Shown here piece after piece: positions 1-64,000 of a stretch of 64,000 nt of DNA. This DNA is from an uncultured Burkholderiales bacterium (GTDB taxonomy: Bacteria; Pseudomonadota; Gammaproteobacteria; Burkholderiales; Burkholderiaceae_C). A program made the translations under genes and the position numbers. The notes under the pieces were generated by a model. The model ran no database searches. It was not told the origin of the DNA and was given only the letters and a program-made list of their open reading frames with translations. The stretch lies in contig CAIZHQ010000013.1 of assembly GCA_903932865.1 (NCBI GenBank), positions 1 through 64,000 of the forward strand, given 5' to 3'. How positions within the stretch are numbered: position 1 is the stretch's first letter; each line of letters opens with the position of its first letter.

Positions 1-27
1 GGGATGGGCGTGTGCCACGCCCATCCC
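1..27. repeat. Perfect inverted repeat at window edge
   Basis: Two 12-base arms (1-12 and 16-27) pair perfectly around a 3-base loop. The structure lies just downstream of the minus-strand glutathione transferase gene, so it may be that gene's terminator. Any T-tract on that strand would fall outside the window, so termination cannot be confirmed. Confidence 0.5.
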
Positions 28-42
28 CCACGGGTTGGGCTC

Positions 43-693
43 CTACAAAAAATTTGCGGGTTCTGGCCAGGGCGCATGCTTGTGCATGATGGCCTGGAAC
101 AGATCTGAAGCTTCAAATTTGGTCAGCCAAGACGCCAATGCAGGCCACGGCTGCGCTGCAAACCATGTCGGATCGGTGTGGGCATATTGCCGTACAAAGG
201 GGGCGATGGCCGCATCGGACAGGCCGAAGTGCTCGCCAGCCAATTCAGGCTGTGCGCGAAGCCGCGCATCCAGCGTGTGCAACCAAATTGCCGCCGCATC
301 GCGGTCGGCCACACCACTCTCCAAATGCGAGCGGTTGGGGTATTTGAAGCGGTCCAGTTGCTGCTTGAAAGGCCCGTCGTTGTGCGCGATCAGCGCCAGC
401 GCATCGGCCATGCCCGCATCCGACGCAGGCAACCAGCCCAGTGGGTCGTGCTGGCGCAGGGCCCAGAACATGATGTCCAGACTTTGCTCCAGCACTTTGC
501 TGCCCGCAGCCCCGGGCAGCCACAACACCGGCACCGTGCCTTTGGGCGACAGACTCAGCAGGTGGGCCGGTTTGTTTTTCAACACCACTTCGCGGTGTTC
601 GGTGGCCATGCCGCTGGCGTGCAGCGCCAGGCGTGCCCGCATGGCGTAAGGGCAGCGGCGAAACGTGTACAAAACGGGCAGGGAGTTGACCAT
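43..693 (-). CDS. Glutathione S-transferase family protein
   Basis: A 216-residue protein of usual GST length. The N-terminal thioredoxin fold shows CPYAMRAR (Cys14), the family's active-site region near the first helix. It is followed by the cis-proline segment TVPVLW near residue 55 and an LEQS motif that contacts glutathione. The rest is an all-helical C-terminal domain. It is expected to be cytosolic and to conjugate or reduce electrophiles with glutathione; the substrate cannot be told. The ATG at 691-693 was chosen because it places the beta-strand LPVLYTF at the N-terminus as in the family. The gene stands alone, divergent from the dienelactone hydrolase-like gene. Confidence 0.88.
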   Translation of the reverse strand: MVNSLPVLYTFRRCPYAMRARLALHASGMATEHREVVLKNKPAHLLSLSPKGTVPVLWLPGAAGSKVLEQSLDIMFWALRQHDPLGWLPASDAGMADALALIAHNDGPFKQQLDRFKYPNRSHLESGVADRDAAAIWLHTLDARLRAQPELAGEHFGLSDAAIAPFVRQYAHTDPTWFAAQPWPALASWLTKFEASDLFQAIMHKHAPWPEPANFL

Positions 694-737
694 CCCGCCA
701 GTTTAAATCGTCGCCCGGCTGCAAGCCCGATGCACCT

Positions 738-767
738 GTGTCAAGATAAGCGTCCTCTTTTTGACAC
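738..767 (+). repeat. Inverted repeat in leader of dienelactone hydrolase gene
   Basis: Arms GTGTCAA (738-744) and TTGACAC (761-767) match perfectly, separated by 16 bases. The right arm ends where the ribosome binding site GGAGA (768-772) begins. It could be a regulator site or a leader hairpin limiting translation; no function is shown. Confidence 0.35.
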
Positions 768-778
768 GGAGACCTGTC

Positions 779-1675
779 TTGAACAACGACCTGATGAACG
801 ATGCCCAAGCCCTTTTGGGCGGCCGCATGGACGCCAGCGGCACCACCCGCCGCGTGGCCTTGCAAGCGGCTCTGGGTGTGGGTTATGCCGCAGCCGCCAT
901 GCCCATCATGGCGCAGACCGCCATCAAAACCCCTTTGACTGGCTTGGTCTCGGGCGAAGTGACCATCGAAGTGAATGGCTTCAAGATGCCCGCTTACCGC
1001 AGCGCACCGGCAGGCAAGACCGGTTTGCCGGTGGTGTTGGTGATTTCCGAGATTTTTGGCGTGCACGAATACATCGCCGATGTCACGCGCCGCTTGGCTC
1101 AGGCCGGTTACCTGGCCATTGCGCCAGAATTGTTTGTGCGCCAGGGTGACCCCAACGAGTACGGTGAAATCGCCAAGTTGCAGGCCGAAATCATTTCCAA
1201 GGTGCCAGATGCTCAGGTGATGGGTGATTTGGATGCGACCGTGGCTTGGGCCGCAGCCAACGGCGGCAACACGGACAAGCTGGCGATCACCGGCTTTTGC
1301 TGGGGAGGTCGCATCACCTGGTTGTATGCGGCGCACCAGCCCAAGCTCAAGGCCGGTGTGGCTTGGTATGGTCGACTGGTGGGCAATGCCACGGTGCAAA
1401 CGCCCGCATACCCGCTGGCATTGGTGGGCCAACTCAAGGCACCGGTGCTGGGTTTGTACGGCGCGGCCGACACCGGCATCCCCCTTGACACAGTGGATAA
1501 GATGAAAGAAGCATTGGCCCAAGGGCCTGCAGCGGCCAAAGCCAGTGAGTTCGTGGTTTATCCTGAGGCTCCGCACGCGTTTCATGCCGATTACCGTGGC
1601 AGCTACCGAAAGGCCGCTGCAGAAGACGGCTGGCAACGCTTGCTGGCCTGGCTCAAACGCCAGGGTGTGGCTTGA
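779..1675 (+). CDS. Dienelactone hydrolase family protein, probably exported
   Basis: A 298-residue alpha/beta hydrolase. The nucleophile elbow GFCWGG carries the cysteine typical of dienelactone hydrolases. An Asp in GAADTGI and a His in APHAFHADY complete a Cys-Asp-His triad. The N-terminus has a twin-arginine stretch (TRRVALQ) followed by a hydrophobic run ending AQ, suggesting Tat export. The TTG at 779 is favoured because GGAGA lies six bases upstream; an in-frame TTG at 761 and ATG at 794 are alternatives. Family members hydrolyse dienelactones and other esters or lactones; the substrate here is unknown. Three hairpins follow the gene. Confidence 0.85.
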   Translation: MNNDLMNDAQALLGGRMDASGTTRRVALQAALGVGYAAAAMPIMAQTAIKTPLTGLVSGEVTIEVNGFKMPAYRSAPAGKTGLPVVLVISEIFGVHEYIADVTRRLAQAGYLAIAPELFVRQGDPNEYGEIAKLQAEIISKVPDAQVMGDLDATVAWAAANGGNTDKLAITGFCWGGRITWLYAAHQPKLKAGVAWYGRLVGNATVQTPAYPLALVGQLKAPVLGLYGAADTGIPLDTVDKMKEALAQGPAAAKASEFVVYPEAPHAFHADYRGSYRKAAAEDGWQRLLAWLKRQGVA

Positions 1676-1694
1676 GTTTTTAAATGGCAAAAAG

Positions 1695-1774
1695 CGCCCT
1701 TCTGGGCGTGCGCGCTGAAAACCTGCCCTTCAGGGCGATAACTTTGAAAACCGCCCTTTGGGGCGGTTTGTTTT
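1695..1774 (+). terminator. Triple GCCC/GGGC hairpin, last one a terminator
   Basis: Three successive short hairpins with arms CGCCC/GGGCG or GCCC/GGGC occur at 1695-1708, 1725-1736 and 1750-1767. The last (ACCGCCC/GGGCGGT) is followed by TTGTTTT and is a good rho-independent terminator for the upstream hydrolase gene. Confidence 0.75.
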
Positions 1775-1799
1775 GGCGTGCAAGGCAATTCGTGGACTG

Positions 1800-2639
1800 A
1801 TGATGACTTTTTTGGCGATTTTGATGGGCACTTTGGTGGCGGGCATCGGCAGCGTCTGGTTGGCCGCTTGGTTGAGTTTTGGCGTGCTCAGCCGCTACAC
1901 CCAGCACATGCTCAGCCTAGCCGCCGGGGCCTTGCTGGCCACAGCTTTTTTGCACTTGCTGCCCGAGGCCTTTGAAAGCGAAGCCGGGGCCCACGCCTTG
2001 TTCATGACCTTGCTCATCGGCCTGGTGTTCTTCTTTTTGCTCGACAAGGCTGAGCTGTGGCACCACGGGCACGAACATGGCCACGGCCACGGCCATGACG
2101 GCCACGGGCATGGGGATGCACAGGCCTCAGGCCATGACCACAAAGCGCATGGCCACCCACATGCGCACCATGCCGAAGAGAAAGTGCGCGGTCAATGGGC
2201 CGTGCTCGCGGGCGACAGCGTTCATTGCTTTGGCGACGGCATCCTGATCGCCTCGGCCTTCATCGCCGACATGCACCTCGGCGTGATCGCGGCCCTGGCC
2301 GTGTTGGCGCACGAAGTGCCTCACCACATGGGCGATCTGGCTGTTTTGCGCCAGGGCAGCAGCAGCCGCCAGGCGGCCATCGTCAAGGTGTCGATGGCCG
2401 GTGCCATCACCGCTTTCGGCGGGGCGGTGGGTTATGTGCTGGTCGATGCCCTGCACGACTGGCTGCCGTATTTCCTGGTGGTGGCCAGCAGCAGCTTCGT
2501 CTACGTGGCCTTGGCCGATTTGATTCCGCAGCTGCAAAAACGCCTGTCCGCACGCGAGACGGCTGCCCAAATTCTTTGGCTAGGCTTGGGCATGGGGATG
2601 GTGTTGCTGGTCAGCAGTTTGGCGGGGCACCAGCACTGA
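1800..2639 (+). CDS. ZIP family metal transporter
   Basis: A 279-residue inner-membrane protein with multiple hydrophobic helices. A long histidine-rich loop (about residues 87-126, dominated by HG and HGHG units) is typical of ZIP transporters and likely binds metal. The signature HEVPHHMGD near residue 170 lies in a membrane helix that forms the metal site, preceded by HCFGDG in the previous helix. Members move zinc or other divalent metals into the cytosol. The ATG at 1800 is used because an earlier start at 1758 would lie inside the preceding terminator; ATG 1803 is equally possible. Convergent with the sulfurtransferase gene, ten bases away. Confidence 0.88.
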   Translation: MMTFLAILMGTLVAGIGSVWLAAWLSFGVLSRYTQHMLSLAAGALLATAFLHLLPEAFESEAGAHALFMTLLIGLVFFFLLDKAELWHHGHEHGHGHGHDGHGHGDAQASGHDHKAHGHPHAHHAEEKVRGQWAVLAGDSVHCFGDGILIASAFIADMHLGVIAALAVLAHEVPHHMGDLAVLRQGSSSRQAAIVKVSMAGAITAFGGAVGYVLVDALHDWLPYFLVVASSSFVYVALADLIPQLQKRLSARETAAQILWLGLGMGMVLLVSSLAGHQH

Positions 2640-2648
2640 GTTGAGCGT

Positions 2649-3506
2649 TCAGCCCTTGGCGCAGGGCAGACCGGGCGTGCGGCACCACTCGCTCCAGCTG
2701 CCGGCATATAGCGCAGTGGGGCCGAAACCGGCCAACTCCATCGCCATCAAATTGGGCACAGCCGTCACGCCAGATCCGCAGTGGTGCACCACGCTGCGGG
2801 CAGGGCGTCCAGCGAGTACCCGGTCCCATTCGGCTTTGAGCAGTTCCGGGCTTTTGAAACGGCCGTCTTCTGTGAAGTTCTCGGCAAAAGGTCGGTTGAT
2901 GGCGCCTGGAATGTGGCCTGCCACGGGGTCCAGTGGTTCCACTTCGCCCCGATAACGGGCTCCGGCGCGGGCATCGACCACGGTTTGCGTGGGCTGACCC
3001 AAGTGGGCTGTCACCGTGTGGGTGAGCACCAACTGGCGCAGCGGTGCTTTCAATTCAAATGACGCTGGCGCAGGCGGTGTGAAGGGGCCCGATTCGCAGG
3101 CCCCGCCGGCATCCTTCCAGGCCTGCAAGCCTCCGTCCAGCACGGCCACAGCCTCGTGGCCCAACCATTTGAGCATCCACCACAAACGACCGCAGTAGGC
3201 GCTTTTGTTGCGGTCGTACACCACGACCTGCATGCCGTTGTCTACCCCCAGACTGCCCAGCCATTGGGCCACGGCCTCACGCTGAGGCAAGGGGTGTCGA
3301 CCGCCATTCACGGCCAGGCTTTCCTCGTGCGTGCTCAGGTTCTTGTCTAGGTTGGCGGGCAAGGCGCCTGCGATGCGCACGTCTGCAAAAAAGCCACCCG
3401 CCAGCTCGGGTTGCATCAGGTCAAAACTGCAGTCAAAAATGGCGCAGGGGGTGCCTTGCGCCAGCAGGGTTTGCAATTGGGGGGCGTTGATCAGCAGGGT
3501 GTACAT
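2649..3506 (-). CDS. sseA: Sulfurtransferase (thiosulfate/3-mercaptopyruvate type)
   Basis: A 285-residue tandem rhodanese. The first domain is inactive and the second carries the catalytic Cys (about residue 243) in CGSGVT, the loop typical of 3-mercaptopyruvate sulfurtransferases rather than the CRKGVT of thiosulfate enzymes. It is expected to transfer sulfur from mercaptopyruvate or thiosulfate to thiol or cyanide acceptors in the cytosol. The ATG at 3504-3506 has GGAG eight bases upstream; a longer open frame to 3641 runs into the DMT gene and is ignored. It is the last gene of a minus-strand operon, 16 bases behind the transporter. Confidence 0.85.
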   Translation of the reverse strand: MYTLLINAPQLQTLLAQGTPCAIFDCSFDLMQPELAGGFFADVRIAGALPANLDKNLSTHEESLAVNGGRHPLPQREAVAQWLGSLGVDNGMQVVVYDRNKSAYCGRLWWMLKWLGHEAVAVLDGGLQAWKDAGGACESGPFTPPAPASFELKAPLRQLVLTHTVTAHLGQPTQTVVDARAGARYRGEVEPLDPVAGHIPGAINRPFAENFTEDGRFKSPELLKAEWDRVLAGRPARSVVHHCGSGVTAVPNLMAMELAGFGPTALYAGSWSEWCRTPGLPCAKG

Positions 3507-3522
3507 GGTGTGTCTCCAAGGT

Positions 3523-4410
3523 TCAGTGGTTTTCAGCGGGGGCGCTGGGCAGGGCACGGTTGCGCAGCACGGTGGAGGCGATACCGCTGGCCATGACGAG
3601 GGCCATGCCCAACCAGCCCATGAGCGGGATCTGGTCGCCAAACAGGATCAGGCCAAACAAGGCACCAAAAACAATGCCCGAATACTGCATGTTCGCCACC
3701 ACCAAGGTCGAGCCCCGGCTGTAGGCGTTGGTCATGCACAATTGTCCCAACGCGGCCAGCACGCCAATGGGCAGCAACCACAGCACGCTGGGCCACACCC
3801 ATGGACTCATGCCCGTGACCAGCATGAGCGCGGCGCCGACCACGGCAGTGCCGAGGGAGAAATAAAACACCGTGCGCGCTTCGGGCTCGTTCAGACGTCC
3901 CAAAGCGGCCACCTGCATGTAAGCCAAAGCCGCGATCAGGCCCGAGAGCAGACCGACGATGCCGGCAAACAACTGGTCTTGTTCGATGGTGGGGCGCAGC
4001 AGCAAGATGACACCGAAAAAACCTGCGATCACCGTCAGCACGATGGGCCCTTGCCGGGTCACGTCTTGCAGTTTGCCCATGACCAAAGTGCCGCCCACCA
4101 AAAATACCGCCACCCAGATGCTGCTCATGTAATTGAGTGTCATGGCGGTGGCCAGAGGCAGGTAGCCAATGGCGTAGAACCAGGCCGCCAGCGAGGTCAC
4201 GCCCACCACCGAGCGCCAAACGTGCATCGTGGGGATGGGCGTGCGCAAGGGGACGCCCTGAATTCGGCACAAGCTGGCCATGAAGAGCACGCCAATCAGG
4301 CCGCGAAAAAAAACCAGCTCGAAGGCGTGGAAATGGGCCGATGCAAATTTGACGCAAACCCCCATCATCGAAAAGAACAATGCTGCCAAGATCATCCAGG
4401 AGGCTTGCAT
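3523..4410 (-). CDS. DMT superfamily (EamA) transporter
   Basis: A 295-residue membrane protein with about ten hydrophobic helices arranged as two EamA repeats, beginning directly with a hydrophobic segment (MQASWMILAALFF). Drug/metabolite transporters of this type usually export metabolites or amino acids; the substrate cannot be read from sequence. The ATG at 4408-4410 is chosen because the longer frame upstream overlaps the Rieske gene in another frame. It lies 13 bases after the Rieske oxygenase stop and 16 bases before the sulfurtransferase start, so the three are probably co-transcribed. Confidence 0.85.
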   Translation of the reverse strand: MQASWMILAALFFSMMGVCVKFASAHFHAFELVFFRGLIGVLFMASLCRIQGVPLRTPIPTMHVWRSVVGVTSLAAWFYAIGYLPLATAMTLNYMSSIWVAVFLVGGTLVMGKLQDVTRQGPIVLTVIAGFFGVILLLRPTIEQDQLFAGIVGLLSGLIAALAYMQVAALGRLNEPEARTVFYFSLGTAVVGAALMLVTGMSPWVWPSVLWLLPIGVLAALGQLCMTNAYSRGSTLVVANMQYSGIVFGALFGLILFGDQIPLMGWLGMALVMASGIASTVLRNRALPSAPAENH

Positions 4411-4423
4411 CGTTGCCTTCGGT

Positions 4424-5551
4424 TCAGATGGCGCGCATCTGGCGGCGGTACCACTCATGGAAGTGCTGCATGCCGTCTTCCATGGGGCTTTGGTAGGGGC
4501 CCACTTCGTTGTCGCCGCGTGCCAGCAGCGCTTTGCGCCCTGCGTCCATGCGCTCGGCGATCTCATCGTCTTCGATGCAGGTTTCCATGTAGGCGGCCTG
4601 CTGGGCTTCGACGAATTCGCGCTCGAAAGCCACGATTTCTTCGGGGTAGTAAAACTCCACCATGTTCAGCGTTTTGCTGGGGCTGATCGGGTGCAAAGTG
4701 GACACCGTGAGCACATGCGGATACCACTCGACCATGATGTGCGGGTAATACGTTAGCCAGATCGCGCCGCGTTCGGGCAATTGGCCATTGCGGTATTTCA
4801 GCAGCACCTCGTGCCATTTTTTGTAGGTGTCCGAGCCGGGCTTGCCAAAGCCGCCCGACACGCCCACAGTCTGCACCGAATAGTGCTCCTTGAACTCCCA
4901 GCTCAGGTCGTCGCAAGTGACAAACTGGCCGAGCCCGGGATGGAAGGGGCCGACGTGGTAATCCTCTAAGTAGACCTCGATGAAGGTCTTCCAGTTGTAG
5001 TTGCACTCGTGCAGTTCCACGCGGTCGAGCGCGTAACCGTCAAAACTCAGTTGTGTGCGTGGCCCCATGCCTGCCAAATCCGTGGCAATGTCACGGCCGT
5101 TGTCCTCGAACAGCAAACCATTCCATTCTTGCAACGGGTAGTTGTTCAGGTTCAGGCAAGGGTCTTGGGCAAAGTGCGGCGCGCCCAGCAATTGGCCGCT
5201 GGGTGAATAGGTCCAACGGTGCAGTGGGCAAACGATGTTGCCGCCTGCGCTGCCCTTTTGCTGGGTGTTCAGGTTGCCCCGGCCGCTGAGCATCACGGCT
5301 TGGCGGTGGCGGCAGACATTCGAGACAAGCTCTACCCCACCGTGGGCGTTGCGCACCAAGGCTCGGCCTTCGGCCTCATGGGGCAGGGCGTAATAGTCCC
5401 CCGGTTGGGGAACGGCCAACTGGTGGCCCACATAGCGCGGGCCTTGCCGGAAGAGCGTGTTCAATTCGCGCTGGAACAGCGCTTCTTCGAAATAAGTGGA
5501 AACTGGTAGTTGGCTTGCGGCCTGCTGCAGTTGAAGACTTAAATCAGACAT
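4424..5551 (-). CDS. Rieske aromatic ring-hydroxylating oxygenase, alpha subunit
   Basis: A 375-residue Rieske non-heme iron oxygenase. The Rieske [2Fe-2S] site is complete: C80-x-H82 (CRHR) and C108-x2-H111 (CPLH). The catalytic domain has the mononuclear iron motif EDYHVGPFHPG, with His199 and His204. The family uses electrons from a separate reductase to hydroxylate aromatic or quaternary amine substrates; no reductase or beta subunit gene is adjacent. The specific substrate is unknown. It is the first gene of a minus-strand operon with a DMT transporter and a sulfurtransferase. The ATG at 5549-5551 begins a helical N-terminus typical of the family. Confidence 0.88.
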   Translation of the reverse strand: MSDLSLQLQQAASQLPVSTYFEEALFQRELNTLFRQGPRYVGHQLAVPQPGDYYALPHEAEGRALVRNAHGGVELVSNVCRHRQAVMLSGRGNLNTQQKGSAGGNIVCPLHRWTYSPSGQLLGAPHFAQDPCLNLNNYPLQEWNGLLFEDNGRDIATDLAGMGPRTQLSFDGYALDRVELHECNYNWKTFIEVYLEDYHVGPFHPGLGQFVTCDDLSWEFKEHYSVQTVGVSGGFGKPGSDTYKKWHEVLLKYRNGQLPERGAIWLTYYPHIMVEWYPHVLTVSTLHPISPSKTLNMVEFYYPEEIVAFEREFVEAQQAAYMETCIEDDEIAERMDAGRKALLARGDNEVGPYQSPMEDGMQHFHEWYRRQMRAI

Positions 5552-5646
5552 GGGTGACCTGACCTAGAGACTCCCCCTATGAAGGGGCAGGAACAAAGCG
5601 CTGTATTCAAGGAAAACGGCGCAAAAATGACAAGGATACCCTGTCG

Positions 5647-5802
5647 ATGAGCCGCGATTCTAACCCGGGGTCGCCACCTATTTGGGCATGGAATGCCATT
5701 CCGTTGGAAAGCCTGGGCCTGATGCTGAGCCAGATCAAACAGTCCATCCCCCCGAGGCGCGATGACTTGACGGGACCAACCGTCAGCCAAGGCCAGTCTT
5801 AA
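5647..5802 (+). CDS. Possible small protein, 51 aa, upstream of xseB
   Basis: A short open frame starting at ATG 5647 with AAGGA about ten bases upstream and ending at TAA 5800-5802, 33 bases before xseB. The product contains a tryptophan-rich stretch (IWAWNAIPLESLGLML) and a basic PPRRDD segment. Its position ahead of the xseB-ispA-dxs operon would let it be the first gene of that operon. I do not recognise the family and there is no motif to assign function; it may be a chance frame. Confidence 0.4.
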   Translation: MSRDSNPGSPPIWAWNAIPLESLGLMLSQIKQSIPPRRDDLTGPTVSQGQS

Positions 5803-5835
5803 AGCCTAAAATCACTTTTTTTGCCGGAAGATCCC

Positions 5836-6090
5836 ATGCCCAAGGCTGTTCAACCTGACCTCGCCGATGCCGTTGTGGCTAATCTGCCCGCCACTTACGA
5901 AGCGGCTTTGTTGGAGCTGGAAACTTTGGTGGGGCAACTCGAGTCGGGGCAAATGCCTTTGGACCAGCTGTTGACGGGCTACCAGCGCGGCGCTGTGTTG
6001 CTCGCTTTTTGCCGTGACAAGCTCAAAGCCGTCGAAGACCAAATTCAGGTCTTGGATGGCGGACAACTCAAACCGTGGAGTGGCGCATGA
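5836..6090 (+). CDS. xseB: Exodeoxyribonuclease VII small subunit
   Basis: An 84-residue protein matching the usual size of XseB, with the family's [20 protein letters not shown] start of the helical hairpin and the later CRDKL segment. It binds in several copies to XseA to form exonuclease VII, which degrades single-stranded DNA from both ends; xseA is not in this window. The ATG at 5836 has GGAAG seven bases upstream, preferred over a TTG at 5821. Its stop overlaps the ispA start (ATGA), showing translational coupling in an xseB-ispA-dxs operon common in proteobacteria. Confidence 0.93.
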
Positions 6091-6992
6091 GCCAGTTGGA
6101 CCTCAAAACATGGATGCAGCCGCACCTCGAGCGTGTTGAACATGCCTTGTCTGAAGGCATTGAGGCCCACTCACCCGCCGCTTTGGGCGAGGCCATGCGC
6201 TACGCTGTCCTGGACGGCGGCAAGCGATTGCGACCCTTGCTGGTGCTGGCCACAGCCGAGGCGGTGGGCAATGCTTCCAGCGGCCCGGCCGCTCTCAATG
6301 CCGCTTGTGCCATCGAATTGATCCACGCTTATTCTTTGGTGCACGACGACATGCCCTGCATGGACAACGATGTTCTGCGGCGCGGTAAGCCCACGGTGCA
6401 TGTGCAGTTTGGCGAGGCGCAAGCCCTGCTGGCCGGTGACGCTTTGCAGACCTTGGCTTTTGAAATGCTCACCCCCCAAGACGCCAGCGTGAGCGCCGCG
6501 GAACAAGCGGCATGCGTGGGCCTGCTGGCCCGGGCTTCGGGCTACCAAGGTATGGCCGGAGGCCAAGCGATTGACCTGGCCAGTGTGGGGCAGCGATTGA
6601 CGGAGGACCAACTGCGCCAGATGCACCGCCTCAAAACAGGGGCGCTGCTTTTGTGCAGCGTACAGATGGGCGCGGCCTGCGTGCCGGGTGTTCCAGCCCC
6701 AGTTCAATCGGCGCTCCAGCGCTTTGGCGAGGTCCTGGGCCTGGCCTTTCAGGTGGTAGACGATGTGTTGGATGTGACCGCCGATTCGGTCACCCTGGGC
6801 AAAACGGCGGGCAAGGACGAAGCCGCCGACAAACCCACGTACGTGGCGCTGATGGGGCTGGACGCGGCCAAAGCCTATGCCGACGCTTTGGCCACTCAGG
6901 CCATGCAGGCACTGGCCGACACCGGCTTGACCGAGACCCGTTTGGCCGCTTTGCGTGCCCTGACCGCCATGGTGGTCAACAGAAACAACTGA
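6087..6992 (+). CDS. ispA: (2E,6E)-farnesyl diphosphate synthase
   Basis: A 301-residue polyprenyl synthetase. It condenses isopentenyl diphosphate with dimethylallyl and geranyl diphosphate to make farnesyl diphosphate in the cytosol. The first aspartate-rich motif DDMPCMDND starts at residue 87 and the second, DDVLD, at residue 225; both bind magnesium-diphosphate. The GKRLRP motif near residue 45 is also present. The start ATG at 6087 overlaps the xseB stop, and the gene is followed one base later by dxs, so precursor and prenyl synthesis are coupled in one operon. Confidence 0.95.
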
Positions 6993-6993
6993 C

Positions 6994-8841
6994 ATGACCG
7001 ATTTGCTCAAGAACATCGATGCCCCTGCCGATCTGCGCCGCCTGCAACGCTCAGAATTACCCCAATTGGCCGGCGAGTTGCGCCAGTGCGTGCTGGACAA
7101 CGTGTCCAAAACCGGCGGGCACCTGAGCTCCAACCTGGGCACGGTGGAGTTGACGGTGGCTTTGCACTATGTGTTCAACACGCCCGAAGACCGAATCGTT
7201 TGGGATGTGGGTCATCAGACCTACCCGCACAAAATCCTCACGGGACGGCGCGAACGCATGCCCACACTTCGTCAGTTTGACGGCTTATCGGGATTTCCGC
7301 GCCGCGATGAGAGCGAATACGACACCTTTGGCACCGCCCACTCGTCCACCAGCATTTCGGCCGCTTTGGGCATGGCCGTGGCCGCGCGCCAAAAAGGCGA
7401 GTCTCGCCACGCGATTGCGGTGATTGGCGACGGGGCCATGACGGCGGGCATGGCCTTTGAAGCGCTGAACAACGCGGGCGTTGAGGAATGTAAATTGCTG
7501 GTGATCTTGAACGACAACGACATGTCGATCAGCCCTCCCGTGGGCGCGCTCAACCGCTACCTGGCGCAACTGATGAGCGGGCGTTTTTATTCGGCTGCGA
7601 AGGCCGGGGCCAAGAATGTGCTGAAAAACGCCCCGCCTCTGTTTGAGTTGGCCAAGCGACTGGAAGAACACGCCAAGGGCATGGTGGTGCCCGCCACGCT
7701 GTTCGAAAAATTCGGCTTCAACTACATCGGCCCGATCGATGGTCACGACCTGGAGTCGCTGATCCCGACGCTGGAAAACATCAAGCATCTGAGCGGCCCA
7801 CAGTTTTTGCATGTGGTGACCAAAAAAGGCCAAGGCTACGACAAGGCCGAAGCCGACCCGGTGGCCTACCACGGCCCCGGCAAGTTTGACCCGAGTGTGG
7901 GCCTGGTGCCTGCGCTCACCCCTGCCAAAACCACCTTCACCCAGGTGTTTGGCCAGTGGCTGTGCGACATGGCCGAGAAAGACCTGCGATTGGTGGGCAT
8001 CACGCCCGCCATGCGCGAAGGCTCGGGCATGGTGGCATTCCACCAGCGCTTTCCCAAGCGTTATTACGACGTGGGCATTGCCGAACAGCATGCGGTGACC
8101 TTTGCCGCCGGCTTGGCCTGCGAGGGACTCAAACCAGTGGTAGCGATTTACTCCACCTTTTTGCAGCGCGGCTACGACCAACTCATCCACGATGTGGCGC
8201 TGCAAAACCTGCCGGTGGTGTTTGCGATCGACCGCGCTGGTCTGGTGGGGGCCGACGGAGCCACCCACGCGGGGGCTTATGACATCGCCTACATCCGCTG
8301 CATTCCCAACATGAGCCTGGCCTGCCCGGCCGACGAGCGTGAGTGTCGCCAACTGCTCAGCACCGCTTACGCGCAAAACCACCCGGTGGCGGTGCGTTAC
8401 CCGCGTGGGGCTGGCGTGGGCACTGAGCCCGGCCGCGATCTGGACACCTTGCCCTTTGGCAAGGGCGAAGTGCGCCGGCAAGGCGAAAAATTGGCCATCT
8501 TGGCCTTTGGCACCTTGCTGGCCCCTGCCTTGCAGGCCGCTGAAAAGCTCAACGCCACCGTGGTCAATATGCGCTGGGTCAAGCCACTGGATGTCGACTT
8601 GCTGGCGAACATTGCGCAAAGCCACGAGCACCTGGTGACGGTGGAAGAGGGCTGCGTTATGGGCGGCGCGGGCAGCGCGGTGGGCGAGGCCTTGCAAGCT
8701 TCAGGTCTGGTGCGCCCCTTGTTGCAGTTGGGTTTTGCCGATGAATTCATCGAACACGGCGATCCGGCCAAGTTGCTGGCACTGCAAGGCTTGGATGCTG
8801 AGGGCATCGAATATTCTGTGCGCCAACGCTGGGGCGAGTAA
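6994..8841 (+). CDS. dxs: 1-deoxy-D-xylulose-5-phosphate synthase
   Basis: A 615-residue thiamine-diphosphate enzyme of usual DXS length that condenses pyruvate and glyceraldehyde 3-phosphate, the first step of the MEP isoprenoid pathway. The TPP-binding motif starts at [18 protein letters not shown] and ends in the ND of LNDNDMS. The central transketolase domain carries the [10 protein letters not shown] segment with the catalytic glutamate, and a C-terminal transketolase domain follows. The ATG at 6994 lies one base after ispA. An AT-rich inverted repeat and no clear T-tract terminator follow the gene. Confidence 0.96.
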
Positions 8842-8894
8842 GCCGATCTCGAGGGAGCTTGTACGCATGTCCTGAGGATGTTGTTGTTGCCAAA

Positions 8895-8927
8895 TACCCT
8901 TTAAATTTAATGGTTTAAAAAAGGGTA
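8895..8927. repeat. AT-rich inverted repeat upstream of TRAP binding-protein gene
   Basis: Arms TACCCTTT (8895-8902) and AAAGGGTA (8920-8927) flank an AT-rich centre. A second GC hairpin (AACCCC/GGGGTT) follows immediately, and a TACAAT hexamer at 8957-8962 resembles a -10 box for the TRAP gene. The repeat may be a regulator site or part of the dxs 3' end; neither is shown. Confidence 0.4.
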
Positions 8928-9033
8928 AACCCCTGTCTTTGGGGGTTCTGCAGTTTCCTACAATAGCCATCGACTTGTGAGTCAATGCCCGGAAGTCTCG
9001 GGTGTGTCTTTAATCTTCAACAGGAGTCCGTTC

Positions 9034-10116
9034 ATGGATCGTCGTTCCGTCATTAAAAATACTGGTTTGGCTGGCGTGCTGGCCGCTGGTGCCGCGCCTG
9101 CCTTGGTTCACGCGCAATCGAACTTGCGTTGGCGCCTGACTTCGGGTTTCCCCAAGGCCTTGGACACCATCTATGGCGCTGCTGAAACCTTTTCCAAGAA
9201 GGTCAAGGAATTGACCGGCGGAAAATTTGAAATTTCAGTTCATGCTGCTGGTGAGTTGGTCCCCATGCCCGGTATCGTGGATGCGGTGAAAAATGGCACG
9301 GTCGAGATGGCCCACACCGCTCCTTACTACTATTTTGGTAAAGACGAAACATTCGCTTTGGGTTGCGCCATTCCGTTTGGCCTGAACAGCCGTCAAATGT
9401 CGGCCTGGATGTACGACGGCAACGGCTTGAAGCTGATGCGCGATTTTTACAAGCAATACGACATCATGAGCTTCCCTATGGGAAACACAGGTGCCCAGAT
9501 GGGTGGCTGGTTCCGCAAGGAAATCAAGACGGTCAACGATTACAAAGGTCTGAAATTCCGCGTGGGTGGCTTTGCAGGCAGAGTCATCGAGCGTTTGGGC
9601 GGTGTGCCCCAAAACATTCCTGGCGGCGAGATTTACCAAGCGCTGGAAAAAGGCACGATCGATGCGGCTGAGTGGGTCGGTCCTTACGATGACCAAAAGC
9701 TGGGCTTTTTCAAAGTGGCGCCTTTTTATCACTACCCCGGCTGGTGGGAAGGCGGTCCACAACTGGACTTGTACATCAACCAAAAGGCCTATGACACCCT
9801 GTCGCCCGAGTACAAAGCGATTGTCGAGTGCGCCGCTGCGTATGCGCACACCGAAATGCAAGCCAAGTATGATGCGCGCAATCCAGGTGCCTTGAAGCAA
9901 CTGGTGGCCAATAAAACCAAGCTGGTGGCATTCCCCAAACCCGTGATGGACGCGGCATTCAAGGAATCCATGGCCCTGTACAGCGAGTTGTCGGCCAAAA
10001 ACCCCAGCTGGAAAAAAGTCTACGAAGACTATTCCAAGTTCCGTGCAGAGTCCAACTTGTGGTTCCGCTTCACTGAAGCGCGTTTCGACAGCTTCATGCA
10101 AAGCGCCAAACTTTAA
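9034..10116 (+). CDS. TRAP transporter substrate-binding protein, TakP-like
   Basis: A 360-residue periplasmic binding protein of the DctP family. The N-terminus MDRRSVIK followed by a hydrophobic run ending VHAQ is a twin-arginine-type signal. Conserved family features include FPKALDTIYG, a central LKFRVGGFAGR with the carboxylate-binding arginine, and PGWWEGGPQLDL. The last resembles alpha-keto-acid and lactate binding members such as TakP, so 2-oxoacids are a reasonable but unproven substrate. The ATG at 9034 has CAGGAG eight bases upstream; a longer frame from 8977 lacks a ribosome site. A strong terminator separates it from the membrane subunits downstream. Confidence 0.9.
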   Translation: MDRRSVIKNTGLAGVLAAGAAPALVHAQSNLRWRLTSGFPKALDTIYGAAETFSKKVKELTGGKFEISVHAAGELVPMPGIVDAVKNGTVEMAHTAPYYYFGKDETFALGCAIPFGLNSRQMSAWMYDGNGLKLMRDFYKQYDIMSFPMGNTGAQMGGWFRKEIKTVNDYKGLKFRVGGFAGRVIERLGGVPQNIPGGEIYQALEKGTIDAAEWVGPYDDQKLGFFKVAPFYHYPGWWEGGPQLDLYINQKAYDTLSPEYKAIVECAAAYAHTEMQAKYDARNPGALKQLVANKTKLVAFPKPVMDAAFKESMALYSELSAKNPSWKKVYEDYSKFRAESNLWFRFTEARFDSFMQSAKL

Positions 10117-10164
10117 TTTGGGCCTTTGGTGGCATCTTTTGATGCTTGCCGGACCCATGCTGAC

Positions 10165-10196
10165 AACCCCACCCTGTCAAAAGGGTGGGGTTTTTT
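10165..10196 (+). terminator. Rho-independent terminator after TRAP binding protein
   Basis: Stem CCCCACCC (10167-10174) pairs with GGGTGGGG (10183-10190), followed by six T. It lies between the binding-protein gene and the permease genes, so the binding protein can be made in excess. Confidence 0.92.
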
Positions 10197-10317
10197 GTTG
10201 ACCGAAAAAAGCTTCAGCCCATCTGGATAAATTTCAAGCCACTGTGCCCTTCACCACATGCTTGCAAAGCGAGACCTCGACTTACAATCGCGCCTGATTC
10301 AAACCACGGAGATGCCA

Positions 10318-10914
10318 ATGGGCTCTTTACTTTTATGTTCCCGCTGGATCGATGCACTCAATCTGAAAGTGGGCAAACTCACCGGCTGGTTGATTTTGTT
10401 GACCACAGCCATCAGTGCGGGCAATGCGATTGTTCGCAAGATTTTTGACATGAGCTCCAATTCATTGCTCGAAATCCAGTGGTACTTGTTTGCAGGCGTT
10501 TTCTTGTTGGGTGCTGGTTACGGCTTGCTGCGCAATTCGCATGTGCGGATTGACTTCATTTCAAGCCGGCTGACCGACCGTGCCCGCAACTGGATTGATT
10601 TTTGGGGCTTTGCCTTGGTGTTGACGCCCTTTTGCTTGCTTTCCATCTACCTGTCTTGGCCCTTGTTTGTGCAGGCCCTGGTGAGTGGTGAGATGTCTCA
10701 AAACGCCGGTGGTTTGGTTCGTTGGCCAGCTTATGCCTTGATTCCTCTGGGTTTTTTCTTGTTGCAGCTGCAAGGTCTGTCAGAGATGGTCAAGCGTTGG
10801 GCGTTTCTGCAAGGCCAGGGCCCCGATGTGTTGTCCACAGAAGAAGCACTCTCGGACGATCAAAAGCGGGCTGCTGAACTCGAAAAAATGACACAAGCTC
10901 AGGGAGACCGTTGA
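10318..10914 (+). CDS. TRAP transporter small permease subunit (DctQ-like)
   Basis: A 198-residue membrane protein with four predicted helices, as in DctQ subunits. It contains the typical sequence NSHVRIDFIS after the second helix. It pairs with the large DctM subunit and the upstream periplasmic binding protein to drive sodium-coupled uptake of an organic acid. The ATG at 10318 is preferred over 10312 because GGAG sits at the correct distance from it. Its stop overlaps the ATG of the large subunit by one base. A C-terminal charged tail (about 35 residues) faces the cytosol. Confidence 0.88.
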   Translation: MGSLLLCSRWIDALNLKVGKLTGWLILLTTAISAGNAIVRKIFDMSSNSLLEIQWYLFAGVFLLGAGYGLLRNSHVRIDFISSRLTDRARNWIDFWGFALVLTPFCLLSIYLSWPLFVQALVSGEMSQNAGGLVRWPAYALIPLGFFLLQLQGLSEMVKRWAFLQGQGPDVLSTEEALSDDQKRAAELEKMTQAQGDR

Positions 10915-12713
10915 TGGAAGCCTCGTTCCTGGCACAACAATTTGTGCCCCTCATGTTCGTTGGCCTGTTTGTCCTCTTGTTGACAGGCTTTCCAGTCGCG
11001 TTTGCTTTGGCCGCTTGCGGCTTGGGTTTTGGTTTTATTGGCATGGAAGCGGGTTTGTTCCCGGCCTCCTTGTTTCAGGCATTGCCCTTGCGGATCTTCG
11101 GGATCATGCAAAACGACACGCTTTTAGCGATTCCGTTTTTCACCTTCATGGGCATCATTCTGGAACGCTCTGGCATGGCCGAAGACCTGCTCGAAACCGT
11201 TGGCCAGGTCTTTGGACCCGTGCGTGGCGGTGTGGCCATTGCGGTCATCTTGGTCGGTGCCTTGTTGGCAGCGACCACGGGTGTTGTGGCGGCCGCTGTG
11301 ATTTCGATGGGCTTGATCTCCTTGCCCATCATGCTGCGCTACGGTTACAGCCGAACCATTGCGACGGGCACCATCACCGCTTCGGGCACCTTGGCGCAAG
11401 CCATTCCGCCTTCCTTGGTGCTGATTGTGTTGGCAGATCAGTTGGGTCGCTCCGTGGGCGACATGTATGCCGGCGCCTTGATTCCCGGCCTGTTGCTGGT
11501 CGGTTTGTACATTTTGTTCATCGTGGTGGTGGCCCTTGTGAAGCCCGAGATGGTACCTGCCTTGCCACCCGAAGCACGCATTTACCGAGAAGACAACGGT
11601 GCATCAGGTCACCGCTCGCTGCTGGTCTTGCTGGCTCTTTGCGGCTTAATTGGCTACGTCTGGGCTCAGATTCATGACCAGGTCATTGGCGGCATGATTG
11701 GGCGTACACAGCCTGCAGCCAACGATGAAATCATCATCATGTCGATGACGGTGGCTTCTTTGACCGGTTTGGCCCTGTCGATCATCAACCGTGTCACCAA
11801 AATGGGCTTGCTCTCCAAACTGGCAGAGCAGGTCACATTTGTGCTGATGCCGCCCCTGATCTTGATTTTCCTGGTTTTGGGAACCATTTTCCTGGGTGTG
11901 GCCACGCCTACTGAAGGCGGTGCCATGGGGGCTTTGGGTGCGGTGGTGCTGGCTGTGGTCAAGCGCAAGTTTTCCATGGACTTGAATCGTCAGGCGCTCG
12001 ACAGCACGGCCAAGCTGGCCTCGTTTGTGTTGTTCATCCTGATTGGCTCCACAGTGTTCAGTTTCACCTTCAATGCGGCCGATGGCCACATTTGGGTGGA
12101 GCATTTGTTCACCAACATGCCAGGCGGTGCGGTTGGCTTCTTGATCGTGGTCAACCTCTTGATCTTCATCTTGGGCTGTTTCATTGACTTCTTTGAAATC
12201 GCCTTCATCGTGATCCCGATCCTGGCACCTGTGGCCGAAAAAATTCTGCCCGCCATGGTGCCTGGCATGAATCCCGATCAGGTCATGATCTGGTTTGGCG
12301 TGATCATTGCTATGAACTTGCAAACGTCTTTTTTGACGCCGCCATTTGGTTTTGCACTGTTTTATCTGCGCAGCGTGGCTCCCAAGAACGACTACAAAGA
12401 CCGCGTGACCGGGGTTTTGATTCCATTGGTCAAAACCACGGAGATTTACAAAGGCTCGATCGCCTTTATTTGTCTTCAATTGATCATGGTCGCGGCGGTC
12501 ATCCTGTACCCTGACATGGTCACAGGCGGCATGGATCGGGGCACCCAACTCGATGCCAACGAGGTCATGATGCAATTGGAAAACTCTTCCAATTCGGGTG
12601 AACCTGGTGCCGACGATTCGCTCAAACCCGATGAGTCTGCCGAAGACGAAAGCAGTCAAAAGTCAGATGACGATGCGCTCAAAGCTTTGATGGCCACCGA
12701 GCCGAAAAAGTAA
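10914..12713 (+). CDS. TRAP transporter large permease subunit (DctM-like)
   Basis: A 599-residue multi-spanning protein, longer than the usual 430 or so because of an extra hydrophilic insertion near residues 220-280 and an acidic, serine-rich tail of about 55 residues (ending in KKs) after the last helix. The long form is known for TakM-like permeases, agreeing with the TakP-like binding protein upstream. Conserved features include GVVAAAVISMG and TPTEGGAMGALGA in the transport domain. The ATG at 10914 overlaps the DctQ stop. It ends the operon and is followed by a strong hairpin terminator. Confidence 0.9.
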   Translation: MEASFLAQQFVPLMFVGLFVLLLTGFPVAFALAACGLGFGFIGMEAGLFPASLFQALPLRIFGIMQNDTLLAIPFFTFMGIILERSGMAEDLLETVGQVFGPVRGGVAIAVILVGALLAATTGVVAAAVISMGLISLPIMLRYGYSRTIATGTITASGTLAQAIPPSLVLIVLADQLGRSVGDMYAGALIPGLLLVGLYILFIVVVALVKPEMVPALPPEARIYREDNGASGHRSLLVLLALCGLIGYVWAQIHDQVIGGMIGRTQPAANDEIIIMSMTVASLTGLALSIINRVTKMGLLSKLAEQVTFVLMPPLILIFLVLGTIFLGVATPTEGGAMGALGAVVLAVVKRKFSMDLNRQALDSTAKLASFVLFILIGSTVFSFTFNAADGHIWVEHLFTNMPGGAVGFLIVVNLLIFILGCFIDFFEIAFIVIPILAPVAEKILPAMVPGMNPDQVMIWFGVIIAMNLQTSFLTPPFGFALFYLRSVAPKNDYKDRVTGVLIPLVKTTEIYKGSIAFICLQLIMVAAVILYPDMVTGGMDRGTQLDANEVMMQLENSSNSGEPGADDSLKPDESAEDESSQKSDDDALKALMATEPKK

Positions 12714-12740
12714 GGACAAGTCGTCTCTTGTGACCGCAAA

Positions 12741-12767
12741 AAAACCGCGCTCAGGCGCGGTTTTTTT
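12741..12767. terminator. Bidirectional rho-independent terminator
   Basis: Stem ACCGCGC/GCGCGGT with loop TCAG is flanked by A-runs on the left and seven T on the right. It can end both the plus-strand TRAP operon and the convergent minus-strand regulator gene. Confidence 0.92.
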
Positions 12768-12795
12768 GTGGGCAAGTGGTTTCAAGACAGGGGGC

Positions 12796-13899
12796 TCATC
12801 GCTGGGGCCACCACGGCAGACATTGCTTGAGCGATTGGATCTGACCGGCTTCTTCGTGCAAGCGATAACCCGTTTGTTGGCTCAGCAGGTGCTGCCATTC
12901 GCCGCTCTGCAAAACCTGCCGCAAGGCGATCACGGCCGGGTTGTTCAAGGCCGATTTCAGGCACACCAGCCAGTAGTGCTCTTGTGTCAGGGGCACAAAA
13001 TCCAGTTTTTGGGCGTGCGCAGCCGATGCGATGCCCAGCCCCAAATCTGCGTGGCCCGATGCGATGCGGGTGGCCACAGCAGAGTGCGAGGGCTCTTCGT
13101 GGTCGTAGCCCGTGGGAAGGCTTGCCGATGGGGTCTGGTTTTCCAGCCATTGGTCAAGCAGCAATCGGGTGCCCGTACCCAGTGTCCGGTTGACCAGTCG
13201 CAGCTCAGGTCGTTTCAGGTCGTGCCAACCCGTGATGTTCAGGGGGTTACCCGGGGTCACCATCCAGCCTTGTTCACGGGTGGCAAATCCAATCAATTTG
13301 TGCTGGCCGGTTTTCAGCAAGGGCTTGTAAGTGCGGGCGGTCAAGGTGCTGGCATCGGGTTGCAAGGGGGCATGAAACCCCGCGACCGTGCATCGGCCTT
13401 CATTCAAGGCGCGAATCGCGTCTACACTGCCACAAAAACGCATGTCCAAGTGCAGTGATTGGCGGGCACTGTGCTCCCTGAGTTTGACCAGCGCGTCGTC
13501 GTGGCTGGCGTAGACCGTTAACAAATGGCTGCCAGGGTCAAAGGCCACTGCAAATGTTTTTTCCAGTTCGGCTTGCAAGGCGCTGATCTGCGGCGCCAGT
13601 CGGGCTTGCGCCTGTCGTTCGGCCCACAGCAGCTTGTCGGCAAATTCCGTCAGGCGGGCGGCCTGGCCTTTTTCCCAAAGGATCAAAGGCTGGCCGAGCA
13701 CTTGTTCCCAGCGTTTGAGTTCGCCCCAAACATGGCGATAGGACAACTTCAAAACCCGGGCTGCGCCCGCAATAGAGCCGGTTTCACGCACGGCTTGCAG
13801 CATGTCCATCAAGGGGTTGCGCAAAGGGCTACTTTGGTCACGCTGCTCGGTTTGCGCTTGGTGGGGCGTCCAGCTGTAAGAGAGGTTGATGTGTTGCAC
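12796..13899 (-). CDS. ModE-like HTH regulator with periplasmic-binding-protein-like domain
   Basis: A 367-residue regulator. Residues about 30-95 form a ModE/LysR-like winged helix (ETGSIAGAARVLKLSYRHVWGEL). The C-terminal two-thirds resemble a type-2 periplasmic-binding fold (VNRTLGTGTRLLLDQWL; SHSAVATRIASGHADLGLGI). Proteins of this design are found beside molybdate or tungstate genes and sense the oxyanion or cofactor in the cytosol. Here it is divergent from tupBCA, with an 18-bp palindrome in the shared 117-base gap. The start is a GTG at 13897-13899 with no clear ribosome site, so the N-terminus is uncertain. Tungsten sensing is inferred from neighbours. Confidence 0.82.
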   Translation of the reverse strand: MQHINLSYSWTPHQAQTEQRDQSSPLRNPLMDMLQAVRETGSIAGAARVLKLSYRHVWGELKRWEQVLGQPLILWEKGQAARLTEFADKLLWAERQAQARLAPQISALQAELEKTFAVAFDPGSHLLTVYASHDDALVKLREHSARQSLHLDMRFCGSVDAIRALNEGRCTVAGFHAPLQPDASTLTARTYKPLLKTGQHKLIGFATREQGWMVTPGNPLNITGWHDLKRPELRLVNRTLGTGTRLLLDQWLENQTPSASLPTGYDHEEPSHSAVATRIASGHADLGLGIASAAHAQKLDFVPLTQEHYWLVCLKSALNNPAVIALRQVLQSGEWQHLLSQQTGYRLHEEAGQIQSLKQCLPWWPQR

Positions 13900-13953
13900 A
13901 GACAGGAGTTTGCCTCATTCCGATGGGTCGCAGTCCCTTGTAATCCTTTGGCC

Positions 13954-13971
13954 TATGCAATGCATTTCATA
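13954..13971. promoter_or_regulatory. Candidate operator, copy 1 (TATG-N10-CATA palindrome)
   Basis: The sequence TATGCAATGCATTTCATA is self-complementary at 16 of 18 positions. It sits 46 bases upstream of tupB and 55 bases upstream of the ModE-like regulator start. A matching site with the same spacing lies at 16454-16471 ahead of the AOR operon. It is a likely binding site for the neighbouring regulator; binding is inferred. Confidence 0.6.
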
Positions 13972-14016
13972 ACGGACATCCCTTAGAGGTTCAGCTGTTT
14001 TCGTCCAGTAGCATCC

Positions 14017-14769
14017 ATGCCAGTTATGAACACTTTCACCGACAGCGTCCTGACGGCGCTGAACCTCGTCTCTTCTTTCGATCCTGCACTGTGGGTGGTG
14101 GTCACGCGCTCCTTGGCCGTCAGTGCCACGGCCTGCCTGCTGGCCTATGGCGTGGGCGTGGCGCTGGGAGCCTGGTTGGCGGTGTCGCGTTTTCGTGGCC
14201 GGGGCGCAGTGCTGGTGGGCCTGAACACTTTGCTGGCGCTGCCCTCGGTGGTGGTGGGCCTGGTGGTGTATTTGCTGCTGTCCCGCACCGGGCCTTTTGG
14301 CTTTTTGGGCTGGATGTTCAGCTTTCAGGCGATGGTGCTGGCCCAGTTCATTTTGGTGGTGCCGGTGGTGGCCGCGCTCACGCGCCAAGTGGTCGAAGAT
14401 GTGGAGCGCCAGCACGGTGAGCAATGGGCCTCGCTGGGTGCAGGGCCTTGGCTGCGCAGCTTGTTGCTGGCTTGGGATGAACGATTGGCCTTGCTGACGA
14501 TTGGTGTGACCGCTTTTGGCCGCGCCATCTCGGAGGTGGGCGCGGTGATGATCGTGGGCGGCAACATCGACGGCTTCACCCGGGTGATGACCACCTCGAT
14601 TGCGCTGGAAACCAGCAAGGGCGACCTGCCCTTGGCGCTGGGGCTGGGCATGGTGCTGCTGGCGGTGGTGCTGTTGCTCAACACCTTGGTGGCGGGTTTG
14701 CGGCGTTGGGGTGAGGCGCGCCATGGGCGGCCAGTGGCGGCCGATGGGCTGGTGGGTGTGCAGCCATGA
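14017..14769 (+). CDS. tupB: Tungstate ABC transporter permease
   Basis: A 250-residue inner-membrane permease with about five to six helices. It has the cytosolic coupling motif around EQWASLGAGPW and then AISEVGAVMIVGGNIDGFTR, a stretch characteristic of TupB-type tungstate permeases. It forms the channel for tungstate brought by TupA and powered by TupC. The ATG at 14017 is used; ATG 14026 is also possible and neither has a strong ribosome site. The 3' end overlaps tupC by four bases (ATGA). It is divergent from the ModE-like regulator. Confidence 0.88.
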   Translation: MPVMNTFTDSVLTALNLVSSFDPALWVVVTRSLAVSATACLLAYGVGVALGAWLAVSRFRGRGAVLVGLNTLLALPSVVVGLVVYLLLSRTGPFGFLGWMFSFQAMVLAQFILVVPVVAALTRQVVEDVERQHGEQWASLGAGPWLRSLLLAWDERLALLTIGVTAFGRAISEVGAVMIVGGNIDGFTRVMTTSIALETSKGDLPLALGLGMVLLAVVLLLNTLVAGLRRWGEARHGRPVAADGLVGVQP

Positions 14770-15488
14770 GCACCGTGCAGATCACGCTGGACGCTGTGAG
14801 CGTCCAGTTGGGGGCACAACAGGCTTTGAAGGACGTGAGCTTGCGCATCGCGGCGGGCGAGCGCGTGGCACTGGTGGGATCCAACGGCTCAGGCAAAAGC
14901 AGCTTGCTGCGCACCTTGCATGGGTTGGTGCCACCCACACAAGGGCAGGTGACTCAAGCGCCGGGTGTGCGCCAAGCCATGCTGTTCCAAAGGCCGCACA
15001 TGCTGCGCCTGTCGGCCTTGAACAATGTGGCGTTGGGCTTGTGGCTGGACCGCGCCCGCGGCCTGAGTTGGTCGGCCGCCCAAGTGCTGGCACAGCAGGC
15101 TTTGCAACGCGTGGGCCTGCAGTCTGTGGCGCAGCAAAACGGCCGCCTGTTGTCGGGTGGGCAGCAGCAGCGCCTGGCCTTGGCCCGCGCCTGGGCGCGT
15201 CACCCAGATGTCTTGTTGCTGGACGAACCCACGGCCAGCCTGGACCCGCATGCCAAACGCGAAGTCGAAGCCCTGATGGCCGACTTTGCCAGTAACCAAG
15301 AGCGCCCCCTGACCCTGGTCTGGGCCAGCCACAACCTGGGCCAAGTTAAACGCCTGGCCACCCGCGTCATATATCTGGAGTTCGGGCAAGTGATGGCCGA
15401 CTTGCCTGTGGCCGATTTTTTCAACCCTGCTGTGCTGGCTGAGCGCAGCCCGGCAGCCCATGCTTTTGTTCAAGGAGAACTTTCATGA
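14766..15488 (+). CDS. tupC: Tungstate ABC transporter ATP-binding protein
   Basis: A 240-residue ABC ATPase. It contains Walker A (GSNGSGKSS, about residues 38-46), the signature LSGGQQQRLALARA, Walker B (VLLLDEPTASLD) and the switch His in WASHN. It couples ATP hydrolysis to tungstate import with TupB. It overlaps tupB at its start and tupA at its end by four bases each, so the three genes are translationally coupled. There is no C-terminal TOBE domain, unlike ModC, which fits the tungstate rather than molybdate family. Confidence 0.9.
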   Translation: MSTVQITLDAVSVQLGAQQALKDVSLRIAAGERVALVGSNGSGKSSLLRTLHGLVPPTQGQVTQAPGVRQAMLFQRPHMLRLSALNNVALGLWLDRARGLSWSAAQVLAQQALQRVGLQSVAQQNGRLLSGGQQQRLALARAWARHPDVLLLDEPTASLDPHAKREVEALMADFASNQERPLTLVWASHNLGQVKRLATRVIYLEFGQVMADLPVADFFNPAVLAERSPAAHAFVQGELS

Positions 15489-16300
15489 CCCATCCGATTT
15501 CATTGACCCGCCGAGCCCTGGTGTGTGCGGTTTTGGCCACCACTTCGGTCTGGGCGCAAGCCCAGTCCATCGTGATGTCGTCCACCACCTCGACCGAGCA
15601 ATCGGGCTTGTTCGCGCACTTGCTGCCCGCCTTTAAAAAGGCCAGCGGGCTGGATGTGAAGGTGGTGGCGTTGGGCACGGGCCAGGCGCTGGACATGGCG
15701 CGCCGGGGTGATGCCGATGTGGTGTTTGTGCACGACCAGGCAGCCGAAGAAAAGTTTGTGGCCGATGGCTTTGGACTCAAGCGCTTGCCCGTGATGTACA
15801 ACGACTTTGTGCTGATCGGCCCCAAGGCCGACCCGGCCGCCACCAAAGGCAAAGACATTGTGGCGGCCTTGGCCAAGTTGTCGGCCGGCAACGCAGCCTT
15901 TGTGTCGCGGGGTGACAAGAGCGGCACGCACGCGGCCGAATTGCGTTTTTGGAAAACGGCCAACCTGACGGACAAGAAAGGCAGCGGCTACAAGGAGTGC
16001 GGCTGCGGCATGGGCCCGGCTTTGAACATTGCGGCCTCTACAGGCGCCTACGTTCTGGCTGACCGCGCCACTTGGCTCAACTTCAAGAACCGCGCTGATC
16101 TGGCCATTTTGGTGGAGGGCGACAACCGCTTGTTCAACCAGTACGGCGTGATGGTGGTCAACCCCGCCAAGCATGCGCACGTCAAGCAGGCCGATGCGCA
16201 GAAGTTTGTGGACTGGATCACCTCGCCTACTGGTCAGGGTGTGATTGCCGATTACAAGATTGGGGGCGAGCAGCTGTTTTTCCCGAACGCGGGCAAGTGA
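15485..16300 (+). CDS. tupA: Tungstate-binding periplasmic protein
   Basis: A 271-residue binding protein with a Sec signal peptide ending WAQAQ. The mature start MSSTTSTEQSGLF matches the TTTS-type oxyanion loop of TupA. The segment VSRGDKSGTHAAE forms the second anion contact. TupA binds tungstate with much higher affinity than molybdate in characterised members. It hands the ion to TupBC. The start overlaps the tupC stop by four bases and ATG 15485 is preceded by AAGGAGAA. A cysteine pair (ECGCG) near residue 173 is present. Confidence 0.9.
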   Translation: MTHPISLTRRALVCAVLATTSVWAQAQSIVMSSTTSTEQSGLFAHLLPAFKKASGLDVKVVALGTGQALDMARRGDADVVFVHDQAAEEKFVADGFGLKRLPVMYNDFVLIGPKADPAATKGKDIVAALAKLSAGNAAFVSRGDKSGTHAAELRFWKTANLTDKKGSGYKECGCGMGPALNIAASTGAYVLADRATWLNFKNRADLAILVEGDNRLFNQYGVMVVNPAKHAHVKQADAQKFVDWITSPTGQGVIADYKIGGEQLFFPNAGK

Positions 16301-16453
16301 TTTGGGCTTTGTGCAAGCTCGATTGGCGATAGATCATTGGGGAGGGCTGTCAGGGGCCTGAAAGGTGCGTTTCAAGCTGAGAATTTTGAGGACAAGTCTG
16401 TCAAACATAGGGTAAATACGGATCGGTTTGCAGGGGCTTGCATGAACAATACC

Positions 16454-16471
16454 TATGCATCCCGATTCATA
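16454..16471. promoter_or_regulatory. Candidate operator, copy 2, before AOR operon
   Basis: TATGCATCCCGATTCATA shares both outer arms and spacing with the site at 13954-13971; over the 21-base block 16452-16472 the common pattern is CCTATGCA, seven bases, TTCATAA with one further match. It lies 42 bases upstream of the ferredoxin-subunit start codon, where it would cover or follow the promoter. It is a probable site for the same regulator. Confidence 0.6.
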
Positions 16472-16512
16472 AGCGCGGGCTACAACAGCCCGTCACCTCA
16501 CAGGAGATACAC

Positions 16513-16989
16513 ATGCAGAAAGTCCTGCACATCAATCCGGACAAATGTACCGGCTGCTTGCAGTGCGAAATGGCCTGTTCCTTCGAGAACTACGGCACCT
16601 ACGCCACCTCCAAATCGCGCATCAAGGTGTTTGATTTTCATCACACCGGCAAAAAAGTGCCCTACACCTGCACCCAGTGCGACGAAGCCTGGTGCCTGCA
16701 TGCCTGCCCTGTGGAAGCCATCACCGTGGACAAAGCCACCGGCGCCAAAGTGGTCAACGAATCCACCTGCGTGGGCTGCAAGGTCTGCACCATCGCTTGC
16801 CCCTTCGGCACCATCAACTATGTGCAGGAAACCGGCAAGGTGCAAAAGTGCGACCTGTGCGGCGGTGACCCGGCTTGCGCCGACGCTTGCCCGACCGGCG
16901 CCATCACTTTTGTAGACGCCAATTGGACTGGCATCGACAAGATGAAGCAGTGGGCTGACAAGTTGGGCAATCAGCCCTCGGCCTCTTAA
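16513..16989 (+). CDS. aorA: AOR-associated ferredoxin subunit (multi-[4Fe-4S])
   Basis: A 158-residue polyferredoxin with four cysteine clusters: CTGCLQCEMAC, CTQCDEAWCLHAC, CVGCKVCTIAC and CDLCGGDPACADAC, enough for four [4Fe-4S] centres. It resembles the DMSO-reductase-type electron-transfer subunit fold and matches the AorA subunit described for Aromatoleum AOR. It should carry electrons between the tungsten subunit and the FAD subunit. The ATG at 16513 has AGGAG nine bases upstream; a longer frame from 16438 crosses the candidate operator. AOR follows after 23 bases. Confidence 0.88.
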   Translation: MQKVLHINPDKCTGCLQCEMACSFENYGTYATSKSRIKVFDFHHTGKKVPYTCTQCDEAWCLHACPVEAITVDKATGAKVVNESTCVGCKVCTIACPFGTINYVQETGKVQKCDLCGGDPACADACPTGAITFVDANWTGIDKMKQWADKLGNQPSAS

Positions 16990-17012
16990 ATCCCCCCACA
17001 AGGAGCATCAAC

Positions 17013-18860
17013 ATGTCTTGGGCTGGAAAAATTCTTCGTGTCAACCTCACGGCTGGCACCGTCAAATCTGAACCGCTGAACATGGAGTGGGCCAAGGCCT
17101 ACCTGGGTTCGCGCGGTCTGGGCAGCAAATACCTGATCAGCGAGATCGACCCCAAAGTCGATCCCCTGTCGGCCGACAACAAAATCATCTGGGCCACCGG
17201 CCCGCTGACCGGCACCATGGCCTCGACAGGTGGCCGCTACACCGTCATCACCAAGAGCCCGCTCACCGGGGCGATTGCCTGCTCCAATTCAGGCGGCTAT
17301 TGGGGCGCGGAGCTCAAAATGGCCGGTTGGGACATGGTCATTTTTGAAGGCGCATCGGCCAAGCCGGTGTACCTGCACATCAACGACGACGAAGCCGAGT
17401 TGCGCGATGCGAGCCACCTGTGGGGCCAAAGTGTTTGGAAGACCGAGGAAATCCTCAAGTCCAGCTTGCAAGACCCGTTGCTGCGCGTTTGCAGCATCGG
17501 CAAGGCCGGTGAAAACGGCGTGCTGTATGCCGCTGTGGTGAACGACCTGCACCGAGCGGCTGGCCGCTCGGGCGTGGGCACCGTGATGGGCAGCAAGAAC
17601 CTGAAAGCCATCGCGGTGCGCGGCACCAAAGGCGTGGGCAACATGCAAAACCCCAAGGCGTTCATGGCTGCGGCCAAGGCGGCCAAGAAAGTGTTGGCCG
17701 ATAACGCCGTCACCGGCCAGGGCCTGCCTGCTTATGGCACGCAGGTGCTGATGAACGTGATCAACGAAATCGGTGGCTTGCCTACCCGCAACCACCGCGA
17801 TGTGCAGTTTGAAAGCGCCAAAGACATCTCGGCCGAAGCCATGGTCACGCCCCGCGAGACCGATGGCAAAAAGCACCTGGTGACCAACCAGGCTTGTTTT
17901 GGTTGCACCATTGCTTGCGGTCGCATCAGCAAGATGGATGAGGGCCATTTCTCGGTCAAGAACAAGCCGGAGTATTGGGGCGCCAACGGCGGCCTGGAAT
18001 ACGAAGCGGCTTGGGCGCTGGGCGCAGCCAACGGCGTCAAGGACCTGGAAGCTTTGCAGTACGCGAACATGATTTGCAACGAAGAAGGCTTTGACCCGAT
18101 CAGCTTTGGCACCACCATTGGTGCCGTGATGGAGCTGTATGAAATGGGTGTGCTGACCAAAGAGCAAATCGGTGTGGCAGCACCCTTTGGCTCAGCCGAA
18201 GCCTTGTGCGAGTTTGTCGACATGACCGCCAAGGGCATCGGTTTTGGCAAGGAAATTGGCATGGGCTCCAAGCGCCTGACCGCCAAATACGGCCACCCCG
18301 ATTTGTCCATGAGTGTCAAGGGCCAAGAGTTCCCGGCCTATGACGGTCGCGTGATCCAGGGCATCGGCTTGGCTTATGCCACTTCCAACCGTGGTGCTTG
18401 CCACCTGCGCGGCTACACCATCGCCTCTGAAGTGCTGGGCATCCCGGTCAAGACCGAACCCACCGAGCACGAAGGCAAGCCCGAACTGGTCAAGGCCTTC
18501 CAAGACGCGACAGCCGCTTTTGACTCGGCAGGCATTTGCGTCTTCACGAGCTTTGCCTGGACGCTGGCCGACGTGGCCCCGCAGATCCAAGCGGCTTGTG
18601 GCGAAGAGTTCACCATGGAGCACTTGAACCACATCGGCGAGCGCATCTGGAACATGGAGCGCGAGTTCAACAACGCCGCCGGCTTCACCAAGGCCGACGA
18701 CAACCTGCCCAAGCGCCTGATGACTGAAGCCGCCAAAACCGGCCCTGGCAAAGGCATGGTCAGCAAGTTGGACGAAATGTTGCCCAAGTACTACGACGCG
18801 CGCGGTTGGGATGGCGAAGGCCGCCCCACATCGGCCACCCGGGAACGTCTGGGGCTGTGA
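17013..18860 (+). CDS. aorB: Tungsten-containing aldehyde:ferredoxin oxidoreductase
   Basis: A 615-residue member of the AOR family. It oxidises aldehydes to carboxylates at a tungsten bis-pterin site. Cluster ligands are the CFGCTIAC motif (about residues 294-301) and the distal Cys in FDSAGICVF (about residue 508), where DxxGxC also contacts the pterin. The N-terminal domain has GSRGLGSKYL and the pterin-contact TGGRYTV. Length and motifs agree with the bacterial AorB subtype that works with ferredoxin-like and FAD subunits, encoded on both sides here. Start ATG 17013 follows AAGGAG. Its physiological aldehyde is unknown; formaldehyde, acetaldehyde or aromatic aldehydes are all possible. 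Confidence 0.93.
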   Translation: MSWAGKILRVNLTAGTVKSEPLNMEWAKAYLGSRGLGSKYLISEIDPKVDPLSADNKIIWATGPLTGTMASTGGRYTVITKSPLTGAIACSNSGGYWGAELKMAGWDMVIFEGASAKPVYLHINDDEAELRDASHLWGQSVWKTEEILKSSLQDPLLRVCSIGKAGENGVLYAAVVNDLHRAAGRSGVGTVMGSKNLKAIAVRGTKGVGNMQNPKAFMAAAKAAKKVLADNAVTGQGLPAYGTQVLMNVINEIGGLPTRNHRDVQFESAKDISAEAMVTPRETDGKKHLVTNQACFGCTIACGRISKMDEGHFSVKNKPEYWGANGGLEYEAAWALGAANGVKDLEALQYANMICNEEGFDPISFGTTIGAVMELYEMGVLTKEQIGVAAPFGSAEALCEFVDMTAKGIGFGKEIGMGSKRLTAKYGHPDLSMSVKGQEFPAYDGRVIQGIGLAYATSNRGACHLRGYTIASEVLGIPVKTEPTEHEGKPELVKAFQDATAAFDSAGICVFTSFAWTLADVAPQIQAACGEEFTMEHLNHIGERIWNMEREFNNAAGFTKADDNLPKRLMTEAAKTGPGKGMVSKLDEMLPKYYDARGWDGEGRPTSATRERLGL

Positions 18861-18924
18861 TGCTCAGCCAGAGTCTCAGTGTCGCCTTCAAGGGCACCAC
18901 TGGGTCTTGCTGAGATCAACGACG

Positions 18925-18956
18925 CAGCGGCTCTCTGGGGCCGCTGTTTCTTTTTT
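18925..18956 (+). terminator. Intra-operon terminator/attenuator between aorB and aorC
   Basis: Stem CAGCGGC (18925-18931) pairs with GCCGCTG (18940-18946) and is followed by TTTCTTTTTT. It has the form of a rho-independent terminator yet ends just before the aorC ribosome site GGAG (18957-18960). It should reduce transcription of aorCD and the 99-aa gene relative to aorAB, unless aorC has its own promoter. Confidence 0.7.
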
Positions 18957-18966
18957 GGAGAACACC

Positions 18967-20307
18967 ATGACCCACCACGTGATTTTGGGCGCAGGCCCTG
19001 CTGGCGTGATCGCCGCTGAAACCATCCGCAAGCATGCGCCGGGTGACACCATCACCTTGATTGGCGACGAGCCCGATGCGCCTTACTCGCGCATGGCCAT
19101 ACCTTATCTGCTGATTGGCAACATCGACGAGCGCGGCACTTACCTGCGCAAAAGCGACGCCCACTTTGACGAACTGTGCATCACTCAAGTCAAAGCCAAA
19201 GTGACGCGTGTGGATTCAACGGGCAAAACCGTGCACTTGGACAACGGCAAGTCATTGGCTTTTGACAAGCTCTTGATCGCCACTGGCTCGCACCCCGTGC
19301 GCCCCCCGATTGCGGGCATGGACCTGCCCGGTGTGCACCCGTGCTGGACGCTGGAAGACGCCCGCGCTATCCAGGCTTTGGCCCAACCCGGCGCACGTGT
19401 TTTGCAAATGGGTGCAGGCTTCATTGGCTGCATCATCATGGAAGCCTTGGCGGCGCGTGGCGTCAAGCTCAGCGTGGTCGAGATGGGCGACCGCATGGTG
19501 CCCCGCATGATGGGCCCGGTGGCCGGCGGCATGATCCGCGATTGGTGCGAGGCCAAGGGCGTGCAGGTGTTCACCGGCACCAAGGTTGAAGCCATCAGCC
19601 GTGGCGAAGAAAAAGGCTTGCTCGGCAAACTGGCCGCGGCGGTGGGTCTAGGGTCTGACGATGCCAGCGGTGCGCTGCAGGTGCGTTTGTCCAATGGCCA
19701 AACCGTCGAGGCCGATCTGGTCATCAGTGCCACCGGCGTGCGTCCGGCCATTGGATTTTTGAAAGACAGCGGCATCACCTGCCTGCAAGGCGTGTTGACC
19801 GACGAGCACCTGCAAACCAATGTGCCTGGCATCTATGCAGCCGGCGACTGCGCTGAAGCGTTTGACATGGTCAGCGGCAAAACCATCGTCAGCGCCATTC
19901 AGCCCAACGCCGCCGAGCAGGCCCGTGTGGCGGCACTGAACATGCTGGGTCAAAAAACCGCCCTCAAAGGCGTCACGCAAATCAACGTGCTGGACACCCT
20001 GGGTTTGATCTCGACCAGTTTTGGCAACTGGGAAGGCGTGGCCGGTGGCCAGTCTGCCGTGCTGACCGACAAAGCTGCTGGACGGCACTTGAGCTTGCAG
20101 TTCAAGGACGATGTGATGGTGGGCTGCAACAGCGTAGGCTGGACCGAGCATGTGGGCGTGATGCGTGGCCTGGTCGAAGGCCAGGTGCACCTGGGCGACT
20201 GGAAAGACCGCCTGCTGCACGACCCGACCAAACTGATGGACGCTTATCTGGACTGCGCGCAGGGTCAGGGGCGATGGAGTGGCGCCGCCGATGCACGTCG
20301 CCGCTGA
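18967..20307 (+). CDS. aorC: FAD/NAD(P)-dependent oxidoreductase subunit of AOR complex
   Basis: A 446-residue pyridine nucleotide-disulfide-type flavoprotein without a redox-active disulfide. It has GAGPAG for FAD near the N-terminus, GAGFIG for NAD(H) near residue 150, and the second FAD motif YAAGDCAEA near residue 290. It probably links the AOR ferredoxin subunit to NAD+, as the AorC subunit does in Aromatoleum. The ATG at 18967 has GGAG six bases upstream; the longer frame from 18811 overlaps aorB and is ignored. An insert rich in Gly/Lys (EEKGLLGKLAAAVGLG) occurs near residue 220. Confidence 0.88.
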   Translation: MTHHVILGAGPAGVIAAETIRKHAPGDTITLIGDEPDAPYSRMAIPYLLIGNIDERGTYLRKSDAHFDELCITQVKAKVTRVDSTGKTVHLDNGKSLAFDKLLIATGSHPVRPPIAGMDLPGVHPCWTLEDARAIQALAQPGARVLQMGAGFIGCIIMEALAARGVKLSVVEMGDRMVPRMMGPVAGGMIRDWCEAKGVQVFTGTKVEAISRGEEKGLLGKLAAAVGLGSDDASGALQVRLSNGQTVEADLVISATGVRPAIGFLKDSGITCLQGVLTDEHLQTNVPGIYAAGDCAEAFDMVSGKTIVSAIQPNAAEQARVAALNMLGQKTALKGVTQINVLDTLGLISTSFGNWEGVAGGQSAVLTDKAAGRHLSLQFKDDVMVGCNSVGWTEHVGVMRGLVEGQVHLGDWKDRLLHDPTKLMDAYLDCAQGQGRWSGAADARRR

Positions 20308-20322
20308 AGCGACAATCTGCGC

Positions 20323-20577
20323 ATGAACATCACATTCAAACTGTTTGCCACACTGACCGACTACTTGCCTGCTGAAGCCCGGCGCAGCAACCAGGTGACG
20401 CTGGACGTAGCGCAGGACACCCCCATCAGCCAGATCATCGAGCCCTTTGGCATACCCCCGAAGCTTGTGCATCTGGTGCTGGTCAACGGCAAATACGTCA
20501 ATCCCGAAGACCGGGGCACCACCACTTTGGCCGAAGGCGACGTGTTGGCGATCTGGCCACCTGTAGCCGGCGGCTGA
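20323..20577 (+). CDS. aorD: MoaD/ThiS-like sulfur carrier protein
   Basis: An 84-residue ubiquitin-fold protein ending in the Gly-Gly tail (PPVAGG) needed for adenylation and thiocarboxylate formation. Such proteins supply sulfur for the pterin dithiolene. The position after the FAD subunit fits an AOR-dedicated MoaD paralogue that helps build the tungsten cofactor. No partner MoaE or MoeB/ThiF-like gene is present in the window, so it must use housekeeping enzymes. It begins 15 bases after aorC. Confidence 0.85.
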   Translation: MNITFKLFATLTDYLPAEARRSNQVTLDVAQDTPISQIIEPFGIPPKLVHLVLVNGKYVNPEDRGTTTLAEGDVLAIWPPVAGG

Positions 20578-20602
20578 AGTCTGTAACGCAGGTATTGTTT
20601 TC

Positions 20603-20902
20603 GTGCAGTCCTTCTACCCCGAGCGCTTCGAGCGCGACATGGGCACCAGCGAATCGGAATGGCTAACGGCCTTGCCCCGCGCTCTGGGCAGCGATGACTT
20701 TGTGCTGGGCACCGGACAGGTGCGTGTGCAGGTCGGTGAAGGCCATCTGCAACTGCAATGGCACACCCTGCCGCCACGCGTGATCGCGCTGCTGCGCCTG
20801 CAGCGCTTGGCGGTCTCTTTTGTGTTTGAAGGCGTGGAAGAAGATGCGCGCCAGCGCTTCATGAAGCACTTTGATTTGACGATGCAGCGGGGTGGGGGTT
20901 GA
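20603..20902 (+). CDS. Unrecognised 99-aa protein at end of AOR operon
   Basis: A 99-residue soluble protein starting at GTG 20603 or ATG 20639, 25 bases after aorD. There is no signal peptide, cysteine or known motif. The sequence alternates acidic and hydrophobic residues: SESEWLTALPRALGSDDFVL, then a strand-rich middle, then LRLQRLAVSFVFEGV near the C-terminus. The FVFEGV and FDLTMQRGGG parts look like a compact alpha/beta fold. Its place at the end of the AOR operon suggests assembly or cofactor insertion, but this is inference from position only. Confidence 0.7.
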   Translation: MQSFYPERFERDMGTSESEWLTALPRALGSDDFVLGTGQVRVQVGEGHLQLQWHTLPPRVIALLRLQRLAVSFVFEGVEEDARQRFMKHFDLTMQRGGG

Positions 20903-21284
20903 GTGTGTGAGCGAGTGGCTGTAACAGGCTAAAAGCGGGTGCTGAGTATTGCGATCAGCCTGATGCAAAGCAGTCATTGACGAACGGAGATCGACAGGCT
21001 GCTATCTGGCGAGCACACCGTCAGAGCGAGCGCCCGCGGTGGGCTGGAAGCCGCCGCTCCTCGCGCAAAGTCAAAAGTCAGGTACCGAGCCAAAGCGACA
21101 GTCATCGTCTATGTGACACCACCCGTTAGCACGCCCAGCGGAAAGAGCTTTACTACGATTGCCTGTCTTGCAGGAGTGACGCCATCGGAAGAGTCTTCGT
21201 GTCTTCGGATACAGGGATTCCCCGATACGGAGGACCCACGCTCTCATGACATACTGAATTGCATTCCAGCTGAATTTAGACATC
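20903..21284. other. Intergenic 382 bp without recognisable gene
   Basis: No credible coding frame with a ribosome site is seen, nor a tRNA. The text mixes short GC-rich and AT-rich stretches unlike flanking genes and has the look of decayed or acquired DNA ahead of fhs. Elements of a ZTP riboswitch, sometimes found before fhs, could not be matched. Confidence 0.5.
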
Positions 21285-22973
21285 ATGCAAACACCCATCA
21301 CCACCTTGCGCTCCGACATCGATATTGCGCGCGATGCGACTTTGAAGCCGATTGCAGAGGTCGGCGCTCAACTCGGCATTCCGCTGGACTCCCTGGTGCA
21401 GTACGGCCCGACCAAGGCCAAAGTATCGATGGATTTCATTCGCACGCTCGAAGGCAGAAAAGATGGCCGGCTCATTCTGGTCACCGCTATCAGCCCGACG
21501 CCGGCCGGTGAAGGCAAGACGACCACAACCGTAGGCCTGGGCGACGGCCTGAACCGCATAGGCAAGAAGGCGATGAGCTGCCTGCGCGAACCGTCGCTGG
21601 GCCCGTGTTTCGGTATCAAGGGTGGTGCGGCTGGCGGCGGCTATGCTCAAGTTGTGCCGATGGAGGACATCAACCTCCATTTCACCGGCGACTTCCACGC
21701 CATCACTTCGGCGCACAACCTGCTCGCCGCGCTGACGGACAACCACATCTACTGGGGCAACGCGCTGGCGCTGGACCCGCGTCGCATCGCCTGGCGCCGC
21801 GTCATGGACATGAATGACCGCGCGCTGCGCTCGATCGTCAATTCGCTAGGTGGGGTCGCTAACGGCTTTGCGCGCGAGGACGGTTTCGACATCACGGTGG
21901 CTTCCGAAGTGATGGCCATCTTCTGCCTCGCGACGGACCTGAGTGACCTGGAGCGGCGCATCGGGAACATTGTGGTGGGCTATACACGAGAGCGTGTACC
22001 GGTAACAGCCCGGCAGCTCGGCGGCGACGGCGCCATGGCTGTGCTGCTGAAAGACGCTTTAATGCCCAACCTGGTGCAGTCCATTGAGAACAACCCGGTC
22101 TTCGTGCATGGCGGGCCGTTTGCCAACATCGCGCACGGTTGCAACTCGGTGCTGGCCACCCAGACCGCACTCAAGCTGTGCGATTACGTCGTGACCGAAG
22201 CGGGTTTCGGCGCTGACCTCGGCGCAGAGAAGTTTTTCGATATCAAATGCCGCAAGGCCGGCCTGCGACCCGATGCGGCGGTCATCGTGGCCACGGTGCG
22301 GGCGCTCAAGATGCATGGCGGTGTGGCGAAGGACGATCTCAAAGGCGAGAACGTGGAGGCGGTAAAGCGCGGATGCGCGAACCTGCGCCGCCACATCGAC
22401 AACGTGCGCAAATTCGGTGTGGCGCCGGTGGTCGCCATCAACCGTTTCATCACCGATACCGACGCCGAGCTTCAGGCGGTCATGCAGGCAGCGCAGGCTG
22501 CGGGAAGCCAAGCTTTTGTGTGCACCCATTGGGCCGAGGGCAGCAAAGGCATCGAAGCCTTGGCACGCCACGTGGCAGACGTCGCGGACAGCGGCAAGGC
22601 CGATTTCAAGCCGCTGTACCCCGACTCCCTGCCGCTTTGGGACAAGGTCCGCCTGATTGCGACCGAGATTTACGGTGCGGCCGACATCGCGGCGGACGCC
22701 GCGGTGCGAAAACGCTTCAACGAGCTGCAGGACCATTACGGCCACCTGCCGGTGTGCATGGCCAAGACGCAGTATTCGTTCTCGACGGACCCGACCCTGC
22801 TGGGCGCACCCAGCGGCCACATCGTGACTGTCCGCGAGCTGCGGTTGTCGGCGGGTGCCGAGTTCATCGTCGTCATCACCGGCGACATCATGACCATGCC
22901 GGGCCTGCCCAAAGTGCCGTCGGCCAACTCTATACGTCTGAACGCCAGGGGACAGATCGAGGGCCTGTTCTGA
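21285..22973 (+). CDS. fhs: Formate-tetrahydrofolate ligase
   Basis: A 562-residue enzyme of normal Fhs length that makes 10-formyl-tetrahydrofolate from formate, ATP and tetrahydrofolate. The ATP P-loop is [11 protein letters not shown] (about residues 72-82). The family blocks [17 protein letters not shown] and [20 protein letters not shown] follow. Codon use differs from neighbours: leucine is almost all CTG/CTC here whereas surrounding genes use many TTG, so horizontal acquisition is likely. It lies downstream of the AOR operon, separated by a gene-free 382 bases. It could feed formate made from formaldehyde oxidation into one-carbon metabolism, an inference. Confidence 0.95.
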
Positions 22974-23014
22974 CGGGTTTCAATCCAACCCACGGCAATC
23001 ACCTGAAGACCTTG

Positions 23015-23062
23015 CAGCATGGCCACGACTTCGGCTGAAAAGCTGGAGAATGTGGTCAACGC
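23015..23062 (-). pseudogene. crcB gene fragment (relic)
   Basis: This 48-base segment matches intact crcB at 25943-25990 at 41 of 48 positions on the same strand, and weaker similarity runs on to about 22995. Read on the minus strand it encodes ALTTFSSFSAEVVAML, the conserved fluoride-channel core, then drifts. It is bounded by fhs and the dioxygenase stop, so only a scrap of crcB remains. It implies a duplication or recombination that left the dioxygenase/monooxygenase pair between two crcB sequences. Confidence 0.8.
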
Positions 23063-23063
23063 T

Positions 23064-23891
23064 TCAAACTGGGTTGAGCACAAAGTCAAAATCGAGTTGG
23101 TAACTGCCATCGGCCTGCTGCTGCCAATCGGTGACCAACGACTCGCGCACGCCAAACACAGCGTCCGATGTCAAGTAAGGGTCGTCTTTGCGAAAGACGT
23201 GGGTGATCAGGGTTGCGTAGCCCGGGGCCTCGATCTTGAAATGCAAATGTGCGGGGCGCCAGGGGTGCCTGGCCGTGGCCTCCAGCAATTGCCCAACCGG
23301 GCCATCGTGCGGGATGGGGTAGGGCATGGCCAAAATGGATTGGAAGTGAAAGCGCCCCTGCACATCCGATGTGAGTACCCCTCGGGCTTGGTGGTGAGTC
23401 CTGTCGGCGTATTGCACGTCGTACAGGCCTTTCTCATCGGATTGCCAAACCTCGATCCGCGCCTGGGCCACCGCTTCGCCTTGCACGCCTTTGACGCTGC
23501 CTCGAACCTGGCAGGGCTGCCCCTGCGCCCCGTTGGCAACATCTTCGCCCAGAGCGTAATGGGGTGCGTCTTCGACATGGAAGGGTCCGAGCACCGTGGC
23601 CTGGGTGCAGGCGTCAGGTTTATCGTTGTTCAGGACCACCGTCAGCATGGACAGGCCCAAGACATCGGACAACAAAATGAACTCCTGTCGCTGCGCGTTG
23701 GTGATATGACCGGTTTGGGTCAGGAACTCGATGCCCTTGAGCCATTCGGCCTCGGTCAGTTTCACCTCGCGCGCAAACCCGTGCAGGTGCCGCACCAGAC
23801 TGCGCATGATCTCTTTGAGCCGGGGATCCGGGGTGTTGGCCAGGCGTTCAAGCACCGATTCGGTGATGTGGTTTGCGTTCAGGTTTTCCAT
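23064..23891 (-). CDS. Intradiol ring-cleavage dioxygenase (hydroxyquinol 1,2-dioxygenase-like)
   Basis: A 275-residue non-heme iron(III) dioxygenase. The N-terminal helical linker begins MENLNANHITESVLERLANT, close to hydroxyquinol dioxygenases. The catalytic domain contains IEVWQSDEKGLYDVQY and RPAHLHFKI, which supply the Tyr and His iron ligands of intradiol enzymes. It is expected to open hydroxyquinol or a catechol between the hydroxyls to give maleylacetate or muconate. The ATG at 23891 matches the usual start; a GTG at 23921 is less likely. It is divergent from a flavin monooxygenase that could make its substrate. Confidence 0.88.
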   Translation of the reverse strand: MENLNANHITESVLERLANTPDPRLKEIMRSLVRHLHGFAREVKLTEAEWLKGIEFLTQTGHITNAQRQEFILLSDVLGLSMLTVVLNNDKPDACTQATVLGPFHVEDAPHYALGEDVANGAQGQPCQVRGSVKGVQGEAVAQARIEVWQSDEKGLYDVQYADRTHHQARGVLTSDVQGRFHFQSILAMPYPIPHDGPVGQLLEATARHPWRPAHLHFKIEAPGYATLITHVFRKDDPYLTSDAVFGVRESLVTDWQQQADGSYQLDFDFVLNPV

Positions 23892-24088
23892 GGCGAGGCG
23901 TTTTCCGTGAAAGGGGGTCACTCAATGGGTGTCTCGGGACTGACGGTCGAAGCCCGAACGCTGTCCGAATGTCATTATGATGAATTGAACGCACTGGCTC
24001 TTGGGCTTCGCGATCGGGCTTCATGATCGGGCCTCTCCACGGGAACGAGAAGTTCGGTGACGGTGCAACTCAGGAAGAAAAAAACCAG

Positions 24089-25789
24089 ATGAACATGTCT
24101 TTGAAAGAGACCAAGCAAGGCCTGACCGACGCCGGAGACCCGATGGTGGTGGACGTGCTGATTGCCGGCGGTGGCCCCTTTGGCTTGATGCTGGCCATTG
24201 AGCTGGGGCGTCGTGGGGTGCGGACCTTGTTGGTGGACCCCAAACCGGGCACCGCTTTCAACCCGCAGGCCAATGCCACGCAGGCCCGCACCATGGAGCA
24301 TTTTCGGCGTTTGGGCTTTGCCAACGAGATCCGGGCGCAGGGCTTGCCTGCCGATCACCCGACCGACATCGCGTATTTCACCCGTTTCACGGGCCATGAA
24401 TTGGCACGCTTGCCCTTGCCCACGGCTGCGCAAGCAACCCAAGCCATCAAGACGATGCAAGGCTCCTGGAGCGCGGCCGAGTTGCCGCACCGTGTGTCGC
24501 AAAAGTTTGTCGAAAAGACACTGCTCAGTCAGGCACAGGCCTGCCCCTCGAATGATTTGCGCTATGGCTGGGCCTTGAAGCATTTCTCGCAAACCGAGGC
24601 CGGTGTGCAGGCGGTGGTGACGCCGGTGGCCGGTGGGGCCGATGTGACGGTGCATGCCGCTTATCTGGTGGGGGCCGATGGCGCGCGCAGTGCGGTGCGT
24701 CACCAACTGGGCATCGCTTGGGGCGGGAGCACCGGCATCAAGCGTGATTTCATGGGCGGCAAGATGTTTGCGGTGTATTTGCGGGCGCCAGATTTTGACA
24801 AGGCATTCCCCTACCGCAAGGCCTGGATGTATGTGACGGTGAATGTCCAGCGCCGGGCATTCATGGCGTCGGTCGATGGGGGCAGCGCGTTTGCATTTCA
24901 TGCAGCGGTGCACGAGGGCGAGGATGCCGATGCCTGGACGCCTGCAGATGCCCAGCGCATCTTCAACCAGGCCATGGGGCAGGACATCCCGATTGAAGTC
25001 TTGTCGGTGGGCACCTGGATGGCGGGGCACGCCTTGGTGGCGACGACCTTTCAGCAAGGCCGGGTGTTCATTGGCGGGGATGCCGCCCACCTGTTCACGC
25101 CCACCGGCGGCCTGGGCTACAACACGGCCGTGGAGGATGCGGTCAACCTGGGCTGGAAGCTGGCCAGCGTGGTTCGGGGAATCGCGCCTGCGCGCTTGCT
25201 GGACACCTATGCCCAGGAGCGCATGCCCTTGGCGCACCGCAACACCGCATATGCACGACAGTTTGCCGACTCGGTGGGTTTGTTTGCGGCCACACCTGAA
25301 TTGGAAGAGGCGTCTGCGGCGGGCGAACGCACGCGGCAAATGGCGTCAGAACACCTGAATGGGCATGTGCGCCTGGAGTTCAACATCCCCGGGGTGACGT
25401 TCGGCGGGCGTTACGACGGGTCGGCCATTGTGGTGGCCGATGGCACTTCACCTCCGCCCGATGCGGCCAACCACTACCAGCCCTGTGCTTGCCCGGGCGG
25501 ACGTCCGCCGCATGCCTGGCTGGCCGATGGGCGCTCGCTTTATGACACGTTTCACAGCGAATGGACCTTGCTGCAACTGGGCCCGCAGCCTTTGGATGCC
25601 TCTGCATTTTTGTCGGCGGCCAGTCAATTGGGCGTGGACCTGAAGGCCGTGTCGCACAGTGCTGGTGATCTGCTGGCTTTGTACGAGGCGCCGTGGGTCT
25701 TGATTCGACCCGACCAAGTGGTGGCCTGGCGCGGCCACGACGACCAGCAGGCTTTGCAGGTGCTGCAGCAGGCGATGGGCATCGCCTGA
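24089..25789 (+). CDS. FAD-dependent aromatic monooxygenase
   Basis: A 566-residue PheA/TfdB-type hydroxylase. The FAD motif is GGGPFG near residue 28 and the second flavin/NADPH motif is a DG segment (VGADGARSAVRH) near residue 192. The GDAAH motif near residue 330 (FIGGDAAHLFTPTGGLG) completes the group-A flavoprotein set. A C-terminal thioredoxin-like domain ends the protein. Such enzymes hydroxylate phenols or resorcinols, so it may make hydroxyquinol for the neighbouring dioxygenase. ATG 24089 follows AGGAAG; an upstream start at 24023 is possible. Confidence 0.85.
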   Translation: MNMSLKETKQGLTDAGDPMVVDVLIAGGGPFGLMLAIELGRRGVRTLLVDPKPGTAFNPQANATQARTMEHFRRLGFANEIRAQGLPADHPTDIAYFTRFTGHELARLPLPTAAQATQAIKTMQGSWSAAELPHRVSQKFVEKTLLSQAQACPSNDLRYGWALKHFSQTEAGVQAVVTPVAGGADVTVHAAYLVGADGARSAVRHQLGIAWGGSTGIKRDFMGGKMFAVYLRAPDFDKAFPYRKAWMYVTVNVQRRAFMASVDGGSAFAFHAAVHEGEDADAWTPADAQRIFNQAMGQDIPIEVLSVGTWMAGHALVATTFQQGRVFIGGDAAHLFTPTGGLGYNTAVEDAVNLGWKLASVVRGIAPARLLDTYAQERMPLAHRNTAYARQFADSVGLFAATPELEEASAAGERTRQMASEHLNGHVRLEFNIPGVTFGGRYDGSAIVVADGTSPPPDAANHYQPCACPGGRPPHAWLADGRSLYDTFHSEWTLLQLGPQPLDASAFLSAASQLGVDLKAVSHSAGDLLALYEAPWVLIRPDQVVAWRGHDDQQALQVLQQAMGIA

Positions 25790-25828
25790 GGCGATGGTGT
25801 GGGCCGTTCAGATCGCTGGCGCTGGTCT

Positions 25829-26221
25829 TCAGCTGCGCGCTGCCCACAGCGTGACGGTGTGCAGGCCCAGCATTGTCAGGGCCAGTGACCCCAACAGGTG
25901 CAAGCCGGCTGTGCCCACGGCCAGTGCAAAGCGGCCTTGCTGAAGCATGGCCACCACCTCGGCTGAAAAGCTGGAAAACGTGGTCAGTGCCCCCAAAAAA
26001 CCGGTGACCAGGGCCAAGCGCCAAACCGGGTCGAGCTCGGGCAGTTGCTGGAACACGCCCACGCACACACCCACCAAATAGCCACCGATCAGGTTGGCCG
26101 CCAAGGTGCCCCAAGGCAGCAGGCCAGCGCTTGCGGGTTGGGGATTGAGCCACAGGCCCAGTTGCCAACGCGACAGCGCACCCACACAAGCCCCCAAGCA
26201 AATCGCGATCACCGTGAGCAT
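25829..26221 (-). CDS. crcB: Fluoride-efflux channel CrcB
   Basis: A 130-residue Fluc protein with four hydrophobic helices. Its motifs are GACVGALSRWQLG, GTLAANLIGGYLVG and TGFLGALTTFSSFSAE, the last holding the conserved polar track for fluoride. It acts as a dimeric channel in the inner membrane that lets fluoride leave. It starts only 34 bases behind rdgC, so no fluoride riboswitch is present directly upstream and it is likely co-transcribed with rdgC. A relic of another copy lies at 23015. Confidence 0.92.
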   Translation of the reverse strand: MLTVIAICLGACVGALSRWQLGLWLNPQPASAGLLPWGTLAANLIGGYLVGVCVGVFQQLPELDPVWRLALVTGFLGALTTFSSFSAEVVAMLQQGRFALAVGTAGLHLLGSLALTMLGLHTVTLWAARS

Positions 26222-26255
26222 GGCTTGGGTCCTTTCGGTTTCGGGCTACCGGTTT

Positions 26256-27272
26256 CTAAAACGGCGGATCTTCGTCGGTCGCTGCTGCGCCCGTTGCACT
26301 CGTCTTGAGGGTCGAATTCACCACAGTGCGCGTTGGGTTCGGCTGGGCTGGCTCGGCAGCCGCTGCACCCAGTTCCATCTCGCCACCCAGTGCCTCGATC
26401 AGGCTGTCGATCAGCGGCCCGAGCAAGCCAGTGGACAAGGCCACATCGGCGTCAAAGCGGTCTTCGTTCTTGTCGGTGCCCGACTCGTCCATCACGCCGT
26501 CGAGGTACTGCACTTTTTTCAATTGCAAAGTCTCGGTCAGCACAAAGGCCACGCGGCCGTCCCAGCTGAGCGCCAGTTGGGTGGGCAGCTTGCCTTCCAT
26601 CACATGCTTGCGCACATCGTCATTGGCCAAGTGGTGCCGGGTGAAGCGCACGCTGGCGGCGTCTTCGCCCGTGGACTTGAGCACGGTTTCGCGCTCCACG
26701 GTCAGGTCGGCGGGCCACTCCTCAGGCGTTTGGGCCAAGAGCCATAGCGTCATGGCCGCTTGCGGGGAGGTCACGGTCTGGATCAAGGACACAGACAAGC
26801 CGCCCATCACGTTCATCAGCGCGGACATGACCTCGTCGGCCTTGCCTTGACTGCCTGCATTGAGCACCAAACGGCGGTTTTCCAAGTCCATCCACACCAG
26901 CACAGTGGACTGGCGCGCAAAGGCTTGCGGCAGCAGCGACAACAGCACGTCGTCCATCAGGTCGCGCTTTTCTTTTTTGCCAGGTTTGCGGCCGGTGGCA
27001 GCTTCGATCTCGGCAATGCGTTCGTCTACCTTGCGGCGCACCACGTTGCCGGGCACGGCCTTTGACTCGATCATGAGTTTCAAGATCCACTGCCCGGCCA
27101 CGGATTCCACCAAGGGGCCATGCGCCTCGCCACGCGGGGGCACCCAGCCAATCGACTTGTCCTGGCTGGCGCCACACTCCACAAATTGCACCGGCTCCAG
27201 CGCCGCCTGCACATCGGCCAATGCGGGCGCAAAGCCCTCGCCGATGCGGTAAAACATCACATTTTTGAACAC
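26256..27272 (-). CDS. rdgC: Recombination-associated protein RdgC
   Basis: A 338-residue nucleoid DNA-binding protein that encircles DNA and restrains RecA. The start is GTG at 27270-27272, giving MFKNVMFYRI as in the family, with AAGGA seven bases upstream; an ATG at 27293 would add a non-conserved extension. Family segments include EFVECGASQ-like (FVECGASQDKS), LVLNAGSQGKADEVMSAL and WDGRVAFVLTETLQLKKV. It is followed by crcB in the same orientation. It lies downstream of the TRAP operon's hairpin. Confidence 0.93.
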   Translation of the reverse strand: MFKNVMFYRIGEGFAPALADVQAALEPVQFVECGASQDKSIGWVPPRGEAHGPLVESVAGQWILKLMIESKAVPGNVVRRKVDERIAEIEAATGRKPGKKEKRDLMDDVLLSLLPQAFARQSTVLVWMDLENRRLVLNAGSQGKADEVMSALMNVMGGLSVSLIQTVTSPQAAMTLWLLAQTPEEWPADLTVERETVLKSTGEDAASVRFTRHHLANDDVRKHVMEGKLPTQLALSWDGRVAFVLTETLQLKKVQYLDGVMDESGTDKNEDRFDADVALSTGLLGPLIDSLIEALGGEMELGAAAAEPAQPNPTRTVVNSTLKTSATGAAATDEDPPF

Positions 27273-27298
27273 AAACAATTCCTTATCGCCCAAATGAA

Positions 27299-27322
27299 CA
27301 ACCCGTCCATTGGGACGGGTTG
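27299..27322 (-). terminator. Hairpin ending the second TRAP operon
   Basis: Ten perfect base pairs (27299-27308 with 27313-27322) around an ATTG loop sit between the DctM stop and rdgC. On the minus strand TTCATTT follows, a weak T-tract, so termination is probable but not certain. Confidence 0.7.
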
Positions 27323-27351
27323 AATCATAGGGGATGAATGGGGCCCAACGG

Positions 27352-28653
27352 TCAGAGTTTCATCTGGGTGGGCAGCCAGGTCACGATGCCCGGCATAAAG
27401 TAAATCAGCAGCACAGCGCCCATCATCAGGAAGAACATGGGCATGGAGACGCGGGCGATGTAGGGCAACTGTTTGCCCGTCATGCCTTGCAGCACAAACA
27501 AGTTGAAGCCCACAGGCGGCGTGATTTGCGCCATCTCGACCACAAACACGATGAAGATGCCAAACCAGATCGGGTCGATGCCTGCTTTTTGCACCGTGGG
27601 CATCAACACGCCCATGGTCAAGACCACCATCGAAATGCCGTCAAGGAAGCAACCCAGAATGATGAAAAACACCATCAAGGCCATGATGAGTTCAAAACGG
27701 CTGAGCCCGAGACCACCGATCCATTCAGCCAGGTGGCGCGGCAGGCCGATGTAGCCCATGGACAAGGTCAAAAAGGCGGCGCCCGCCAAAATCAACGCGA
27801 TCATGCAGTAAAGGCGAGTGGCCCCCATCAGGGCGTCTTTGAACACAGCCCAACTCATGGAGCCTTGCAGAGTGGACAGCACCAAGGCGCCGACCACGCC
27901 CACGGCCGCAGCTTCGGTGGCCGTTGCAAAGCCGGTGTAGATCGATCCCAAAACGGCCGCGATCAAGAGCACCACCGGGATCAAGCTGCTGGACGCTTGC
28001 AACTTCTGTACGAAGCTCATGGGGGCATCGCGTGGCGGAATCTGGTCGGGGTGACGCAGTGACCAGTAAATGATGTAGCCCGAAAAAAGACCCGCCAGCA
28101 TCAAGCCTGGCAAGACGCCCGCGATGAAGAGCTGCGCGATCGACACATCGGCCGCGACACCGTAAACGATCATGATGATCGAAGGCGGGATCAAGAGGCC
28201 CAGCGTGCCTGAGCCGGACAGCGTGCCAATGACCATGTCTTCGGGGTAGCCGCGTTTTTGCAGTTCAGGCAAGGTCATCTTGCCAATCGTGGCGCAAGTG
28301 GCGGCACTCGATCCCGACACGGCCGCAAAGATCGCGCAGCCCACCACGTTGGTGTGCAACAAACGACCGGGCAGGGCCTGCATCCAGGGGGCCAGGCCCT
28401 TGAACATGTCTTGGCTCAGGCGCGTGCGAAACAGAATTTCGCCCATCCAGATGAACAAGGGCAGGGCGGTGAGGGTCCAGCTCGAAGCCGAGCCCCAAAT
28501 CGTCACCGCCATGGCATCGCCCGCGGGACGCGCCGAGAACAGTTGCATGCCGATCCAGGCCACACCCGAAAGGGTCAAACCGATCCAGACGCCACTGCCC
28601 AGAATCAGAAACAAGGTCAGGACCAGCAGTCCCGCGATCATCAAATCATTCAT
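27352..28653 (-). CDS. TRAP transporter large permease subunit (DctM-like)
   Basis: A 433-residue membrane protein of normal DctM length with about 12 hydrophobic helices. Conserved family stretches include LFIWMGEILFRTRLS, VSGSSAATCATIG, GSGTLGLLIPPSI and TATEAAAVGVVGA. It forms the transport domain of a sodium-coupled TRAP importer together with the DctQ subunit six bases upstream and the DctP protein beyond. Substrate is an organic acid of unknown identity; the divergent MarR gene and oxoprolinase suggest 5-oxoproline or a related cyclic amide, an inference. Confidence 0.92.
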   Translation of the reverse strand: MNDLMIAGLLVLTLFLILGSGVWIGLTLSGVAWIGMQLFSARPAGDAMAVTIWGSASSWTLTALPLFIWMGEILFRTRLSQDMFKGLAPWMQALPGRLLHTNVVGCAIFAAVSGSSAATCATIGKMTLPELQKRGYPEDMVIGTLSGSGTLGLLIPPSIIMIVYGVAADVSIAQLFIAGVLPGLMLAGLFSGYIIYWSLRHPDQIPPRDAPMSFVQKLQASSSLIPVVLLIAAVLGSIYTGFATATEAAAVGVVGALVLSTLQGSMSWAVFKDALMGATRLYCMIALILAGAAFLTLSMGYIGLPRHLAEWIGGLGLSRFELIMALMVFFIILGCFLDGISMVVLTMGVLMPTVQKAGIDPIWFGIFIVFVVEMAQITPPVGFNLFVLQGMTGKQLPYIARVSMPMFFLMMGAVLLIYFMPGIVTWLPTQMKL

Positions 28654-28659
28654 GGCGGA

Positions 28660-29169
28660 TCATTCGTTGCGCAGCATCTCGCCGCTTGCAGTGTCGGCTC
28701 GTTGGCCACGGATTTCCAGCACCAGCTCATCGACAAAAGCCAGCGCAAAAATCAGCGTGCCCAGCGCCATGACCAATTGCGGAATCCACAAAGGCGTGGC
28801 ATCGTTGCCGGTCGAGATGTCGTGAAACTCGATGGACTGCCAAACCAAGCGGCAGCTGTAGAAGGCAAACAGACAAGCCAGCAAGCTGGCCAGACCCAGG
28901 CTGAAAATCTCCAGGCCCCGGCGTGCACCATCTTTGAACAAACCAAGCACCAAGGTGACGCGAATGTGTTCGCCACGCTTGAGCGTATGGGCCAGCGCCA
29001 AAAAACCAGCGCCAGCCATGAGATAACCGGCATAGGCATCGGTGCCCGGCACATGGAAATGGAGCTGCCGACTCAGGATGGACAGCAGCACCATGAACAA
29101 AAGGCCGCACATGCACAGCGCCGCCAAGACGGCGGAGCTGGCATAAATCGCGTTCAGCAGTCGGCGCAT
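28660..29169 (-). CDS. TRAP transporter small permease subunit (DctQ-like)
   Basis: A 169-residue protein with four hydrophobic helices. It carries the subfamily pattern HTLKRGEHIRVTLVLG after the second helix, where the RGEHIRV is typical of DctQ. It ends with a hydrophilic tail. It joins the DctM protein encoded six bases downstream. It follows the binding-protein gene by four bases, so the three are one operon in the order P-Q-M. Confidence 0.9.
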   Translation of the reverse strand: MRRLLNAIYASSAVLAALCMCGLLFMVLLSILSRQLHFHVPGTDAYAGYLMAGAGFLALAHTLKRGEHIRVTLVLGLFKDGARRGLEIFSLGLASLLACLFAFYSCRLVWQSIEFHDISTGNDATPLWIPQLVMALGTLIFALAFVDELVLEIRGQRADTASGEMLRNE

Positions 29170-29173
29170 GGGT

Positions 29174-30148
29174 TCAACGCTTGTAGGCGTCGATGATGGC
29201 CTTGCCTTCAGCGCCTGATTTCTCCAGCCATTCCTTCATGATGGTGTCGCCCACCTTTTTCATGTCGGCCTTGAGCTGTGCAGAAGGCGGCGCAATGGTC
29301 ATGCCGTTGGTTTTGAGGATTTCCAACGTGGTGGTGTTGACCTTGCGTGATTCGGTCCAGCCCCGGGTTTCAGCCTCGGCTGCGGCTTTGAGCAAGGCGT
29401 CCTGGGTGGCTTTGTCGAGAGCATCGAAAGCTTTCTTGTTGGCAACCACCGCGTTTTTGGGCAACCAGGCTTGCACGTCGTAGTAGAACTTCAGGTGCTC
29501 AAACAGCTTGCTGTCCACGCCGGTGGCACCAGACGTCATGGTCGACTCAACCACGCCTGTGGCCAAGGCTTGGGAAAACTCGGCGGCTTGCACGGTCACA
29601 GGTTGCGCGCCGACCAATTCAGCAATCTTGGCGGTGGTGGGGCTGTAGGCGCGCCACTTGATGCCCTTGAGGTCAGCCGCGCTGTTGATCGGCTTCTTGC
29701 TGAAAATGCCCTGTGGAGGCCAGGCCACCGAGTACAAAAGCATCATGCCTTGCTCGGCCAGTTTTTTCTCCAGCAACGGCTTTTGGGCCCTGTAGAGTTT
29801 CATGGATTCGTCGTAGCTGTCGGCCAGGAAAGGCAGGCCATCGGCACCAAAGGGTTGCCATTCGTTCTGGAAGTTGACCAGCAAAATTTCACCCAGCTGG
29901 GCCTGCCCGCCTTGCACGGCGCGCTTGATCTCCGGAGCCTTGAACAGCGAGGCGTTCGCATGCACCGTGATTTTGAGTTTGCCCGCTGTGGCCTTGTCCA
30001 CATCGGCAGCAAACTGGGTCATGTTGACCGAGTGGAAATTGGTGGCGGGGTAAGCGGCGGGCAAGTCCCACTTGGTTTGGGCCGACACGAAGCCGGAAAC
30101 AGCGAGCAGACCAGCCAGCAGGCTGAGGTGAAGGGCGCGACGTTGCAT
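29174..30148 (-). CDS. TRAP transporter substrate-binding protein (DctP-like)
   Basis: A 324-residue periplasmic protein with a Sec signal ending VSAQ. The family elements GEILLVNFQNEWQPFGADGLPFLAD and LKGIKWRAYSPTT, the latter with the conserved arginine, are present. The ligand cannot be told. The start ATG at 30146-30148 has AGAGGAG upstream; the longer frame to 30196 lacks a ribosome site. It heads a P-Q-M operon divergent from a MarR-type regulator and the 5-oxoprolinase gene, with a 19-bp palindrome in the space between. Confidence 0.9.
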   Translation of the reverse strand: MQRRALHLSLLAGLLAVSGFVSAQTKWDLPAAYPATNFHSVNMTQFAADVDKATAGKLKITVHANASLFKAPEIKRAVQGGQAQLGEILLVNFQNEWQPFGADGLPFLADSYDESMKLYRAQKPLLEKKLAEQGMMLLYSVAWPPQGIFSKKPINSAADLKGIKWRAYSPTTAKIAELVGAQPVTVQAAEFSQALATGVVESTMTSGATGVDSKLFEHLKFYYDVQAWLPKNAVVANKKAFDALDKATQDALLKAAAEAETRGWTESRKVNTTTLEILKTNGMTIAPPSAQLKADMKKVGDTIMKEWLEKSGAEGKAIIDAYKR

Positions 30149-30290
30149 GAAAACTCCTCTGTAGATGTGGAATGAACGGTCAAACGGGCCGTGCAAGAAA
30201 GGTGCCCGCTTGGCGCGCGCATCGGGTGCATCTGGCTGGTGTTCACTGTAAGCAAGTTGGGGGTGGGCTGTGATCGGTGTTTTCCCTTAA

Positions 30291-30309
30291 TGTCAACAAA
30301 TTGTTGGCA
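30291..30309. promoter_or_regulatory. Candidate MarR-type operator palindrome
   Basis: TGTCAACAAATTGTTGGCA is symmetric at 16 of 18 paired positions around a central A. It lies 143 bases upstream of the TRAP binding-protein gene and 54 bases before the regulator. Its size and symmetry suit a MarR dimer. Binding is inferred. Confidence 0.55.
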
Positions 30310-30362
30310 AATTGTCATAAACGGACATAAACTTTAACTTCTCATTTGTCTGAACACCTCCA

Positions 30363-30896
30363 ATGCCGCGCAAAAATTCAACAGCCATGGTGAACGCCAA
30401 CCCCATCGTTTCTTCGGCCCATCTGGTCTCGCCCGACAGCGCCGAGATGAGCGAATTCGAGTTCGGCCTGATCGTGGCGGGCAACGCGTTTCACCGATGG
30501 ATCATCCACTGCATGGCGGCTGCGGGCCTGAAGGATTTGACCCCGCTGGATGTGCTGGTGCTGCACCACGTCACGCACCGGGCCCGCGACAAACGCCTGG
30601 CCGATATTTGTTTCATCATGAACATCGAAGACACCCATTTGGTGAATTACGCCCTGAAAAAGCTGCAAGGCCTGGGCGTGGTGATGTCGCAAAGGCATGG
30701 CAAGGAAGTGACCTATGCGGCGACCGACGCAGGGCGCGCTTATGTGCAGCGTTACCGCGAGATCCGTGAGAGCTGTCTGATTGACGCCCTGAAGGCCGAT
30801 GACGGGCTGAACCGCGATATTGGCGAATTGGCCCGGTTGCTGCGTGTGCTTTCGGGCATGTATGACCAAGCCGCGCGTGCTGCTGCTTCTTTGTGA
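30363..30896 (+). CDS. MarR-type winged-helix transcriptional regulator
   Basis: A 177-residue predicted DNA-binding protein. A leading segment of about 30 residues precedes a winged helix with DVLVLHHVTHRARDKRLADIC and recognition helix region IEDTHLVNYALKKLQGLGVV, then a basic wing. It resembles the MarR-like regulators found next to hydantoinase or TRAP genes. The ATG at 30363 is used; inner ATG codons (30387, 30447) are possible. It is divergent from the TRAP operon and upstream of the oxoprolinase gene in the same direction, 34 bases away. Confidence 0.82.
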   Translation: MPRKNSTAMVNANPIVSSAHLVSPDSAEMSEFEFGLIVAGNAFHRWIIHCMAAAGLKDLTPLDVLVLHHVTHRARDKRLADICFIMNIEDTHLVNYALKKLQGLGVVMSQRHGKEVTYAATDAGRAYVQRYREIRESCLIDALKADDGLNRDIGELARLLRVLSGMYDQAARAAASL

Positions 30897-30930
30897 GCCT
30901 GTTTTTTGAATCTTGATTGCTGAGTGACTT

Positions 30931-33900
30931 ATGACCGAATCCCACACCACACCCGCTGGCCAAAACCGTTGGCAATTCTGGATCGACCGTGGTGGCACCT
31001 TCACCGACGTGGTGGGCAAGCGGCCGGATGGCGGCTTGGTGACGCACAAATTGCTCTCCGAAAACCCCGAGCAATACCGCGACGCGGCGGTGGCGGGTAT
31101 TCGCCATTTGCTGGGCTTGCAACCCCGGGAGCCGGTCACGCCCGAGCTGGTCGAGTGCGTGAAGATGGGCACCACGGTGGCCACCAACGCGCTGCTCGAG
31201 CGCAAGGGCGAGCCGACGCTGTTGGTGACCACCCAAGGCTTTGGCGACGCACTGCGCATCGCTTACCAAAACCGACCGCGTTTGTTTGACCGCCAGATCG
31301 TGTTGCCCGAGCTGCTCTACAGCGCGGTGGTGGAGACGCAGGAGCGCGTTTCTGTGGATGGCGAGGTCTTGCAACCTTTGGACGAAGTTCATTTGCGTAC
31401 TCAATTGGCGCATTGGCACCAACAAGGCGTTCGCTCGGTGGCCATCGTGTTCATGCACGGCTGGCGGCACACGGCACACGAACAGGCGGCGGCGCGTTTG
31501 GCGCGTGAGGTGGGCTTCACCCAGGTCAGCACCTCTTACCAAACCAGCCCGATGATGAAATTCGTCAGCCGCGGCGACACCACGGTGGTCGACGCGTATT
31601 TGTCGCCGATTTTGGGACGCTATGTGGACCAGGTGGCCAGCGAGATGCCGGGCGTGAAGCTGATGTTCATGCAGTCGTCTGGCGGCTTGACCGATGCCCA
31701 TGTGTTCGCGGGCAAGGACGCGATTTTGAGCGGCCCGGCGGGCGGCATTGTGGGCATGGCCCGCACAGCCCAATTGGCAGGACACGACAAGGTGATTGGT
31801 TTCGACATGGGTGGCACATCGACCGATGTGTCGCACTTTGCCGGGCAGTTCGAGCGCGAGTTTGAGACCCAAGTGGCAGGTGTGCGCATGCGCGCCCCGA
31901 TGATGAGCATCCACACCGTGGCCGCAGGCGGCGGCTCGCTGCTGGCCTATGACGGTGCGCGTTTTCGGGTGGGACCACAAAGCGCAGGAGCCAACCCCGG
32001 CCCGGCCAGTTACCGCCGGGGTGGACCGCTGGCCGTGACCGATGCGAATGTGATGGTGGGCAAGGTGCAGCCGAAGTTTTTTCCTTCGGTGTTTGGGCCA
32101 CAGGCAAACCAGCCACTGGACGCCGAGGTGGTACGCGGGCATTTCGAAAAACTGGCCACGCAAACCGGCCGCGCTGCCGAGGACGTGGCGCATGGCTTCA
32201 TCCAGATCGCGGTGCAGCAGATGGCCAACGCGATCAAGAAAATATCGGTGGCCCGTGGTTACGACGTGACGCGCTACACCTTGCAGTGTTTTGGCGGTGC
32301 GGGCGGGCAGCACGCCTGTTTGGTGGCCGACGCCCTGGGAATGACGCAGGTGCTGGTGCATCCGCTGGCGGGCGTGCTCTCGGCCTATGGCATGGGCCTG
32401 GCCGACCAGAACGTGATGCGCGAAGAATCGATTGAGCGGCGCTTGGATGCGGCCGCCATGCCCTTGATGGCCGAACGTTTGCAGGCCTTGGGCGAGTCCA
32501 CGCGACAAGCCTTGCTGGCGCAAATGGGCGCGGATGCTGGCAGTGCCGACCGCATCGAGCTGCGCCAACGCGCGCACCTGCGCTACGAAGGCACCGACTC
32601 GGCGCTGGTCGTGCCTTGGGGCGATCAGACCCAGCTGGTGGCTGGTTTCGAGGCCGCTTACCGGCAGCGCTTTGCCTTTTTGATGCAGGGCAAGGCCCTG
32701 GTGGTGGAGGCGGTCTCGGTCGAGGCCGTTCTGCCCGGCGATGCGCCAGAAGAAGCCGTGTTGGACATGCATCCCCAGCGCGATGTGCCGCGCCGTGACA
32801 CCGTCAAGGTCTATGCCGCCAACGCGCAAGGCGTGGCCCAGTGGCAAGACGCCGCGCTGGTGGTGCGCGAAGACATGCAACCGGGCGATGTGATCGACGG
32901 CCCAGCCATCATTGCCGAGAAAAATGCCACCACGGTGGTGGAGACGGGTTGGCAAGCGCGCCTCACAGCGCTCGACCATTTGCTGCTGGTGCGCGTGCAA
33001 GCGCGCACGGTGCAGCACGCCGCAGGCACGCAGGCCGACCCGGTGCTGCTGGAGGTGTTCAACAACCTGTTCATGAACATCGCCGAGCAAATGGGGCTGC
33101 AGCTGCAAAACACCGCTTACTCGGTCAACATCAAGGAGCGCTTGGACTTTTCTTGCGCCTTGTTCAGCGCTGAGGGGCATTTGATTGCCAACGCGCCGCA
33201 CATGCCGGTGCACCTGGGCTCTATGGGCGAGAGCATCCAGACCGTGATCAAGGAGAACCAAGGCCGCATGCAGCCAGGCGATGTGTTCGTTTTGAACGAC
33301 CCGTACCACGGCGGCACGCACTTGCCCGACATCACGGTGATCACCCCGGTCTATTTAGACGGCCACAAAGCCCCCGTGTTTTATGTCGGCTCACGCGGGC
33401 ACCATGCCGATGTGGGCGGCTTGACGCCGGGCTCCATGCCGCCGTTTTCCACACGCATCGAGGAAGAGGGCGTGCAGATCAACAACGTCAAATTGGTGGA
33501 TGCCGGGCGTTTGTGCGAGGCCGAGATGGTGGCGCTGCTGCAAAGCGGCGAATACCCTTCACGCAACCCGCAGCAAAACATGGCCGACCTGAAGGCGCAG
33601 ATTGCCGCCAACGAAAAAGGCGTGCAGGAGCTGCGCCGCATGGTGGACCAGTTTGGTCTGGACGTGGTGCAGGCCTATATGCGCCACGTGCAGGACAACG
33701 CCGAAGAATCCGTGCGCCGCGTCATCACACGCCTGAAAGACGGGCAATTCACCTTGCCGCTGGACAACGGCGCGCAGATTCAGGTGGCGGTACGCGTGAA
33801 TGCGGCCGAGCGCACCGCCGAGATCGACTTCACCGGCACCAGCGCCCAGCTGCCCAACAACTTCAATGCCCCTCGGGCGGTGTGCATGGCCGCCGTGCTG

Positions 33901-34593
33901 TACGTCTTCCGCAGCCTGGTGGACGACGATATCCCGCTCAACGCGGGGTGCCTGAAGCCGCTCAAGGTCATCATCCCCAAGGGTTCCATGCTCAACCCCA
34001 ATCCACCGGCCTCGGTGGTGGCGGGCAATGTGGAAACGTCGACTTGCATCACCAACGCCTTGTTTGGCGCTTTGGGCGTGATGGCGGGCAGCCAGCCCAC
34101 CATGAACAACTTCACCTTTGGCAATGCCCGGGTGCAGTACTACGAAACCATTTCGGGCGGCAGTGGTGCGGGTGGGCGTTTTGACGCACAGGGCCAATTG
34201 GTGGGCGGTTTTGACGGTACCTCGGTGGTGCAAACCCACATGACCAACTCACGCCTGACCGACCCCGAAGTGCTGGAGTTCCGCTTTCCGGTGCGTCTGG
34301 AGAGTTACGCGATCCGCCAGGGTTCGGGCGGCACGGGGCGCTGGCATGGCGGTGATGGCGGGGTGCGGCGCGTGTGCTTTCTGGAGCCGATGACGGCCGG
34401 CATTTTGTCCAACGGGCGGGTTCACCCGGCTTTTGGCATGGCGGGTGGACACAACGGCTTGCCGGGCATCAACCGGGTGGTGCGCGCTGACGGCAGCGTG
34501 CAGGAGTTGGCGCACATTGGCCAGGTCGAGATGCAGGCGGGGGATGTGTTTGAAATCCACACGCCAGGCGGTGGCGGTTTTGGCAAGGCCTGA
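30931..34593 (+). CDS. 5-oxoprolinase/hydantoinase (fused HyuA-HyuB)
   Basis: A 1220-residue fusion. The N-terminal half is a hydantoinase-A/oxoprolinase domain: [14 protein letters not shown], then [11 protein letters not shown] and the ATP-associated [14 protein letters not shown]. The C-terminal half is HydantoinaseB-like: [32 protein letters not shown] and GGGGFG at the end. This layout and length match ATP-dependent 5-oxoprolinase, which opens 5-oxo-L-proline to glutamate in the cytosol. A related hydantoin substrate cannot be excluded. It is probably co-transcribed with the MarR-type regulator. Codon use matches neighbours. Confidence 0.9.
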
Positions 34594-34680
34594 ACGCCTG
34601 CGCAGGGTCTCAAACCTCTGGCTGTGGACCATGCCTGCAGAATCGATCGAGGCGACAGGCTGGGTGTGACAGCGGTTGAT

Positions 34681-35079
34681 TCAGTTTTTGATGGGCGTAG
34701 GTTTGGCGCTGGCATCCTCCGGTGCCGTCCCTGGTTTGGCGGTTTTGGCCGCAGCCTTGTCGGCGCTCACATCTTTGCTGGCAACGGTCTTTGTCTCAGC
34801 CTGTTTGACGGTGTACGCACTCCCTTGCACCCGCACACCCTGCTCGGACAGACTGTTGGCCTTCTGGGACCCCAGGCCTTTGACCCGGCTGGTGGCATCT
34901 TCCCAACTCTTGAACGGGGCTTTTTTGCGCTCGTCCATCAAAGCCTTGGTCAGAACTGGCCCTACGCCCTTCAGTGCGTCGAGCTCGACCTCAGTGGCCT
35001 TGTTTAAATCAATTTGCTGGGCCCAGGTCAGGCCCGCGAAGCCGAAAGCCAACAATGCACCAGTGATTTTCTTCAACAT
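34681..35079 (-). CDS. Helix-hairpin-helix (ComEA-like) exported protein
   Basis: A 132-residue protein with a signal peptide ending WAQQ, then LNKATEVELDALKGVGPVLTK, the helix-hairpin-helix DNA-binding fold seen in ComEA and related proteins. The C-terminal half is a low-complexity Lys/Ala/Pro tail without fold. It may bind DNA in the periplasm, for example in natural uptake. The ATG at 35077-35079 has AGGAG about ten bases upstream. No other competence gene is adjacent. Confidence 0.82.
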   Translation of the reverse strand: MLKKITGALLAFGFAGLTWAQQIDLNKATEVELDALKGVGPVLTKALMDERKKAPFKSWEDATSRVKGLGSQKANSLSEQGVRVQGSAYTVKQAETKTVASKDVSADKAAAKTAKPGTAPEDASAKPTPIKN

Positions 35080-35212
35080 GTCTGCGCTCCTTGGTGTGAC
35101 TGCAAAAATTTCCAATGAGGACCATTGTGGGAAAACGCAGTGGTCTTGCGAAGAGGGTTAATTGCCAATATGAAACAAAATACGCTAAAAAAAAAATGTG
35201 GAAACCAAGCGA

Positions 35213-35833
35213 TCAACTGGCGTGATGTTCCAGCTTGCGACCAGCGATCAAGGCCGTGAAGAAGCCGTTGAACCACTGCAAATTCACAGGCTTGACCATG
35301 AAAATCGTGCCCTCTGGCAAGCCGCCGCGGGCCGCGATTTCGTCCTGTGATAAAGCAGAGATCACCAAACAAGTCATGCGTTGAAATTGGGTTGAGTTTT
35401 TGAGGGTGCGCAACAGCTCAAATCCATCCACCCCAGGCATGTTCAGGTCGGCAATCAGCACATCGGGTTGAATGCCGGCCATGTCAATGAGGGCCTCCAG
35501 ACCGGAGGACATGGCTGTGCAATCTATGGGCATTTCGCAGCGGTTGCAGAAGTCCCGCACCATGTCACGGGTCACCGGATCGTCTTCGACCAGCAAAACC
35601 CGAAGACGGTATTCGCGGCTTTCACCGGGACTCATCAACATGTTGTGCTTTTTTTGGTACTCGCGGATCGAGGGCATGGAGATGCGGCGGTGCCCGCCTT
35701 GTGTCTTCCAGGCCTGGAGCTCGTTTTTTTCCACCAAAGTCTGGATGGTGCCCACCGACAAGCCCAGCAATTTGGCTGCGTAGGTGGTGCCACAGTAATC
35801 TTCGGGTGTGTCGGGTGTTGGATGTGTTTGCAT
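35213..35833 (-). CDS. Excisionase-type HTH fused to response-regulator receiver domain
   Basis: A 206-residue two-domain regulator with unusual order: a MerR/excisionase-type helix-turn-helix (residues about 14-60, YAAKLLGLSVGTIQTLVEKN and GGHRRIS) precedes a receiver domain (about 77-195). The phosphorylation set is present: D84/D85, D129 (IADLNMPG) and K181 (VKPV). It should be phosphorylated by a histidine kinase, which is not in the window, and then bind DNA through its N-terminal domain. Typical response regulators have the opposite order. It is preceded by a 205-base AT-rich gap. Confidence 0.85.
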   Translation of the reverse strand: MQTHPTPDTPEDYCGTTYAAKLLGLSVGTIQTLVEKNELQAWKTQGGHRRISMPSIREYQKKHNMLMSPGESREYRLRVLLVEDDPVTRDMVRDFCNRCEMPIDCTAMSSGLEALIDMAGIQPDVLIADLNMPGVDGFELLRTLKNSTQFQRMTCLVISALSQDEIAARGGLPEGTIFMVKPVNLQWFNGFFTALIAGRKLEHHAS

Positions 35834-36038
35834 GGCTTTATTTTAGTGATAAAAATGCTAAATGGTTAAAAAAGGATACTTAATTACCTTTATTGAAACA
35901 TCTCGAAACACATTTATCGGAAGAATTCAGGAAAGCCGATGACTTCGTTTGGTGTGTCGGTCCCGTGCGCGACAAACTCAAAGCCTTTCCAGGTGTGGCG
36001 GCCCCTTAACATGACGACGAACTACAGGAGACCCTGAG

Positions 36039-37757
36039 ATGCCCGCACACGTTGCTGTCTGGCCTGCCCGCCTGCCCGCCAAGATCACCGCGCCTGCCAC
36101 ATCCTTGTGGATGAACTTGGCCATCAGTGCCCTGCGGTACCCTGAAAAAACCGCACTGGTCTTCATGGGCAGGGTCTGGACCTACCGAGAGTTGATGGTC
36201 AGCGCCGAGCATCTGGCGGGGCAGCTCAAGACCTTGGGTGTCCAAGCAGGTGACCGGGTGGTGCTGGACATGCAAAACTGCCCCCAGCTTGTGATCACGC
36301 ACTTTGCCGTCTTGCGCATCGACGCCGTGGTGGTGCCGGTGAACCCAATGAATCGGGCTGAAGAGCTCAAGCACTACATCACCGACCCCGATACGCGGTT
36401 GGCGGTGACCACGGCCGACCTGGCGCCCGAGCTGGCTCAGGCCAGTAAGGCTTTGCCGCCCGGGGATCGCTTGAAGCATCTGGTGGTGACTCAGTTCACC
36501 GATGTGTTTGACGCCAAGGTGGTGGGCGCTGAAGACTTGCCCGAGGCTTGGCACCCCTGGTTGCTTCCAGTGCGGGCTTTGCCCGAACTGGTGGAGGGTC
36601 AAGTGCACGCTTGGTTTGACTTGATGGCGGCTCCTGCAGTGGACCTGCCGCCGCCTCAGGCCAAGACGGATGACCTGGCCATCTTGCCCTACACCAGTGG
36701 CACCACCGGATTACCCAAGGGCTGCATGCACACGCACGGCTCCATCATGCACAACGCCATGTCCAGTGCTTTGTGGGGCAATGGCACGCCTGAAAACGTG
36801 ACCTTGTGCGTGGTGCCCATGTTCCACATCACCGGCATGGTCAGCGTCATGCACACCAGCATTTTGCTCGGGGCCAGCTTGGTGCTGATGCCGCGCTGGG
36901 ACCGCGATGTGGCAGGGCATTTGATCTCCAAGTGGTGCGTGACGCACTGGACCAATATCCCCACCATGGTGATTGATTTGCTGGGCAGCCCGCACATGGA
37001 CCGTTATGACCTGAGCAGTCTGGTCTACATCGGCGGCGGTGGCGCGGCCATGCCGGAGGCCGTGGCACAACGTTTGCTGGAGCAGTTTGGGCTGCGTTAT
37101 GTGGAGGGTTATGGTCTGACCGAAACGGCCGCGCCTTCACACACCAACCCACCCGATGCACCCAAAAAGCAGTGCTTGGGCATTCCGTTCATGAGCGTGG
37201 AGTCGCGCATTGTGGACCCTGAAACCCTGGCCGAATTGCCACCTGGCGAGTCCGGTGAGATCGTGATCAGTGGCCCGCAGGTGTTCAAGGGGTATTGGAA
37301 GCGGCCAGAAGCCACGGCAGCGGCGTTCTTTGAGCGTGACGGTTTTCGGTTTTTCCGCTCAGGCGACATGGGGCGGGTCGATGATGAGGGGTATTTCTTC
37401 ATGACCGACCGCTTGAAGCGCATGATCAACGCCAGCGGTTTCAAGGTCTGGCCTGCAGAGGTCGAGGCCCTGATGTTTCGCCACCCGGCTATTCAGGAGG
37501 CTTGCATCATCGGAACGCGTGACGCGTATCGGGGAGAGTCGGTCAAGGCTGTGGTGGTTTTGCGGCAAGAGCACAAGGGCACAGTCAGCGAGCAGGACAT
37601 CATCGACTGGTGCCGTGAGAACATGGCGGTTTACAAAATGCCCCGCGCTGTGAGTTTTGTCGACGCTTTGCCTAAAAGCGGCAGCGGCAAAGTCATGTGG
37701 CGGGCCCTGCAAGAGGCCGAAATGGCCGCCTTGCCCCCCGAAACCAAAACCACATGA
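36039..37757 (+). CDS. Long-chain fatty acid-CoA ligase family protein
   Basis: A 572-residue AMP-forming acyl-CoA synthetase. It carries the P-loop YTSGTTGLPKGCMH, the A5 motif GYGLTETAA, the DRLKRMINASGFKV hinge and the catalytic Lys in PKSGSGKVMWR near the C-terminus. It activates a fatty or aromatic acid to its CoA thioester in the cytosol. The chain length or acid is unknown. ATG 36039 follows AGGAGACCC. The stop overlaps the start of the LLM flavoenzyme gene by four bases (ATGA), so the two are co-translated. Confidence 0.9.
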   Translation: MPAHVAVWPARLPAKITAPATSLWMNLAISALRYPEKTALVFMGRVWTYRELMVSAEHLAGQLKTLGVQAGDRVVLDMQNCPQLVITHFAVLRIDAVVVPVNPMNRAEELKHYITDPDTRLAVTTADLAPELAQASKALPPGDRLKHLVVTQFTDVFDAKVVGAEDLPEAWHPWLLPVRALPELVEGQVHAWFDLMAAPAVDLPPPQAKTDDLAILPYTSGTTGLPKGCMHTHGSIMHNAMSSALWGNGTPENVTLCVVPMFHITGMVSVMHTSILLGASLVLMPRWDRDVAGHLISKWCVTHWTNIPTMVIDLLGSPHMDRYDLSSLVYIGGGGAAMPEAVAQRLLEQFGLRYVEGYGLTETAAPSHTNPPDAPKKQCLGIPFMSVESRIVDPETLAELPPGESGEIVISGPQVFKGYWKRPEATAAAFFERDGFRFFRSGDMGRVDDEGYFFMTDRLKRMINASGFKVWPAEVEALMFRHPAIQEACIIGTRDAYRGESVKAVVVLRQEHKGTVSEQDIIDWCRENMAVYKMPRAVSFVDALPKSGSGKVMWRALQEAEMAALPPETKTT

Positions 37758-38767
37758 GCTTGAAACTTTCCGTCCTTGACCAGTCTGCCGCCGCCCAAGG
37801 GCGCGGGCAAGACGCCACCATTCGCCAAACCTTGGCGCTGGCCGAGCAAGCCGAGGCCTGGGGCTACCACCGTTTTTGGGTCAGCGAGCACCACAGCCAC
37901 CCCAGCATCGTGGGCAGCGCCCCTGAGGTGCTGATGGCGGCCATCGCAGCCCGCACGCAGCGCATTCGCATTGGCAGCGCGGGCGTGATGCTGCCGCATT
38001 ACGCGGCCCTCAAGGTGGCTGAGCAGTTTCGCGTGCTCGATGCTTTGGCCCCGGGCCGCATTGATTTGGGCGTGGGCCGCGCGCCGGGCAGTGATGGGCG
38101 CACCGCGCAGTTGCTCAACCCGGATCGCAACGCCTCCGAGCGATTTCCCCAGCAGGTGATGGAACTGCAAGCCTGGGTGAACGGGCACAACCTGCCGCCA
38201 GGCCACCCTGGCCACAACGTCTATGCCTACCCGCAGTCGGAGACCGCGCCCGACGTCTGGATGCTGGGCAGCTCGGACTACGGAGCTCAGTTGGCAGCAC
38301 ATTTGGGTTTGCCCTATGCATTTGCCTACTTCATCACCGACGGGCAAGGCGCAGACGAGGCCCTGCAGATTTACCGCGAGACTTTCCGGCTCAGCGCAGC
38401 GCTGCAAAAGCCCCATGCTGCGCTGTGCGTTTGGGCCCTGGCCGCCGACACCGACGAAGAGGCGTTGCGCCTGTTTGAAAGCCGTGCCCGCTGGAAGATG
38501 GATCGCAATCTGGGCCGTATCGGGGCGCTTTTGCCGCCCGATGAAGCGGCACGTGTTTACAGCCCTGCTGAGCAGTTGGCGTTGCAGCGATTGCGCGAGT
38601 CGGCCTTGATCGGCTCAGCCGCCACCGTGGGCCGCAAGCTGCGCCAATTGGCGGCTCGACTCGAAGTGGACGAGTTGGTGGTCATCACCTGGACACATGA
38701 CCCTGCAGCGCAAATGCGCTCTTACGAATTGCTCGCCCAAGAATTTGCGCTTGCGGCAAACTGCTGA
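37754..38767 (+). CDS. LLM-class (luciferase-like) flavin-dependent oxidoreductase
   Basis: A 337-residue luciferase-like monooxygenase fold protein. Family stretches are FWVSEHHSHPSIVGSAPEVLMAA near residue 40, RIRIGSAGVMLPHYAALKVAEQF and DLGVGRAPGSD, the MsnO8-type signature. Members use reduced FMN and oxygen, or act on a flavin cofactor; the substrate is unknown. It overlaps the acyl-CoA ligase gene by four bases. The ATG at 37754 is preferred because the longer frame from 37697 lies inside the ligase. Confidence 0.9.
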   Translation: MSLKLSVLDQSAAAQGRGQDATIRQTLALAEQAEAWGYHRFWVSEHHSHPSIVGSAPEVLMAAIAARTQRIRIGSAGVMLPHYAALKVAEQFRVLDALAPGRIDLGVGRAPGSDGRTAQLLNPDRNASERFPQQVMELQAWVNGHNLPPGHPGHNVYAYPQSETAPDVWMLGSSDYGAQLAAHLGLPYAFAYFITDGQGADEALQIYRETFRLSAALQKPHAALCVWALAADTDEEALRLFESRARWKMDRNLGRIGALLPPDEAARVYSPAEQLALQRLRESALIGSAATVGRKLRQLAARLEVDELVVITWTHDPAAQMRSYELLAQEFALAANC

Positions 38768-38797
38768 ACTTTGAATTTTTAACCCAAGGACTTTGTG

Positions 38798-39817
38798 ATG
38801 TTCACCACTGCGATCGCTGGCAGCTTGCCCAAACCCGCCTGGCTGGCCGAAACCGAGAAACTCTGGCCCCAGTGGACCACCCAAGGCCCTGAACTGCAGC
38901 AAGCCAAGGCCGACGCCACGCTGCTGTGGATCAAGGCGCAAGAAGACGCCGGGTTGGATGTGATCGGTGACGGCGAACAGGCCCGTCAGCATTTTGTGCA
39001 CGGCTTTGTCGAGCAGGTCGAGGGCATCGACTTTGTGAACAAGGTCACCATGGGCATCCGCAACAACCGCTACGACGCACAGGTGCCGCAAGTCATTGCG
39101 CCGCTGCGCCTCAAAGGCCGTGTTCACGCTTTCGAAGCCCAGTTGGCCCGCGCCCACACCACCAAAAAACTCAAATTCACCTTACCTGGCCCGATGACGA
39201 TCGTGGACACCGTGGCCGATCGTTTTTATGGCGACAAGGTCAAGATGGCCATGGCCTTTGCCGAGCTGCTCAACCAAGAAGCGCTGGCGCTGCAAGCCGA
39301 TGGTGTCGACATCATCCAGTTCGACGAGCCCGCCTTCAACGTCTACATGGACGACGCGGCCGATTGGGGTGTGAAAGCGCTTGAGGTGGCCGCGCGCGGC
39401 CTGACCTGCACCACCGCTGTGCACATTTGCTACGGCTACGGCATCGAAGCCAACAACAACTGGAAAAAGACGCTGGGCGACGAATGGCGTCAGTATGAAA
39501 AGGTGTTCCCAGCCTTGGCCAAGAGCAGCATTCAGCAAGTCAGCCTGGAGTGCATGCACTCGCATGTGCCGATGGAGATGATGAAGCTGCTCGAAGGCAA
39601 AGACGTGATGGTCGGCGTGATCGACGTGGCCAACCCGGCCATTGAAACGGCGGAAGAAATCGCCGACACCATTGGCCGCGCCTTGCAGTTTGTGCCCAAG
39701 AACCGATTGATCGCTTGCACCAACTGCGGCTTGGCGCCCATGAGCCGGGCCGTGGCCGAGGCCAAGCTCAAGGCCCTGGCCGAAGGGGCCAAGCTGGCCA
39801 GCCAGCGTTACGCTTGA
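38798..39817 (+). CDS. Cobalamin-independent methionine synthase core (MetE C-terminal type)
   Basis: A 339-residue protein corresponding to the catalytic C-terminal half of MetE, without the N-terminal duplicate. The zinc-binding set is seen as HICYG and CTNCGLAP, with Glu in SLECMHS between. It contains FTLPGPMTIVDTVADRFY and VDIIQFDEPAFNVYMDD. It would transfer a methyl group to homocysteine, though short MetE forms often use methylcobalamin-free donors other than folate; the donor is unknown. ATG 38798 follows AAGGAC. It is not in an obvious operon with the oxygenase that follows after 13 bases. Confidence 0.85.
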   Translation: MFTTAIAGSLPKPAWLAETEKLWPQWTTQGPELQQAKADATLLWIKAQEDAGLDVIGDGEQARQHFVHGFVEQVEGIDFVNKVTMGIRNNRYDAQVPQVIAPLRLKGRVHAFEAQLARAHTTKKLKFTLPGPMTIVDTVADRFYGDKVKMAMAFAELLNQEALALQADGVDIIQFDEPAFNVYMDDAADWGVKALEVAARGLTCTTAVHICYGYGIEANNNWKKTLGDEWRQYEKVFPALAKSSIQQVSLECMHSHVPMEMMKLLEGKDVMVGVIDVANPAIETAEEIADTIGRALQFVPKNRLIACTNCGLAPMSRAVAEAKLKALAEGAKLASQRYA

Positions 39818-39830
39818 ATCTGAACACGCC

Positions 39831-40577
39831 ATGCCCCAAGCCATGCTGCAACCCCCTCTGACTTCGCCGGACCTGCTGAATGCCACCTTGGCAGACCAAG
39901 GGTTTGCGGTGTTGGGCGCTGCCAGTGTGTGCGCATTGGCGGGTGTCTCGCTGGGCGCCTTGCAAGCGCTGCAACCCAGCTGGGACGACTTGCCGCCTGA
40001 CCAGTACTTGAAAGATGGTGGGCGTTACCGCCGTCGGCGCCATGCCAGTTTTGAGGTCACGGGCGATCTGGCCCAGGCCACACCGCACCGCGCCCATTGG
40101 CAGCCCCTGTCTTACAACGCCTTGCATGGCGGCATGCAGCGCTGGTTTGAGCCTATGGCCTTTGAAGTGGTGCATCAAGCGGCTTGGTCCCAATTGTTAT
40201 GCTGGTTGGCGCGTTTGGCTTCCAAAGCGCAGGGCGATCAGACCTGGTTCACCGAGGCGCACCAGTTTCGCATCGACACCACCGATGGCATTGGCCGGCC
40301 TACACCCGAGGGCGCGCACCGTGATGGGGTGAACTGGGTGGCGGTGTTTTTGGTGGGCCGCCACGGCATCAAAGGCGGCGAGACACGGGTGTTTGACATG
40401 GACAGCCCAAGGGGCCAGCGCTTCACCTTGAGTGAACCTTGGTCCGTGTTGCTGCTGGACGATACCCGTGTGATCCACGAGACCACGCCCATTCAGCCCG
40501 AACAACCGGGCGGCTGGCGTGACACCTTGGTGGTCACGCTGCGCTCGGGCGGTTTTTTGGACGAGCCCACGCGCTGA
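39831..40577 (+). CDS. 2OG-Fe(II) oxygenase family protein
   Basis: A 248-residue protein of the 2OG-Fe(II) oxygenase family related to free amino acid hydroxylases. The iron triad is seen as H-x-D in EGAHRDGVNW and a distal His in VIHETTP. The 2-oxoglutarate arginine is likely in GGWRDTLVVTLRSG. It should hydroxylate a small molecule, perhaps an amino acid. It begins 13 bases after the MetE-core gene and may share its transcript. ATG 39831 or 39843 could start it. Confidence 0.85.
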   Translation: MPQAMLQPPLTSPDLLNATLADQGFAVLGAASVCALAGVSLGALQALQPSWDDLPPDQYLKDGGRYRRRRHASFEVTGDLAQATPHRAHWQPLSYNALHGGMQRWFEPMAFEVVHQAAWSQLLCWLARLASKAQGDQTWFTEAHQFRIDTTDGIGRPTPEGAHRDGVNWVAVFLVGRHGIKGGETRVFDMDSPRGQRFTLSEPWSVLLLDDTRVIHETTPIQPEQPGGWRDTLVVTLRSGGFLDEPTR

Positions 40578-40599
40578 AGCAGCGCTGGTTCAACCCTGA

Positions 40600-41085
40600 T
40601 CAATCGCGGAAGTTGTCGAAGGACAGCGGCAACTCGGTCATGTCTTTGCGCAGCAGCGCCATGGCTTGTTGCAAGTCATCGCGCTTGGCACCGGTCACAC
40701 GCACCGCATCGCCTTGAATCGAGGCTTGTACTTTGATCTTGCTTTCCTTGATCAACTTGGTGATCTTTTTGGCATCTTCGGTCTCGATGCCGTTTTTCAC
40801 CTTGATCACTTGCTTGACTTTGTCGCCGCCAATTTTTTCGACCTTGCCAATGTCCAGGAAGCGCACGTCCACATTGCGTTTGGTCAGCTTGTTGCGCAAG
40901 ATGTCTTCAACCTGCGTGAGTTGAAATTCGGCATCGCCGAACATCGTGATCTCTTTGTCTTTGAGCTCGATCTTGGCCGATGTGCCTTTGAAGTCAAAGC
41001 GGGTGCCGATTTCTTTGGCAGAAGTGTCAACAGCGTTGCGCACTTCGGCCATGTTGGGTTCGCAAACGGTATCAAACGAGGGCAT
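40600..41085 (-). CDS. yajQ: YajQ family cyclic-di-GMP-binding/nucleotide-binding protein
   Basis: A 161-residue YajQ protein with the N-terminus [20 protein letters not shown] and a C-terminal [17 protein letters not shown]. The family binds nucleotides and in some species cyclic-di-GMP. It is made of two ferredoxin-like domains. The ATG at 41083-41085 matches the usual start; the longer frame to 41127 crosses the divergent murB start. It is divergent from murB with 40 bases between. Confidence 0.93.
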
Positions 41086-41125
41086 GGCGGTAAAAGTCCG
41101 AGGTTGAGAATGCGACAATTCTCCC

Positions 41126-42187
41126 ATGAACTTGGAGAAAAACGTCCCTTTGCAGCCCTACAACACCTTTGGTATCGCCGCCAAGGCGCTGGCGTTGGTG
41201 CGCGTGCGCTCCGAAGCCGACCTGCTGGACGTGCTGGCCGACCCCGCTTTGGCCACTTTGCCCCGGCAAGTGCTGGGCGGGGGCAGCAATATTGTGCTCA
41301 CGGGTGACGTCAAGGCGCTGGTGCTCAAAATCGAGGTGCCGGGCATGCGTTTGGCGGCAGAGACGGACAAACACTGGGTGGTCGAGGCGGGCGCAGGCGT
41401 GGATTGGCACGCCTTGGTCGCGTGGACGCTGGACAACGGCTACCCTGGCCTGGAAAACCTGGCCCTGATCCCCGGCACGGTGGGCGCATCGCCCGTGCAA
41501 AACATCGGTGCTTATGGCGTAGAGCTGCAAGACCGCTTTGCGTCTTTGGACGCCATGGACCTGTTCACCGGTGAGCTGTTCAGCCTGAATGCGGCGCAGT
41601 GCGGTTTCAGTTATCGTGACTCGGTGTTCAAGCACGCCTTAGTCGGCTCTTGCGGACCGGATGGCCTGGGCCTGGCGGGCCGTGCGGTCATCCTGCGGGT
41701 GCGTTTTGCGCTGCCCAAGCGCTGGAAGCCCGAACTGGGTTACCTGGACCTGGAACGCAAGATGGCGGAGACCGGCATCCACAACCCCGATGCCCGGCAG
41801 ATTTTTGACTGGGTTGTGGCCATTCGCCGCGCCAAATTGCCCGACCCGGCGGTGATCGGCAACGCAGGCAGCTTCTTCAAAAATCCGAGCGTGACGCCCG
41901 AACAATGCGCCGACATCATCGCCCGCGACCCGAAAGTGGTGCACTACCCCATGCCCGACGGCAGCATCAAGCTGGCGGCAGGCTGGCTGATCGACGCCTG
42001 CGGCTGGAAAGGCAAAAGCGTGGGCCACGCCGGGGTTTACGAAAAGCAGGCCTTGGTGCTGGTCAACCGGGGCGGGCGCGAGAACCCTTGCACCGGGGGC
42101 GAGGTGATGACGCTGGCCAAGGCCATTCAGACCAGCGTGTACGAGCGCTTTGGCATTCGGTTGGAGCCTGAGCCGGTGGTCATTTGA
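41126..42187 (+). CDS. murB: UDP-N-acetylenolpyruvoylglucosamine reductase
   Basis: A 353-residue type I MurB that reduces the enolpyruvyl group of UDP-N-acetylglucosamine in peptidoglycan synthesis with FAD and NADPH. FAD-binding stretches are [10 protein letters not shown] (about residues 52-61) and [18 protein letters not shown]. The active serine and glutamate regions are at [12 protein letters not shown] and the C-terminal EPEPVVI. It uses ATG 41126. It is divergent from yajQ. No cell-wall operon surrounds it, which is common for this family in Comamonadaceae. Confidence 0.94.
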
Positions 42188-42286
42188 GTCGGCCAAATGT
42201 TGATGGCTGATGCCAGTGCTGGCGGACCTGAATGGCCGAGCTGCAAAGCTGCACAATGTCAGCAGCGGTATTGAAATTAGCCGTTG

Positions 42287-43246
42287 TTACTGAGCAGTTG
42301 CGCCAGAACTTCGCGCGACAACACGCCATTTGCTCACTTCGTTGGCCATGAAGACGCCAAGCTCCTCAGCACTTGCGGGGACCGCCGTGGCCCCCTGTGC
42401 AATGAGCGATTCTTGAACACTCGGCTTGGCCAGCATCAACTTGATGGCATTATCGAGTCGGGAAATGATGTTGGAGGGTGTTCCTGCTGGAGCCAAAACA
42501 AAAAGACGCGGGGATGCATCAAATCCAGGAAAGGTCTCTGCCAAAGCCGGCCAGTCCGGTGCACTGATGAGCTTGCCAGGGCTGGTCAGAGCAATGGCTT
42601 TGAGTTTGCCAGCCTTGACTTGAACCAAAGCTGGGGGTGCAGACATGATGGCCAGCGGAATTTGGCCGCCGATCAAATCCGGAAGGATGGGCGCTGCGCC
42701 CTTGTAGGGCACATGTACAAAATCAAAATTACCCTGCTTTTTGAAAAGCTCCATGGCCAGATGATGGACGGTACCTACACCTGGGGATGCATAACTGTAT
42801 TTGCCTGGATTGGCCTTGAGCAATGCAACCAGTTCATTCGTATTTTTGGCGGGCAAAGAGGGATGAGCGACCACCACCAATGGGGTGACACCGACCGAAC
42901 CCACGGGGGCAAAACTTTTGATCGGATCGAAGGGCACGGATGCATAAATGGACGGTGCAATCAACAGACCCGTTTCGCCAAAAAGCAGCGTATAACCATC
43001 GGCGGGCGCTTTGGCGACGGCGTCCGCAGCCAGTGTTCCTCCAGCGCCTGCCCGATTTTCAACAAAAACCTGCTGCCCCAATGATTCAGTCAATTGTGTG
43101 GCAGTCAGACGAGCCAGTGCATCGGCGCCTCCTCCTGCGGCATATCCCACGATCAATCGGATCGGCTTGTTGGGAAAGGTCTGCGCGAATGTCGGGACCG
43201 AGACGAGTGCGAACAAGCAGCATACAAAGACGTAGATTTTTTTCAT
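42287..43246 (-). CDS. Bug/TctC-type tripartite tricarboxylate transporter binding protein
   Basis: A 319-residue extracytoplasmic receptor of the Bug family, abundant in Burkholderiales. A signal peptide ends TFAQTF; the mature protein begins IRLIVGYAAGGGADALARL and contains VENRAGAGGTLAADAVA, the ligand-binding loop. Its partner membrane proteins TctAB are not in the window, so it is an orphan receptor. The ATG at 43244-43246 has GGAG nine bases upstream; the longer frame to 43384 has no ribosome site. Ligand unknown. Confidence 0.9.
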   Translation of the reverse strand: MKKIYVFVCCLFALVSVPTFAQTFPNKPIRLIVGYAAGGGADALARLTATQLTESLGQQVFVENRAGAGGTLAADAVAKAPADGYTLLFGETGLLIAPSIYASVPFDPIKSFAPVGSVGVTPLVVVAHPSLPAKNTNELVALLKANPGKYSYASPGVGTVHHLAMELFKKQGNFDFVHVPYKGAAPILPDLIGGQIPLAIMSAPPALVQVKAGKLKAIALTSPGKLISAPDWPALAETFPGFDASPRLFVLAPAGTPSNIISRLDNAIKLMLAKPSVQESLIAQGATAVPASAEELGVFMANEVSKWRVVARSSGATAQ

Positions 43247-43389
43247 GGTGTCTCTCCTGAATGGTGAATCGTTGCCCTGAACAAGTGAAGCTTTCAAACT
43301 TTCAAGCTCATTGACTGTATCAGGGTGGGCTTCAATCAGGGGTTTGTGGGCGCCGCCAAAACCATGGCTCCACAGAGCAGACAACGAAA

Positions 43390-43414
43390 AACGACCCGAA
43401 GGCCGTTTCCCATT
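43390..43414 (-). terminator. Terminator of argG
   Basis: AACG-CC (43390-43396) pairs with GG-CGTT (43401-43407) with one mismatch, and a T-rich run follows on the minus strand just after argG. Confidence 0.7.
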
Positions 43415-43428
43415 GAAGCTTCACAAAA

Positions 43429-44787
<1,359 letters not shown>

Positions 44788-45105
44788 TCAACCGAAGTGG
44801 CAAATGTAGTGGTAGGGCTCGGTCACTCGGATCTCGAACTTGGAGTTGCCGGGGATGCTGAACTCTTCGCCCGCGCTGGATTTGATCCACTCGGCGCTGC
44901 CGTCGAGTTTGTATTCGCATGAACCGCCCACGCATTCCATGATCTCTGGTGCGCCTGTGTTGAAGGTCAGAGTGGCGGGCAGGATCACGCCTACCGACAA
45001 CTTGGTGCCGTCGGCCAAGGTCAGGCCGTGGCTGACGCATTTGCCATCAAAGTAAACATTGGCTTGGGTGTTGACGGAGACGCCGTCGATGGTTTGGGTG
45101 GTCAT
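44788..45105 (-). CDS. ppnP: Pyrimidine/purine nucleoside phosphorylase
   Basis: A 105-residue cupin-type protein, the usual PpnP length. It contains NVYFDGKCVSHGLTLADGTKLSVGVILP, and a C-terminal IPGNSKFEIRVTEPYHYICHFG that forms the barrel's last strands. The family cleaves several nucleosides with phosphate in the cytosol. It sits upstream of argG. ATG 45103-45105 begins with the typical short linker. Confidence 0.92.
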   Translation of the reverse strand: MTTQTIDGVSVNTQANVYFDGKCVSHGLTLADGTKLSVGVILPATLTFNTGAPEIMECVGGSCEYKLDGSAEWIKSSAGEEFSIPGNSKFEIRVTEPYHYICHFG

Positions 45106-45147
45106 GGGTGATGATTCAAAGGGGCGGGTTCATCCCGCGTCAATGGA

Positions 45148-45171
45148 AAAGGGCGTCGTCAGACGGCCTTT
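45148..45171 (-). terminator. Hairpin downstream of glycine-zipper gene
   Basis: Arms AAAGGGCGTC and GACGGCCTTT (one mismatch) flank GTCA; on the minus strand the run TTTTCC follows. It is a likely terminator between the glycine-zipper gene and ppnP. Confidence 0.65.
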
Positions 45172-45248
45172 GTGGGCGTTCAGCCCACCATTTTAGGCCA
45201 GATGGCCGGTCCGATCAGAGATCGACGGTGAGCGGTGATCAGGAACTT

Positions 45249-45908
45249 TCAGCGCCACTGGCCGTGGCCTTGGCGGCGGTTGTGAACGTAGCCGTTGCTC
45301 CAACCCCAACCCAGATGGATGGTGGAGTAGACCGGTGGGTAGTTGCGGTAAACCGGGGTGGGCACATAAACCACCCGGGATTCGGTGACGGTGGGTGCCA
45401 GTGCAGTGGTGGTGGTCACCACCGTGTCCGCGGGGGCGACCGACTGGGGCATGCCGATGGGCGTGACTTGCAACTGGATGGTGGGGCCCGGGTCTTGTGG
45501 CAGTTGTACGCTGTACTGCTTGCCTGCGTATTCATAAACCACGTTGTAGCCGCTCAAACGGTTTTCGTATGCGGTCTGAGTGGTGCACGTGGTTTGGTTT
45601 TGAATCTGACTGCCCGGATTTTCGATCCGGTCACCCAGGATGGCGCCGCCCATGACGCCGGCCATGGTGGCTACGGCACGGCCTGATCCGCCTCCGATTT
45701 GGTTGCCGAGTGCAGCGCCGGCGATGGCTCCCATCAAGGCTCCTGCGCCGGATGTGGGGTTTTGCACAGCCACGGGAGTTTGCGAGCAAGTTTGGCGTGG
45801 CACGGCGACTTGTTGGTACAACGCAGTGCGGGAGATCACTTGTCCGATTTCCTGGGCCTGCGTTAATCCGGTTGCAGCGACTAAAAGGGTGGTCATCAGG
45901 GTTTTCAT
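45249..45908 (-). CDS. Glycine-zipper 2TM domain surface protein
   Basis: A 219-residue exported protein with signal MKTLMTTLLVAATGLTQAQ. A central glycine zipper (GALMGAIAGAALGNQIGGG then GRAVATMAGVMGGAILGD) could insert into the outer membrane. The C-terminal part is Pro/Tyr-rich and Val/Thr-rich. The N-terminal cleavage lacks a lipobox cysteine. Function unknown; the family is common in proteobacterial envelopes. The ATG at 45908 is preferred; two ATGs up to 45926 also fit. Confidence 0.78.
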   Translation of the reverse strand: MKTLMTTLLVAATGLTQAQEIGQVISRTALYQQVAVPRQTCSQTPVAVQNPTSGAGALMGAIAGAALGNQIGGGSGRAVATMAGVMGGAILGDRIENPGSQIQNQTTCTTQTAYENRLSGYNVVYEYAGKQYSVQLPQDPGPTIQLQVTPIGMPQSVAPADTVVTTTTALAPTVTESRVVYVPTPVYRNYPPVYSTIHLGWGWSNGYVHNRRQGHGQWR

Positions 45909-46076
45909 GATCGGTTTCTCCATCACATCATTGTGGACGAGTTTAGCGGGGGTTGCGGGGTTCTGGATGGCTGGAAAGTAAAGTTGATGCCGTGTCCATG
46001 GGGCGGCGTTGATGCAGACTTTTTTGTCGCCGTTGCCCTGCTTGGGGGCAGGCCTGCAGCGAGGCTCTGTTTTTTC

Positions 46077-46421
46077 TCAGGCAGGCCATTGTTCTGGCGT
46101 GAAGCCCACAGTGACCCGCCCCGAGGGCCAAGCAATGACCGGCCGTTTGATGGTGCTGGCGTGGGCCAGCATGACCTGCTTGGCGCTTTCGCTGCCCGTC
46201 ACACCCGCTTGCACGGCGGCGTCCAACTTACGCCAGGTGGTGCCTTTGCGGTTGAGCAGGGTTTCCCAGCCCAAAACGGTCAGCCAGGTGTCCAGCTGCG
46301 TTTCGGGTACGCCTTGTTTTTTGAAATCGTGAAAGACCGCGTTCAAGCCCTGGTCGGCCAGCCAGGTGCGGGCTTTTTTGACGGTGTCGCAATTGGGAAT
46401 GCCGTAAACAATGAGGTCCAT
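46077..46421 (-). CDS. ArsC/Spx family protein (YffB-like)
   Basis: A 114-residue thioredoxin-fold protein with a lone catalytic Cys11 in GIPNCDTVKKARTWL, the YffB-type motif. It lacks the downstream arginine pair of true arsenate reductases as far as can be seen, so arsenate activity is doubtful. It probably acts as a glutathione-dependent thiol protein. The ATG at 46419-46421 gives a full domain; a longer frame to 46637 overlaps the divergent folC. It is divergent from folC with 49 bases between. Confidence 0.85.
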   Translation of the reverse strand: MDLIVYGIPNCDTVKKARTWLADQGLNAVFHDFKKQGVPETQLDTWLTVLGWETLLNRKGTTWRKLDAAVQAGVTGSESAKQVMLAHASTIKRPVIAWPSGRVTVGFTPEQWPA

Positions 46422-46470
46422 GGGGCTTGGATGAAGTGAAAAGTGACAAGACTGCGCGACAATCGCCGCC

Positions 46471-47760
46471 ATGAAGACTCTACAGGAATGGCTCGACTTG
46501 TGCGAGCAACTGCACCCGGTGGCGATTGACATGGGGCTGGACCGCGTGCAAACCGTCGCCGACCGCTTGGGGCTGCGGTTTGACTGCCCGGTGATCACTG
46601 TGGCGGGCACCAACGGCAAGGGCTCGACCTGCGCCATGCTGGAAGCGGTGCTGCTGCAAGCGGGCTACCGCACGGGCGTCTACACCTCGCCACACTTGGT
46701 GCATTTTGAAGAGCGCTGCCGCCTGCACGGCGAGTCTGCATCGGCCGAGGCGTTTGCCCAAGCGTTTGCTGCCGTCGAGGCGGTGCGCGGCGATGTCAGC
46801 CTGACTTATTTCGAGTTCAGCACCCTGGCCATCTTGCAACTGATGGCCCATGCCCATCTGGACGTGGCCATTTTGGAAGTCGGCTTGGGCGGACGGTTGG
46901 ATGCGGTCAACATCATCGACGCCGACTGTGCGGTGATCACCAGCATCGACCTCGACCACATGGCCATTTTGGGCAACGACCGTGAGCGCATCGGCTTTGA
47001 GAAAGCAGGCATCATGCGTGCCGGGCGGCCGGTGATTGTGAGCGACCCGGTCCCCCCGCAAAGTGTGATCGACCATGCAGCGGCCCTTGGCGCTGAATTG
47101 TGGTTGTTTGGCCGTGACTTCAATTACTCGGGTGACAAGCAGCAATGGGCTTGGGCAGGACGCGATCGCCGCTACAGCGGCATGGCCTACCCTGCATTGC
47201 GCGGGGCCAACCAACTGATCAACGCTTCGGGCGTGCTGGCCTCTCTTGAAGCATTGCGCCAGCGCATTCCCGTGACGGCCCAAGCCGTGCGCAATGGCAT
47301 GGCCATGGTGGAGTTGCCCGGGCGTTTCCAGATCGTGCCAGGGCAGCCGGTTTTGGTGCTGGATGTGGCTCACAACCCCCACTCGGTGGCCGCACTGGCG
47401 GCCAACTTGGACGCCATGGGCTTTTATCCCACCACCCACGCTGTATTTGGGGCCATGGCCGACAAGGACCTGTTGCCCATGCTGCAAAAGGTCAACCCGA
47501 TGGTGGACAAATGGTATTTCACCGATTTGCCCTTGCCCCGTGCCGCCAAAGCGACCGATTTGCAGCACGCTTGGCAGGCACAAAACACCCGCACAGATGC
47601 AGCTTCCAGCGCGCACCCCGACCCCATGCAGGCCCTGCATGCGGCCATCGAGGGGGCAGACCCGGCTGATAGAATCGTTGTCTTTGGATCCTTCTATACC
47701 GTTGGCGGTGTTTTGAAAGACGGTGTTCCCCGTCTGCAAGCCAAACACCTCAGCCCCTGA
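46471..47760 (+). CDS. folC: Bifunctional folylpolyglutamate/dihydrofolate synthase
   Basis: A 429-residue Mur-ligase family enzyme that adds glutamate to dihydropteroate and folate. The ATP P-loop is GTNGKGSTCAML (about residues 47-58). The segment SPHLVHFEERCRLHGE follows. It also carries the Asp-loop LDVAHNPHSVAAL used for folate. It leads a block folC-SPOR-cvpA-purF-metZ common in Burkholderiales. ATG 46471 is used. The next gene begins nine bases later. Confidence 0.95.
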   Translation: MKTLQEWLDLCEQLHPVAIDMGLDRVQTVADRLGLRFDCPVITVAGTNGKGSTCAMLEAVLLQAGYRTGVYTSPHLVHFEERCRLHGESASAEAFAQAFAAVEAVRGDVSLTYFEFSTLAILQLMAHAHLDVAILEVGLGGRLDAVNIIDADCAVITSIDLDHMAILGNDRERIGFEKAGIMRAGRPVIVSDPVPPQSVIDHAAALGAELWLFGRDFNYSGDKQQWAWAGRDRRYSGMAYPALRGANQLINASGVLASLEALRQRIPVTAQAVRNGMAMVELPGRFQIVPGQPVLVLDVAHNPHSVAALAANLDAMGFYPTTHAVFGAMADKDLLPMLQKVNPMVDKWYFTDLPLPRAAKATDLQHAWQAQNTRTDAASSAHPDPMQALHAAIEGADPADRIVVFGSFYTVGGVLKDGVPRLQAKHLSP

Positions 47761-47769
47761 GCACCTGCC

Positions 47770-48582
47770 ATGGCGTTTTTCAAGTTCCGTTTTCCGGGTC
47801 AAGCGGCCACCTCACCAGCCACGGCCGAAGCGGTCGCGCCCGGATCGGGCGAGAGCATCGAGTTGGTGCGTCGACGCGCCCGCCATCGCCTGATCGGTGC
47901 AGTGGTCTTGGTCCTGCTCGCTGTCGTCGGATTTCCATTGATGTTTGACACGCAGCCGCGCCCTGTGGCGGTGGACACTCCAATACTGATTCCTGATCGT
48001 CCCACCAATGCCCCTTTGAAAGTGAATCAGACCCCGCCTGCGGATGCCAACCCTGCCCAACCTTTGTTGTCCGAAGCCAAACCCTTGCCAGTGCAAGAGG
48101 GGCTTGATGCGAAAGAAGAAGTGGTGCAAAGCGCCAAGCCCTCGCGTGCAGAGGAGCCCAAGCGAGCGCAAGAGTCTTTAGCCCAACCAACTGAAGTGGC
48201 GCCCAAGCCGCCTGAGGCCAAGGCCGAAGTCAAACCCGAAGTCAAAACCGCACCCAGCAAAACCGACAATCCTGAATCCGTGGCCAAGCCCAAAGACGAT
48301 GGCAACAAAGCCCGGGCTTTGCTGGAAGGCAAGCCCCCCTCCCCCGGGAGCGAACGGCATTTGGTGCAGGTGGGGGCCTTCAGTGATCCGGCCAAAGTCC
48401 GCGAAGTGCGCCGCAAGTTGGAGCAGGCGGGTTTGAGTTCATTCATCCAAACGGTGGATGGCAAAGATGGCAAATCCACCACCCGGGTTCGGGTGGGACC
48501 CTTCAGCAGTCGCGAAGAGGCTGAAAAAGCCGCTGCCAAGGTTCGCAAACTCGAATTGTCAGCAGCCGTCTTGAGGATCTGA
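47770..48582 (+). CDS. SPOR domain cell-division/envelope protein
   Basis: A 270-residue bitopic inner-membrane protein. One hydrophobic helix near residues 37-57 (LIGAVVLVLLAVVGFPLMF) separates a short cytosolic N-terminus from a periplasmic, Pro/Lys/Glu-rich linker. A SPOR domain covers about residues 195-270 (HLVQVGAFSDPAKVREVRRK and TRVRVGPFSSREEAEKA). SPOR domains bind denuded peptidoglycan at the septum. It follows folC and is two bases upstream of cvpA, in one operon. Confidence 0.9.
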   Translation: MAFFKFRFPGQAATSPATAEAVAPGSGESIELVRRRARHRLIGAVVLVLLAVVGFPLMFDTQPRPVAVDTPILIPDRPTNAPLKVNQTPPADANPAQPLLSEAKPLPVQEGLDAKEEVVQSAKPSRAEEPKRAQESLAQPTEVAPKPPEAKAEVKPEVKTAPSKTDNPESVAKPKDDGNKARALLEGKPPSPGSERHLVQVGAFSDPAKVREVRRKLEQAGLSSFIQTVDGKDGKSTTRVRVGPFSSREEAEKAAAKVRKLELSAAVLRI

Positions 48583-48583
48583 C

Positions 48584-49078
48584 ATGGTCATAGCCCTGAC
48601 CGACTGGATTTTGTTGGCGGTGTTGCTGGCCTCCATGTTGGTGGGTTTTTGGCGGGGCCTGGTTTACGAGGTGTTGTCGCTGGCTGGCTGGCTGGCTGCC
48701 TTCATCCTGGCGCAGTGGTTGGCTGCCGACGCCGTGGCCTTTTTGCCTTTTCTCAAAGAAGCCGCGGCTCAGGTGCAGTATGCAGTGGCATTTGCCCTGG
48801 TGTTTGTCGCAGCCTTGTTTGCGGCCGGGTTGGTGTCCTGGCTGGTCAAAAAACTGGTGGAAACCGTGGGTTTGCGCCCGGTGGACCGAGCGCTCGGTGG
48901 CATTTTTGGGTTGGCGCGCGGCGTGGTGCTCTTGTTGGCCCTGACGGTGGTCCTGCAACTTTTGGGTTTGTCGAAAGAGGATGGGTGGCGGGGCGCTGTG
49001 GGCCCGGCCTGGTTGGACCTCACGCTCAATGGCCTCAAGCCTTTGCTGCCACAAGTGTTGGTCGATTATTTGCCTTGA
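48584..49078 (+). CDS. cvpA: CvpA family protein
   Basis: A 164-residue inner-membrane protein with four hydrophobic helices and typical CvpA elements GFWRGLVYEVLSLAGWLAAF and GGIFGLARGVVLL. CvpA is linked to colicin V production and envelope stress in E. coli and lies upstream of purF in many bacteria, as here. It starts two bases after the SPOR gene. Confidence 0.92.
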   Translation: MVIALTDWILLAVLLASMLVGFWRGLVYEVLSLAGWLAAFILAQWLAADAVAFLPFLKEAAAQVQYAVAFALVFVAALFAAGLVSWLVKKLVETVGLRPVDRALGGIFGLARGVVLLLALTVVLQLLGLSKEDGWRGAVGPAWLDLTLNGLKPLLPQVLVDYLP

Positions 49079-49117
49079 ACATGGCCGGGTGCATCGAATT
49101 TTTGAACGGATAAAAGT

Positions 49118-50632
49118 ATGTGTGGAATTGTCGGCGTTGTCAGCAGCGCTCCGGTCAATCAGTTGATTTATGACGCCTTGTTGCTTTTGCAGCACCGGGG
49201 CCAAGACGCGGCGGGCATCGTCACGCAGCTGGACCGCAAGTTTTTCATGCACAAGGCCAAGGGCATGGTGCGCGACGTGTTCCGTACGCGAAACATGCGC
49301 AGCTTGCCCGGCAACTGCGGTTTGGGGCAGGTGCGATATCCCACGGCGGGCAATGCCTTCAGCGAGGAAGAAGCACAACCTTTTTATGTGAATGCCCCCT
49401 TTGGTTTGGTGCTGGTGCACAACGGTAACCTGACCAATGCGCACACGCTCAAGGCCGAGTTGTTTTCCAATGACCACCGCCACATCAACACCGACAGCGA
49501 CTCCGAAGTGCTGCTGAACGTTTTGGCCCACGAGCTGGAAAAAACCACACGCGGTTTGCCGCTCAAACCCGTGGATGTGTTTGAGGCCGTGCGCGGTGTG
49601 AACCGCCGAGTCAAAGGCTCTTATGCGGTGATCGCCTTGATCGCTGGCCACGGTCTGGTGGCTTTTCGCGATCCGCACGGCATTCGCCCCTTGTGCTTGG
49701 GTCGTGGCGAAGATGGCTCCATCATGCTGGCCAGCGAGTCGGTGGCTCTGGATGGCACAGCCCATCAGTTTGAACGCGATGTGGCCCCGGGCGAGGCCAT
49801 TTTTGTCGACCTGGATGGCCAAATGCACACCCAGTCCTGCGCCGAAAAAACGCAATTGAGCCCCTGCATTTTTGAGTACGTTTATTTGGCACGACCCGAC
49901 TCCACCATGGACGGCATTTCGGTTTACCAAGCCCGCTTGAACTTGGGCGAGACGCTGGCCAAACGCGTGATCTCCACTGTGCCGCCCAGCGATATCGATG
50001 TCGTGATCCCGATCCCCGAGTCCAGTCGGCCCAGCGCGACCCAGCTGGCCCATTTGCTGGGCATCCCTTACCGCGAGGGGTTTGTCAAAAACCGCTACGT
50101 GGGACGCACCTTCATCATGCCGGGTCAAGCCGTGCGTAAAAAGTCGGTGCGCCAAAAGCTCAACACCATCGTGAGCGAGTTCAAAGGCCGCAACGTGCTG
50201 CTGGTCGACGACTCCATCGTGCGCGGTACCACCAGCCGCGAGATCGTGCAAATGGCGCGGGACGCCGGTGCTTGCAAGGTCTATATGGCCAGCGCTGCAC
50301 CCCCCGTGCGCTTTCCCAACGTGTATGGCATTGACATGCCCACCAAAGAAGAGCTGGTGGCCCATGGCCGCAGCATCGAAGAAATCCGTCAAATCATTGG
50401 CTGTGACGCCCTGATTTACCAAGATGTCGACGCCATGAAAACGGCCGTGGCCCAGGCGCGTGTCAACGCAGCGGGCGCGCTGTCTGATTTTGACGCGTCT
50501 TGCTTTGATGGGGTGTACGTGACGGGCGATATTTCTGCCGACGACATCAGCCGTTTGAACCAAACCCGTCCTCAAGCCGAAGAGGGCGATGACGACAATT
50601 CGCGTTTGGCTTTGCCCAACGCCAGCGTGTGA
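49118..50632 (+). CDS. purF: Amidophosphoribosyltransferase
   Basis: A 504-residue glutamine-PRPP amidotransferase, the first step of purine synthesis. The N-terminal nucleophile Cys2 follows the initiator Met (MCGIVGVV), with no propeptide. The glutaminase domain has RGQDAAGI, and the PRPP-binding motif is VLLVDDSIVRGTTS near residue 370. It is made of Ntn hydrolase and phosphoribosyl-transferase domains. It is 39 bases after cvpA and ten before metZ. Confidence 0.97.
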   Translation: MCGIVGVVSSAPVNQLIYDALLLLQHRGQDAAGIVTQLDRKFFMHKAKGMVRDVFRTRNMRSLPGNCGLGQVRYPTAGNAFSEEEAQPFYVNAPFGLVLVHNGNLTNAHTLKAELFSNDHRHINTDSDSEVLLNVLAHELEKTTRGLPLKPVDVFEAVRGVNRRVKGSYAVIALIAGHGLVAFRDPHGIRPLCLGRGEDGSIMLASESVALDGTAHQFERDVAPGEAIFVDLDGQMHTQSCAEKTQLSPCIFEYVYLARPDSTMDGISVYQARLNLGETLAKRVISTVPPSDIDVVIPIPESSRPSATQLAHLLGIPYREGFVKNRYVGRTFIMPGQAVRKKSVRQKLNTIVSEFKGRNVLLVDDSIVRGTTSREIVQMARDAGACKVYMASAAPPVRFPNVYGIDMPTKEELVAHGRSIEEIRQIIGCDALIYQDVDAMKTAVAQARVNAAGALSDFDASCFDGVYVTGDISADDISRLNQTRPQAEEGDDDNSRLALPNASV

Positions 50633-50641
50633 GACAGAAAC

Positions 50642-51853
50642 ATGACCGAACACTCCCGATTTGACGATTTGCACATTGAAACCCTGGCCGTGCGTGCCGC
50701 GGTGGAGCGCAGCCAGTATGGCGAAAACTCCGAAGCGCTGTACCTGACCAGCGGTTATGTGCAGCCCACAGCCGAATCGGCCGCCCGGCGTTTCGCAGGC
50801 GACGAAGAAGGCTACACCTATGGCCGCTACGGCAACCCCACCGTGACCAGCATGGAAATGCGCTTGGCGGCACTCGAGGGCACAGAAGCCGCCATGGGAA
50901 CCTCCTCGGGCATGTCGGCCATCTTGATGATGTGCATGGGCCTCTTGAAGGCGGGCGACCATGTGGTCTGCTCGCGCTCCATGTTTGGCTCGACCATCAA
51001 ACTGATCGGCACTGACTTGGCCAAGTTTGGTGTGGAGTCCACCTTTGTGTCGCAAACCGACCTGAAAGAGTGGCAGGCCGCCATTCGCCCCAGCACCCGA
51101 CTGCTGTTGGCAGAAACACCCACCAACCCCCTCACCGAGGTGTGTGATATCCAAGCGCTGGCCGATTTGGCGCACAACGCTGGCGCTTTGTTTGCGCTGG
51201 ACAACTGCTTTGCGACACCCGCTTTGCAACGGCCAGCACAGATGGGGGCTGACATCATCACGCATTCGGGCACCAAGTATTTGGACGGACAAGGCCGCGT
51301 GATGGCGGGCGCGCTGTGCGCCCCGCAGCAGATGATCACCGAGAAATTTTTGCCGGTGCTCAAAAGTGGCGGCATGACACTGGCACCTTTCAATGCGTGG
51401 GTGGTGCTCAAGGGCCTTGAGACGCTGGACCTGCGGATGCGGGCCCAATCAGCCCGCGCGCAAATGTTGGCCGAATGGCTGGAAAAGCATCTCGCGGTCG
51501 CCCGCGTGCATTACCCAGGTTTGGCCAGCCACCCGCAGCACGACTTGGCCATGCGCCAGATGTCGGGCCTGGGTGGTGCGGTGCTGTCTTTCGATGTGAA
51601 GGCCGATGGCCCTGAACAAGCACGGCAGCGGGCCTTTCACGTCTTGGACCAGATGCAAATGCTCTCGCTGTCCACCAACCTGGGCGACACCAAAACCTTG
51701 GTGGCACACCCCGCCAGCACCTCGCACGGGCGCCTGACCGAAGCGCAGCGCCAAGCCGCAGGCATTGGCCAAGGCCTGATCCGCGTGGCGGTTGGCTTGG
51801 AGTACCCGCAAGACATCCAGAAAGACCTGTCCCGTGGTCTCGACTCCCTTTGA
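50642..51853 (+). CDS. metZ: O-succinylhomoserine sulfhydrylase
   Basis: A 403-residue PLP enzyme of the cystathionine gamma-synthase family. The PLP lysine is in [16 protein letters not shown] (about residue 216). Start region [27 protein letters not shown] is typical of MetZ, which makes homocysteine from O-succinylhomoserine and sulfide. It lies between purF and gltX in the usual Burkholderiales order. It is one base before gltX. Confidence 0.93.
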
Positions 51854-51854
51854 T

Positions 51855-53249
51855 ATGACCCACTCTGCCCCTACCCGCACCCGCTTTGCCCCATCGCCCA
51901 CCGGCTTCATTCACCTGGGCAACATCCGCTCGGCTTTGTACCCTTGGGCCTTTGCCCGCGCCACGGGTGGCGACTTCATCTTGCGCATCGAAGACACCGA
52001 CCTCGACCGCTCCACACAAGCGTCGGTCGATGTGATCATCGAGGGCATGGCCTGGTTGGAACTCAAGCATGACGAAGGCCCGTTCTATCAAATGCAACGC
52101 ATGGACCGCTACAAAGCGGTGCTGGCCGATTTGATCGCTGCTGGGCATGTTTACCCGTGCTACATGAGCATAGAAGCCTTGGACGCGCTGCGTGAGCGCC
52201 AAATGGCCAACAAGGAAAAGCCCCGCTATGACGGCACCTGGCGTCCCGCCGAGGGCAAAATCTTGCCCGCGATACCGCAGGGCGTGAAGCCGGTGCTGCG
52301 CTTCATGAATCCGGTTGGCGGCTTGGTGGCTTGGGACGACAAAGTCAAAGGTCGCATCGAGATCAGCAACGACGAGCTGGACGACTTGGTGATCGCCCGC
52401 CCCGATGGCACGCCCACCTACAACTTTTGTGTGGTGGTGGACGACATTGATATGCAGATCACGCATGTGATCCGCGGCGACGACCACGTCAACAACACCC
52501 CGCGTCAGATCAACATCTTTCACGCCCTGGGCAAAGTGCCTCCGGTTTACGCCCATCTGCCCACGGTGCTGAACGAGCAAGGCGAAAAAATGAGCAAGCG
52601 CAACGGTGCCAAGGCCGTCACGGCCTACCGCGACGAAGGCTATTTGCCCGACGCCATGGTCAACTACTTGGCGCGTCTGGGCTGGAGCCACGGCGATGAC
52701 GAAATCTTCAGCCGCGCGCAGTTTCTGGCGTGGTTCAACCTTGATCACTTGGGCCGCAGCGCTGCTCAGTTTGACGAAGCCAAACTCAAGTGGGTCAATG
52801 CTCAGCACCTGAAAGCCATGGACGACGCCGAGTTGGCCCTGCACGTTCAGCCTTTCTTGGCCAAGTTGTCGGTGGTGGCCGATGCGCGCTTGGCCAGCAT
52901 CTGTGGTTTGTTCAAAGACCGCTGCGACACGTTGGTGGTTTTAGCGCAATGGATCGCTGCCTTTTATTTGGATGTTGTGCCCAATCCTGAGGAGAAAGCG
53001 TTGCATGTGACCGATGCCGTCAAACCGGCCCTGGCCTTGTTGGCCGACAAGTTGGCGACATGTCCATGGGACAAGGCATCGATTGCGGCCATGATCAAGG
53101 AAGCCTTGACTGAAACCGGCCTCAAAATGCCGCTCTTGGCCATGCCGGTTCGGGTGTTGGTGATGGGCACTGCTCAGACACCCTCGCTGGACGCTGTGTT
53201 GGCCTTGAGTCAACGTGAAAAAATTCTACAGCGCTTGAAAAACGCCTGA
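51855..53249 (+). CDS. gltX: Glutamyl-tRNA synthetase
   Basis: A 464-residue class I synthetase that charges tRNA-Glu. The HIGH-type motif reads HLGN in [15 protein letters not shown] and the KMSKS motif reads KMSKRNG. Its tRNA-Glu substrate is encoded about 190 bases downstream. ATG 51855 starts immediately after metZ; the longer frame from 51792 overlaps metZ. The 3' end contains the promoter of the following tRNA cluster. Confidence 0.96.
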
Positions 53250-53265
53250 ATTTCTGTCTATAATT
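53236..53265 (+). promoter_or_regulatory. Promoter of tRNA cluster
   Basis: TTGAAA (53236-53241) and TATAAT (53260-53265) are separated by 18 bases. The -35 box lies inside the gltX 3' end. It is placed to drive tRNA-Ala, tRNA-Glu and tRNA-Asp. Confidence 0.75.
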
Positions 53266-53324
53266 CAAGTCTCGACACCAACGAGGCATGACGGCCAAGC
53301 AGCAATGCGCAACGTTGTACCAAA

Positions 53325-53400
<76 letters not shown>

Positions 53401-53438
53401 AAGTGTCGAGTTGATTCGCAAGAATCCGTCCAGGTTAT

Positions 53439-53514
53439 GACCCTATCGTCTAGAGGCCTAGGACATCACCCTTTCACGGTGAGTACCGGGGTTCGAATCC
53501 CCGTAGGGTCGCCA
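53439..53514 (+). tRNA. tRNA-Glu(TTC)
   Basis: A 76-base cloverleaf with GACCCTA/TAGGGTC acceptor arms and encoded CCA. The anticodon loop CTTTCAC gives TTC. It is 38 bases after tRNA-Ala. Confidence 0.95.
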
Positions 53515-53571
53515 AGTTTTGTAGCACTTGGTCAGTTTGCACCAGCAGTCTGGCAAAAGTTACAGCTACCA

Positions 53572-53648
53572 GGAGTGGTAGTTCAGTTGGTTAGAATACC
53601 GGCCTGTCACGCCGGGGGTCGCGGGTTCGAGTCCCGTCCACTCCGCCA
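53572..53648 (+). tRNA. tRNA-Asp(GTC)
   Basis: A 77-base cloverleaf with acceptor GGAGTGG/CCACTCC and encoded CCA. The loop CTGTCAC gives anticodon GTC. It is the last of the cluster and is followed by a terminator. Confidence 0.95.
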
Positions 53649-53656
53649 GAACGAAA

Positions 53657-53688
53657 AGCCTAAGTAGATTTCTACTTAGGCTTTTTTG
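53657..53688 (+). terminator. Terminator of tRNA-Ala/Glu/Asp cluster
   Basis: A long perfect stem (AGCCTAAGTAGA with TCTACTTAGGCT) is followed by a run of T. It ends the tRNA transcript before the MerR gene. Confidence 0.93.
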
Positions 53689-53820
53689 TTTTGGAATCAG
53701 ATTCAGGTGCATTTTTCGCCTGCCCAATGGACCACGCGTTTGCAAGCCCAAATCAGGGCTGGACGAGGTGAACACACTTGCAGTAAGCTACAAGGTTTTC
53801 CAGATAACGTGTTGTCAGTC

Positions 53821-54282
53821 ATGGACAGTTTGCTTCCCGCCATTCCAGCCAAACGCTACTTCACCATTGGTGAGGTGGGCGAGCTGTGCGGCGTCAAACC
53901 TCATGTCTTGCGGTACTGGGAGCAGGAATTCACGCAACTCCGTCCGGTCAAACGACGGGGTAATCGCCGCTATTACCAGCGTCACGAAGTGATGATGATC
54001 CGCAGAATACGTGGGCTCTTGTACGATCAAGGTTTTACCATCAGTGGCGCACGAAATAAGCTGCTGGAACTGACTCAGAGTGAGCGTCAACTCATGCGCT
54101 CGGGTGCATTTCTGGATGACGGACTTGAAGACAATAGCGCTGAAATTGAAGCTGCAGAGGGCGTGCTGCCAGATGAACTGGCCCATGACATGACACCCCA
54201 TCCGCCGTACCGGCCAGGTTTCGAATCGGCTTTGTCGGTGCACCAAGAGCTTTTGCAAATTCGTGCGATGCTCACGGTCTGA
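53821..54282 (+). CDS. MerR family transcriptional regulator
   Basis: A 153-residue regulator with an N-terminal winged helix (YFTIGEVGELCGVKPHVLRYWEQEF) followed by a short coiled segment (RYYQRHEVMMIRRIRGLLYDQGFTISGARNKL) and a Ser/Asp-rich tail that replaces a metal or drug sensor. In Burkholderiales this protein often sits next to ihfA upstream of tRNA-Pro; ihfA is absent here, where a tRNA terminator precedes it. The ATG at 53821 is used. Function unknown beyond DNA binding. Confidence 0.88.
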   Translation: MDSLLPAIPAKRYFTIGEVGELCGVKPHVLRYWEQEFTQLRPVKRRGNRRYYQRHEVMMIRRIRGLLYDQGFTISGARNKLLELTQSERQLMRSGAFLDDGLEDNSAEIEAAEGVLPDELAHDMTPHPPYRPGFESALSVHQELLQIRAMLTV

Positions 54283-54300
54283 ATTGACTTGGAATCAAGC

Positions 54301-54306
54301 TATAAT
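54301..54306 (+). promoter_or_regulatory. -10 box of tRNA-Pro
   Basis: A perfect TATAAT 12 bases ahead of the mature tRNA-Pro 5' end. No strong -35 is seen at 17 bases upstream. Confidence 0.55.
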
Positions 54307-54317
54307 TCAAAGCTTGT

Positions 54318-54394
54318 CGGCGTGTAGCGCAGCCTGGTAGCGCACTTGCATGGGGTGCAAGGGGTCGCGAGTTCGAATCCCGCCACGCCGACCA
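54318..54394 (+). tRNA. tRNA-Pro(GGG)
   Basis: A 77-base cloverleaf with CGGCGTG/CACGCCG acceptor arms and encoded CCA. The loop ATGGGGT gives anticodon GGG. The 3' half from 54344 is duplicated at 60361 by a mobile element that uses this tRNA as its attachment site; the tRNA remains intact. Confidence 0.95.
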
Positions 54395-54400
54395 TTTATG
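54344..54400. repeat. attL: left copy of 57-bp direct repeat
   Basis: The 57 bases from the tRNA-Pro anticodon stem to six bases past its CCA end are identical to 60361-60417. The bases just beyond are similar but diverged (an inserted A, then substitutions). Crossing over during integration took place within the identical block. Confidence 0.9.
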
Positions 54401-54412
54401 ACCAATGAAATC

Positions 54413-54448
54413 AACGGGTTACGCCTCATAAGGGTGTGACCCGTTTTT
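54413..54448 (+). terminator. Terminator after tRNA-Pro (element-borne copy)
   Basis: CGGGTTACGCC pairs with GGTGTGACCCG and TTTTTC follows. A diverged copy lies at 60432-60464 behind attR. The copy here lies inside the element, so it came with it and ends the tRNA transcript after integration. Confidence 0.85.
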
Positions 54449-54470
54449 CTTTGTGCGCTAGGCTCTTGAT

Positions 54471-54497
54471 ATTGCCCCCCTAATTGCCCCTCTGTTT
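54471..54497. repeat. Element-end repeat, left copy
   Basis: A 27-base block containing ATTGCCCCCCTAATTGCCCC, identical except for one base to 60203-60229 just upstream of the integrase gene. It contains a near-tandem TTGCCCC unit. Placement near both ends suggests integrase arm-type binding sites. Confidence 0.6.
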
Positions 54498-54562
54498 CGA
54501 TTTCCTTCTGGTCTCGTTGGATGGGGTGCAACCAAAACGAGTTGGTTGAGAGGCCTTTAAAA

Positions 54563-55108
54563 ATGCGACTCAAGGAATTGATCATCGAGGTTGCCAGCAT
54601 CAACAAACTGCCCCACGTGGTGCCTCTATCGCCAGCGATCGCAGAGGCGTATCGCAATCAGCGTGATAGTGGTGAAGGTATTGCGCCACTGCGGGTTTGC
54701 TTTGATGGCCAAAAGTACTGGCTGTTTGATGGATATCACAGACTGGGAGTCCTCCATCACTTTTGCACAGTTGTCGTGTACCGTGGCAATCAAGAGGATG
54801 CATCTCGACGGTACATCAAAGACAAGCTGAGAGTTCGTGGTCGTGTCGGGGTTCATGTGTTTAAGCATTGCATCAGTGAAATTTATGCTCGATGGTCACA
54901 TCTCGACAATGAAACGCTAGCAAGATTCTTTGGTCGAAAGCCCGTTTTCTTCGACAACATCAGACATCTTTTCGGAGCCGACAAGAGTTATGCCAATCGT
55001 CGTTTTTTTTCGGTTAACAAACATGGCACCATCAACTTAATGCAGGCTTGTGGAGCAAGGGGTGGCAGTACTCCTTTGCAAGGGGTAACGCGCAAATCAA
55101 ATCAATAG
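54563..55108 (+). CDS. ParB/sulfiredoxin-like domain protein
   Basis: A 181-residue protein of the mobile element. The N-terminal half resembles a ParB N-terminal/sulfiredoxin fold: PHVVPLSPAIAEAYRNQR, a middle segment, then the nucleotide-binding motif WLFDGYHRLGVL in place of DGNHRLAA. The rest has RRYIKDKL and a charged region. The ATG at 54563 follows GAGAGG; ATG 54521 has no ribosome site. The role is unknown; such domains occur in partition, nuclease or regulatory proteins. Confidence 0.7.
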   Translation: MRLKELIIEVASINKLPHVVPLSPAIAEAYRNQRDSGEGIAPLRVCFDGQKYWLFDGYHRLGVLHHFCTVVVYRGNQEDASRRYIKDKLRVRGRVGVHVFKHCISEIYARWSHLDNETLARFFGRKPVFFDNIRHLFGADKSYANRRFFSVNKHGTINLMQACGARGGSTPLQGVTRKSNQ

Positions 55109-55131
55109 GTCCCCAAATGAGCAGGAACAGC

Positions 55132-55488
55132 ATGTTTAAAAACGCTTCAGCCAACATAGTTTTTGCATTTGGCCTTCACCCCGCCATGCGCTGCACTGCC
55201 TGTTCCAAGAGGGCAAAAGAGCGGTGCAACAATCCGGCCGTTACCGGCTTTACAGTTTGCCGCATGCATGGCGCTAGGGGTGGCCCACGGACTCAAGAAG
55301 GTGTTGACCGTATCGCCATGGCAAACACATTGCACGGTCGCGAGACACGTGCCAAACGACTCACGCGTCAAGAAATTAGGCTCCGACTTAAAACTGCCAT
55401 CGCTGTCGGTGGCATCCTTGGAATGTTTCAAAAACATAAAGATGTAATCCCAAGTCAAGCTAGCGCAACTTCTGGAATCCTTGGGTGA
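55132..55488 (+). CDS. Small Cys/His-rich element protein of HGG type
   Basis: A 118-residue protein. A zinc-binding pattern RCTACSKRAKERCNNPAV-like segment and CRMHGARGGPRT form a type often found in phage and integrative-element proteins as a small RNA- or DNA-binding module. The remainder is basic and helical. The ATG at 55132 has AGGA upstream; ATG 55117 is possible. No function is known. Confidence 0.65.
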   Translation: MFKNASANIVFAFGLHPAMRCTACSKRAKERCNNPAVTGFTVCRMHGARGGPRTQEGVDRIAMANTLHGRETRAKRLTRQEIRLRLKTAIAVGGILGMFQKHKDVIPSQASATSGILG

Positions 55489-55564
55489 TGGATTGATTTT
55501 TGCCACAGGGAGTGAATCGGCAGGCTGATAATCTGATTGGAAATTTTCTCAAGATTGAAGAACC

Positions 55565-55909
55565 ATGAAGCTCTTAAAAGTATCGGTGCTGACTTTGCTT
55601 ATTGCAGCGTCCTCGGCGTTCGCTCGTGACTATGTACTCCGTTTGAACATGGCTACATGTGAACCTGATGGGATGATCAATTCTTGGAGGGAACGGTCTA
55701 ACCCTAGAGATTTTTGGATTGCACAGACAGTTGTGTTGGAAAAAGAGTTGGAATGGATGAACAGTTCCTCGGTTGCTGAAGAGTGCTCTCCATCAGACAA
55801 CGTATCGGAAAAAAGAAGGTGTATGGAGTACAAGACCAACATAAGAGCTTCTGCAGTTCGATGTTTATCTGTCTCTCGTCGCAGATGTCGTGAGCAGGGT
55901 GCTTGTTAA
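55565..55909 (+). CDS. Small Cys-rich exported protein
   Basis: A 114-residue protein with a Sec signal (MKLLKVSVLTLLIAASSAFA) and a mature part with six cysteines (MATCEPD, AEECSP, RRCMEY, VRCLSV, RRCREQ, GAC end), which could make three disulfides. It is unrecognised. It lies in the island cargo with two similar small exported proteins. Confidence 0.65.
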   Translation: MKLLKVSVLTLLIAASSAFARDYVLRLNMATCEPDGMINSWRERSNPRDFWIAQTVVLEKELEWMNSSSVAEECSPSDNVSEKRRCMEYKTNIRASAVRCLSVSRRRCREQGAC

Positions 55910-55995
55910 TCTACTTCTTGGGTAACTCAAAGCTTTCTTTCCATCCCGCTCAATCCATTCAGCTAGCCCTAGACTGAGTTTTTTGGAAATCTGTC

Positions 55996-56172
55996 ATGAA
56001 ATTTTTTTTTATTTGTGCAACCGCGTTCATATTGCTAGGCTGCCAGTCCGAGATTGATAAATGTGTCGATGCAGGTCTCAGAGCCAATGAACCTTACAAA
56101 ACTGCACAAGAGAAATCTGAAACGGAGATGCAATTCAGGATGGCTTGTCTGAAGGCATCTGCAGGAAAGTAA
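55996..56172 (+). CDS. Small lipoprotein, 58 aa
   Basis: A frame from ATG 55996 to TAA 56170-56172 encodes a 58-residue protein. The signal ends with the lipobox LLGC at Cys16, then a short charged mature part with two more cysteines (KCVDAG, MACLKA). Its size suggests an envelope lipoprotein or exclusion-type factor. It is short enough to be missed in routine annotation. Confidence 0.6.
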   Translation: MKFFFICATAFILLGCQSEIDKCVDAGLRANEPYKTAQEKSETEMQFRMACLKASAGK

Positions 56173-56539
56173 AAGTTGCTTCTTTGCAGCCGAAAGCAGT
56201 TTAAAAATTGCTTCGCCTAGAGATGAAATGAGGGGTTCCCTCAGTGGATTGGATTTATCACCTCAAGAGACAGGATAACCATCTTGAGAGAGGGGCTCGC
56301 CGTTTTCGGGTATTGGGCCTCAATAGCTTCAGGAAAGCTTTTCAAGCCATACACGCGGGCGGTCAAGATGTCATGTACGCTATGATTCTTCAGTTCCGTC
56401 CGACTTGCAGCCAGAACTTAGCTCCTTCAGTCTGCGCAACTCATCAGACCACCCAGAGTTTGCACATCCGCTGTAAAACCGAAAGACGTTTGTATGGCTT
56501 CTTTTTATCATTTAGATCACCACAACCAAGAGCATTGCA
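56173..56539. other. Island intergenic region, 367 bp
   Basis: No convincing gene is seen. One frame from 56244 uses a TTG start, lacks a ribosome site and has no motif, so it is not called. The region may hold the promoter of the next exported protein. Confidence 0.45.
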
Positions 56540-56887
56540 ATGAAAAACTTGATGACAGTTTTACTTTTGACTATCACGGCGGTTCAAGTTACAGCTAACG
56601 CGCAAGACTTTGCAGCAGCGCGAAAAATGTGTGAAAACTATGGATTCACGCCAAATACTTCACCATTTGCTCAATGCGTTCAGACCGAGATCATTAAGTC
56701 GAAATACGATTCAGTAGATTCAAAGCAAAATGAAGCATGCTTGAATCGAGTTAATCAAATTGAACAAAGTGTAAATCGTTGCGCGTTGTCGTGCAGCCTC
56801 AACAACTTTCGTGATTGGAATGCAAATATGGCCTGCAAGGCGAAATGTGATGAGGCATTGAACTTCGCCCCTGTTTGCAAGCAATAA
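56540..56887 (+). CDS. Small Cys-rich exported protein
   Basis: A 115-residue protein with a Sec signal (MKNLMTVLLLTITAVQVTANA). The mature part begins FAAARKMCENYGFTPNTSPFAQCVQ, a motif found in several unassigned small proteins of proteobacteria, and has eight cysteines in all. It is AT-rich relative to the chromosome. Function unknown; the third exported protein of the element cargo. Confidence 0.68.
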   Translation: MKNLMTVLLLTITAVQVTANAQDFAAARKMCENYGFTPNTSPFAQCVQTEIIKSKYDSVDSKQNEACLNRVNQIEQSVNRCALSCSLNNFRDWNANMACKAKCDEALNFAPVCKQ

Positions 56888-57151
56888 TGTTCTCAAGTAA
56901 CGGTAGTCTTGGATGATTACTTTGCTGTCCGAAAAATTGAAATACCCCCGGTGGTTCGACATACGAACAATGACGGGGGCAACAATATGGTGCGACTGCG
57001 GGTGCATCAGTTGAAAATTTGGAAACGGCTGGGCACCGTTTGTGCGAAACAGTATGAGTATCGGGCAGGGACTCCCTTTTCCTAATAAGGGTGGTATCCA
57101 CCCGGTGGGTTCTCGCCGCCACGAAATCGTGACGGTTTCGATTCATCCACA

Positions 57152-58174
57152 CTAATGCTCCCATGCCCTACCCGATGGTCGCTTGTAAAACTCGCCTGTT
57201 TCCGGGTCATAGCTGGCCGCGTCTAACTCACCGTCCCTCACTCTGATGATGCTGTCATCGTTTGATTTGTCCTGAGGTGTTGGTGGTGCTTCTGGCGGTG
57301 GTGGTGGTGGTGGTGGTGGTGGTGGTGAAAAGGATTCCCTACAGTGACCTATGGTTTGTGGCTCGGCCAGCCCTGAAACCCTATACGGTTTGTTGGTCTG
57401 AAACCCTATAGGTTTTACTTTCTTGGCTCCTTTGCCTTTGCTGGTGAAAATCTGAGCCATCGTTTTGATGCGATTAGATGGCGCATCGGTGTTAATACCC
57501 AGCGCCAGCGCATAGGGCATGGGGTCACGCTTCAAAGTGTCACGTATCACTGCCCACGCCGCTGATTTGGTGGCCGGGTCATTGCGCAGCTTGTCCAGTA
57601 CTTGCCGGGTGATGTGCGCTTTGTGGTGGCCGCTCAGCTTTGAGCGTGGTTTGCTGAACCCAAAACCAGAGGCAACGTCTTTATAAAACTTGGCCTGTAG
57701 TTCGCTAAGGTTGCGTTTGCCGCCCACCGCATCGGACCCGCGCAAACGGCCATCGATCAGAGGGACCAACAAAACATGCGCATGGTCTTGGGCTTCATCG
57801 CGGTGTATGTCCACGCTGATGATGTTGTCCAGGTCACCAAAAGCAGCGCCAGCCCAATGGGCGCAGGCGGTGAAGTATTCGATCACGTCTAGCTCATGGT
57901 TTGTCGGCAAACTGAAAATCAACTCCACGCCCAAAACCCCATTTTTTCGGTCTTTGGTGATGCCTGCCTCGGTCATCTTGGCTTTGGCCAGCCTCGCCAC
58001 TTCCTCAGGTGTTGCAGGCCCCATGAGTGTGATGTTAAGGTGTGACCGTGTCGCATCGATGTGACCTGATGCGCCCAATTCGGCCTGAATGGTGCGCCTG
58101 TTATGCCGTGCCGCCTTGGACCATATGCCGCCCCCTTTGAGCTTTTCCAGCCTCATGAATGCGGCCCCGCTCAT
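57152..58174 (-). CDS. MobV-family relaxase (plasmid mobilization protein)
   Basis: A 340-residue relaxase. The metal-binding motif is H124-x-D126-E127 and H131-x-H133 in VDIHRDEAQDHAHVLL, followed by DGRLRGSDAVGGKRNLSELQ, as in Pre/MobV enzymes that nick at oriT. A run of 11 prolines near residue 290 is encoded by a GGT repeat (57297-57327) and may vary in length. The ATG at 58172-58174 has GGAG upstream. It should let the element move with helper conjugation machinery; no oriT could be identified. Confidence 0.83.
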   Translation of the reverse strand: MSGAAFMRLEKLKGGGIWSKAARHNRRTIQAELGASGHIDATRSHLNITLMGPATPEEVARLAKAKMTEAGITKDRKNGVLGVELIFSLPTNHELDVIEYFTACAHWAGAAFGDLDNIISVDIHRDEAQDHAHVLLVPLIDGRLRGSDAVGGKRNLSELQAKFYKDVASGFGFSKPRSKLSGHHKAHITRQVLDKLRNDPATKSAAWAVIRDTLKRDPMPYALALGINTDAPSNRIKTMAQIFTSKGKGAKKVKPIGFQTNKPYRVSGLAEPQTIGHCRESFSPPPPPPPPPPPEAPPTPQDKSNDDSIIRVRDGELDAASYDPETGEFYKRPSGRAWEH

Positions 58175-58296
58175 GTCGTGCGCTCCAGCTTGGCCAACTT
58201 GAAGATTTTGGGTGGCCTAGAATCACAATGTTTGATGTTTTTGGTCGTGGTGGTGTCCAGCCCCACGGCCATTTTTGTTTGATGTTCGAACATAAT

Positions 58297-58539
58297 TCAC
58301 CCCGCTGTTTTGGGTGATCGTGCGCAGGCTTGGGCATTGACCCATGCATGTATTTCAGAGGCTAGCCATCGTGAGCTTCGCCCGATTTTGAGGGGCGCTG
58401 GAAATTTCCCGGCTTGAATTTGCTGGTAAATGTTGGACCTACTCAGCCCGATTTCGTTTTTTAACGTGGGCAGAGACCACAAAAGGGCTTCTGTGTTTTT
58501 TACTGAAGTTGCGTTGGTTTTTGGTTGTGAAAACGACAT
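58297..58539 (-). CDS. AlpA-type regulator/excisionase
   Basis: An 80-residue helix-turn-helix protein of the AlpA family: LPTLKNEIGLSRSNIYQQIQAGKFPAPLKIGRSSRWLASEIHAWV. AlpA proteins control integrase or excision genes in elements of this type. A palindrome begins in its start codon, so it may repress itself. It lies 122 bases before the relaxase and 287 bases after the integrase gene. Confidence 0.82.
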   Translation of the reverse strand: MSFSQPKTNATSVKNTEALLWSLPTLKNEIGLSRSNIYQQIQAGKFPAPLKIGRSSRWLASEIHAWVNAQACARSPKTAG

Positions 58540-58558
58540 TTTCTGGACCTAGAAAATG
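58537..58558. promoter_or_regulatory. Palindrome over alpA start codon
   Basis: Arms CATTTTCT (58537-58544) and AGAAAATG (58551-58558) pair perfectly around GGACCT. The left arm includes the alpA start codon. It is a good candidate for an autoregulatory site. Confidence 0.55.
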
Positions 58559-58560
58559 CG

Positions 58561-58598
58561 CTACGCAGCATGACGAGCGCGTAGCACATGACTACGCA
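58561..58598. repeat. Three CTACGC sites between alpA and integrase
   Basis: CTACGC occurs at 58561-58566, in reverse (GCGTAG) at 58579-58584, and as CTACGCA at 58592-58598. They lie just beyond the alpA palindrome and could be protein sites or part of a recombination region. The rest of 58540-58826 shows no gene. Confidence 0.4.
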
Positions 58599-58826
58599 AG
58601 CCCGGACCCTGAAGTTATTGCGAAAACCATTCGCCGCCAAAATGTCTCGATGGAAAAACCAAGACATTAACCGTGGTTAATCAGTTCAATTGATAGAGAA
58701 CAGCGGACACCATCCGCCTCTTAAATTTGACTAGGGGCTTGAGGCCCAGTCTGTAAACGGTGGTGAATCCGTTCTACTTTTGATCGTGGCGGTATTCTAG
58801 TGGTTGAGTGTGGACAATGCAAAAAT

Positions 58827-60182
58827 TTACGCAGCCCTTCCAAGGGTCACTACATTGTTGGGCTTGTTTTGCAATATGTCTAAGCGGTCGCCCAGCCGTT
58901 GCCACGCCTCACGCATGGGGGCTTCATACTGTGCCCGTTGGTAAATGCGCTTTACCTTTGTCGGTTCTGTATGGTTCAAGCACCGCCCGATCACCTCGGA
59001 CAAAACACCCAATTCACCCATGAGGGTGGCCCCGGTGCGCCGCAGGTCGTGCGGTGTCCACTTGCCGCCTGCCAGCGCCAGAGAGTTGGTTTGCTTGGTG
59101 CGGCCGCGCATGGGTTCACTACCGCCACGCTGCCTGTCTGCCACTTGCTTTGACACCGTCTTGAGGTCAACCGGGCCATTTAACCGCGCGTTCGGGAAAA
59201 CCCATGGTGTTAACCCACTGTGCTGGTGCAAAGCCTCAAACGCCCTCAGTGCTATGTCGTTCAGTTGAATTACATGGCGCTTGCCATTCTTCGTGAACCT
59301 TCCAGCGGCCGATAGTTCTGGTTGAGTCCATGTTCGCCGCTGCAAATCAATATGATGCCAATGTGCCTTAAGCGTTTCGCCAATGCGGCTAACAGTCGAT
59401 AGCGAAATAAGAAGGGCGTTCTGAGATGTTTTGTTTAGGCCTGATGTGAGCAGGAGCTTGAAAAACTCGATCAGTTCAGCCTCAGACAAAACCCGTTCAC
59501 GCTCCGTGCTGCCGCCGATTTTGTGTTTTTTGATGCGAGCGGTCGGGTCGGCCTCGATGTGGTCGCGGTCCAGTGCAAAGCCAAAGAGCTGGCGCAGGTC
59601 GCTGAAAACCCTTTCGGTCATCCGCTTCACGCCCCGGCTCAGCATGGTGTCGATGATGCGCTGAATGTGCGCCTTCGTCACGTCAGCCGCTGCCACGTCA
59701 CCAATGAGGGGGAAAACATCCGCTTCAAACGCCCTCAGGGCCTCGCTGCCACCGTCTTGGCGCTTCTTGAGGTCTGTGCGCTGCCATAGCTCAAACAAGC
59801 CCCTCACGGTCATTCTGGCGTCTTTGGCTGCGAGTTCTTGCAGGCGGTCTATCTGGGTTTGTTTGGCCTCGATCTGGTCGGCTTGCTTTTTCAGGCGGTC
59901 GGCCTCTTTTTCGGCCAGAGGGTCAATCCCGTCTTTGATCTTGCCCTTGAGGGTGTCCCGTTCGTCTCGAATGGCTTTCAAGGTCATGCGCGGCCATGCG
60001 CCGATGCGCACCTGCCTGACCTTGCTGGCAAAGTTGTAGCGCCACTCAAAATCCACGGAAACAGCCTCAGGGTCGTTTTTAACCGCCCTGACGATCCCAA
60101 ACATGCGGTCGCCGTCTGCGATGCGTTTGCCGTGGTCTGAGGGCCTCAGGGCTTCAAGTGCTTTGGTGGTGATTTTTGCCAT
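58827..60182 (-). CDS. int: Tyrosine recombinase (P4-type integrase)
   Basis: A 451-residue phage/P4-family integrase. It has an N-terminal DUF4102-type arm-binding domain (RIADGDRMFGIVRAVKN to LAEKEADRLKKQ), a core-binding domain, and the catalytic set R266 (SRIGET), H378-x-x-R381 (HDLRR), H404 and Y414 (RIYQR). It makes the tRNA-Pro insertion and, with AlpA, the excision. It starts 178 bases from attR as is usual. Confidence 0.92.
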   Translation of the reverse strand: MAKITTKALEALRPSDHGKRIADGDRMFGIVRAVKNDPEAVSVDFEWRYNFASKVRQVRIGAWPRMTLKAIRDERDTLKGKIKDGIDPLAEKEADRLKKQADQIEAKQTQIDRLQELAAKDARMTVRGLFELWQRTDLKKRQDGGSEALRAFEADVFPLIGDVAAADVTKAHIQRIIDTMLSRGVKRMTERVFSDLRQLFGFALDRDHIEADPTARIKKHKIGGSTERERVLSEAELIEFFKLLLTSGLNKTSQNALLISLSTVSRIGETLKAHWHHIDLQRRTWTQPELSAAGRFTKNGKRHVIQLNDIALRAFEALHQHSGLTPWVFPNARLNGPVDLKTVSKQVADRQRGGSEPMRGRTKQTNSLALAGGKWTPHDLRRTGATLMGELGVLSEVIGRCLNHTEPTKVKRIYQRAQYEAPMREAWQRLGDRLDILQNKPNNVVTLGRAA

Positions 60183-60202
60183 GCGTCCAGGGCTTGGGGG
60201 AA

Positions 60203-60229
60203 ATTGCCCCCCTAATTGCCCCCCTGTTT
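60203..60229. repeat. Element-end repeat, right copy
   Basis: Matches 54471-54497 at 26 of 27 bases and lies between the integrase start and attR. It is a candidate integrase arm site. Confidence 0.6.
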
Positions 60230-60360
60230 TATCTGGCAGTCAGTGTACCTCGATGGATTACAATGGACAACATCGAAAGCATCTGTTGATGTAAGCCATT
60301 GATTTTTATTGATTTTTTTGGTGTTTGTAAATCGTGCTGGATTTGGGTGGAAATCCCAAA

Positions 60361-60417
60361 ACTTGCATGGGGTGCAAGGGGTCGCGAGTTCGAATCCCGC
60401 CACGCCGACCATTTATG
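60361..60417. repeat. attR: right copy of 57-bp direct repeat
   Basis: Identical to 54344-54400; it restores the tRNA-Pro 3' half from the anticodon stem onward, ending with the CCA end at 60411. No 5' tRNA half is present, so it is an attachment remnant rather than a gene. Confidence 0.9.
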
Positions 60418-60431
60418 CCAATGAAATCAAT

Positions 60432-60464
60432 GGGTTACATCTTAAAAAGTTGTGACCCGTTTTT
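60432..60464 (+). terminator. Terminator behind attR (original chromosomal copy)
   Basis: GGGTTACA pairs with TGTGACCC and is followed by GTTTTTC. It resembles the terminator at 54413-54448 and should be the original host copy behind tRNA-Pro. Confidence 0.8.
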
Positions 60465-60523
60465 CATTGTGCACGCCCCTCGTGATGATGCCAAGTCTTC
60501 GTCCATATCTTTCAAGTGAACCC

Positions 60524-60892
60524 ATGATCAGACCTGTGCTTGCCGAGTCCGCCATCCATCCCAGCATCCGACCGTTCATCGCGCAATGGCATGGGGCTGT
60601 GGTTGCGCAAGTGCAAACTGCCATTGCCCAGTACCCAGTGGTGGTCGTGGGTTTGTCAGGCAACCCCTTTGTGGGCAAGGCTCGCAAGGCGTTGACCGCG
60701 GCTGGCGTGGCACACGAATACATAGAGTTCGGCAGCTATTTTTCGCAATGGCGCTTGCGCAATGCCTTGAAGATGTGGACGGGATGGCCCACGTTCCCGA
60801 TGGTCTTTGTGCGCGGCTCCTTGGTCGGTGGAGCCGATGATCTGCGCCGCCTGATCGACAACGGCGAACTTCAGACCTTGCTGCAAGCCTGA
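60524..60892 (+). CDS. Glutaredoxin-fold protein lacking active-site cysteines
   Basis: A 122-residue protein with a glutaredoxin-like fold: VVVGLSGNPFVGKARKAL in place of the C-P-x-C motif, then TGWPTFPMVFVRGSLVGGADDLRRL, which keeps the cis-proline and GGxDD segment for glutathione. Both active-site cysteines of CPFC are changed (N and V). It is therefore unlikely to act as a reductase and may bind glutathione or a partner. ATG 60524 is used. The first gene beyond the element. Confidence 0.78.
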   Translation: MIRPVLAESAIHPSIRPFIAQWHGAVVAQVQTAIAQYPVVVVGLSGNPFVGKARKALTAAGVAHEYIEFGSYFSQWRLRNALKMWTGWPTFPMVFVRGSLVGGADDLRRLIDNGELQTLLQA

Positions 60893-60897
60893 GGCCC

Positions 60898-61251
60898 ATG
60901 GCGTCCACCGCAAAACCCGAGTTGTGGCGCACCGAGGTGGGCGATGCGGTGGCGGTGCTCCATATTCCCGGTGCACTCAAACGTTCACGCACGTTCGACA
61001 TCGATGTGAGTGTGCTGGTGCGTGTGCCGGAAGACAACGCCGACGCTTGGCACGCGTTGACGCTGGAGATCGACGGCAAGCGGCAATGGCACCGCCGCAT
61101 TGCCAGCAGTTGCCCGGGCCAGACCGATGGGCTCGATTACCACTGCCGCTTGGTGCTTGAAGCGGGGCCAACCCTGCGCATCCGCGCGGTGGCTGGCACA
61201 CGGGGCGCGGTGGTGCAGCGACTGCAGATCGAAGCTCGGGAAGACCTTTAG
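60898..61251 (+). CDS. Conserved-looking protein of unknown function, 117 aa
   Basis: A 117-residue soluble protein with no signal peptide. It has a strand-rich look (VAVLHIPG, RIRAVAG-like ending RIRAVAGTRGAVVQRLQIE) and could be a beta-sandwich. It starts six bases after the glutaredoxin-fold gene, so the two may be one operon. I do not recognise the family. Confidence 0.7.
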   Translation: MASTAKPELWRTEVGDAVAVLHIPGALKRSRTFDIDVSVLVRVPEDNADAWHALTLEIDGKRQWHRRIASSCPGQTDGLDYHCRLVLEAGPTLRIRAVAGTRGAVVQRLQIEAREDL

Positions 61252-61253
61252 CG

Positions 61254-62435
61254 TCAGCCAATCACTGCCAACTCGCGCAGCGGGTGGTTGTGCAGCAGGC
61301 GATCAAAACCCAGTTCTTGCACGTCGATGGTGTGCGCTTGGCCCCGCAGCATCCACTCCGCCAGTGCCAGCCCAGCGCCTGCTGCGTGTTGCATGCCGTG
61401 ACCTGAGAACCCGTTGATGAAATACAGGTTGCGCAGAACCGGGTGCGGGCCGATCACGGCGTTGTGATCGAAGGTGTTCATCTCGTAGTAACCCGCCCAG
61501 GCCCGCTCCATCCGCAAGGCAGCGAGTGCCGGGATGCGGTGCGCCAGCGAGGCCCAGTGTTCGTCGTTCCATTCGGCCCAGTCGGGGTCTAGCGGCAGGC
61601 CTGGCTCGGTGTGCAAGGGCTCAGCGCCGCTGATCAAAAACCGACCTTCGGGCCGCAGCCACCAGCCGCTCGGGTCGATCAGCAAGGGGCACTGCGGCAG
61701 CGGCTCAGGGCACGACAGCACAAACACCGTGCGCCGCGCTGCCTCGACAGGCAAGTGCACCCCGGCCATGGCCGCCACTTCGCCGGCCCAAGGCCCCGCC
61801 GCGTTGACGACTTGGCCGCAAGGCAAACTGCCGCCACGGGCCAGCCGCACAGCGGTCACTTGGTTTGCCGTGTGGTCCAAGCCCACCACCCGGTCGTGCA
61901 GGCGCTGCACACCTTGCGCCATGGCTTTTTTCAAGAACGCCTGGTGCAGTGCAGGGCCGTCAAACCAACCCTCACCGCTCAGGCCCAGGCTGCCAAGCGC
62001 CACATCCTCCACGTTCAGCCAGGGGTAGCGCTGGCGCAGGGCCACGGGGCCTAGCAAGGCCACATCCGCCCCGGCTTGCTTTTGAATTTGGTGCGCGGTT
62101 TCCAGAGCCGCCGCTTGCTCGGGCTGGGCCAGGTACAGATAGCCGGGCTCTTGCAAACCCAGCGTGACCGGGTGATCGGGCAGGCCCAGGTGCTGTTCGG
62201 CCTCGCGTAAAAACGCGATGCCGAATTGGCTCAGCCGGATATTGACGGGGCAGGTGAATTGCTGGCGAATGGAGCTGGCGGAGAGCGATGAAGAGGCTTT
62301 TTCGTAACGCGTGTCCGACTCGACCAGCGTCACTTTCAAGCCCGGCTGCAAGCGCGTGAGCCACCACGCAGTGGCCGCGCCCATGACACCGCTGCCAACG
62401 ATGACCACATCGGTCAATTCTGGGTGACTGCTCAT
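61254..62435 (-). CDS. FAD-dependent oxidoreductase of DAO family
   Basis: A 393-residue flavoprotein of the glycine/D-amino acid oxidase group. The FAD motif is VVIVGSGVMGAATAWWL. The VNAAGPWAGEVAAMAG segment and the C-terminal FINGFSGHGMQHAAGAG are family marks also found in sarcosine-oxidase-like proteins. It should oxidise an amine or N-methyl amino acid; substrate unknown. The ATG at 62433-62435 is used. It is convergent with the 117-aa gene, two bases away. Confidence 0.87.
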   Translation of the reverse strand: MSSHPELTDVVIVGSGVMGAATAWWLTRLQPGLKVTLVESDTRYEKASSSLSASSIRQQFTCPVNIRLSQFGIAFLREAEQHLGLPDHPVTLGLQEPGYLYLAQPEQAAALETAHQIQKQAGADVALLGPVALRQRYPWLNVEDVALGSLGLSGEGWFDGPALHQAFLKKAMAQGVQRLHDRVVGLDHTANQVTAVRLARGGSLPCGQVVNAAGPWAGEVAAMAGVHLPVEAARRTVFVLSCPEPLPQCPLLIDPSGWWLRPEGRFLISGAEPLHTEPGLPLDPDWAEWNDEHWASLAHRIPALAALRMERAWAGYYEMNTFDHNAVIGPHPVLRNLYFINGFSGHGMQHAAGAGLALAEWMLRGQAHTIDVQELGFDRLLHNHPLRELAVIG

Positions 62436-62674
62436 GGGTTGATTTTTTCGGGAAGGGTAGGGAGCTAAAAGTGAAGGCGTGAGGGCCCTGATTGACGCCA
62501 TGCCCAATCACAGGTCTTCTGCCCAGCCCATCGGGTTTCATCTGGATTCTAAAGTAGACAAGTTACGGATGTTACATGGGGCCGCATGGACAGTTGCAAA
62601 GTCTGAAAGTGATAATGAAATCAACGACCCGACAAATTTGAAACGGGTTCGTTCATTCCTCTTGCTTGGACATC

Positions 62675-63139
62675 ATGACAAAAAATTCTCTCATCGGCAT
62701 GGTGTGTGCTGTGCTGCTTTCTGGTTGCGCCACCGTTGACATGCGTGTGGCGGGCTCAGGCCCCTCTTACCGGGATGCGACCCTGATTCAGCCCGACATC
62801 CTTTACCAGGAAACGCCGCAATCAAAATCAGTCATTGTGGGCTCACAGGTTTATGCCACAGTCAACAGCTGTTCGCTCATCCAACGCTACCGCATCCGAA
62901 CCAACACAGACTTCACATCGGCTTTGAACTTGTTCAAAAATCGAGCCCACATGATGGGGGGCAAATGGGTCACGATAGTGCATCACTCCGAGTTGGACAA
63001 TGTTGAAAATGCCTACGTGGGCAATCATGAAATTTTTTTGCGTGAAGCCACAGACATGGGCAGTGCCCGGTACCTGACCACCATTGTGGGTGACATTTAC
63101 GACTGCCCTTGCAACATCACCAGTTGCTCCGGCCGCTAA
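62675..63139 (+). CDS. Putative lipoprotein, 154 aa
   Basis: A 154-residue protein with a lipoprotein signal MTKNSLIGMVCAVLLSGCA and lipobox LLSGC. The mature part has four more cysteines including CPCNITSC near the end. The ATG at 62675 is used; a TTG nine bases earlier is possible. Function unknown. The stop overlaps the convergent 81-aa gene by four bases. Confidence 0.75.
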   Translation: MTKNSLIGMVCAVLLSGCATVDMRVAGSGPSYRDATLIQPDILYQETPQSKSVIVGSQVYATVNSCSLIQRYRIRTNTDFTSALNLFKNRAHMMGGKWVTIVHHSELDNVENAYVGNHEIFLREATDMGSARYLTTIVGDIYDCPCNITSCSGR

Positions 63140-63381
63140 ACCATCCGAAAGATGCGCCAGCCATCGTGCATCTTCCGAATCCCGAATTTCCAGCTCAGCC
63201 TGTTCCTTTTGACGTACTGAATGGCCGCAACGCGGGCATTTTCGGCCAACTTGAAATCATCAAAAAACAAACTGTCACCGATGTCCATGCCATGAAAAAC
63301 ATACCTGTGGCGAACAGGAATGTCGAACTTTTCCGGCGATTTGGTGATGGTCAACATGGGAGTAATGAAACGATTCATCAA
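63136..63381 (-). CDS. Small protein of unknown function, 81 aa
   Basis: An 81-residue soluble protein. A segment GDSLFFDDFKLAENARVAAIQYVKRNRLSWKFGIRKM resembles small unassigned proteins with GDSFF and RKVxxGxRVWR patterns, which also occur in phages. A DNA-binding role is possible. It overlaps the convergent lipoprotein gene by four bases. Confidence 0.6.
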   Translation of the reverse strand: MMNRFITPMLTITKSPEKFDIPVRHRYVFHGMDIGDSLFFDDFKLAENARVAAIQYVKRNRLSWKFGIRKMHDGWRIFRMV

Positions 63382-63456
63382 GAATCGTCAGCAATCACCT
63401 TAACTTGAGCCTGTGGCACAGTGCGGCTCTGTCAGGAGGCACTGCCTGTCCTGGCT

Positions 63457-64000
63457 TCAAACACCCAATTCGGCCAAGGCAGCCCGGTAGACCAAGCGCG
63501 CCGCCACCGTGTCTTCGACCGCCTGGCCCAGCGATTTGAAAATGATGGTCGTGCCCAGGGGTGGCGGGGTCATACGGCCGCACAAAATGTCGCCTATCTC
63601 AGCCGCGACCTGGGCGCCAGACAGCAGTACATCGCCCGATTCTTTTTCGGCGGCTTCACGTTGGTCGGCCACCACCCAGTGGCCCATGGCCGCATCGTCC
63701 AGTTCCCGCCAGCTGGGGCGGGGCGCGCCCACAGCGGCCACAAAGGCACCTGTCTTGAGCCAAGCGCCTTGCAAGACCGGCTCGCTGGCATTGGTCACGG
63801 TGCACACGATGTCGGCGCCGCGCACCGCTTGTTCAGCGCTGGTACAGACTACACCGCCAATGTCGCGTGCGCACTGCTGCGCGTTGACAGCCGTTGGGCT
63901 CCAAACGCGGATCTCGGACACCTCGCGCACGGCGCGCAGCATCTGCGCGTGGCTGCGCGCCAGCACGCCGCTGCCCAGCATGGCCACCACCTGGGGCGTG
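63457..64000 (-). CDS. Ornithine cyclodeaminase/mu-crystallin family protein, partial
   Basis: The C-terminal 181 residues of an ornithine cyclodeaminase-like protein cut by the right window edge. The NAD-binding motif AMLGSGVLARSHAQML is at the start of the visible part, followed by ADIVCTVTNASEPVLQGAWLKTGAFVAAVGAPRPS and the closing TIIFKSLGQAVEDTVAARLVY. The family includes ornithine cyclodeaminase, alanine and other imine reductases. The N-terminal half is outside the window. Complete gene length is likely about 310 residues. Confidence 0.85.
   Translation of the reverse strand, partial: TPQVVAMLGSGVLARSHAQMLRAVREVSEIRVWSPTAVNAQQCARDIGGVVCTSAEQAVRGADIVCTVTNASEPVLQGAWLKTGAFVAAVGAPRPSWRELDDAAMGHWVVADQREAAEKESGDVLLSGAQVAAEIGDILCGRMTPPPLGTTIIFKSLGQAVEDTVAARLVYRAALAELGV

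Follow-up and report, generated by a model that had tools for sequence, protein, structure and literature searches.

ModE of Escherichia coli binds DNA as its molybdate form. TunR of sulfate reducers combines a XerC/D-like DNA-binding domain with a Mop sensor and reads a 30-bp site. TaoR of Desulfovibrio vulgaris, which carries an excisionase-type DNA-binding domain, reportedly activates aor and represses tup when the cells are tungsten-replete. The available part of one paper gives the name 'tupR' to DVU3193, described with reference to Rajeev et al. 2019 as regulating tungstate uptake (PMC10102598), and an excerpt of another gives the consensus of the E. coli ModE box as TATATA-N6-TATATA (PMC545781). 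In our judgement, the choice between tungsten and molybdenum enzymes has been little explored in aerobic and facultative bacteria, and the locus described here offers a concrete operator, a regulator and a target list over many genera. A literature search, made without subscription papers or RegPrecise, yielded no paper on this regulator or operator.

The window, i.e. the whole stretch of DNA analysed, comprises 64,000 nucleotides of a contig from an uncultured Burkholderiales bacterium. The regulator gene (12796-13899, minus strand, GTG start at 13899) is divergent from tupBCA on the plus strand, which encodes a tupB-like permease (14017-14769; 168 bits with NF041773, cut-off 320, and over the cut-off of NF038017), a tupC-like ATPase (14766-15488) and a tupA-like tungstate-binding protein (15485-16300; 239 bits with NF041772, cut-off 400). 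Also on the plus strand, these genes are followed by an aorA-like polyferredoxin subunit (16513-16989), aorB, the aldehyde oxidoreductase (AOR) large subunit with AFOR_N and AFOR_C domains (17013-18860), an aorC-like flavoprotein subunit (18967-20307) and a MoaD/ThiS-like maturation protein (20323-20577). According to an excerpt of PMC6365974, the aorABCDE operon of Aromatoleum aromaticum has a similar gene order. One ModA protein over the cut-off was found in the studied genome, outside the tup/aor locus.

Two 18-mers had been reported in an earlier note on this DNA, and both were present on the plus strand: operator 1 (TATGCAATGCATTTCATA, 13954-13971) between the regulator gene and tupBCA, and operator 2 (TATGCATCCCGATTCATA, 16454-16471) ahead of aorABC, each with the form TATGCA-N6-TTCATA. 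The longer block common to both reads CCTATGCA-N6-TTCATAA, the spacer being N6 and not the N7 given before, and the aorA ATG at 16513 follows the second site after 41 bases, not 42. One of the six base pairs of the palindrome is mismatched (C against T), which makes it imperfect, and this mismatch is conserved and oriented; with one mismatch allowed, the C stood in the distal half and the T in the proximal half in 78 of 91 distinct tup sites and in 37 of 41 aor sites. The loose pattern TATGMA-N6-TKCATA occurred at two places in the 3,772,854 bases of the whole genome, each matched on both strands, and its backwards control gave 0 matches in the same 3.77-Mb genome. A weaker test, a scan of the window with up to two mismatches, gave six matches versus 1.85 expected, four of them being the two known sites on both strands. 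The operator had been regarded as a new type different from the ModE box. The middle bases do differ, and the outer CG of the ModE box is missing, so that the halves TATGMA/TKCATA are not those of ATCGNTATATA-N6-TATATANCGAT; half-site length, N6 spacing, the outer TAT and an inner A are, however, common to both, and the geometry of the operator is already known from ModE.

The regulator consists of a ModE/LysR-like helix-turn-helix (HTH_1, residues about 30-108), a linker helix (85-120) and an oxyanion-type periplasmic-binding-protein-like (PBP) domain, PF12727, which was its best sensor match. With TIGR00637 (ModE HTH) it scored 41.9 bits, below the cut-off of 98.5, and the four matches of this search in the studied genome were all below it, i.e. 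no ModE over the cut-off was found there; for PF12727 there was one protein over the cut-off. At E<=0.01, HTH_1 and PBP_like PF12727 were each present in 52 of 52 aligned regulator members, and LysR_substrate in 20 of 52, the window protein showing it below the cut-off. Neither TOBE/Mop nor PF12728 was among the 14 families matched by the 52 members at this threshold. The 50 Foldseek hits shown were LysR-type regulators by title, a few of them putative, and the fold of the sensor domain resembles those of PstS, ModA, WtpA and TupA. The designation 'ModE-like protein' in the earlier note thus holds for the helix-turn-helix; the protein as a whole is not a full ModE but follows a LysR-type layout (HTH_1, linker helix, PBP effector domain) with PF12727 as its PBP sensor.

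The closest described systems can be compared with it. Like ModE of E. coli, the regulator has a helix-turn-helix related to TIGR00637 and an operator with six-base halves and an N6 spacer; unlike ModE, it has a PBP-type sensor and no Mop/TOBE match. LysR-type regulators have the same order of helix-turn-helix, linker helix and PBP domain, but here the sensor is PF12727 and no T-N11-A is found among the invariant bases of TATGMA-N6-TKCATA, as read from the consensus. TaoR serves both a tungstate transporter and an aldehyde oxidoreductase, with opposite effects; here tup and aor share an operator, and one regulator acting on both would be the counterpart. An excisionase-type domain is not found, HTH_1 being present in all 52 members and PF12728 not being among the 14 families. 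TunR differs in its XerC/D-like domain, Mop sensor and 30-bp site.

Presence of the palindrome at orthologous promoters had been set beforehand as a test of the proposal, and it was present there. Within the genus, the loose pattern was found in 51 of 60 genomes, a count that includes BoxR-type matches (among the matches listed, those of G059, G033 and G039, the last having no other match), and in all 36 genomes with >=90% completeness and <=5% contamination. The BoxR-type sites (TATGCACTTTACTGCATA and its reverse complement; L090, L094) lie between boxR-like and benzoate-CoA-ligase-like genes, named by eye, and were set aside as belonging to another regulator, BzdR/BoxR, which we take to read TGCA repeats. 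Around 55 relatives of the regulator, and in addition to the window itself, 39 loci had the operator at tup and 22 had it at aorA. In the order, 13 of 250 genomes, including that of the window, passed a strict regulator cut-off. Genome-wide uniqueness, the empty backwards control and recurrence across the genus and family scans rule out a chance origin of the sites.

Across the family, a regulator relative was detected in 73 of 150 genomes, in 62 of them at >=44% identity by a hand tally of the family list, and TATGMA-N6-TTCATA in 52 of 150. This asymmetric site occurred in 42 of the 62 genomes with the regulator versus 5 of the 88 without it (Fisher p 2e-16, ignoring kinship; genome lists compiled by hand from the scans, as was the list of non-adjacent sites). 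The 88 comprised 11 genomes with only a 35-40% homologue, none of which had the site, and 77 with no homologue, five of which had it; the exact asymmetric site was not found in 20 of the 62. In the start region of the regulator (350 bp before to 60 bp inside; >=44% identity), 66 of 106 distinct loci had the exact site, five more had it with one mismatch, five with two, and 30 had at least three mismatches; the backwards control never fell below three mismatches at these starts. Fourteen of the 30 were Limnohabitans loci in which regulator and tup are separated (L019, L020, L022-L028, L030-L034). In 13 of these (L019, L020, L022-L028, L030, L032-L034) the site stays at tup, and in L031, where the contig is too short to reach tup, an exact site is present. 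In a group of 47-52% identity (L189, L191-L197), no site within one mismatch was seen near the regulator, and L189 and L194 nevertheless had one at tup.

The palindrome thus tracks the regulator gene across genomes, and the proposal that the regulator reads it is upheld at the level of co-occurrence, direct binding being predicted from it. It is improbable that a different transcription factor reads the palindrome and that the ModE-like gene is merely its neighbour. The pairing is drawn from sequence comparison, the 13 Limnohabitans loci keep the site at tup with no regulator gene adjacent, and six asymmetric sites, three of them still at tup or fdh, lie in genomes in which no regulator was detected, all of which would suit such a factor. 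Against it stands the co-occurrence in 42 of 62 versus 5 of 88 genomes. Regulator and operator also travel together: a copy of the regulator, 91-92% identical, adjoins a Mo-hydroxylase and has the same operator (L004, L007, L008; Pfam analysis on L004 only). Finally, the studied genome holds a single PF12727 protein and no ModE over the cut-off as a competitor.

The regulon proposed before had two targets, which agrees with the two places, tup and aor, in this genome; in the family, however, the operator was also seen at fdh, Mo-hydroxylases, a ModA-like gene and an AcoR-type activator. In regulator-bearing family genomes, 32 asymmetric sites lay away from the regulator, symmetric TATGAA-N6-TTCATA sites being excluded: 13 at aor, 11 at fdh or an fdh neighbour, two at acoR, one at tup and five at others, i.e. 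27 of 32 at aor, fdh, tup or acoR. The five without a Mo/W neighbour were at genes for an H-NS-like protein, a porin, a boxC-like protein, an amino-acid-binding protein and an unknown protein, named by eye. One site (G179:1319072) was classed as an fdh neighbour by eye because of an FdsB-like gene about 2 kb on. The label fused-beta fdh was given by eye and from 30-36% matches to fdsG and fdsB, and some label queries came from the loci being classified (L159, L162, L167, L171, L174, L175, L219), so that those assignments repeat the Pfam or by-eye label. Within the genus, additional sites were found at a coxSL-type Mo-hydroxylase beside the regulator copy (L004, L007, L008), at a ModA-like gene (L088) and at iorA/B-type hydroxylases (L092, L093). 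A further family scan gave a match in at least 116 of 399 genomes. Among the matches listed, 64 genomes had not appeared earlier, and each of their 82 sites was read; these comprised 49 forward and two reversed tup sites, 12 aor, six fdh (three fdhTat, two fused-beta, one fdnG), four acoR and two coxS sites, one weak aldehyde dehydrogenase site and six unassigned sites. Operator-bearing acoR genes (L163, L174, L247, L257, L259, L305) are divergent from an aldehyde dehydrogenase gene.

In many genomes the site overlaps the projected start of the regulator (distances -1 to -31), so autoregulation is likely as well. This overlap is what would be expected if the sites were autoregulatory operators only. 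That reading, taken together with a chance or structural repeat, has hardly any probability left, as autoregulation in its sole role is refuted by sites at aor, fdh and acoR that do not adjoin the regulator and by the 13 separated Limnohabitans loci, which keep the tup site with no regulator start adjacent.

At tup, the operator has an activator-type position. The predicted -10 of tupBCA (TAGCAT, 14009-14014, plus strand) lies 37 bp downstream of operator 1 with no good -35 between them, which would place the start near 14021. Many tupB orthologues start with MNTF, encoded here from the ATG at 14026, and the tupB mRNA may therefore be nearly leaderless. In 91 distinct tup sites with at most one mismatch, TANNNT was seen at a gap of 23 in 33, of 37 in 40 and of 38 in 10; no other gap occurred in more than five sites, and shuffling 200 times gave a peak of 8 at most. 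How far the start codon lies from the operator differs between sites (31-125 for tupB), indicating that the hexamer is locked to the operator and not to the gene. In several separated Limnohabitans loci, the operator is preceded at about 10 bp by a terminator-like hairpin with a T run (seen by eye), so that the tup promoter has to lie on the operator side. GGACA and TTCATA were also considered as the tup -35 and rejected, as neither had a conserved -10 at workable spacing.

The spacing recurred in the new genomes, where 35 of 49 tup sites had the gap 23 or 36-38 (shuffle mean 2.1, maximum 8), or 34 of 49 by the gaps named before the test, L296 resting on gap 36, which was not among them. The remaining 14 had NANAAT at 23 or 24 by a rule that was added after they had been seen; without repeats, the numbers were 32 and 14 of 46. 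As new and old genomes share genera, this repetition is not phylogenetically independent. At acoR, gap 23 was found in four of four new and two of two earlier sites. The ModA-like gene and the Mo-hydroxylase loci L004 and L007 had gap 37 and the Mo-hydroxylase locus L311 gap 38, and activator spacing was not found at the Mo-hydroxylase sites L092, L093 and L256. FdnG-type fdh had gap 36 (L175, L222, L279), which means that not every metal-enzyme gene falls into the repressor class. By established promoter logic, an operator held at a fixed distance ahead of a -10 with no -35 suggests an activator touching the polymerase.

At aor, operator 2 has a repressor-type position, 3 nt downstream of the predicted -10 (AACAAT, 16445-16450, plus strand), with a start expected near 16457. 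Of 41 aor sites, 34 had [CT]AAT 3 nt ahead of the operator and 32 exactly AACAAT; of eight new forward aor sites, seven had [CT]AAT there (six of seven without repeats) and none had the tup spacing. Read in the aor direction, neither the four new turned-round aor sites nor the turned-round L232 had [CT]AAT at this distance of 3 nt. In L232, AACAAT was seen by eye 2 nt upstream. As AACAAT lacks the first T and there is no -35, aor either needs a second activator or its -10 is misassigned. Other assignments were dropped: TAGGGT as the aor -10 (gap -64, 23 of 41), which in other genera lies inside a second palindrome and was discarded by judgement; a sigma-54 promoter, for which no matching element was seen by eye; and an operator between -35 and -10.

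A more complete predicted promoter was seen at fdh. The end of TTGNNN-N17-TANNNT lay 0-15 nt ahead of the operator in six of seven fdh sites of a first test (shuffle mean 0.04), and for the fdhTat type this held in nine of nine in the gene direction, three sites being turned round and L218 and L308 representing one promoter. The same pattern upstream of the operator was found in 0 of 49 tup sites used as a control, and it was not found at L171, at fused-beta fdh (0 of 3) or at fdsG (0 of 1); fused-beta fdh was accordingly removed from the repressor class. By established promoter logic, an operator lying at loose distances behind a complete promoter suggests a repressor. From their opposite positions relative to the promoter, operators 1 and 2 are predicted to regulate in opposite directions, and whether a gene is activated or repressed may depend on where this one operator lies and not on its sequence.

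These observations make it probable that the divergently encoded ModE-HTH/PBP regulator uses both palindromes as operators of a tungsten regulon, which in relatives also includes molybdenum, and that its low-tungsten form turns uptake on and aor off. Since the DNA-binding form would activate tup, it must be the form of tungsten scarcity, presumably the tungstate-free one. Tungstate-free regulator would bind operators 1 and 2, activating tupBCA through contact with RNA polymerase at the former and blocking aorABC at the latter by lying over the predicted start. Cytoplasmic tungstate, the presumed effector, would enter the PBP domain and end both activation and block, so that less tungstate is taken up and production of the tungsten enzyme is limited to times when the metal is available.

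The reverse logic, in which the regulator binds DNA when loaded with tungstate and, in tungsten-replete cells, shuts off tup and turns on aor, is the less likely reading. E. coli ModE and TaoR are precedents for it, the physiological outcome would be the same, and the uncertain AOR -10 leaves room for it at aor. The two rigid tup spacings to a -10 without a -35, however, fit an activator better than a repressor, and a repressor would be expected at the fdhTat-type operators, which follow a complete TTG-N17-TANNNT promoter at distances that vary. With the low-tungsten form as the active one, as the position classes suggest, the sign would be the mirror image of that of TaoR. It would resemble TunR, whose activation of an oxyanion transporter responds to tungstate and declines in its presence. 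The opposite service of aor and tup by one regulator is thus known from TaoR; not met in the literature searched was the combination of a ModE/LysR helix-turn-helix, a PF12727 sensor, TATGMA-N6-TKCATA, two position classes, and AcoR and aldehyde dehydrogenase in the regulon.

More tentatively, the regulon could be a switch that spares tungsten and whose effect on each gene depends on where the operator lies, with a possible link between AOR and a metal-free aldehyde dehydrogenase. Low tungsten might turn on uptake together with putative tungsten-free substitutes (the AcoR activator beside an NAD-linked aldehyde dehydrogenase, Mo-hydroxylases and FdnG-type formate dehydrogenase) and turn off AOR and the fdhTat-type formate dehydrogenase, and tungstate would reverse all of this. 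Published data on A. aromaticum are compatible with the need for such a switch, of which they are no test: as described in an excerpt of PMC6365974, this organism makes AOR alongside phenylacetaldehyde dehydrogenase, its AOR is underloaded with tungsten in standard medium, and AOR is five-fold up in a mutant without phenylacetaldehyde dehydrogenase.

The predicted -10 element of the aldehyde oxidoreductase operon (aor), AACAAT, lies 3 nt upstream of the operator TATGCA-N6-TTCATA in the window (16445-16450 and 16454-16471, respectively). In four new genomes (loci L265, L284, L288 and L291), the aor operator was found in reverse orientation relative to aor and was not accompanied by AACAAT; the AACAAT-type aor promoter is therefore not universal. 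In other genera, inspection by eye revealed a second palindrome in the aor promoters, CTAGGG-N4-CCCTAG, located 22 bp upstream of AACAAT at about -42 (loci L142, L143, L133 and others), and a degenerate counterpart is present in the window at 16407-16422. Genomes with this palindrome often carry a GAF/Fis-HTH regulator gene divergent from aor, and this regulator could be its reader. In the aor leader, a small hairpin of 6 pairs can be formed by 16476-16481 with 16487-16492. Among 13 sequences, pairing was retained in 92% of cells and two-sided changes were seen in three of the six pairs; slid versions of the hairpin scored far lower, and three such pairs were attained by 47 of 500 shuffles.

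At the promoter of the tungstate-uptake operon (tup), the predicted start point falls only a few bases 5′ of the tupB ATG (window 14009-14026), and the tupB mRNA may be nearly leaderless in the window and in many relatives. In Limnohabitans, the element GGACANCCCT was noted by eye downstream of the tup operator (window 13974-13983), together with a TGTCC/CGTCC-like match immediately 5′ of the tup -10 (window 14002-14006).

Copies of the ModE-like regulator were also observed in other surroundings. At three related loci (L004, L007 and L008 at 9929), a copy with 91-92% identity to that of the window adjoins a CO-dehydrogenase-type Mo-hydroxylase, and the same operator is present there. For L007 and L008, the record additionally contains a second, tup-linked copy of the regulator (L013 and L024). 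Regulator sequences were likewise found in a contig labelled as an Akkermansia muciniphila MAG (L034, 67% identical to that of the window) and, as a short end piece, in one labelled Phycisphaerales (L056, 82% identical); both are perhaps mis-binned contigs.

The sole one-mismatch copy of the operator in the genome, TGTGCAACCGCGTTCATA at window 56014-56031, lies by eye barely within the apparent start of a short lipoprotein gene and is probably a chance occurrence.

The reading frame of an FdnG-type formate dehydrogenase appeared split at two of the compared loci, L175 (ORFs of 195 and 811 aa) and L222, possibly due to a candidate selenocysteine codon.
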